The position numbers and the translations under genes were made by a program. Below the pieces are notes generated by a model that did not search any database, was not told the origin of the DNA, and saw only the letters and a list, made by a program, of their open reading frames with translations. This document shows, one piece after another, positions 1-36,947 of a stretch of 36,947 nt of DNA (within the stretch, counting starts at the first letter, position 1; each line of letters starts with the position of its first letter). This stretch comes from Anaerolineae bacterium (lineage in GTDB: Bacteria; Chloroflexota; Anaerolineae; Anaerolineales; UBA11858). The DNA lies in assembly GCA_011176615.1 (NCBI GenBank), contig DUEG01000002.1:1-36947 (forward strand), read 5' to 3'.

Positions 1-65
1 GATACGGTCTGGTAACTTACGCCGGCGAGCTTGGCGACATCTTTTAGAGTTGTGTATTTCGCCAT
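1..65 (-). CDS. LacI-family transcriptional regulator, N-terminal fragment (runs off the window)
   Basis: Minus-strand translation from ATG at 65..63: MAKYTTLKDVAKLAGVSYQTV, a canonical LacI-type N-terminal HTH (T-[LI]-x-D-V-A-x-x-A-G-V-S-x-x-T-V). Confidence 0.9.
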   Translation of the reverse strand, partial: MAKYTTLKDVAKLAGVSYQTV

Positions 66-131
66 AGTAGGCTTTCTACTGAGCGATTGAGTAATAGAGA
101 AAGAACCAATAACAAACGAGACATTGTTAGT

Positions 132-153
132 CGAACGTTCGTGCGAACGTTCG
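132..153. promoter_or_regulatory. Putative LacI-family operator: two perfect 10-bp palindromes CGAACGTTCG separated by TG
   Basis: cgaacgttcg (132-141) tg cgaacgttcg (144-153), located just downstream of the -10 of the minus-strand promoter for the LacI gene. Confidence 0.75.
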
Positions 154-158
154 CTTCT

Positions 159-187
159 ATTAAACAGGATTTTCCCCATTTTGTCAA
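159..187 (-). promoter_or_regulatory. Sigma70-type promoter for the LacI-family gene
   Basis: On the minus strand TTGACA (187..182), 17-bp spacer, TTTAAT (164..159). Confidence 0.75.
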
Positions 188-210
188 TAGTCTTTTTTTA
201 TTTTGTCATC

Positions 211-273
211 TAAACTTCAAAAGTGGACTGTTTAAACTTGAAAAGTGGACTATATAAAGATGAAAAGACAATA
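211..273. repeat. Direct repeat array with 22-bp period (two near-identical 19-mers plus one degenerate copy)
   Basis: TAAACTTCAAAAGTGGACT (211-229), TAAACTTGAAAAGTGGACT (233-251), TAAAGATGAAAAGACAATA (255-273). Confidence 0.7.
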
Positions 274-280
274 TACATCA

Positions 281-315
281 AATAAAAAACGCCCCCGGTA
301 TCTCCGAGAGCGTTT
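281..315 (-). terminator. Rho-independent terminator of groEL
   Basis: Minus strand AAACGCTCTCGG-AGATA-CCGGGGGCGTTT (12-bp stem with G-T pairs) followed by a T-rich tract; lies just downstream of the groEL stop. Confidence 0.8.
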
Positions 316-339
316 GGCATTCCATTGACTTGTGTCAAT

Positions 340-1971
340 TTAGTATTGAGGCATTGGTGGCGGAGCGGGTTTTTCAGGTTCAGGTATGTCAGTGATCAAT
401 GCCTCAGTGGTTAGGATCATGGCTGCAATAGATGCAGCGTTCTCCAAAGCGCCCCTGGTAACTTTTGCAGGATCAATTACGCCATCTTTTATCATGTCTA
501 CATATTCCTCGGTGAGGACATTGTAGCCAATGTTTTCGTTTTTCTTTTCTGCTTGTGCACGGCGGACGTTCTCGAGGATTACAGAACCATCTTTGCCTGC
601 ATTAGCAGAGATCTTGCGCATTGGAATTTCCAGCGCTTTTTGTACGATCTTGACGCCAATCTGTGCGTCAGCGTAGTCCATCTTGAGATCATCAAGCGAT
701 TTTATAGCGTTGATCAATGCGACACCGCCACCAGGGACAATGCCGTCTTCCACAGCGGCTCTGGTTGCAGAAAGGGCATCTTCAACGCGGTGTTTCTTCT
801 CTTTTAATTCGGTCTCGGTTGCAGCACCTACGCGGATGATTGCAACACCGCCTGCTAGTTTAGCAAGTCGTTCTTGAAGTTTTTCCCTATCGTAGTCGCT
901 GGTGCTCTTTTCAATCTCGATCCGGATTTGTTCAATTCGTCCCTTGATCGCTTTAGGATCACCCTTACCGCTCACAATTGTGGTGTCATCTTTGTTAGAT
1001 ACAACTTTCTCAGCACGACCAAGATCGGCTACGGTTACGCTATCGAGTTTACGACCTAACTCTTCTGTGATTACTGTTCCACCGGTCAGAATAGCGATAT
1101 CTTGAAGTGTGGCTTTGCGTCGATCGCCAAATCCTGGTGCCTTTACTGCGAGGACGTTGATCATGCCGCGTAATTTGTTGAGCACTAATGTGGCGAGGGC
1201 TTCTCCGTCGATATCTTCAGCAATAATGACGAGATCGCGTTTACCGATTTGTACAAGTTTCTCGAGCAGGGGAACAATGTCTTGTGCTGCAGAGATTTTT
1301 TTGTCATGAAGCAAGATATAGGGTTCTTCAATACTTGCTTCCATTGCTTCAGAATCTGTGATGAAGTACGGAGAGATATAACCACGGTCAAATTGCATAC
1401 CTTCAACATACTCAGTTTCAAATTCAAGACCCTTGGATTCCTCAACGGTGATCACGCCGTCTTTACCGACTTTATCCATGACTTCTGCAATCAACTCGCC
1501 AATGGTACGGTCTTGCGCCGAAATTGAGGCAACATTACTGATTTCTTCTTTTGTTGTAACCTCAATGGCTTGTTTTTTAATGGCTTCTGAGACGGTCTTA
1601 GCGGCGGCTTCGATTCCCAACTTGAGAAGCATTGGGTTGGCGCCGGCGGCTAAGTTCTTCATTCCTTCTGTAACGATGGAATGTGCGAGAACGGTTGATG
1701 TTGTGGTTCCATCACCAGCAATATCATTTGTTTTTGTGGCGGCCTCTTTGAGCAGTTGAGCGCCCATATTCTCAAAGGGGTCCTCTAATTCAATTTCTTT
1801 TGCAACGGTAACACCGTCATGGGTGATGGTAGGACTGCCAAATTTGCGGTCCAATGCAACGTTACGACCCTTAGGCCCAAGCGTGGTCACCACAGCATTT
1901 GCCAGGATATCCATGCCTTTCTCTAGTTGTCGGCGTGCTTCTTCAGAAAATACTAACTGTTTTGCTGCCAT
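340..1971 (-). CDS. groEL: 60 kDa chaperonin GroEL
   Basis: 543 aa with hallmark motifs ([51 protein letters not shown]). C-terminus ends [14 protein letters not shown] without a GGM tail. Confidence 0.98.
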
Positions 1972-2032
1972 AAAACATCACTCTCCTTATGTATGAATGA
2001 ATTTCATAAAATAACTAACTAACATTACCTTT

Positions 2033-2059
2033 TTAGCACTCATATAATTTGAGTGCTAA
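2033..2059 (-). promoter_or_regulatory. CIRCE element (HrcA operator) upstream of groEL
   Basis: Perfect TTAGCACTC-N9-GAGTGCTAA. Confidence 0.97.
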
Positions 2060-2071
2060 AGAACGTTTGAA

Positions 2072-2100
2072 ATAATACCCTCGTTCTAGGGGAAAGTCAA
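2072..2100 (-). promoter_or_regulatory. groEL sigma70-type promoter
   Basis: Minus strand TTGACT (2100..2095), 17-bp spacer, TATTAT (2077..2072), directly upstream of CIRCE. Confidence 0.85.
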
Positions 2101-2211
2101 GATAACGCTTAGGCATTGTTGAAGAATTCTAATAAAACTCTGATATTTCTCATTGAGACCTTGTTTTATATTCCCCCTTGCCATATTTAGGAATATGTAA
2201 ATTAGAGGGTT

Positions 2212-3588
2212 CTAAGGTAAGGGTGTTTCCTCAATAAGGTGGCAAATTGCTTCGTTTTCAGCAACAATACCCATCAAACCCGGATCCCCAGAGTATGCCG
2301 ACTTTACTTGCTCGAGCACATCCAGTGCTTCAGGACAGTAGTTTTGTTGTGGGCGACTGAGGGCGGCAAGTACAGAGCCATATTGTGCGTAGTAATAGGC
2401 GACTTCATAGTTTGTTAATGCTAGACCTTTAACTGATTCTTTCAATTCAATTGTATTTCCTGGAATCAAGTCATCCAAAATACCTTTGGCTTCTTCGATA
2501 GAACAACCACGCACAGCGCATTTTAGGACGAGTAACGCGCTTTCATAATTGCGTGCTTTTGTGTAAATGATGCCTAACTGTCCGTAGGTGTTGGCATTTG
2601 TCGGATCAAGACTGAGCGCTTTCTCAGCATTGATTGCTGCAATGAAGAATTGACCTGTACGCGAATAAGTCTTTGCAATCCCAATATACGGAATTGGATC
2701 TTGTATACCATTAGCCTTGTTAATGGAAACTGCTTTATTGAAATATTCCAAAGCGCGGTCATATACCTTCAATTCACGATAGATCACTCCTATTCGGATG
2801 TATAGAAAGGTCAGATTAGGATTGATCTCGGCTGCTTTTTCATATTCTTCTATTGCAACCCGGTATTGACCGAATGATTCCATGACGGTTGCATAAACCC
2901 GATGGGTATCCATTACTGTCGGTGCGAGTTCGACTGCTTGCCGCGCGTATTGTTCTGCCTGAGAGTATTTCTGACGGTCTAGGAGTACTTCAGCATAATA
3001 AGCAAGTCCAAGATAGTTGTTTGGGTCAAGGTTGTAGGCGTAAGCAGCCGCTTGCTCGGCTTGAATCAACCATGTCTCAATCTGATTTTGGTCAGATGCG
3101 ACGGATGCGCTCCAGTCCAGTACTAAAGCATAGATGGCTTGGATGGTGCTGTCATCCGGTTCTATTGCTAAAGCCTTGTCGATGGCTTGACGCGCTTCTT
3201 CCATGCGCGCAATACGATCCTCTTGGGTTGATAAAAGGGTGGAAGAGTAAGTTAATAGACGGGCAAGTTCAGCCCATGCTTCAGCATTTTGGGTATCAAT
3301 TGCAAGGGCTTCTCGATAGGCGTCAATTGCATCAGGTTCTGTTGGGTCGTCAATCTTGCCTGCATTGAAAAACGCTTGTGCCTCATTAAGGTATGACTTG
3401 GCAGTTCGAGTGGCTGTAGGAGTTGGGAGGAAAAGTGGTTTGATCAAATTTCCCGGTTCAGAACCAATTTCATGAACAAGCCAAATACTGCCAGCGATGA
3501 GTATTAAAAGGAATAGAATACGAAATGGATTGCTGTGAGGCCCTTTCCGCGAAAAAGTTGGTCGCTTGCCAGTTAAATTTCTGTCCAT
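2212..3588 (-). CDS. Membrane-anchored TPR-repeat protein
   Basis: 458 aa; N-terminal TM segment (ILFLLILIAGSIWLV), Pro/Thr linker, then multiple TPR-like repeats (AEAWAELARLLTYS, YSQAEQYARQAVELAP, YDRALEYFNKAVSI). Confidence 0.85.
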   Translation of the reverse strand: MDRNLTGKRPTFSRKGPHSNPFRILFLLILIAGSIWLVHEIGSEPGNLIKPLFLPTPTATRTAKSYLNEAQAFFNAGKIDDPTEPDAIDAYREALAIDTQNAEAWAELARLLTYSSTLLSTQEDRIARMEEARQAIDKALAIEPDDSTIQAIYALVLDWSASVASDQNQIETWLIQAEQAAAYAYNLDPNNYLGLAYYAEVLLDRQKYSQAEQYARQAVELAPTVMDTHRVYATVMESFGQYRVAIEEYEKAAEINPNLTFLYIRIGVIYRELKVYDRALEYFNKAVSINKANGIQDPIPYIGIAKTYSRTGQFFIAAINAEKALSLDPTNANTYGQLGIIYTKARNYESALLVLKCAVRGCSIEEAKGILDDLIPGNTIELKESVKGLALTNYEVAYYYAQYGSVLAALSRPQQNYCPEALDVLEQVKSAYSGDPGLMGIVAENEAICHLIEETPLP

Positions 3589-3655
3589 ATCATTTGATTA
3601 CTAGATGCCTTTGTTCTCATTCCTGCTATCTTAAATACTTATTGTGATATATCTA

Positions 3656-4897
3656 CTATGGAGTGGGGGTAGATTCTTCTGGGGAAGGCGTTGCATCTAG
3701 GTTTTCTTGGCAAAGTTTTAACCCCTCTTGTGCGTTGTAAGTGGCTAAATCATCGTTTGGGACAACACTGAGCATTGCCTGAAAGATTGGCACGGCTTCG
3801 TTGCAGCGATTCTGACGTGCGAGGGTTAGTCCGTAGGTAGAATAAAATTCAATTGTGCGTACGTTGTAATCCAAGGGCGTCCCCTTAACTATTTTGCCAT
3901 CACTGGTTACGCCGCCTTTGATTGCAAGCGCTAATTCATCAATTGCATCGTTTGGACTACCTGCCTTTGCAAGGGCAACGCCCAAATTGCCGTGAAAACG
4001 GGGATTCGTCGGATCATCTTTGACGGCTTCCTCAGCATATTCAGCCGCTCTAGAGTATTCGCCTTCTGTAAAATAAACCCGGGAAATCTCGTAATCGGGT
4101 GTAGGATCAGACGGGTTAAGTGCATTCGCTTGATTAAATGATTCTACCGCTTGATCGTATTCGTTAACGGCATAATAACAATACCCTAGCATGAGATACA
4201 AATTTGGTATTTTACCGTTGATTGAAAGGGCTACTTTGTATTCCTTAATCGCTTCCTCGTAATTGCTCGTCCAATAGAGGACATACCCCCGTGCTCGATG
4301 CACTTCCAGGGAATCTGGGTCGAGAGACTCGGCTGTTCTGGATTCTTGGATTGCATCATCGATGAAATCGTAGTCGCCCTTGTCAATTAATATCTCAGCG
4401 TAAATAGCATGGGCAACAGCATTGTTTGAATCGAGTTCAAGTGCGCGCTTAATTGAAGCCTCTGCGTTTAATAAATCTCCCTGAAAATCCAAAGCCCATG
4501 CGCGCATGGCATAGCCCATGGGATTGTCAGGATTCATCAACAGTCCAAGTTCAGCGCTTTCTTGAGCATCTTCATAATGACCAGCAAAGATTTGTACGCG
4601 AGCAAGTTCAATATAAAGGCTTGCGTCTTCTGGTTGAGCCTGGATAGCCTGTTTATAGGCATCGATTGCTTGTAGGAGTTTTCCATCCTCATAATATGCT
4701 TTTGCTTCGTTGGTGTATGACTCCGGATTGCGGGTTGGGGTAGGGGTATCGATGAATAAGGGCGGGGTAGCGGGAACGACAACACGGTTGAGGTATATAA
4801 AGCCAGCGATGAGTATTAATAAGAATAATATACGCCAGAGGCTGGAGCGTTTCCGACGCTTTTTGGTCATTTTCCATTTGCTTCCGCGTAAATACAT
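3656..4897 (-). CDS. Membrane-anchored TPR-repeat protein, paralog of the adjacent gene
   Basis: 413 aa; near-identical TM segment (ILFLLILIAGFIYLN), TPTPTRNPESY linker and TPR repeats (YEEAIKEYKVALSINGKIPNLYLMLGYCYYAVNEYDQAVESFNQANALNP). Start may be 4897 (leaderless) or 4870. Confidence 0.85.
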   Translation of the reverse strand: MYLRGSKWKMTKKRRKRSSLWRILFLLILIAGFIYLNRVVVPATPPLFIDTPTPTRNPESYTNEAKAYYEDGKLLQAIDAYKQAIQAQPEDASLYIELARVQIFAGHYEDAQESAELGLLMNPDNPMGYAMRAWALDFQGDLLNAEASIKRALELDSNNAVAHAIYAEILIDKGDYDFIDDAIQESRTAESLDPDSLEVHRARGYVLYWTSNYEEAIKEYKVALSINGKIPNLYLMLGYCYYAVNEYDQAVESFNQANALNPSDPTPDYEISRVYFTEGEYSRAAEYAEEAVKDDPTNPRFHGNLGVALAKAGSPNDAIDELALAIKGGVTSDGKIVKGTPLDYNVRTIEFYSTYGLTLARQNRCNEAVPIFQAMLSVVPNDDLATYNAQEGLKLCQENLDATPSPEESTPTP

Positions 4898-4903
4898 GTC
4901 ATC

Positions 4904-4933
4904 ATCTTACCACTCTCTTAAAAAAGGCGTCAA
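4904..4933 (-). promoter_or_regulatory. Promoter of the TPR gene at 3656..4897
   Basis: Minus strand TTGACG (4933..4928), 18-bp spacer, TAAGAT (4909..4904), only 6 nt before the ATG at 4897. Confidence 0.65.
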
Positions 4934-5041
4934 GACAGAAGCGGCAGTTACCTTCTCTTAGGATATGGGGAAATTTGCTTGAAAACTTGAATTGGTTAGA
5001 CAGGATTTGTTTATTAGTGGAAAAAATTTTTCTTTAATTGC

Positions 5042-5070
5042 TTGCGATTTTGCGCGCTTCCGGCTAGAAT
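5042..5070 (+). promoter_or_regulatory. Candidate trmD promoter
   Basis: TTGCGA (5042-5047), 17-bp spacer, TAGAAT (5065-5070), only 6 nt before the ATG at 5077. Confidence 0.55.
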
Positions 5071-5076
5071 GGATGT

Positions 5077-5835
5077 ATGCGTTTTGAGATATTCACCCTT
5101 TTCCCAGAAGTTTTTTCTCCATATTTAGAGAGCAGTATTATTCAAAAGGCTCAAGATCTAGAATTGGTTGAGTTTCATCTCCATAATATACGCAAATGGG
5201 CAATCGATAAACATCATATCACTGATGATGAGCCTTATGGGGGCGGGGGAGGAATGGTGATGAAACCGGAACCAATCTTCGCGGCTGTTGAGGATATTCT
5301 GGGTTCCCCACCAGATTGCCCTGTGATTTTACTGACACCCCAAGGTCGGTTGTTTACCCAAGAGATTGCATGGGAGTTATCTCAGTACCCCCATATTGGA
5401 TTACTTGCCGGGCGGTATGAGGGTGTGGATGAAAGAGTACGAAAACACCTTGTAAGCGATGAAATATCAATAGGCGATTATGTCCTTACTGGCGGGGAAT
5501 TGCCCGCCCTTGTGGTTTTGGATGCTATTATTCGTTTGCTTCCGGGTGTTTTGGGTGACCCGATGGCACCGTTGAAAGACTCACATGCTAATGGTTTGTT
5601 GGAATATCCCCATTACACACGCCCTTCAACCTTCCGAGGATGGAGCGTACCAGAAATTCTACGTTCCGGGAATCATGCAGAAATCGCTCGCTGGCGCAGG
5701 GCGCAAGCTTTAAAGCGGACATGGCAACGACGTCCAGACTTGCTGAAAGGTGCAGAATTAAGCGCAGAGGATAAGGAATTTTTGAGCAATCTAGATGAGA
5801 TCAAAGACGAAGATAAAGATGACCGCGGAGCGTGA
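5077..5835 (+). CDS. trmD: tRNA (guanine-N1-)-methyltransferase TrmD
   Basis: 252 aa; [63 protein letters not shown], and [35 protein letters not shown]. Confidence 0.97.
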
Positions 5836-5899
5836 ATTCACTTCCCATTAACCATTCGGTTCTCTAATAACCCAAATCTATTCTTGAAAAGGACCTGAT

Positions 5900-7189
5900 A
5901 TGAAATTTAGTTATGGCAAAATATTTCTTCTTGGTTTTGGTTTTTTTGGCGTAAGCGTTATCTGGGGCATATATAATGCGTTTGTTCCAATCTTCTTGGC
6001 TGATAAGTTTGACCTTGCCCCAGCCGTGATTGGATTCTTTATGACCTTGGATAATATTGCCGCGCTTCTCATTCAACCACCCGTTGGCGCATGGTCAGAT
6101 CGACTGCGAACGCCAATCGGCAGGCGCATGCCATTCATTTTGATAGGCGCGCCAATTGGGGCAGTGGCATTTGGGTTGATACCGATCGTATCTGTACTGC
6201 CTCTGTTTGTTGCTTGTACGACAACGCTGCTTTTAAGTATGGCGTTATGGCGAACCCCCGTGGTTGCATTGATGCCTGATATTACTCCCTCTCCAAAGAG
6301 ATCTCAGGCAAACGGTATCATCAATTTTATGGGGGGTGTCGGCGCGATTATCTCGTTTCTTGGTGGTTCCGCACTCTATAGACTTAACCATAACTTTCCA
6401 TTTTGGATGGGGTCCGCTTTGGTGATACTTGCTGCAATTCTTGTTTTTGTTTTTATCCGTGAGCCGAAAGAATATGAAAAAAGCGAGGAGCAACCCAAGA
6501 TGCTCGCAAGTTTGATGGAAATTGTCCATGATGAAGAACGTAGTGCTTTCCGTATTTTTATGGCGATTTTCTTCTGGTTCTTGGGCTATTCAGCCATTGA
6601 GGCCTTTTTCACGCTGTACGCACGTAATCATCTTGGATTAAATGAAGCGGATGGTACGCGCTTATTAGGACAACTTTCGCTCATCTTTGTTCTTTTTGCG
6701 TTACCGTCAGGCGCTGTTGGCGGAAAATTTGGTAGGAAAATAACGATTATAATAGGCATTGTTCTGATGAGTGCGGTAATGATCACAATGTTTTTTACGC
6801 CTCCAAGTGTACTCACGATTTCTTTAGCAAAAGCGCCGATATTAGGAGACATACCCGTAATCGGAGCGCTGTTGATGGTGGCAGGCGGTGCATGGGCATT
6901 GATTAACATTAATTCGCTTCCGATGGTTGTGGATATGACTGACGCTGTTAAATTGGGGACTTATACGGGTTTATATTACCTTTTCTCGACATTGTCAGCA
7001 ATTGTAGGACCGAACATTAACGGTTTGATTATTCAGTTAACAGGGAGAAACTATAATTCAATGATGATTGTGGCGCCCTTTTTCATGTTTGTGGCTTTGA
7101 TTATGATGCTCGGGGTGAAACGAGGCGAGGCAGTGCCGGTGATGGATATTCCCGTTGGATTGGCGGAGCAATCTATCTCTATAGAATAA
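5900..7189 (+). CDS. MFS transporter (GPH/SLC45-like)
   Basis: 429 aa with about 12 hydrophobic segments and the MFS signature GAWSDRLRTPIGRRMPFILIGAP. Confidence 0.85.
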   Translation: MKFSYGKIFLLGFGFFGVSVIWGIYNAFVPIFLADKFDLAPAVIGFFMTLDNIAALLIQPPVGAWSDRLRTPIGRRMPFILIGAPIGAVAFGLIPIVSVLPLFVACTTTLLLSMALWRTPVVALMPDITPSPKRSQANGIINFMGGVGAIISFLGGSALYRLNHNFPFWMGSALVILAAILVFVFIREPKEYEKSEEQPKMLASLMEIVHDEERSAFRIFMAIFFWFLGYSAIEAFFTLYARNHLGLNEADGTRLLGQLSLIFVLFALPSGAVGGKFGRKITIIIGIVLMSAVMITMFFTPPSVLTISLAKAPILGDIPVIGALLMVAGGAWALININSLPMVVDMTDAVKLGTYTGLYYLFSTLSAIVGPNINGLIIQLTGRNYNSMMIVAPFFMFVALIMMLGVKRGEAVPVMDIPVGLAEQSISIE

Positions 7190-7201
7190 CGGCAAGTAGT
7201 G

Positions 7202-7230
7202 AAAAGATCTATCGGATCTTGCTTTGTTTT
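7202..7230 (+). terminator. Possible weak terminator after the MFS gene
   Basis: AAGATC-TATCG-GATCTT hairpin followed by gctttgtttt. Confidence 0.45.
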
Positions 7231-7529
7231 CAATGATTTTCGTTGGGAACCTGTTTGTGGAGGCAAGGGCTATCTAGTCACTAAAACAGATTAGCGTGGG
7301 CAAATACAGCGTTTAGGTCTTTTGGCGCGATTCCTGGCGCTTTATTATGCTGAATGCACGGGAATGAGCGGAATTCGTGGTGCAATATCTTTGTCGTTTT
7401 TATGTGTTTTTGGGTGAGCATCATTTTTGCGGATGGATAAGATTCATGGGTTAAGGCGGGATGATAATGGACGAATGGGGGGTTTTGTTAATTTCATATT
7501 AGAAAGGAACAGCGAGTGAGGATGGTTTC

Positions 7530-7558
7530 TTGACGTGCGTTATACTGCGTGGTATCAT
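7530..7558 (+). promoter_or_regulatory. Sigma70-type promoter of the hrcA operon
   Basis: TTGACG (7530-7535), 17-bp spacer, TATCAT (7553-7558), directly upstream of CIRCE. Confidence 0.85.
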
Positions 7559-7572
7559 CGTATCCGGGTTTT

Positions 7573-7599
7573 TTAGCACTCTATTAGCGTGAGTGCTAA
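7573..7599 (+). promoter_or_regulatory. CIRCE element upstream of hrcA
   Basis: Perfect TTAGCACTC-N9-GAGTGCTAA. Confidence 0.97.
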
Positions 7600-7629
7600 A
7601 AGGCATGCTGGAGTATGTAAGAAATAACT

Positions 7630-8682
7630 ATGGGTAACTTAACTGAAAGACAGAAATTCATCCTGGCTTTGATTATTAGGGAATATATTGATTCGGCTCA
7701 GCCTGTAGGATCATTGCGTCTGGTCAAGCGATATAAATTAGATGTTAGTTCAGCGACAGTGCGGAATGAGATGGCTGTCTTGACAGAGGCAGGCTATTTA
7801 AAGCAGCCTCATACCTCTGCTGGACGTATCCCTACGGAGGAAGGTTACCGTTATTTTGTAAGCCAATTGATGGGGCAAACTGACTTGCCAATTGAAATCC
7901 AAAGGACGATTCAACATCAGTTCTACCAAGCGCAGTCAGATGTGGATCAATGGATGCGCTTAGCAGCCTCTGTATTAGCGCATCAGGCTCAAGGCGCCTC
8001 TGTAGTTACTTCATTACATCCAGCCCGCGCTCGGCTGAAACACATAGAATTGATTGAGACGAGGGGTAGACAGGTGCTCATGGTCTTGGTATTGGACGGC
8101 GGAGAAGTGCGTCAGCAAGTGCTGGTGCTTTCTGAACCTGTGGCTCAAGATAAACTTAGTTTCGTAGCAAATTGGCTGAATCAAGTTGGAGAGGGGTTGG
8201 ATGCTGTTAGTCTCAAGGCTTTACACAACTTAGAGAACGATGCTCTGAAGAAAGACATCATTGTGCTTACAGCTGAGGAGATGAGTAAATCCGACGCTGT
8301 CCTGGCAGGAGAAATATATCATGATGGGTTAACAAACGTGCTTTCTGAGCCAGAATTTACAGAACCTGGACGAGCACGGCGGGCGTTACGCTTGTTAGAG
8401 GAGCGCTCTTTTCTTGAAGATATCCTTACACATACTGTTTTATCGTCTAAGGTTGGGGGCGTTCATGTTTTAATTGGCGGCGAGAGTACTTGGGAGGATC
8501 TGGAGGATTGCTCTGTTATCCTTTCCCGGTATGGCGTTCCTGGTGTGGCAACAGGTGCCGTAGGCGTTTTAGGACCACAGCGAATGCCATATGCGCACAC
8601 AATATCAACAGTGCGCTTCGTATCAAATTTATTGAGTGATTTAGTGATAGAAACCCTAACGGATATAGAAGAAAAAGAATAA
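7630..8682 (+). CDS. hrcA: Heat-inducible transcription repressor HrcA
   Basis: 350 aa; LTERQKFILALIIREYIDSAQPVGSLRLVKRYKLDVSSATVRNEMAVLTEAGYLKQPHTSAGRIPTEEGYRYFV. Confidence 0.97.
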   Translation: MGNLTERQKFILALIIREYIDSAQPVGSLRLVKRYKLDVSSATVRNEMAVLTEAGYLKQPHTSAGRIPTEEGYRYFVSQLMGQTDLPIEIQRTIQHQFYQAQSDVDQWMRLAASVLAHQAQGASVVTSLHPARARLKHIELIETRGRQVLMVLVLDGGEVRQQVLVLSEPVAQDKLSFVANWLNQVGEGLDAVSLKALHNLENDALKKDIIVLTAEEMSKSDAVLAGEIYHDGLTNVLSEPEFTEPGRARRALRLLEERSFLEDILTHTVLSSKVGGVHVLIGGESTWEDLEDCSVILSRYGVPGVATGAVGVLGPQRMPYAHTISTVRFVSNLLSDLVIETLTDIEEKE

Positions 8683-8684
8683 CT

Positions 8685-9317
8685 ATGACAAAAGAAAACA
8701 ACAAACACAAAAAAAACCAACATGTAGAGGATGAAATTAACAACCATATTGATGAGGAAGAAATTATTGAAGTGGAAGGGGTCGAGGTTGAACCTTCTTT
8801 TGAAGAATCAATTGAAACCGAAGAGCAAATTGAAGAGGAGACAATTCCCGAGGATATAGAAAAATTGAAATCTGCTCTGCACGAGGCTCATTTAAAATCA
8901 GGAGAATATCTAGATGGTTGGCAACGCGCGCGGGCAGAGTTTATTAATTACAAGAAAAGGGTTGAGCGTGACCGGCAACAAAGGCAACAAGAAGCCGTTG
9001 GGTCAATCGTATTAAAGATTTTACCCGTGGTGGATGACATTGAGCGAGCCCTTAAAAGTCGTCCTCAAGACGGAAATGGTGCCGAATGGGCTGAAGGGAT
9101 TGATTTAATTTACAAGAAATTGCAATCAATACTTGAAGCAGAAGGTGTAAAACCAATGAATGCTTTGGGAGAGGTGTTTGATCCTAATCTTCATGAGGCG
9201 ATTGCACAAGTACCCAGTGACGACTACGAAAGTGGTCGAATTATCGAAGTCCTCCAGCAAGGGTACTATCTAGGGGATCGAGTCCTTCGCCCAGCACTGG
9301 TGCGAGTTGCAGCATAG
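8685..9317 (+). CDS. grpE: Nucleotide exchange factor GrpE
   Basis: 210 aa; acidic N-terminus, RARAEFINYKKRVERDRQQ, LKILPVVDDIERAL, VFDPNLHEAIAQVPS. Starts 2 nt after the hrcA stop. Confidence 0.96.
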   Translation: MTKENNKHKKNQHVEDEINNHIDEEEIIEVEGVEVEPSFEESIETEEQIEEETIPEDIEKLKSALHEAHLKSGEYLDGWQRARAEFINYKKRVERDRQQRQQEAVGSIVLKILPVVDDIERALKSRPQDGNGAEWAEGIDLIYKKLQSILEAEGVKPMNALGEVFDPNLHEAIAQVPSDDYESGRIIEVLQQGYYLGDRVLRPALVRVAA

Positions 9318-9386
9318 CCCTTTTATTAGGGTTCTGAAAACACGAAATATTATAAAATTGATAAATTATCTTGGAGGAACGAAATA

Positions 9387-11309
9387 ATGGGAAAAATTAT
9401 CGGCATTGATCTAGGGACGACCAACTCAGTTGTCGCAGTTATCGAAGGAGGAGAGCCTACAGTGATACCCTCCGCGGAGGGAGAACGACTGGTTCCTTCC
9501 GTTGTTGCAGTAAACAAAAATAATGAACGTCTTATCGGTCGTCCGGCGCGCAACCAAGCGGTCATCAATCCTGAAAATACGATTTCTTCGATTAAACGAT
9601 TTATGGGGCGTAAGTATGATGACCCAGAAGTACAACGTGCTTTGAAGCGGATTCCTTATAAAGTCACCAAAGCACCCAATGGCGATCTCCGGGTCGTCCT
9701 TGCTGGGCGGGAGTATTCCCCACCGGAGATTTCCGCAATGATCTTAGGAAAACTCAAAGCAGATGCTGAGGCTTATCTTGGAGAGCCTGTTACTCAAGCC
9801 GTGATTACCGTACCAGCCTATTTTAATGATGCCCAGCGTAATGCAACCAAGGACGCTGGAAAAATTGCTGGGCTTGAAGTGTTGCGAATTATTAACGAGC
9901 CAACTGCTTCCTCTCTAGCCTATGGACTGGATCGCAAACAAAACGAGGTCATTGCAGTTTATGACCTAGGTGGTGGCACTTTTGATATTTCAGTTCTTGA
10001 TGTTGGAGAAGGTGTTTTCCAGGTTCGATCCACGAGTGGCGACACTTTTTTGGGCGGCGACGATTTCGATCAACGAGTGATTGATTATTTGGTTGATGAG
10101 TTCAAGGGACAATATGGTATGGATATTCGTCAGGACCGTCAAGCGCTTCAGCGCCTCAAAGAGGGTGCCGAGAAAGCGAAAATAGAACTTTCTAGCATGA
10201 TGCAAACGGAGATTAATCTTCCTTACATCACGGCAGATGCAAATGGACCCAAACACTTAGTGATGACCCTTACCCGCGCAAAACTAGAACAATTGACGGG
10301 AGATTTGATTGAAAAAACAATGGGGCCTGTTAAAAGTGCTTTGGATGATGCTGGTGTTAAACCATCGGAAATCAGCGAGGTTGTTTTGGTAGGTGGAATG
10401 ACTCGAATGCCGGCAGTTCAGGAAACGGTTCGCAAATTTTTTGGTAAAGATCCACATAAAGGTGTAAACCCCGATGAAGTTGTTGCGATTGGCGCTGCTA
10501 TACAAGCGGGTGTGCTTGGTGGAGACGTAAAGGATATCCTATTACTGGATGTTACACCTTTGACGCTTTCGGTTGAGACCCTTGGTGGGGTTGCTACACC
10601 ATTGATTGAACGAAACACAACAATTCCCGCTCGAAAGAGCCAGATATTTTCGACGGCTTCTCATAACCAATCCCAAGTAGAGATTCACGTGGTTCAAGGT
10701 GAACGTCCGATGGCTGGAGACAACAAATCGCTCGGGCGCTTTATTCTTGATGGTATTCCACCAGCACCGCGAGGCGTACCACAGATTGAAGTGACCTTTG
10801 ATATTGATGCCAATGGCATTCTGAATGTCACTGCTGCGGATAAAGCAACCGGACGCAGTCAACATATTACGATTACAGCGTCCTCAGGGTTGACCGATGA
10901 AGAGGTCAAGAAAATGCAAAGGGAAGCCGAGGAACACGCAGAAGAAGATCGGAAGCGAAAGGAAATGGTTGAGGCTCGAAACAATGCTGACAATATGGCA
11001 TATAGCGCAGACAAAGCGTTAGAAGATTTGGGTGATAAAGTCCCGCCTGAAGTAAAGTCTCAAGTACAAGAAAAAGTTGCAGAGGTGCGCAAGGTTCTTG
11101 ATGATCAAAATGCAGATATTGAAACCCTGAAGCGTGTTACCGATGAACTTTCGAAAGTTGTCCAGCAAATTGGAACAGCAGCCTATCAGCAAACTAGTGG
11201 GCAGACCGCTGCCCCAGGTGCCGAAGAACAACCTGGAACAACAGGAGACGAACCAGGACCATCCGAAGACGAAGGTGTGGTGGATGGAGAATTCAAGGAT
11301 GTTAATTAA
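9387..11309 (+). CDS. dnaK: Molecular chaperone DnaK (Hsp70)
   Basis: 640 aa; [80 protein letters not shown]. Confidence 0.99.
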
Positions 11310-11354
11310 AGGGGAAAATATGCGAGGTTTTAACTCGGTAGTATCTGGATAACG

Positions 11355-12482
11355 ATGGCTCAACGCGATTATTATGAGGTCCTTGGTGTCTCTCGCAGTG
11401 CTACAAAGGATGATATAAAAACGGCTTTCCGCCGCCTGGCTCGAAAATATCATCCAGATGTTAGCAAAGACGCTGATGCTGAGGAAAGATTCAAAGAAAT
11501 CAATGAAGCATACGCAGTGCTTTCTGATGAACAGAAACGCGCTGCGTATGACCGCTTTGGTCATGCTGGTGTACAAGGAATGGGTGGTGTACCAGATTGG
11601 ACCACGATGGATTTTAGTGATATCTTCGGGGATTTGTTTGGTTTTGGAGGTTTTGGATTTGGACGTCAGAGCCAACGATCCAGAAACGCTCCTAGGCGCG
11701 GCGCAGATTTGCAATATCGATTAACGCTCGATTTTGAAGAAGCCATATTTGGTGTGGAAAAGGAAATTGAAATTACTCGTGATGAAGTATGTGAAATATG
11801 CCATGGGACGGGCGCCAAACCTGGAACATCTCCAAAAACCTGCCCAACCTGTAATGGACGCGGCGAAGTGCGCCAGACTCGCCAAACGATCCTTGGTTCA
11901 ATGGTTCAGGTAACAACCTGTCCAACTTGCGGCGGTAAAGGAAAGGTTGTTGATACACCTTGTTCGGCGTGTGGAGGGCGCGGCTATGTTCGTAAGACTC
12001 GCCGTAAAGTGGTATCGATACCTGCTGGTGTGGATACCGGCACGCAAATTCGTTTGGCAGGCGAAGGGGAACCAGGTGTAAATGGCGGACCCCCAGGGAA
12101 TCTTTATGTTGTCATTCAAGTGCGCTCGCATAAATACTTCAGGCGCCGGAATAATGACATCTTACTGGATTTGAACATAAATATTGCGCAAGCGACTTTA
12201 GGTGCGGAAGTGAAAGTTCCAACAGTCGATGGTGATGCCATTCTTACAATTCCTCGTGGAACCCAACCCGGGAAAGTTCTTCGCATGCGAGGCAAGGGCG
12301 TTCCATACTTGCGAAACAATGGGAGAGGTGACCAATTGGTAATTGTTAATGTCAATATTCCTAAATCCCTGAACGCAGAACAGCGAGAATTATTCGAAAA
12401 ATTGGCAAAGAGTTTAGGAAGTGAAGTGTTGCCTCAAGAGCGAAGTTTTTTGGAACACCTTAAGGATTTCTTGGGTGGGTAA
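11355..12482 (+). CDS. dnaJ: Chaperone DnaJ (Hsp40, type I)
   Basis: 375 aa; J domain with HPD, G/F region, four zinc-binding CxxCxGxG-like motifs (CEICHGTG, CPTCNGRG, CPTCGGKG, CSACGGRG). Confidence 0.98.
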   Translation: MAQRDYYEVLGVSRSATKDDIKTAFRRLARKYHPDVSKDADAEERFKEINEAYAVLSDEQKRAAYDRFGHAGVQGMGGVPDWTTMDFSDIFGDLFGFGGFGFGRQSQRSRNAPRRGADLQYRLTLDFEEAIFGVEKEIEITRDEVCEICHGTGAKPGTSPKTCPTCNGRGEVRQTRQTILGSMVQVTTCPTCGGKGKVVDTPCSACGGRGYVRKTRRKVVSIPAGVDTGTQIRLAGEGEPGVNGGPPGNLYVVIQVRSHKYFRRRNNDILLDLNINIAQATLGAEVKVPTVDGDAILTIPRGTQPGKVLRMRGKGVPYLRNNGRGDQLVIVNVNIPKSLNAEQRELFEKLAKSLGSEVLPQERSFLEHLKDFLGG

Positions 12483-12513
12483 AGAGTGATTTTTCAAATA
12501 CGATGAATGAGTC

Positions 12514-12550
12514 AAGACCTCCGAGGCAAACCACGTTCGGGGGTTTTGTT
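12514..12550 (+). terminator. Terminator after dnaJ
   Basis: ACCTCCGA-ggcaaaccacgt-TCGGGGGT hairpin followed by TTTTGTT. Confidence 0.7.
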
Positions 12551-12633
12551 AACTCCTGATTTAAATACTTGGTAAAATTGATTTAAGGTAATCCTTGTAC
12601 GACGAAATGTCTGTGAGGATTTATCGTTAAAGG

Positions 12634-13569
12634 TTGAAAATGATGGAAGAAAACTTGAGCTGGATGGATGTTAAACTTTTGGTTAAAAGGGAATTGGCAG
12701 AGGCTGTGGCGGATGTTTTCTCTCGCTTTGCGCCCGAAGGTGTAATGATTGAAAGCACTGATGTCGCTGTGGATGCAAATGGCGAGGAACACGCGACGGG
12801 ACCCCTGCGAGTCCATGCATTTTTACCCTTTGACTCACAACTCGAGGATACACGTAGAAAATTGGAGGAGGCGCTCTGGCATTTGAGCGTCATCCATCCG
12901 CTTCCTACGCCGGAATATACGCCTCTGAATGAAAAAGACTGGATAGAAACATGGAAGCATCATTATCGTCCAATTGCGATTGGTAAACGCTTAATGATCG
13001 TGCCTGCCTGGGTGGATTTACCCGAGGGTGGTAGAGCGCAGATCCGAATCGAACCGGGGTTGGCTTTTGGTACAGGCACTCATCCGACAACACAGTTATG
13101 CTTAGAGATATTAGATGGTTTCATTCAAGAAAGCAACACCTTTATGGATGTGTTCGATGTGGGATGTGGTTCTGGCATCTTGTCCATTGCAGCATTAAAA
13201 CTTGGCGCAGGACGAGCGTTTGGGGTTGATGTTAACCATAAGGCAATTGAAACCGCCAAGAAAAATGCAGAGATAAATGATATTACGAATAGGTTTCATT
13301 TAGCGGTCGGATCTGTAGCCGAGATACGAGGCGGGATTTTTGATGTTAATCATGCACCGATTGTTCTTGCTAATATCATTGCGCCAATTCTAAAGAAGTT
13401 AATGTTCGCTGGTTTGGGCGATATTGTTGCACCGGGTGGCGTATTAATACTATCAGGAATTTTAGAAGAGCAACTGGTAGAGATGCTGCGTGTGCTTAAT
13501 GCCAATGGGTTCTTTGTGCGGAGCAAAAATCAGATTGATGACTGGGTGGCACTGGTTGCTTCCAGATGA
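12634..13569 (+). CDS. prmA: Ribosomal protein L11 methyltransferase PrmA
   Basis: About 311 aa; LNEKDWIETWKHHYRPIAIGKRLMIVPAW, GLAFGTGTHPTTQLCLEIL, DVGCGSGILSIAALKLGA, LANIIAPIL. Confidence 0.95.
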   Translation: MKMMEENLSWMDVKLLVKRELAEAVADVFSRFAPEGVMIESTDVAVDANGEEHATGPLRVHAFLPFDSQLEDTRRKLEEALWHLSVIHPLPTPEYTPLNEKDWIETWKHHYRPIAIGKRLMIVPAWVDLPEGGRAQIRIEPGLAFGTGTHPTTQLCLEILDGFIQESNTFMDVFDVGCGSGILSIAALKLGAGRAFGVDVNHKAIETAKKNAEINDITNRFHLAVGSVAEIRGGIFDVNHAPIVLANIIAPILKKLMFAGLGDIVAPGGVLILSGILEEQLVEMLRVLNANGFFVRSKNQIDDWVALVASR

Positions 13570-13744
13570 TTTAAGATGTTTGGTCTATATTGGAGTTGGA
13601 AAAACCAAGGAAAATATGCAATGTACAAAAAAAAGACATTTATGTTTATCCTTTAGGATATAGTCTGTTTTGGTTGAAAGTGTCCTGGACATAGCAAGGA
13701 CATAAACATGGTTTTATGGATGCACTAATAAAATAGATCTTCAA

Positions 13745-15613
13745 ATGGGAATTTCAGAACATATCCAATTGATCCTCGATTCGCTTCCCGACAAAACGGG
13801 TGTCTATTTGATGAAAGATGCCAAAGGGGATGTAATTTATGTGGGAAAAGCGGTCAATCTCCGGCACAGGGTTAGATCATATTTTCAGATTAGCGCCCAA
13901 GAACGTCTTAGAACGCGCCAACTGGTTAGCAAGATCGCGGATATTGAATGGATTCTCGTAGGATCAGAATTAGAAGCCTTAATTCTTGAGATGAATTTGA
14001 TCAAAAAGCACCGCCCTTTTTTCAATGTTCGGTTGAAAGATGATAAAAGGTACCCATATATTAAAATCCATTGGGCTTCACCATATCCAAAAGTAACGAT
14101 TACTCGCCGTATCGTTAAGGATGGTTCGCGTTATTATGGTCCTTATACAAGTGTATGGGCAGTGACGCAGACTCTTCACGTACTCCGCAGGGTGTTCCCC
14201 TATTTAACTTGTGATCGGGTGATAACAGGAGAGGATAAGCGAGCGTGTCTTTATTACGATATCAAACTTTGTAGCGCACCTTGTATTGGTGCTGTTAACA
14301 AAAAAGAATATCGGCAAATGATATCTTATCTTGCCCAATTTTTAGAAGGACGTACGGATGATATCGTCGAGCAGTTGAAAAAGGAAATGAAACAAGCATC
14401 GAAAGAATTGCAATTCGAACATGCAGCAGTCATACGCGACCAATTACGCGCAATTGAGCGTGTTGTAGAACGTCAGCGAGTAGTCTTTGGGTCTGATTAT
14501 AAAGACTCTGATGTGATCGCAATGGCACGGTCGGAGAGAGAAGCATGTATTCAGGTGTTTTTTGTTCGAGGAGGAAAACTAATTGGGAGCGAATATTTTA
14601 TTATGGAGGGTACGGATGAAACGCCTGATTCGAATGTTCTGGCTGAATTCCTGAAACAATTTTACGATCAGGTTCCTCAATTACCAAAGCAAGTACTACT
14701 CCCCCATGAAGTCGAAGAAGCGAAAATTATTGAGCAATGGTTGAGAAGCCGGAGTGCTGGGAAATCCGTCCGTTTGCTCATCCCTCGCAGAGGCATAAAA
14801 AAAGATTTGGTTAAAATGGCTGCTGAGAATGCAGCAGAGAATTTAATGGCGTTACAGTTTCAATGGGATGCTGACAAACATCGCCAAACAGAAGCGCTTG
14901 CAGAGTTACGCGATGCTCTTCAATTGCAACGTATACCGAATCGTATTGAGTGCTATGATATCTCCAATACTATGGGTACTGCAATCACAGGCAGCATGGT
15001 TGTCTTTGAACAAGGAGTGCCAAACAAGAAACACTATAGGCGGTTTAACATCAGGTCGGTTTCTGGGGTGCCGGATGATTTTGCGAGCATGGAGGAAGTA
15101 TTAACCCGTCGTTTTAGGCGCTGGAAATCGACGGACGAAACCGAGCATATTACCAAGAAACATGTTGACCGCTCGTTTTCATCGTTACCTGATTTATTAA
15201 TGGTTGATGGTGGTAAAGGTCAATTAAGCCGAGCAATAAAGGTATTGGAACAATACAATTTGGATGGAAAAATCCCTGTCATTGGGCTTGCAAAGAAGCA
15301 TGAAGAGATATTTGTTCCAGGGAGGTCCCAATCTATTCTGTTGCCCAGAAGATCAGAAGGGTTGTATCTCTTGCAACGTATTCGTGATGAAGCACATCGC
15401 TTCGCAATTACAGCACATAGAAATAAACGCACTAAACAAAGTATGGCGTCAGTGCTTGATGCGATTCCCGGTATTGGTCCTGTGCGCCGCAAAGCACTCC
15501 TGAAACATTTCGGTTCGATTGAAGAGATTCGCAAGGCTTCTATTGAAACACTCGCCTCAGCCCCTAAGATGAATTCTCAATTGGCTGGTGCCATTAAGGA
15601 ATATTTGGATTAG
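13745..15613 (+). CDS. uvrC: Excinuclease ABC subunit UvrC
   Basis: 622 aa; GIY-YIG domain (DKTGVYLMKDAKGDVIYVGKAVNLRHRVRSYF), UVR motif, RNase H-like domain (RIECYDISNTMGT), C-terminal HhH. Confidence 0.98.
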   Translation: MGISEHIQLILDSLPDKTGVYLMKDAKGDVIYVGKAVNLRHRVRSYFQISAQERLRTRQLVSKIADIEWILVGSELEALILEMNLIKKHRPFFNVRLKDDKRYPYIKIHWASPYPKVTITRRIVKDGSRYYGPYTSVWAVTQTLHVLRRVFPYLTCDRVITGEDKRACLYYDIKLCSAPCIGAVNKKEYRQMISYLAQFLEGRTDDIVEQLKKEMKQASKELQFEHAAVIRDQLRAIERVVERQRVVFGSDYKDSDVIAMARSEREACIQVFFVRGGKLIGSEYFIMEGTDETPDSNVLAEFLKQFYDQVPQLPKQVLLPHEVEEAKIIEQWLRSRSAGKSVRLLIPRRGIKKDLVKMAAENAAENLMALQFQWDADKHRQTEALAELRDALQLQRIPNRIECYDISNTMGTAITGSMVVFEQGVPNKKHYRRFNIRSVSGVPDDFASMEEVLTRRFRRWKSTDETEHITKKHVDRSFSSLPDLLMVDGGKGQLSRAIKVLEQYNLDGKIPVIGLAKKHEEIFVPGRSQSILLPRRSEGLYLLQRIRDEAHRFAITAHRNKRTKQSMASVLDAIPGIGPVRRKALLKHFGSIEEIRKASIETLASAPKMNSQLAGAIKEYLD

Positions 15614-15658
15614 AATATACATTATTGAAATTCGATACTATTGCTTTTGGATAGAAAA

Positions 15659-16060
15659 ATGAAAACAGTCTGGTATATTGACGATGACAAAGAAATGATA
15701 CAGGCTGTGCGTTTAATGCTTAAAATGTTAAAATTCCGAACCATATCTTTCAATGATGCACGCGCGGCGGCGCGGTCGTTGTTGAACGGTGAGCATCCAA
15801 CCCTGATTATATTGGATATCAACATGCCCAAAGTCTCTGGAATAGAGTTTCTCACTTTCCTACGCAAAAAAGAAACATGGAAGGGCATTCCAGTTGTGAT
15901 GCTTTCATCTGAAGCGGATGATGTTCAGGTAGATGAAGCGTTAGCGCTTGGCGCTGATAGTTATGTCACAAAGCCTGTGATGATTAATGAACTTGAGAAT
16001 GCGATTGACCAAGCGATTACTAATCGTTTAGAGGAACTTGGTAGAGAAGAGTCAGCATAA
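15659..16060 (+). CDS. Single-domain CheY-like response regulator
   Basis: YIDDDKEM acidic patch, IILDINMPKVSG phospho-acceptor loop, DSYVTKP Lys. The ORF track starts at TTG 15641; the ATG at 15659 is preferred. Confidence 0.9.
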   Translation: MKTVWYIDDDKEMIQAVRLMLKMLKFRTISFNDARAAARSLLNGEHPTLIILDINMPKVSGIEFLTFLRKKETWKGIPVVMLSSEADDVQVDEALALGADSYVTKPVMINELENAIDQAITNRLEELGREESA

Positions 16061-16135
16061 ATAATTGACCGCTCTGCTATCTGGTTAAAAATGGATTTTA
16101 AAAAAATAATTATAGTAATGTAGGAGTTTCGTGAA

Positions 16136-16279
16136 ATGGCACAGAAAAAGAAAAAAGCGAAAGCCAAGCCCAAACAAAACCAAGGCAAACGCCGGAGTAT
16201 GCGTAATCAACAAATAGTTATGGCGATCATCGGTGTGCTTATTATCCTTTCAATGGTAATTTCGTTAATTAAATTTTAG
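16136..16279 (+). CDS. Small (47 aa) Lys-rich single-TM protein
   Basis: My translation: MAQKKKKAKAKPKQNQGKRRSMRNQQIVMAIIGVLIILSMVISLIKF*, with AGGAG about 10 nt upstream. Below the ORF-track size cutoff. Confidence 0.65.
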   Translation: MAQKKKKAKAKPKQNQGKRRSMRNQQIVMAIIGVLIILSMVISLIKF

Positions 16280-16291
16280 TAAACCGCCCGG

Positions 16292-16450
16292 TATAATAAC
16301 ATATGTGCGGAGGAATCTGTAGCAGAAGAAGGTTTTTCCCCGATGGTTTGAAAGGTGATTTGTGATGCTCATTATGCCTTTTAATATCCCCTCGGTAAAT
16401 TTTGAGTTCACCGATTATCTTCTCGAGTGAATCGCTATCGGGGCAAAGTA
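16292..16450 (+). ncRNA. Candidate structured RNA (unassigned)
   Basis: TATAAT at 16292-16297; long-range stem CCCCGATGG / CTATCGGGG enclosing about 88 nt with internal hairpins (AAAGG/CCTTT; TTCAC/GTGAA). No recognised Rfam-type motif. Confidence 0.25.
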
Positions 16451-16614
16451 GTATGCAGGAAATCAAAAAAATTTGTCTATATTAAAGCCTAGCGCTCTAT
16501 GATTATTAGTGGGCAGCGGTGACTTTGAAATAATATCAGATGTTATATGAACAGATTGATATGGATCGAGAATCGATAATATAGACCAGGTTTCTTGATT
16601 GAGGGAGGTTTTTT

Positions 16615-16646
16615 TTCTGCAATTATCTCGTTATGGAATTGCAGAA
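16615..16646. repeat. 10-bp perfect inverted repeat
   Basis: TTCTGCAATT (16615-16624) - 12 nt - AATTGCAGAA (16637-16646). Confidence 0.7.
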
Positions 16647-16690
16647 ACAGATGACAGGGTTATAAAAGGCTGGCATCTGTTTTACTTACT
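16645..16690. terminator. Terminator-like hairpin between convergent genes
   Basis: AAACAGATG-a-CAG ... CTG-g-CATCTGTTT, followed on + by a T-rich tract (tttacttactttt). Confidence 0.55.
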
Positions 16691-16718
16691 TTTGTTATTC
16701 TTTTTAGAATGGTGAATA

Positions 16719-19700
16719 TCAATTGCTTTTGACAATGGTTTGGAGAACAGCGTTGAAATCATCGATTGTAAAAGGCTTTTGTAACCAATGCACCCTCCCT
16801 TTTTCAAGCAAGGCTTGTGCATCTTTGCCTAGGGGATGCCCCGTGACAAAAAGAATTTTGGTGTCTCGCCAGCGTTCTTTGATTTGATTATAAAGGTCAA
16901 TGCCGTCCATTTGAGGCATTACGAGATCGCTGATTATTAGAAAGATCGATTTATTGTAACGCTCTAATTGATCTAGAGCGACTTTCCCGTTTAGTGCAAG
17001 GATCACATTATAGTGTTGGGCTTCTAAAAGAGTCCGTAAAGCCTTTCGTGTAGAAGCGTCATCCTCGACAATAAGCACCATTTTGCCTTTACCGTCCATG
17101 TCTCCTAGGCTTGAGATGTATTTTTTAGGGGTGGAAGATCCGCGTAATTTTGGCAAGAAAATGTGAAAAGTAGTGCCTCTGCCGACTTGTGTGTCGAATG
17201 TAATCACACCGTCATGCTGTTTGATGATCCCGTAAACTTGCGCTAATCCAAGCCCGGTACCTTTATCAACAGGCTTTGTTGTAAAGAAAGGTTCGAAGAT
17301 TCGTGAAGTTAATTCTGGCGGAATGCCGCGGCCGGTATCGGATACGGATATGCGTATCCATTCTCCCGGTGTAATATCAGGTGATGGGGGAATGTCGTCT
17401 TTTCTAAATTTGACATGGGCAAGTTCGAAGCGAAGCGTACCGCTTTTTTCCATTGCATCCCGCGCATTAACTGCTAAGTTCATAAACACTTGTTGAAGTC
17501 GAGTGGGGTCTGCAGTGACGAGATATTGATCGTCCTCGTAAGAAAGTTCGACGCGAATGGTCTCTGGTAAGGTGCGGTCAAGTATTTCTTTGATTTCTTT
17601 AATAAAAGGCAGGAGATCGAGGGGGCTTGGTTCCATAACAGAACGACGACTGAAATCAAGTATCTGTCGAATCAGGCTAGAAGCACGTTGTACCTGTTGT
17701 TGGATAGTTTCAATGCGCTCCTCGCTTTCGGATGTTAGATTAGCGTCCATCTTTAGCAGATCTATGTAAACCGTGATTGTAGCCATGATATTGTTGAAAT
17801 CATGTGCGATACCGGCAGCCAATTGTCCCACGGTTGCTAATCGGTCTTGTTTTTGGATATGGTCTTGTATTTTTCGCTCTTGGGTAACATCGCGCATCAA
17901 AAGTACCCATTGTTTTCTGTCGTTGTCTAGCGGGTGAATTTGAGTTTCAAAAGTACGTTTCTGCGGTCGTTCAATGGTGATTTCAACCGGTAACGGGTCA
18001 TTATGTTTAGCAACCAATTGGGTTATTGGATATTTGCCGAGTTGATATATCACATCTCCAATCTTAGCGTAGGTTAGGAGTGACATAAATTCGTTCCCCA
18101 AGGGATTAGCGATTTGTAAACGGTAGTTTTGATCGAGTAAGAGGATTCCAATTGGCAATCTTTCAATCAGACTCTCTAAGCGGTACTGCTCTGCTGCAAG
18201 CATATCTACTAAGCGGTTGATGTCTTGGTATCGTCTGGCATTACTGAGCGCGAGGCTGGTTTGCTGACTGATCGCTTGAAGAAGTTCAAATTGGTTTTGA
18301 GTAAAGGCGGCAGGTTCTGTGCTCAGGACGGAAAGGGTGCCGAGCAATTTGTCTTCCTCCAAGAGAGGCACAACCATGGCGGAGATAATGTCTTCATCGA
18401 GGTTGGGCATTACACGCCAGCGTTCATCTTCTCTTACGTCGGATATATTGACAGGGTGACGATTTTCTGCTACCCAACCATCAAGTCCAACATTCATATT
18501 TTGTTTGAGATTCTGTTCGGGTTCAGCGATATTAGTATCTGTTTTTTTGTAAATAGCCCGCATGCTGAGGAATTTCTCTTCAGGTATATATATACATGCT
18601 TGCCCCATGGAGGCACCCATTGCTTTGCAGGTAAGTTTAATGGCTCGTTTCAGGATTTCATCAGGGATTAAACTGGTCGTAACAGCCTTTCCAATGTCGT
18701 ACAGTAACCCCAAGTGGCGGCGCTCAATTGTGGTTTGTTCGAACAGGCGTGCGTTCTCGATTTCGAGAGCGGCTTGGTCTCCCAATAATTGGAGTAAACG
18801 GATATCGCTATCGCTGAAAGCGTCTGTTTCTTGGCTAGTCACATTAATAACCCCAGTAACGCATCCCCCTGTTTTCATTGGAATGCTCACGATTGAACCT
18901 TGCCACCCTTTCTGCGTGGCAATCTCATCGAAAAGTGGATGATTATGTAAATCTGAGATTACGATGGTTTCACCGCTACGGGCGACCTTATAAGTAAGAC
19001 CATTTTCGCGTGGTTCAGATATTGGTTTATCCTGTTTCCTATGCTGCCATACTGCAGCGCCAAAGGTCAACAGATCATTTTTATAGAAAAAAATATGTGC
19101 GTCCAACGCAGCGGGAATCAATTGGAATATTCCTTCAAGGATAGCGTCAAGAACAGCCTTTTGGTCAAGACTTGTGGTTAATTTAAGATTAACTTCTCTT
19201 AATTTTTCAAGCGCTATTACGCGCTTTTCTTCTGTCTGGAATATATGTGCGTTCTCAATGGCTGCAGAAGTATGGGCGGCGAATGCTTGGACTAACGCGA
19301 TTTCGTCATTATTGAATCCCCCCGGCTCTATTCGGTCAATTCCCAAAAAGCCAATAGTTTGATCGCGGATGAGAAGAGGTGCGCCCAGCCAAGACCGGAC
19401 GTGCTCAGAAATAGGAGTGCTCTCCCAATATGGGCTTTGTTGGGTATCTAAGATGACAACAGGTTTCTTAGTAGTGATTAATTCCTGGATAATTTTGTTG
19501 TCAATATTCAAAGAGATGTTATGAAGGCGAGATGGATCAATATAAGAATCGTAACCAAATCCGGCACGCATATTGACATCAGCGCCTTCAATGAACATAA
19601 CATTTCCAGAATCAAAGGGAAGGACATGTGCCAATTGCTCAAGAACAGTATTGATAATTTGATCTAAAGAAAGCGTTGAACCAATCACATGCGCTGCTTC

Positions 19701-22700
19701 ACGGAGGGCTTCAGCGCGTTCACGTGCGTTGTGTTCAGACTCGAACAGTCGGGCGTTTTCAATAGCAATTGCTGCTTGGCTCGCGAAGGCTAGTACAGTG
19801 TCGCCAATGTTCTCGTTATAAGCATTTGGTGTTTTGCTATCCACATTGAGAATACCAATAATTTGACCCCGAACGATCAATGGTGCTCCTATCCAGGAGC
19901 GCACATATTCTGTTCCTTCAATTCCAAGCCATTCCGGGTCATTTTGGGTATCTTTGATGACATAAGCATTTTTATTTCTAAAACGTTTTTTAATAAGATC
20001 GTAACTTAGATTTTCAATGATTTTGTCAGCAACCTCAAAATCCGGGAAACCGCGTCCTGCTGCCAAATAGAAAGTGTTATCCGGTTTTGGTAATTGAATT
20101 GAAACACTATCGAATTCCACTACTTGACCCAAGCAATCTAAGATATGCTCGAGAACCTTATCCAGTCCTAATTCGGATGTAAGTAACATTCCTACTTGCT
20201 GTAGTGAACGCGAAAGGGCTAATTGAGCGCGTTCGGCTTTTAATAATCGGATATTTTCAATTACAATCGCCATATGGTGAGCGAGCGCTTGCACTGGTTC
20301 GATGTCCTTCTTGGAGAAATAATTAACCAGGAAACTATCCACCATAACTGCGCCAATCATCTTTCCTCTCGCGATGATTGGGACGCCTAAGAAGGAACGA
20401 ACATCTTCTGCGCCAGGTACCCATATCCATTTGGGATCCTCTCTGACATCTGAGACGATAACTGGCTGTAGTTGCTTCAGCATATCTTTAAGGATAGGGC
20501 TATCACGAAGTAAAACACTCGCCTCTTGTCTGGTGAATTTCTCGTCCTGGTACCCAATACCGGCGATGAAATTTGTTCTGTTCTTTTCATCGAAGAGGAC
20601 CACCGAAGCCGTATCGAATGCAATCATCCGCTTGAGTTGTTTTAAAATCAATTGAATGCTTTGCTCTAGATTGAGTTTTCCACTAACGGTTTCAGCAACA
20701 TCTCGAAGTGCTTCCGCTTGTTCACGTGCGGCTTGTTCTGCCTCGAATAAACGAGCGTTTTCAATCGCCATTGCTGCCTGATTAGCAAAGGTAAGCGCGG
20801 TTTTACTGTTGGCTTCTGTATAGAAAGTTTTTTTCTGATTCCCTATGGAAAGCAATCCAATGCATCTATCTTTATTGATCAGTGGAACACCGATCCAGGA
20901 GTGAATATTCTCTTCGCCAGGGATGTTCTTCCAGCCCTCGAGCGATTGAATATCACCAAAAACGTATGTTTTGCCCTCATATATAATTGGTTGAATAAAA
21001 GGGTGGCTGGATATCGTGTAAGCATATCCGGCTGTATCCGGAATAACATCACCCTCTACAGCCCGTAAAATAAGCAAATCTCCCTGAATAATTTGAACCA
21101 GAGCACTATCGTAAGCGATAACATCTTGTAATCGTTCAAGAATTAGGCGAATGACTTTGTCGGTTTCAAGGGTAGAAAGAAGTGCACTGGTGATTTCGCC
21201 TAAAGTTTCGGCTTCCTTCCTGCGACGGCGCTCAGAGTCAAATAAACGAGCGTTTTCAAGCGCAATGGCGGATTGTGTCCCAAGGGCTTTTAAGAAACTT
21301 AAGTGCTCTTCATCAAAGGCATTTGGTTGGAAGGAGAGCACAGATAATGCTCCAATCAAATGATTATTTGAAATGAGCGGTGCACCAAGCCATGAGCCAA
21401 TCTTTTGTTTATCCCCTAGTTTTACTGTTGCAGGTAGTTTCTCTGCTTGCATGTCGTTGATGAGCAATGGCTTACGGTTGCGCATAACCCATTCAATTAA
21501 TTCCCCGTTTTCGTGTGGCAGTCCTAAATTCCCTGATTTTATGCTAGTTTCAACCGATTCCATTGCTGTTGATACACGGGTTTCTTTGGTTTCCTCATTG
21601 AACAAGGTGATGCTAAATGCATCAGGCTTAATTAGTTTTTGAACCTGGTCGTTTAATATCGTTAAAAGGGTTTCAGCGTTAAGTACTCCGCTTGTCTTTA
21701 ACGCAACTTCATATAAACCGGAAAGTTCGTGAGTTCGTCTTTGTGTTTCATTGATAAGGCTTACATTATCAATAGCAATTGCAAGTTGGTCTGCCATTAT
21801 TTGTAAAACTTGCATATTATCTTCGTTAAATGTTCCTTCCTCCTGGCTTTGAACATCTAAAACGCCGATAATTTGCTCACCGATTTTAAGTGGAAGTGCC
21901 AGTTCCGAACGTGTGCTTGGGAGAGATGGATTAAATTCGAAAGTTTGGTTTTTCTGAACATTTGAAACCAGGCGGGAAATGCCTTTTCTTGCGACGTAGC
22001 AGATCAGATAATTGTCATCTAATTCAAGCCGGTGTTTTTTTTCAAGAAGCAATTTTCCGGTGTTACCTCCTGCAGCAGCAAGAACAGCGTATTTCCGGTC
22101 TTTGTCAATTAAATAAATGCCAGCATGATAAAATCCGTAGCGATCTTTTATGAGGTCTGCTGCGCGATTTAAGAGCACTTTTAAATCTTTTGTGGCGGTT
22201 GCATCACGGGCAATTTCTGCTGCAACCTGCAGTTGAGTCGCTCGCATGCTTAAATTCTTAGAAGACGCTGTGAGTTTCCTTTCTGTATTCTTCCGTTCGG
22301 TAATGTCTAATAAATGCCCGAATGTCTGCGGATTGCCACTGGGGTCAATAAAAGTTGCAAATGAGAGTTCTACGTCTTGAGTGGTTCCATCTTTCCGTAT
22401 GATCTTGAATTCATGACGCGCGTGGCTAGATTCAAATTCTTGTCTATGTAGATAGAAGTCAACCAGACTTTTAACGCTTTCTGGACTTATATATCGTCGA
22501 AGGTCTGTGCCAATTACTTCATCGCATGGGAAACCTAATGTTTTGCAGAAACTTTTATTACCATAGGTTAACTTAAAGTCATTATCGACGATAAATGTTC
22601 CAGTAGGAGCCTGTTCAACAAGGGCACGGAATTTTTCCTCATTGCTTTGTAAGTCATCAAGTGCACCTTGGCGATCGTCTTGGCTTCTGACTTTCTGAAT

Positions 22701-23060
22701 TTCTTTTTTGATCACTGAGACAAGTTGGTCAATATTCTTTTTGGGGATATAGTCGTGTGCGCCAGCCTTTAATACTTCTGATATTGTTTCTTCATCGGCT
22801 ATGTCAGAAAAGAAGATAAAGGGAATATGTAATAATCTGCTGTTGTAGATTTGTAGGGCATCTAATCCATTAAATTGTGACAATTTATAAGCGGAAATGA
22901 TACAATCCCACTCATTTGTGGTTAACGCTACTTTCATCTCGACAGCAGTTTGAACTTGCCTGAAATCGACTTTATAGCCGTGTTTTCGGAGCGCTTCGAT
23001 AATTAAGCGGGTTTTTTCTTCAGAATCTTCGATTATTAATAGGAAAAGATGTTCATTCAT
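16719..23060 (-). CDS. Giant hybrid sensor histidine kinase: REC(degenerate)-PAS-GAFx8-PAS-HisKA-HATPase-REC
   Basis: 2113 aa. N-terminal receiver-like domain, PAS (FRALVEQAPTGTFIVDNDFKLTYGNKSF), eight GAF-type units recurring as ...ALG/FA.QAA.AIENARLF..., H-box LAAGIAHDFNN, N/G boxes (NLAVNARDAM, VSDTGRGIPPE, GTGLGLAQVYGI), C-terminal REC (IISDLVMPQMDG). Confidence 0.93.
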   Translation of the reverse strand: MNEHLFLLIIEDSEEKTRLIIEALRKHGYKVDFRQVQTAVEMKVALTTNEWDCIISAYKLSQFNGLDALQIYNSRLLHIPFIFFSDIADEETISEVLKAGAHDYIPKKNIDQLVSVIKKEIQKVRSQDDRQGALDDLQSNEEKFRALVEQAPTGTFIVDNDFKLTYGNKSFCKTLGFPCDEVIGTDLRRYISPESVKSLVDFYLHRQEFESSHARHEFKIIRKDGTTQDVELSFATFIDPSGNPQTFGHLLDITERKNTERKLTASSKNLSMRATQLQVAAEIARDATATKDLKVLLNRAADLIKDRYGFYHAGIYLIDKDRKYAVLAAAGGNTGKLLLEKKHRLELDDNYLICYVARKGISRLVSNVQKNQTFEFNPSLPSTRSELALPLKIGEQIIGVLDVQSQEEGTFNEDNMQVLQIMADQLAIAIDNVSLINETQRRTHELSGLYEVALKTSGVLNAETLLTILNDQVQKLIKPDAFSITLFNEETKETRVSTAMESVETSIKSGNLGLPHENGELIEWVMRNRKPLLINDMQAEKLPATVKLGDKQKIGSWLGAPLISNNHLIGALSVLSFQPNAFDEEHLSFLKALGTQSAIALENARLFDSERRRRKEAETLGEITSALLSTLETDKVIRLILERLQDVIAYDSALVQIIQGDLLILRAVEGDVIPDTAGYAYTISSHPFIQPIIYEGKTYVFGDIQSLEGWKNIPGEENIHSWIGVPLINKDRCIGLLSIGNQKKTFYTEANSKTALTFANQAAMAIENARLFEAEQAAREQAEALRDVAETVSGKLNLEQSIQLILKQLKRMIAFDTASVVLFDEKNRTNFIAGIGYQDEKFTRQEASVLLRDSPILKDMLKQLQPVIVSDVREDPKWIWVPGAEDVRSFLGVPIIARGKMIGAVMVDSFLVNYFSKKDIEPVQALAHHMAIVIENIRLLKAERAQLALSRSLQQVGMLLTSELGLDKVLEHILDCLGQVVEFDSVSIQLPKPDNTFYLAAGRGFPDFEVADKIIENLSYDLIKKRFRNKNAYVIKDTQNDPEWLGIEGTEYVRSWIGAPLIVRGQIIGILNVDSKTPNAYNENIGDTVLAFASQAAIAIENARLFESEHNARERAEALREAAHVIGSTLSLDQIINTVLEQLAHVLPFDSGNVMFIEGADVNMRAGFGYDSYIDPSRLHNISLNIDNKIIQELITTKKPVVILDTQQSPYWESTPISEHVRSWLGAPLLIRDQTIGFLGIDRIEPGGFNNDEIALVQAFAAHTSAAIENAHIFQTEEKRVIALEKLREVNLKLTTSLDQKAVLDAILEGIFQLIPAALDAHIFFYKNDLLTFGAAVWQHRKQDKPISEPRENGLTYKVARSGETIVISDLHNHPLFDEIATQKGWQGSIVSIPMKTGGCVTGVINVTSQETDAFSDSDIRLLQLLGDQAALEIENARLFEQTTIERRHLGLLYDIGKAVTTSLIPDEILKRAIKLTCKAMGASMGQACIYIPEEKFLSMRAIYKKTDTNIAEPEQNLKQNMNVGLDGWVAENRHPVNISDVREDERWRVMPNLDEDIISAMVVPLLEEDKLLGTLSVLSTEPAAFTQNQFELLQAISQQTSLALSNARRYQDINRLVDMLAAEQYRLESLIERLPIGILLLDQNYRLQIANPLGNEFMSLLTYAKIGDVIYQLGKYPITQLVAKHNDPLPVEITIERPQKRTFETQIHPLDNDRKQWVLLMRDVTQERKIQDHIQKQDRLATVGQLAAGIAHDFNNIMATITVYIDLLKMDANLTSESEERIETIQQQVQRASSLIRQILDFSRRSVMEPSPLDLLPFIKEIKEILDRTLPETIRVELSYEDDQYLVTADPTRLQQVFMNLAVNARDAMEKSGTLRFELAHVKFRKDDIPPSPDITPGEWIRISVSDTGRGIPPELTSRIFEPFFTTKPVDKGTGLGLAQVYGIIKQHDGVITFDTQVGRGTTFHIFLPKLRGSSTPKKYISSLGDMDGKGKMVLIVEDDASTRKALRTLLEAQHYNVILALNGKVALDQLERYNKSIFLIISDLVMPQMDGIDLYNQIKERWRDTKILFVTGHPLGKDAQALLEKGRVHWLQKPFTIDDFNAVLQTIVKSN

Positions 23061-23498
23061 CTAGATATATTTACAGGAAGATTTCTGTTATTTACAAAGC
23101 GTAGTCTTTTAATCTTTTGTTTGGCGTTAATCTCAATACGATTTATCAAAGTTATTTTTAATCATATTCTTTGTGCTGATTGATGAACTGCTTTGATTTG
23201 GGCTGATAATTTTAGTATACCATCAATGTTTTCCCCATTATTTGCATTTTTGATAGTGAAAAAATCCTCCTGTATAAGGGTCAAGGCTGCTCTTATAGGT
23301 GGTTATATCCAATATCTATGAGCAAATACACTACGGTGCATTCTCTCTCAAGAAGGCGTTCATTCTAAGAAACATTCGTTTTGCGATCAGGTTTGATCCT
23401 GAAAAGGGTTAAAAAAAATTTGTGTTTCCTATAATCATCAATTTTGATGGAGGGTAATAGGTTCGGGTAGTTAAAACAAGCAATTTCCAGAAGAGCCC

Positions 23499-25115
23499 TT
23501 ATAATTCTTGTATCAAATATAGTTTTCCCCGTTTAAATCCTCTTTTAAGGTAATATTGCCGAGTACCTATTGCAGAGATAACGGCTAAGCGTTGGTAGCC
23601 TTTCTGGCGGGCAATTTGCTTAGCGGTATTGATGAGTTTGGAGCCAAATCCCGCATGTTGGGCAGCGCCTTGTTGTTCCTCACCTACAAGGAGGGATTGT
23701 CCATAGACATGAACCTCTCGTATGATTGCAGCGCCCATTAAATCATCGAATCCGATTTGGGGAGATTGAGGCAAAGGAAGCGATAAGCGTAAAAAACCTG
23801 CGAGTTTGTCTTGGCGAGTAACATAAGAAAGGAAGTGTTCTTCTGCGAATTCGGCTTGATAAACCAAATCATCTAGTTGGAGATGTTTGGGGTCGATTTT
23901 TTGGCTACGGACTTCGCGACAACGGATGCATTGGCAACGGGTATTCCTTCGAGCGAGTTCGCGCTGAACGTCTTGGCGCAGACTCGTACGTTTATTCCCT
24001 TCTACAACATTCTCGGAAGGAATATCCCGAACGATACGATTCACGCGGCAGTAGCGTGGAATCGTGGGCTTGATATCCGCAATTAAATCGATGAGTTGAT
24101 CTGTGGTGTATGGTTTGTACTCGCCACGCTTCCAATAATTGTAAAGTTCTGCATTCTTGAGCAATTGAGTGGGATAAATCTTAATCTCATCCGGATCAAG
24201 CCCTTGCCATAATTTTGTAAAGTCTTCTTTATCAGATTCAATTGTTGCTCCAAGTAGATTCGGCATCCAATGGAGAACGATTTTAAAGCCTGCTGCCCTT
24301 AATAGCGTAACCGCTTTTTTTGTGTCGGCTACAGTATGCCCGCGTTTGTTGATTTCCAAAATATGGTCATCAAGGCTTTGCGCGCCCATTTGGACTTTCG
24401 TGACCCCAAGGGAACGCATCCATTCAATTTCCTGAAGATTGATTTGATCAGGTCTTGTCTCAACGACTAAACCGACGTTGCGGTGGTTTGCAGTTTCGTT
24501 GAATAGTTGCGCATCGGACAAAGTGGCTGTCCCTTGCTCGTTCATTGCATCAAGACAACGATGGATGAACCATTCTTGGTAATCCTTGCGGTAAGCATTC
24601 CAAGTTCCGCCAAGTACGAGAAGTTCGATTTTGTCAGTCGGGTGACCAATAGATTCTAGCGCATCGATACGGGCTGCAACCTGGTCGTAAGGGTCAAAAT
24701 TATGATGTAAAGCGCGCATTGCTCCGGGTTCATCGGGTAGATAACTTTTCGGCATACGTACATCTGTGGGACAAAAGATGCAGTGACCGGGACATGGATA
24801 CGGTTTTGTAAGAACCGTTACTGTGGTGACACCAGAGAGCGTACGCATGGGTTTCATGCGAATACGTGCCAGCAATGCCGGATCAGGCTTCCACTCCCCG
24901 CTTTTGATATGCTGGCGATAAACCGCGACAAGCAAATGCTTGCCGAGAAAACCTTCTCCATTTGGCAGCGGATAACGACGAATCGCATCAAAGACTTTAC
25001 GACCATTTCGTATTTCGTCTAAAGCCTTGCGAGCAAGGTCTAACTTCTCAGGGGTATATTTTCTGCTCTTGTACCAGGCTAGGTCTCTTTTATTGGTTAC
25101 TTTTCTATCAGGCAA
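23499..25115 (-). CDS. elp3: Bacterial Elp3: radical SAM / GNAT tRNA wobble-uridine carboxymethyl-modifying enzyme
   Basis: 538 aa; radical SAM Cys cluster (KPYPCPGHCIFCP), DPYDQVAARIDALESIGHPTDKIELLVLGGTW, C-terminal GNAT IREVHVYGQSL...GFGSKLINTAKQIARQKGYQRLAVISAIGTRQYYLKRGF. Starts at TTG (25115..25113). Confidence 0.93.
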   Translation of the reverse strand: MPDRKVTNKRDLAWYKSRKYTPEKLDLARKALDEIRNGRKVFDAIRRYPLPNGEGFLGKHLLVAVYRQHIKSGEWKPDPALLARIRMKPMRTLSGVTTVTVLTKPYPCPGHCIFCPTDVRMPKSYLPDEPGAMRALHHNFDPYDQVAARIDALESIGHPTDKIELLVLGGTWNAYRKDYQEWFIHRCLDAMNEQGTATLSDAQLFNETANHRNVGLVVETRPDQINLQEIEWMRSLGVTKVQMGAQSLDDHILEINKRGHTVADTKKAVTLLRAAGFKIVLHWMPNLLGATIESDKEDFTKLWQGLDPDEIKIYPTQLLKNAELYNYWKRGEYKPYTTDQLIDLIADIKPTIPRYCRVNRIVRDIPSENVVEGNKRTSLRQDVQRELARRNTRCQCIRCREVRSQKIDPKHLQLDDLVYQAEFAEEHFLSYVTRQDKLAGFLRLSLPLPQSPQIGFDDLMGAAIIREVHVYGQSLLVGEEQQGAAQHAGFGSKLINTAKQIARQKGYQRLAVISAIGTRQYYLKRGFKRGKLYLIQEL

Positions 25116-25129
25116 TGTATAATGTCCTT

Positions 25130-25867
25130 ATGCAAGAGTCCACTGTAAATAAAATTCTTGCCATCAACAATGAATTTTACCAGACCTTTGCACTCCGATT
25201 TTCAGAGACTCGGATGCGAATACAGCCTGGTGTGCGTAATATTCTTCAACGTATACCTGATGGAGTGCGACTGCTTGATTTGGGCTGTGGAAATGGGGAA
25301 GTCGCCTATACTTTAGCAGCGCGTGGGTATCGGGGGCAATATGTGGGGTTAGATTCATCCGAGACGCTACTGATGTTTGCAAAGAAGCGCCTAGAGCGCT
25401 TTGCAAACTTTCGGTTCTTACTGGCTGATTTAGCGCAGCCCAACTGGAATTTTAATCTGCCACCCGAAAAATATGATTATGTGTTCGCATTTGCTGTACT
25501 ACATCACATTCCTGGGAGAGGCTTACGCCTTAAATTACTGAATTCAATTCGAAATTATTTGCCTCGAAATGGGAAATTCATCCATTCTAATTGGCAATTC
25601 ATTAATAGCGAGCGCCTGAGAAAGCGTATCCAGCCATGGGAGAAAGTTTCTATTAGAGACGATGAACTAGATTCAGGAGATTATCTATTGGATTGGCGAC
25701 ATGGCGGTGTTGGGCTGCGTTATGTGCACTTATTCGACGAGAAAGAGTTGGCGGCTCTGGCTAGGGATACAGGCTTTCAGGTAATTGAAACATTCTATTC
25801 GGATGGGGAAGGCGGGAATCTTGGCTTGTATCAAGTTTGGCAATTAAATCAGAAGCAAACAGATTAG
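25130..25867 (+). CDS. Class I SAM-dependent methyltransferase, Trm9/ALKBH8-MT-like
   Basis: MQESTVNKILAINNEFYQTFALRFSETRMRIQPGVRNIL...LLDLGCGNGEV...FAFAVLHHI...RYVHLFDEKELAALARDTGF. Motif I plus FSxTR, AVxHH and RYxHLxxExEL features recalled from Trm9. The ORF track starts at 24962; likely starts are ATG 25115 or 25130. Confidence 0.85.
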   Translation: MQESTVNKILAINNEFYQTFALRFSETRMRIQPGVRNILQRIPDGVRLLDLGCGNGEVAYTLAARGYRGQYVGLDSSETLLMFAKKRLERFANFRFLLADLAQPNWNFNLPPEKYDYVFAFAVLHHIPGRGLRLKLLNSIRNYLPRNGKFIHSNWQFINSERLRKRIQPWEKVSIRDDELDSGDYLLDWRHGGVGLRYVHLFDEKELAALARDTGFQVIETFYSDGEGGNLGLYQVWQLNQKQTD

Positions 25868-25928
25868 GAAAACAGGTCTTTTTTGGAGATGTTTATGTCA
25901 GGGGATCGTTGCCGAACAATATTAACTC

Positions 25929-27593
25929 TTATTCTTTTTCCTTGAATTCCTTTTCCCCCAAATAGCCAAGTTCGAAAAGGATTTCTAAGATTTTAGTTTC
26001 TGCGCCGGTTTTAATAATGACGGCAGTAGGACTTAGAGGGTCTCCAAGAAAACGAGCCGCACGAGAAGACCGCAGGGTATTAAGCAATTGAGGCGAAGAA
26101 AGGCGCAATATGGTTGGCTTTTGTATGCGAGCGGCAATACCTTGACCTTCCCAGTTTTTAATTGCTTTAATCACATTGGGCGGTAAGGTCTGGGCGTAGT
26201 GATGGAGTAAGCGCAATAGTTGTTCGGTTTTTAATCCTTGCTCTTGCGCTCTTTGTAGAGAATCGGGAGAGAAACGATAATGGTATTCTTCATTTTTTTC
26301 GCCTTCAAAGTCGCAAAATCGAGCAATTTGGTAACGAACTGTACGAGGTGCCAAGCGAGGAATCCCTATTTGTCCATCTGAGCGCATATGAATGGGACGG
26401 GTCTCTTTGGCTAATCCTTTCGGAGCATGACCATCGAGAAGGCTGGTTGCCCATGGCGAGAGTCGAAACGCAAAGATATTATCATTTATGATTGTTTCTC
26501 GTTTCTCGATGGAGTTCTGTTTGGTTGCAAGATCGAGGATTCCAAGCCAATGTAAGGGGCCGCGGACGATGTATTTAATCAATGCTCCTTCCACTTTAAG
26601 CCAATTTTGATACCCCTGTAAAAATTCGCCTGTCGCTCGATCACGGATGAACCATGAGTCATAATCCCCAGCAGTTCGTTGAAAATCCGGATGTAATTGT
26701 TCGATAGCAGCGATAAATCCGGTGAGGCTCCACCATTTGTTAGGCGGAATTTTCCTCAGGGCTGTTATCAAAAATTTACGTGTATCTAACGGATTATTTT
26801 GGGGCTCTCCCTCCACTTGAATTGTGGGCGTCATGCAAAGGTCATTGATTGTTGTGCTTTGGAGCCAAGTTTGTGAAATTTGTAAAAGCGCCTTGGCACG
26901 CGATGCGGCAAGAAACTCACGCGTCTTTTCTGGGTCTGGAAAGTCATCCGTTCCAAGAATGTTTGCACTCTTTAATAGGGCTTTTATGAAAGGCTGTGGA
27001 ATCGGAACATCGGGGCATGCAATCTTTTTGCGGAGGGCGGCAAGTATTGTGCAGGAATGATCTAAAATATAGTCATTTGCCAGAAATTGTCTGGCACGCT
27101 CAGGGGGTGTCGCGGGACGTCCTAGGGGAATGTTAGACAGCCCCGACTGTTGTAGATCAGGGGGTTGCGGGAGGATATCCAAGAGGTCATCCGGGATGTA
27201 AACAAATTCTTCAGGTCCGGCAGGGGTGTCGAAGAAAGCGCGGGCGATTAAAGCACGATACCAAAGTATCTCGGATATTGAAATCGGGTGATGATAGGGT
27301 TGTTCGCGGTCGCGGCGTGCGGGTCCTATTTCGCGCACCATGCCGTAACGGCGTGTGAACAAAGACCAATTCATACGTCCCCTGTGCTGTTGAATGGATT
27401 CTAGTGCTTTGCGGGCTTCGGCAGATAATTTATTAAGTGTCTCTATCACAAGTTCCGAAGAGCGCATTTGCTGTACCAGGTGTGACAGAGCAGTTTTCGC
27501 ATCACGGGCTTTTAAATCTATGTTCCATAAATCGGCAACGATGAGGAGGTATCCTAGGTCTTGGTTGCGAAGAGAAGTTTCAAGGTCTGGCAT
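25929..27593 (-). CDS. Uncharacterised protein resembling the XPB/Ssl2 helicase N-terminal (Helicase_C_3-like) domain, without helicase motor
   Basis: 554 aa; LSAEARKALESIQQHRGRMNWSLFTRRYG...REIGPARRDREQP and C-terminal FSPDSLQRAQEQGLKTEQLLRLLHHYAQTLPPNVIKAIKNWEGQG; no Walker A/B seen. Confidence 0.6.
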   Translation of the reverse strand: MPDLETSLRNQDLGYLLIVADLWNIDLKARDAKTALSHLVQQMRSSELVIETLNKLSAEARKALESIQQHRGRMNWSLFTRRYGMVREIGPARRDREQPYHHPISISEILWYRALIARAFFDTPAGPEEFVYIPDDLLDILPQPPDLQQSGLSNIPLGRPATPPERARQFLANDYILDHSCTILAALRKKIACPDVPIPQPFIKALLKSANILGTDDFPDPEKTREFLAASRAKALLQISQTWLQSTTINDLCMTPTIQVEGEPQNNPLDTRKFLITALRKIPPNKWWSLTGFIAAIEQLHPDFQRTAGDYDSWFIRDRATGEFLQGYQNWLKVEGALIKYIVRGPLHWLGILDLATKQNSIEKRETIINDNIFAFRLSPWATSLLDGHAPKGLAKETRPIHMRSDGQIGIPRLAPRTVRYQIARFCDFEGEKNEEYHYRFSPDSLQRAQEQGLKTEQLLRLLHHYAQTLPPNVIKAIKNWEGQGIAARIQKPTILRLSSPQLLNTLRSSRAARFLGDPLSPTAVIIKTGAETKILEILFELGYLGEKEFKEKE

Positions 27594-27664
27594 AAAAGAT
27601 TAACATAAATTCAGGATGTTCTGTATTTAACTAAAAGTCGGATAAATTTGAATCCGAGGTATAT

Positions 27665-28582
27665 CTATCGCAAAGTAACCAACGCGGCGGGGGTAATGCC
27701 AATCTTCAAGTCTTTGACATTGGTACCAAAACCAGCGAAAATCTCGCCATCAGCATGAATGCGCAGCGAACGGTCTGCGTGTATTTCCATGTTTTTAAAG
27801 GTGCCCATCTTGACCGGGGCAAGTCTTTCATGTGTTCCTTTCAATACCTCAGGAAGGATACGGAACATCATTAAACGGGAGACTTTGCGAATGCTAACAT
27901 AATGAAAGATTCCATCATCGAGCAGAGCCTCTGGGGCGACAAAAAAGCCTCCGCCCTCGCGCGGGCCGTTGCAAAGTGTCAACATGAGCAAGTCGTCTTC
28001 CCATTGTTCGTTGTCAGACACAACTTTTATATGAGGCGCTTCATGATTGAGAAAAATAGTTTGAATTACAGCCGTAAGGTAAAGCATGAATCCGCGTACT
28101 AGTGGTAAGTTTCGCGTGCGTATGGTAACCGTCGCATCAAAACCGACACCAAGTGTGTTGTTCCAAAATTCTTTGCGACCGGATCCATCTTCGACCCATC
28201 CAGCATCAACGGCGTATGGGTTGCCCGTAAATACTTGTTGCAATGCTTCTGCGGGGTTTGCGGACATGCCGATATTATGTGCGAAATCATTTCCTGACCC
28301 AAGCGGTACAACCCCGAGTTTTGGTCTTTTTTCTTGAGGAACTTGCAGTAAGCCATTGATGACTTCATGGACTGTGCCATCCCCTCCAGCAGCAATGACG
28401 GTTTCATAGCCTTCCTCAGCGGCTTGTTTGGCAAGTTCTATAGCATGGGTGGGGTAAACGGTTCCACTCCAATCAGCGCCCCCGTATTGTTCTACGATCG
28501 GGCGTAAGTCAGAAGCAACTTGCCAGGCTTTACCCATATCAGCATTAGGATTGAGAATTAACTTAGTTGTATGTTTGCGCAT
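27665..28582 (-). CDS. Diacylglycerol kinase catalytic-domain lipid kinase (YegS/BmrU/DgkB-like)
   Basis: 305 aa; LILNPNADMGKAW, VIAAGGDGTVHEVINGLL, KLGVVPLGSGNDFAHNIG, HADGE. Confidence 0.93.
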   Translation of the reverse strand: MRKHTTKLILNPNADMGKAWQVASDLRPIVEQYGGADWSGTVYPTHAIELAKQAAEEGYETVIAAGGDGTVHEVINGLLQVPQEKRPKLGVVPLGSGNDFAHNIGMSANPAEALQQVFTGNPYAVDAGWVEDGSGRKEFWNNTLGVGFDATVTIRTRNLPLVRGFMLYLTAVIQTIFLNHEAPHIKVVSDNEQWEDDLLMLTLCNGPREGGGFFVAPEALLDDGIFHYVSIRKVSRLMMFRILPEVLKGTHERLAPVKMGTFKNMEIHADRSLRIHADGEIFAGFGTNVKDLKIGITPAALVTLR

Positions 28583-28716
28583 TGGTATACCTTTGTGGGT
28601 TTATAGGGGAATTTAATAGGTTAAAACAGTTGAGCCATTTATTTTTAATTATACTTCTTTTGGATTGTTTTGAGACCTGGAATTGCTTTATTGAAATTTT
28701 CTACAGATTGAGGTTT

Positions 28717-29508
28717 TTAATATTTTTCTTTGAGTTCACCGACTGGGACAACGATTTGTCCTTCCTCTGGATGCCCAAGTATAGTTATTTGATCAGGATG
28801 AAGTGCGGCTTGCCATGATGTGTAAGCGGCAACCAAAGCGTCGAGTTCATTAGGTGTATGCAATCCCTCGAGCGGGAGATTGCCTTGTAAAAGGCGAAAT
28901 TGCGTGATTTCTTCGAGTACTCGCATCGGATCACTGACCTCGATTTCATGGTTATAAAGAACCATTTGGCGCTGGAGACGACCTTCAAGGGTGTTCTTCC
29001 GAAATGGTAAACGCTCAAGCATTGCGGTATATGAAGCATGAGGGTATGTTTCAATAAGTTGTTTAGGCGTTTCATCTTGAGGAAAATTTTGGTAACCAAG
29101 GCTCTTTAGGCGACGGAAAATCTTAAACCCCATTTGCATCCATCTTGGGCAACTCATTTCACTTGATGATGTGCGCGGTGTGCGGATATTGCGCTGGTAA
29201 AGCAAGTATTCGACTACCCGAAAACCGAGCCATCTTCCTGGGCGAGGGTTAGGAGAAAGGGAGGCGCGAATATCTTCTCGCTTCATCAATCCCTGATTAG
29301 GGCGTTGTGGTGCGCAGATACTTACAAAAGCGGATTCCTGTCCTCCCACGAAAGCGGTGATTTCCTCAATTCCTCCCTCTCCTATGGCAAGAACATGTAA
29401 ATCCTTGTCAATAGCAATATAAGTATTAGGACGCTTTCCAGCAGTAGGGTCAATCCCAATAAAAGTCATGCGGTTGAATAACATAGTAGTACCCTTGCTT
29501 TCGTGCAA
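28717..29508 (-). CDS. DUF429 family protein (predicted RNase H-like fold)
   Basis: FIGIDPTAGKRPNTYIAID at the N-terminus, IETYPHASYTAML, HTPNELDALVAAYTSW. Start probably at the internal MLFNRM. Confidence 0.75.
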   Translation of the reverse strand: MHESKGTTMLFNRMTFIGIDPTAGKRPNTYIAIDKDLHVLAIGEGGIEEITAFVGGQESAFVSICAPQRPNQGLMKREDIRASLSPNPRPGRWLGFRVVEYLLYQRNIRTPRTSSSEMSCPRWMQMGFKIFRRLKSLGYQNFPQDETPKQLIETYPHASYTAMLERLPFRKNTLEGRLQRQMVLYNHEIEVSDPMRVLEEITQFRLLQGNLPLEGLHTPNELDALVAAYTSWQAALHPDQITILGHPEEGQIVVPVGELKEKY

Positions 29509-29851
29509 CCCGATAGATAATTAGATATTATCAGTTTAGCGTAAAAAGATGAAGAATGCAATAGTCAGGCAAAGGATGTGTAGATGTTGAGAGTAAAAGA
29601 CAAAAAGAACGATTGATGTTTTAATACAGAAGGCGTTGAAATAAGTTTCCTGCCGGTGCAGGAAGAGACGCAATCTGAAATCACGATGCGCACAATATAG
29701 TTATTTTGCCTAACAGGCATATCTTTTATCAATGAATTAAACGTTGTTTAAACGAGTTGTCTATACACTTCTCAACAGTCTCATCAGGACTAGTTCCTCA
29801 AACCTGGATTTTAAGGTATTATATTCATCCACTTAGTGAACAGGTAATTAT

Positions 29852-30844
29852 ATGAGCCCCGCGATTTTATTATCAGTATTAATAACCCTGGCATTAATAT
29901 TTGATTTCCTAAACGGCTTTAATGATAGCGCTAATGTTGTGGCAACGATCATTTCGTCTAGAGCAATGACACCAAAAGCCGCATTGATGATTGCTGCTGT
30001 TTCGAATTTTGTTGGTCCCTTTGTATTTGGTGTAGCAGTGGCTGAAACGATCGGTAATGAGGTCGCTTCTCCGAATTCTATTTCCATCGCAATCACCCTA
30101 GCCGCCTTAATTGGCGCCAGTATCTGGAATCTGATCACTTGGTATTTTGGGATTCCTTCAAGTTCGTCACATGCTTTGATCGGTGCTTTGGTTGGTGCGG
30201 TTGCTGTTGGGTCTGGAATATCTGTGATACATCTAAAAGGTTTGGAAAAGGTCTTGATTGCTTTGTTCACTTCTCCGTTGATTGGGTTCATTGTTGGCGC
30301 GATCATCATGCGAATAACATTGCGGTTGGCTCAAGGTGCAACCCCAAGGATTAATTTGTTCTTTAAGTGGGCGCAGTTACCTACAGGCTTGCTGCTTGCC
30401 CTCAGCCATGGGACGAACGATGCCCAGAAGACTATGGGGATGATTACCTTAGGGCTTGTGGTACTGGGATATCAGGATCATTTTTTTGTTCCTTGGTGGG
30501 TAATCCTTGCTAGCGCAACAGCCATCGGGCTTGGTACTTTTGCTGGTGGATGGCGCATCATTCGGACACTTGGCGCAAAATTCTACCGCATTCGACCAAT
30601 CCATAGTTTTACATCCCAACTTACTTCTGGGTTGGTAATTACAATTGCATCCCTGTTTGGTGGCCCAGTTAGCACAACACAAGTCGTAAGTTCTTCAATC
30701 TTAGGCGTTGGAGCAGCCCAGCGCCGTTCGCAAGTGCGTTGGAGTGTAATGCGGGATATCTTGTTCGCTTGGCTTTTGACTATACCTGCTTCAGCGGGAT
30801 TGGGCGCGCTTTTTTATTTACTAATTAATTACTTACTTTCTTAG
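29852..30844 (+). CDS. Inorganic phosphate transporter, Pit family
   Basis: 330 aa; FLNGFNDSANVVATIISSRAMTPKAAL, WYFGIPSSSSHALIGALVGA, LSHGTNDAQKTMGMITLGL, GGPVSTTQVVSSSILGVGAA. Confidence 0.96.
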   Translation: MSPAILLSVLITLALIFDFLNGFNDSANVVATIISSRAMTPKAALMIAAVSNFVGPFVFGVAVAETIGNEVASPNSISIAITLAALIGASIWNLITWYFGIPSSSSHALIGALVGAVAVGSGISVIHLKGLEKVLIALFTSPLIGFIVGAIIMRITLRLAQGATPRINLFFKWAQLPTGLLLALSHGTNDAQKTMGMITLGLVVLGYQDHFFVPWWVILASATAIGLGTFAGGWRIIRTLGAKFYRIRPIHSFTSQLTSGLVITIASLFGGPVSTTQVVSSSILGVGAAQRRSQVRWSVMRDILFAWLLTIPASAGLGALFYLLINYLLS

Positions 30845-30856
30845 GAGATACGAATC

Positions 30857-31501
30857 ATGGGTATTGCTGGTCCATTTAAACGTGGTCGCAAGGAAGACCG
30901 ATTTGTTGAGTTGTTGATTCAACAAACTGAAATCACTCACTCGGGCATGGAATTACTTGAGAGTTGGTTGAAGGACCTCAACCGTGAAATTGAGGGAAAA
31001 TCTGTTAAGGAAATGAAGCGGATGGAAAGAGAAGCGGATGAGGTTCGCCGAATATTGATTGACGAATTAAACAATACCTTTGTTACACCCTTAGACCGTG
31101 AGGACATTTTTACCTTATCCCTTTATATTGATAATATTATTGATTATGCCTATACAACCGTTGAAGAAATGCATTTGTTGGAAATCGAACCCGATGAGCA
31201 TTTGTTAGGAATGGTGGCATTAATTACGGAAGGCACTGGAAGACTCTTGTTAGCAATAAAGCGACTGAGTGCAAATCCACACTTGACAGCTGAACATGCC
31301 AATAAAGCCAAGAAGAATCATACGGAGGTTGAACATATCTATAGGTTGGCAATCGGGGAGTTATTCAAGAAAGCGAAGGATTTCAAGCAATTGATGGTAA
31401 TGCTGCGTCGGAGGGAGGTTTATCGCCATGTGTCAAATATGGCTGACAGAATAGATGATGCTGCGGATGTGCTTGGGATGATTGTTATGAAGATTATCTA
31501 G
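30857..31501 (+). CDS. DUF47 (PhoU-like) Pit accessory protein
   Basis: 214 aa; EREADEVRRILIDELNNTFVTPLDREDIFTLSLYIDNIIDYAYTTVEEMHL; directly downstream of pit. Confidence 0.93.
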   Translation: MGIAGPFKRGRKEDRFVELLIQQTEITHSGMELLESWLKDLNREIEGKSVKEMKRMEREADEVRRILIDELNNTFVTPLDREDIFTLSLYIDNIIDYAYTTVEEMHLLEIEPDEHLLGMVALITEGTGRLLLAIKRLSANPHLTAEHANKAKKNHTEVEHIYRLAIGELFKKAKDFKQLMVMLRRREVYRHVSNMADRIDDAADVLGMIVMKII

Positions 31502-31553
31502 GTCTTCTGTGTGGTGATCCATTTGATACTGAATAGCGTTTTAATCGCTGCTG

Positions 31554-32849
31554 TTATTTCGCCTGGATTAGTTTTACTGCTTTTCTAGCGATCTCAACGG
31601 CAAAATTTGTTCCTCTATCCCACGGGTAAACCTGGCTCATACTCGCGAAATAAAGCCCGTCAAGCGGGGTTTGGATAGGGGGAATTATTTTTGATTGGTT
31701 GAGGAGTGGCACTGGTTGCGCGTATTTTGCGCGATGGAGCCAAACTTTGCGAATCCAGTTTCGCTCGAATTTTGGATTGATACGTTTTAGGGCGGGAAGG
31801 AAACGTTCTAACAATTCATCCTTTGATAATTGGAAGTATTCATGATCGGGTTCCAGGTAATCTCCGCAATAGATGATATGGTCGCCACCAAAGTAATCCG
31901 GAGAAAGATAGTTTGTGTGCTCCACAAGTGCCAAGAATGGGAACCCTGCTTGTTTTGGTAGATTGAACCAATAATATCCCTTTTCTGAAAGTTGGTGTTT
32001 AATCGCAAGGGTCATTGCCACAGCCCCCATGCTTGTCAAAGATAACAAACCTTGAAGATATTCGTTAGGGAGTTGGGGTGTGATCTTGGCAAAGATGGCG
32101 GGTGAGGTTGTGACAAGAACCCTATCATAATTATGAGCACCCTGCTGGGTACGAAGGCTAAAGCCGCCTTTTGGATTGATCGTAATTCTTTCGACGGTGC
32201 TATTTAATTTGATTTCCACACCTAAGGAACGTAAGTGGTTAGCCATGTCATTGTTGAATGCCTGGAATCCACCCTTATAAGTACCCAAGCGGTTTGTGCG
32301 AGCATGAAATCGCGCCCACATCCAAGCCATATTGACTTGCTCCGCATATTTCTCGCCGAATTTCCCGTCTATCATTGGTTTCCACATGGTCTCGTATACC
32401 TGATTCCCAGCCCATTTCCGCATCCAGGTTTCCGCTGTTGATTTCTCTAGCGGCTCCCAATGATTGGTAAGGCGTAGATACAAGACAGCCAAACCAAAAC
32501 GAATTTTGTTAATTCCCCACCCTAAGCCAGGAAAAAGTAGAGCGGATGAGACCGAGTCAAGGGGATACCATTTTTCTTTGTAATACATTACTGTATAAGG
32601 GCGGGGAAAGAGCACCCGATCTGACCACCCCAGTTCTTCTATCAAACCAAGAATGTGCCTATCGGAGGCAAACCAGTGATGGTAATATTTTTCTACAGAC
32701 CAGTCCCATTGAGGATCTTTAAATCCAGAAGATAGTCCCCCAACTTGATCGCTTGCCTCGTATATAGTGACATTGTTTCCCTGTTTAACAAGGTCTAATG
32801 CTGCTGTCAATCCTGCCATTCCTGCGCCGATAATTCCTATGCTTTTCAT
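31554..32849 (-). CDS. FAD/NAD(P)-dependent oxidoreductase (amine oxidase / protoporphyrinogen-oxidase-like)
   Basis: 431 aa; SIGIIGAGMAGLTAALDLVKQGNNVTIYEASDQVGGLSSGF, C-terminal DGLYFASMSQVYPWDRGTNFAVEIARKAV. Confidence 0.88.
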   Translation of the reverse strand: MKSIGIIGAGMAGLTAALDLVKQGNNVTIYEASDQVGGLSSGFKDPQWDWSVEKYYHHWFASDRHILGLIEELGWSDRVLFPRPYTVMYYKEKWYPLDSVSSALLFPGLGWGINKIRFGLAVLYLRLTNHWEPLEKSTAETWMRKWAGNQVYETMWKPMIDGKFGEKYAEQVNMAWMWARFHARTNRLGTYKGGFQAFNNDMANHLRSLGVEIKLNSTVERITINPKGGFSLRTQQGAHNYDRVLVTTSPAIFAKITPQLPNEYLQGLLSLTSMGAVAMTLAIKHQLSEKGYYWFNLPKQAGFPFLALVEHTNYLSPDYFGGDHIIYCGDYLEPDHEYFQLSKDELLERFLPALKRINPKFERNWIRKVWLHRAKYAQPVPLLNQSKIIPPIQTPLDGLYFASMSQVYPWDRGTNFAVEIARKAVKLIQAK

Positions 32850-33901
32850 TATTGCTCCTCAGAAGGTGTGATGTCCGGGTTCGAAACCATTAGAGTTGCT
32901 TTTTCACCGGTCCAACGGATTCCCTCTCTCGCAAAGTAGTAAGCGCCTAACGCTGTAATTGGCACCCATAATGCTACATGCAAAACTAGCGTATACCCCG
33001 CGGCAAGCGCTCCTTTCACGCCATACGCTTTGAGTACCGCAATCCCAGGCGCATCGAACGTGCCTACGTAACCAGGCGCTGATGGAATTGTTGTGGCAAG
33101 ATTTACAATCCCATTCATCAGCATTAAGGCAAAGAAACTAACCTGGAAGTTAAAGGCATGCATTACGAACCAGTATTTTCCTGTTTCAAGTAACCAGATC
33201 ACAACGGAAGTTAAAAATACCATAATCGCTTCTCGAGGCGAGCGTAAGGATTCTAATCCAGTCATAAATCGCAGGATAATATCCATTGATCGATCTTGAA
33301 AGCGTTTGGGGACGAGGCGATGCACTAATTGTGTGATTAGATGTTCCGCTTTCTGGGGAAACATTGCGGCAAGTAGGAAAGCAATCAAAACGCCAATAAA
33401 GGCAGCGGCACCCCATAAGGCTAGGGTCTGAATATTTCCTACAAAGCCGGAATCCGAAGTCAATCGGGCGAGTTCTGGCAAGTTGAGGAATACAAAAGCG
33501 AGCATTACAACGCCATCGAAAACGCGTTCGACGATGATAGTTGCTAGGGATGAGGAAATAGGCACGTCTTCGCGTTTCTTGAGCACCACCGCCCGCAACA
33601 ATTCACCTGCTCGTGCAGGATAGATGTTATTACCCATATATCCAATTGCGACGATAGGGAACATCGTACGTGTAGGAATAACCTTGATGGGACGGAGCAG
33701 ATAATGCCATCGCCATGAACGAGCCCATACACCAATAAAATACACGGTTACACCGGGAATAAGCCAAATATAATCAGCATCCTTAAGAACAGACCAAATA
33801 TCCTCAATGTGCAAGCCTTTGAGGGCAAAGTACAGGAAGATGACGCTGATGGCTACACCAGCCCAGAATTGCCAACGTTTCATAGATGTCAATTCTACCA
33901 T
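32849..33901 (-). CDS. Lysylphosphatidylglycerol synthase TM / YbhN (UPF0104)-like integral membrane protein
   Basis: 350 aa polytopic; RSWRWHYLLRPIKVIP, MGNNIYPARAGELLRAVVLKKREDVPISSSLATIIVERVFD, TIPSAPGYVGTFDAPGIAVLKAYGV. Confidence 0.88.
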   Translation of the reverse strand: MVELTSMKRWQFWAGVAISVIFLYFALKGLHIEDIWSVLKDADYIWLIPGVTVYFIGVWARSWRWHYLLRPIKVIPTRTMFPIVAIGYMGNNIYPARAGELLRAVVLKKREDVPISSSLATIIVERVFDGVVMLAFVFLNLPELARLTSDSGFVGNIQTLALWGAAAFIGVLIAFLLAAMFPQKAEHLITQLVHRLVPKRFQDRSMDIILRFMTGLESLRSPREAIMVFLTSVVIWLLETGKYWFVMHAFNFQVSFFALMLMNGIVNLATTIPSAPGYVGTFDAPGIAVLKAYGVKGALAAGYTLVLHVALWVPITALGAYYFAREGIRWTGEKATLMVSNPDITPSEEQ

Positions 33902-34012
33902 TTATCTCTATTAATTTATCCTTCTCATTCTATATAACTATGGGTAAAAGCCCTTTTTATAGGTTCTGGAAACAACTTACTTTGCTGTCGAATACGAGGG
34001 TACATGAAAGTG

Positions 34013-34018
34013 TATAAT
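34013..34018 (+). promoter_or_regulatory. Candidate -10 element placed 7 nt before the ATG of the propeller gene
   Basis: TATAAT at 34013-34018, ATG at 34026; -35 not convincing. Confidence 0.45.
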
Positions 34019-34025
34019 ACGGTTT

Positions 34026-35378
34026 ATGAAACGAATGCTACCCCGAGTCTTGTTGGGAATATTCATATTCATAATTGTTATTGGAATTGGTTTGCTTTTG
34101 GCTGCGCCTCGCGTCGATAATTATCAACCAAATAGTGAACAAGGGGAGATTCCATCATCCTCTCCTTTGATGATTACGTTTAATAAGCCGATGGATATTG
34201 ACAGCGTTGCTTCTCATTTGGAAACCAATCCAAGGCGGGTTGGTTCTTTCGAGCAACAAGGGAATACAGTTGTTTTCAACCCCGATATTCCTTGGATAAG
34301 TAGCGCTTTTGTTACTGTGACCCTCAAAGCAGGTGCGCGCAATACATTTGGGTTGCCTTTATTGCGTACATTAACCTGGAAATTCTATGTGCCTGAAACA
34401 CGCTTGGCTTACTTGTGGCCCTTTGAACCTCCTTCTGATATTTATTTGTTAGAGCCACATTCCGGTAAAGTAGTGCGCTTAACGACGTTTAAAAAAGGTG
34501 TTAATGATTTTGATGTCAGTCTGGATGGGAGAATGATTTATTTCAGCGCGGAGAACGATCAAGGAGGAAGTGATATCTATTCCCTTGATTTACTGGATAA
34601 GCACGTTATACGGATTCTCGAATGCGGGCATGTTCATTGTTCAGGTGTATTGGTATCACCAGACAATCGGTTCTTGGCTTTTCAACGAGCGGACGGTGTT
34701 ATTAACAATGAAAACATTTCTGCCCTTTGGTTAATGAATTTGTTGAATAAGGATACTTACATAGTAAGTGAGGCAGAAGAAGGTGTCGATGATTTTGGGT
34801 GGCATCCAATGGGTAAATTAGTCTATTTTATAGGAGACCGCAATCTTATCAGGTTGGTTGACCCTGATTCTAATGAAAGGCAGGAGTTTGAAATTGATAG
34901 TGAATCTCTGGGGGTTTGGTCACCCGATGGAACGTTGTATCTAACCACAACATTGATTCCAGTGAAGACGAAAGATGTAGATGCAGCCATTTCGAGCCAT
35001 TTGCTTCTTTATAATTTGCTTTCTAAACAATCTACAGACCTAACCGAAGGCATTAATCTTGAAGATGCTACCCCTGCGTTTTCTCCAAATGGAGATTGGA
35101 TCGCTTTTGGTCGCAAATATTTGGATGCATCAGACTGGACACCTGGTCGGCAATTATGGTTGGTCAAAATAGACGGCAGTAATACTCATGCATTGACAAA
35201 CGAGCCCGATCTTAATCATGTCAATATTACTTGGTCGCCTGATGGAAAGTATATTGCATTTATATGTTTCAATCAGGTAAAAATTACCGCACCACCCGAA
35301 GTGTGGATGATCGATGTTGAAGGCAAAACCCCAGTAAGGTTGGTGATCAACGCGTATGCGCCTCAGTGGATTCCCTGA
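34026..35378 (+). CDS. Membrane-anchored Ig-like (Big_5-type) plus TolB/PD40 beta-propeller protein
   Basis: 450 aa; N-terminal TM; PSSSPLMITFNKPMD...Ig-like; PD40-type repeats (VSLDGRMIYFSAENDQGGSDIYSLDL, AFSPNGDWIAFGRKY, TWSPDGKYIAFICF). Confidence 0.8.
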   Translation: MKRMLPRVLLGIFIFIIVIGIGLLLAAPRVDNYQPNSEQGEIPSSSPLMITFNKPMDIDSVASHLETNPRRVGSFEQQGNTVVFNPDIPWISSAFVTVTLKAGARNTFGLPLLRTLTWKFYVPETRLAYLWPFEPPSDIYLLEPHSGKVVRLTTFKKGVNDFDVSLDGRMIYFSAENDQGGSDIYSLDLLDKHVIRILECGHVHCSGVLVSPDNRFLAFQRADGVINNENISALWLMNLLNKDTYIVSEAEEGVDDFGWHPMGKLVYFIGDRNLIRLVDPDSNERQEFEIDSESLGVWSPDGTLYLTTTLIPVKTKDVDAAISSHLLLYNLLSKQSTDLTEGINLEDATPAFSPNGDWIAFGRKYLDASDWTPGRQLWLVKIDGSNTHALTNEPDLNHVNITWSPDGKYIAFICFNQVKITAPPEVWMIDVEGKTPVRLVINAYAPQWIP

Positions 35379-35581
35379 ATGTACGTGGTTTACAGTGCTG
35401 AGTTGTTCATCTAAAATCAAGCATTCCAAATCAATCGCCTCTGTTAAATGAGGGCATAAACCCTTGAATATGTATAAACAGCCTGAACCAATTCGTCACA
35501 CAGACGCTAACATGATTTTCTTGAACGAAGTTTGTTTTGAAAGATAATTAAGGGAGAACTTAAAACCCAAAAAAATATCTT

Positions 35582-36754
35582 ATGGATTTACAATCAAACG
35601 TTTTAATTCCTGATTTCAAAAGTCTTAAGCAATTAATAAAGAAGAAAGCCAGGCAATTGGGTTTTTCATTGGTTGGGGTAACTACCTGTGAACCGCCAGC
35701 ACATTTGAATGTTTATCAAAATTGGATAGCAGCCGGTTATCATGGAGAGATGGGCTGGCTAGCAACCGAGCGTGCAATTAAAAGGAGAGCCGATCCACAT
35801 GAAATCCTGAAAGAATGTCAATCCATTCTTGTGCTTGGGATGCTTTATGAGCAGGCGGATAATTTCAGGAAGCGAGACGACCATGGAAGGATTGCATCGT
35901 ACGCCATAGGAAAAGATTACCATGACCGGATTCCCCCGCTATTACGAGAAATAGTTAGATATATTGAGGAGCAGGTTGGAGAACATGTTCCAAACAGGGT
36001 TTACACGGATACAGGGTCGATTATGGAGCGCGAGATCGCACAGCGGGCTGGTTTGGGGTGGATCGGTAAAAACACTTGCCTGATCAATCCAAAGGAAGGG
36101 TCATACTTCTTCTTGGCTGAGATATTTTTAGGTATTGCTTTAGATGCTGATGAACCGTTTTTATCTGATCAGTGCGGTTCTTGTACGCGTTGCATTGAAG
36201 CCTGTCCAACTTCTTGCATTCTACCGAATAGGACGATTGATGCAAGCCGATGTATTTCGTATTTGACGATTGAGTTGAAATCCGAGATTCCTGAAGAGTT
36301 GCGTGCTTTGATTGGAGATTGGGTGTTTGGTTGCGATGTGTGTCAACAAGTTTGTCCTTGGAACCAACCCTTTTCTACATATAAAAAGCAATCTATATTT
36401 GACGGCTCAACAAGTGCATCATATCCGGATTTGGACGAATCATTGTCCCTAACAACTGAAAAATTTAATCGCTTGTTCAAGGGAAGTGCTGTGAAACGTA
36501 CTAAACGTCGAGGCTACTTACGGAATATAGCGGTTGCAGCAGGAAATCAAGGGAGCCCAAACTTAGTCAAATCCCTTGTAAACGCAATGCAGGATCCTGA
36601 GTCTCTAGTTAGGCGCCATGTTGCCTGGGCGCTAGGACAAATCGGTGGGGATGAAGCCTTAGATGTATTGCGGATTGCAGCACAGAAAGAGACCGATGAA
36701 CAAGTGTTGGACGAAATCAATAACGCATTGGAGACCTGTTTTGAAAGATCGTAA
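35582..36754 (+). CDS. queG: Epoxyqueuosine reductase QueG with C-terminal HEAT-like repeats
   Basis: 390 aa; GEMGWLATERAIKRRADP, TDTGSIMEREIAQRAGLGWIGKNTCLI, two Fe4S4 motifs (CGSCTRCIEACPTSCI, CDVCQQVCPWNQ), C-terminal VRRHVAWALGQIGG. Confidence 0.96.
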   Translation: MDLQSNVLIPDFKSLKQLIKKKARQLGFSLVGVTTCEPPAHLNVYQNWIAAGYHGEMGWLATERAIKRRADPHEILKECQSILVLGMLYEQADNFRKRDDHGRIASYAIGKDYHDRIPPLLREIVRYIEEQVGEHVPNRVYTDTGSIMEREIAQRAGLGWIGKNTCLINPKEGSYFFLAEIFLGIALDADEPFLSDQCGSCTRCIEACPTSCILPNRTIDASRCISYLTIELKSEIPEELRALIGDWVFGCDVCQQVCPWNQPFSTYKKQSIFDGSTSASYPDLDESLSLTTEKFNRLFKGSAVKRTKRRGYLRNIAVAAGNQGSPNLVKSLVNAMQDPESLVRRHVAWALGQIGGDEALDVLRIAAQKETDEQVLDEINNALETCFERS

Positions 36755-36947
36755 ACTCACTGTTGGTTGGATTAGCCTATTTGTGGTTAGCGCATTTGTT
36801 GGAATATTGACTGCTTGTGCGCAAATAGCCCCTTCTTCGAATACTCATCACGATAGGGTTGACGCGGGAACATCTGAGGCAATGGTTGGGTTGATGGGCA
36901 GCGAAGAGGTCGGGATAAAGCAAACTGAAGTGTTGAGTACGGCAATG
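36741..36947 (+). CDS. Putative lipoprotein, N-terminal fragment (runs off the window)
   Basis: TTG start overlapping the queG 3' end; translation MKDRKLTVGWISLFVVSAFVGILTACAQIAPSSN... with lipobox L-T-A-C. Confidence 0.6.
   Translation, partial: MKDRKLTVGWISLFVVSAFVGILTACAQIAPSSNTHHDRVDAGTSEAMVGLMGSEEVGIKQTEVLSTAM

Follow-up and report, generated by a model that had tools for sequence, protein, structure and literature searches.

An elp3 gene and a gene for a Trm9-like methyltransferase lie head to head in the window, a stretch of 36,947 nucleotides from an Anaerolineae bacterium (contig DUEG01000002.1), and we consider it quite likely that this pair is a two-gene bacterial Elongator-Trm9 pathway, which would yield mcm5(s2)U34 and replace MnmE/MnmG. 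A first-pass annotation of this DNA had proposed a two-gene bacterial mcm5U pathway. That proposal is supported by the pairing of the two genes across Chloroflexota, by the exclusion of MnmE/MnmG from genomes with elp3, and by Trm9 as the closest solved relative of the methyltransferase. In eukaryotes, Elongator (Elp3) makes cm5U-type intermediates at U34, and Trm9 together with Trm112 methylates them to mcm5U. The eukaryotic wobble-base pathway involves more than a dozen proteins.

Divergent arrangement of elp3 and the methyltransferase gene

The two genes had been described as head to head with almost no intergenic DNA. This was borne out by the ORF calls, according to which they are divergent and their start codons are separated by 14 nt (Table 1). 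The methyltransferase frame has two in-frame ATGs, at 25115 and 25130, and the first-pass annotation had allowed either as the start. The ATG at 25130 is the likelier one, because orthologs begin there and a TATAAT element ends 6 nt before it. The ATG at 25115 is less likely, since the position of TATAAT places it before the start of the presumed transcript. Like the window, most orthologs of its order have a perfect TATAAT at a distance of 6-8 nt from the methyltransferase start. With such a spacing to the ATG at 25130, the mRNA would begin at the ATG, which suggests that the methyltransferase mRNA is leaderless. A generic sigma-70 two-hexamer scan at the locus gave no full promoter. Both reading frames are credible because of the TATAAT/ATG spacing, the ortholog starts and the AAGGA before the elp3 TTG.

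Table 1. Features of the elp3-methyltransferase locus in window coordinates.
Feature	Position	Strand	Description	Basis
elp3	23499-25115	(-)	Radical-SAM/GNAT enzyme of 538 aa, predicted to carboxymethylate tRNA U34; starts with TTG	TIGR01211; comparison with DmcElp3
Trm9-like SAM methyltransferase	25130-25867	(+)	Predicted cm5U34 carboxyl O-methyltransferase, 245 aa	Profile, fold and residues
TATAAT, -10-like element	25118-25123	(+)	Ends 6 nt before methyltransferase ATG	Also in most orthologs
AAGGA, Shine-Dalgarno-like	25125-25129	(-)	9 nt before elp3 TTG	Read directly from sequence

Upstream of the methyltransferase gene at loci L005, L007, L013-L015 and L019, back-to-back -10-like boxes (ATTATA...TATAAT) lie a few nt apart. 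Their arrangement suggests that the promoter is truly bidirectional and that the leaderless start of the methyltransferase is conserved. In relatives, a gene for a CysH-like PAPS reductase often stands between elp3 and the methyltransferase gene on the elp3 strand (L010, L013, L014, L015, L017, L018, L026). The copy in L015 matches PF01507 with 165 bits, and those of the other loci resemble it at the N-terminus; the window has no such gene. Downstream of elp3, positions 16719-23060 of the (-) strand encode a protein of 2113 aa that, judged by eye, seems to be a sensor kinase with multiple GAF/PAS domains and receiver domains.

Identification of Elp3

By its sequence, the elp3 product is securely identified. 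It matched NCBIfam TIGR01211 with 503 bits (cut-off 350), and its Pfam domains are Radical_SAM, Radical_SAM_C and GNAT. Archaeal, Dehalococcoides mccartyi and eukaryotic Elp3 structures match the window protein across the catalytic core. It is homologous to D. mccartyi Elp3 (DmcElp3, PDB 5l7j; 41% identity) with conserved catalytic residues: K77, K193, E386, H388 and Y441 of DmcElp3 (acetyl-CoA/active-site) correspond to K162, K278, E467, H469 and Y521, while the position of R411 is occupied by S. The FeS motif is CX3CX2C as in the D. mccartyi enzyme, whereas archaeal Elp3 has CX4CX2C. Published work treats the D. mccartyi enzyme as an isolated bacterial Elp3, and in the open-licence papers searched we found no mention of the adjacent methyltransferase.

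Pairing of the two genes across Chloroflexota

The survey comprised 349 genomes of Chloroflexota, with the window genome (G000) at 82.7% completeness; genomes were assigned as Chloroflexota, Anaerolineae-like or Dehalococcoidia on the basis of named loci and the phylum sampling. The elp3 gene was present in 58 of them. A methyltransferase of either the window type (A1) or the Dehalococcoidia type (A2) was found in 57 of these 58 genomes and, at the thresholds used, in none of the 291 genomes lacking elp3; a few generic matches in the latter (1e-11 to 1e-12, about 30% identical, mostly partial) were left out of the count. The A1 type occurred in 33 elp3-containing genomes, all of the window's order or class, and the A2 type in 24 outside the class. 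Because the genomes are related, such counts are not independent; at the family level, the methyltransferase was present in 19 of 20 families with elp3 and in 0 of 66 without (p=4e-18).

The two genes were divergent neighbours within about 2.3 kb in 29 of the 33 A1 genomes and in all 24 A2 genomes, that is, in 53 of 57. The four exceptions (G096, G144, G176, G240) carry both genes in the same genome, unlinked. Co-occurrence and adjacency of elp3 and the methyltransferase gene are thus far beyond chance, and the neighbourhood survey called for in the first-pass annotation revealed that the pair is kept in 19 families, which belong to two classes or more. Named GTDB loci with the A2 type numbered 80, most of them from Dehalococcoidia; 65 were directly divergent with elp3 and 5 more had elp3 within about 3 kb; several of the others are contig ends.

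G192 (G192:C7, L043) was the sole elp3-containing genome in which neither methyltransferase type was found; its elp3 is neighboured by a histidine phosphatase-domain protein and by proteins without methyltransferase matches. Three records titled Deltaproteobacteria (L092, L113, L136) carry the Dehalococcoidia-type methyltransferase, in L113 and L136 next to elp3. Either these bins are misnamed or the gene has been transferred to another phylum.

Relationship of the methyltransferase to Trm9

When the curated libraries (Pfam, NCBIfam) were searched, the METHYLTRANSFERASE family gave generic methyltransferase matches only, none over an equivalog cut-off. The Pfam matches of the window protein were Methyltransf_23, 31, 12, 25 and 11. 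UbiE, UbiG and CmoB were rejected by their NCBIfam scores (29 against a cut-off of 216, 28 against 103 and 22.5 against 275, respectively), as were BioC and TehB, which also fell below the curated cut-offs. Generic matches of this kind would fit an enzyme unrelated to Trm9 that methylates a small molecule, rRNA or protein and has no more than a bidirectional promoter region in common with elp3. However, the gene accompanies elp3 even in the four genomes where the two are unlinked, is absent from every genome lacking elp3, and is paired with it in two classes in the form of divergent sub-types, which makes this explanation very improbable.

In a single-sequence phmmer search with the window methyltransferase, Trm9 ranked just fifth, yet with the widest coverage, and profiles were therefore needed. 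Profiles A1 (30 window-type sequences) and A2 (10 Dehalococcoidia-type sequences) are related over most of their length (hhalign probability 99.6). Yarrowia Trm9 (5cm2_Z) came first among 177,635 PDB sequences with both profiles, with E 3e-13 for A1 and 2e-20 for A2. Its lead over the next methyltransferases was small (53 vs 49 bits and 76 vs 75 bits), but the nearest competitors align to the Rossmann core only, whereas the alignment with Trm9 extends into the C-terminal lid (RYYHLY region). The C-terminal half of A2 alone, with the core removed, matched only Trm9 in the PDB (E 2e-5, next 1.4). The corresponding half of A1 gave no PDB match and matches the C-terminal half of A2 (probability 96.8). 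In the reverse direction, a search with the Trm9 sequence through whole genomes returned the elp3-associated gene as the best match in every one of 11 genomes with the Dehalococcoidia type; of 11 genomes with the window type, 8 gave this result, the exceptions being G072, G232 and G317.

The AlphaFold2 model of the window methyltransferase had a pLDDT of 95.3. With Foldseek, Trm9 ranked first in the PDB for this model (TM 0.79 by target length) and second for a Dehalococcoidia-type model (TM 0.78). As judged by full-length profile, Trm9 is the closest solved relative of both sub-types. The suggested comparison of Trm9/ALKBH8-type with generic methyltransferases has thus come out for Trm9, which ranks first for the window protein by profile and fold, with no grouping with UbiE or small-molecule enzymes.

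The FSETR, HH and RYVHLF segments which had been singled out in the window protein are present at their described places and conserved in orthologs, and all 30 window-type sequences share R28, H126, R197 and Y198. Yeast residue numbers were placed on the motifs of the methyltransferases from what we take to be the yeast Trm9 sequence. With numbers placed in this manner, window R28, H126 and R197 would be equivalent to yeast R29, H115 and R241, V199 stands for yeast Y243 and N271 is not conserved, so that 3 of 5 tRNA-binding residues are kept; the Dehalococcoidia sub-type, under the same presumed numbering, has equivalents of all five. The yeast mutants R29A, H115A, R241A, Y243A and N271A lost tRNA affinity and turnover (PMC5372719).

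Another explanation is that the methyltransferase acts after Elp3 on U34 but yields another derivative, or that it methylates another position of the same tRNAs, the final C5 product being cm5U or another group. The two differing residues of the window sub-type and the nearly equal scores of generic methyltransferase families speak for it. On the other hand, the Dehalococcoidia sub-type retains the complete residue set together with a C-terminal region that matches Trm9 only, and both sub-types track elp3; hence we regard this explanation as unlikely.

Exclusion of MnmE/MnmG and distribution of MnmA and Trm112

MnmG was found in 141 of the 349 genomes, and in 137 MnmE scored over its cut-off; none of these contained elp3. 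Conversely, neither MnmG nor MnmE was detected in any of the 58 genomes with elp3, so the proposed search for these two enzymes showed both to be absent wherever elp3 is present. Of 26 genomes sampled for MnmA, which is responsible for 2-thiolation, 25 have retained it, G000 included.

No Trm112p over the cut-off was found in G000 (82.7% complete) or in the Dehalococcoides-like G007 and G030, both single-contig and 99% complete. Because of the completeness of G000, the absences of MnmG, MnmE and Trm112 in the window genome rest on its relatives. Small frames with a Trm112p domain (about 77-99 aa) occur in the relatives G072, G104, G112, G168, G232 and G317. These frames would suit a Trm9 that, like the eukaryotic enzyme, requires a partner resembling Trm112, which would make three genes; the lack of any such frame over cut-off in G000 and in the two nearly complete genomes counts against it. 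Such a partner is not very likely in our view, and would be a variant of the two-gene Elongator-Trm9 explanation without excluding it. The possible independence of Trm112, raised in the first-pass annotation, is accordingly better supported for the Dehalococcoidia sub-type than for the window sub-type, because several Anaerolineae-like relatives of the window genome carry a small Trm112-like protein and the window sub-type keeps 3 of 5 residues.

From the MnmEG exclusion, the MnmA retention and the Trm112 pattern in these genomes, it follows that the elp3-methyltransferase pair probably does the job of MnmEG on U34.

In 144 of the 349 Chloroflexota genomes, many of them more than 90% complete (e.g. 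G037, G128, G152), there was no Elp3, MnmG or MnmE over cut-off.

Proposed pathway and comparison with known systems

In the proposed pathway, Elp3 would use SAM and acetyl-CoA to carboxymethylate the wobble uridine at C5 (cm5U34). Its neighbour, the Trm9-like methyltransferase, would then esterify the carboxylate of cm5U34 with SAM to give mcm5U34, and MnmA would add the 2-thio group, so that tRNA-Lys, -Glu and -Gln would carry mcm5s2U34. Such a pathway would substitute for MnmE/MnmG and operate without Elp1, Elp2 and Elp4-6 and, at least in Dehalococcoidia, without Trm112. We infer the substrate, the product, the order of the steps and the absence of Elongator scaffold proteins.

The methyltransferase resembles yeast Trm9-Trm112 and human ALKBH8-TRMT112 in that Trm9 heads the PDB profile matches of both sub-types and the fold matches of the window protein, in the presumed equivalents of R29, H115 and R241, and in following Elp3 chemistry. 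It differs in its identity of about 21-35%, in the lack of conserved Y243 and N271 in the window sub-type, in that Trm112 was not found in several of these genomes, and in being bacterial and paired with elp3. Bacterial MnmE-MnmG (cmnm5U34/nm5U34) modifies the same base, has the same presumed role in NNA/NNG codon reading and the same thiolase MnmA, but its enzymes are unrelated and never shared a genome with elp3 in the 349-genome survey.

In the archaeon Sulfolobus solfataricus, Elp3 and Trm9-like genes are clustered (PMC2584109), and Trm9 has been reported in few archaea (PMC5372719). The archaeal homologs likewise combine a stand-alone Elp3 with a clustered Trm9-like gene and a predicted mcm5(s2)U34, whereas the Chloroflexota genes are bacterial and divergent, are found together in nearly every genome with elp3 and occur alongside bacterial MnmA. 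In bacteria and archaea, a stand-alone Elp3 is reported to go without Elp1, Elp2 and Elp4-6 (PMC6367351). Trm112-dependent methyltransferase relatives have been described as not detectable in bacteria (PMC5372719), the Trm9 mcm5U modifications as exclusive to eukaryotes (PMC6382703), and bacterial Elp3 as limited to Dehalococcoides, without direct evidence for xcm5U derivatives (PMC7663514). Our literature search, covering open-licence papers, found no description of a bacterial elp3-methyltransferase pair.

For Chloroflexota as a whole, it is reasonably probable that Elp3 and a Trm112-free Trm9 make mcm5(s2)U34 and wholly replace MnmEG, in which case eukaryote-type wobble chemistry would be standard in a large bacterial group. 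If so, both the second enzyme that had been missing and the likely product would be accounted for, and the pathway would work without the Elongator scaffold. Ideas on how the mcm5U pathway arose in evolution could then be tested in small, stand-alone bacterial enzymes.
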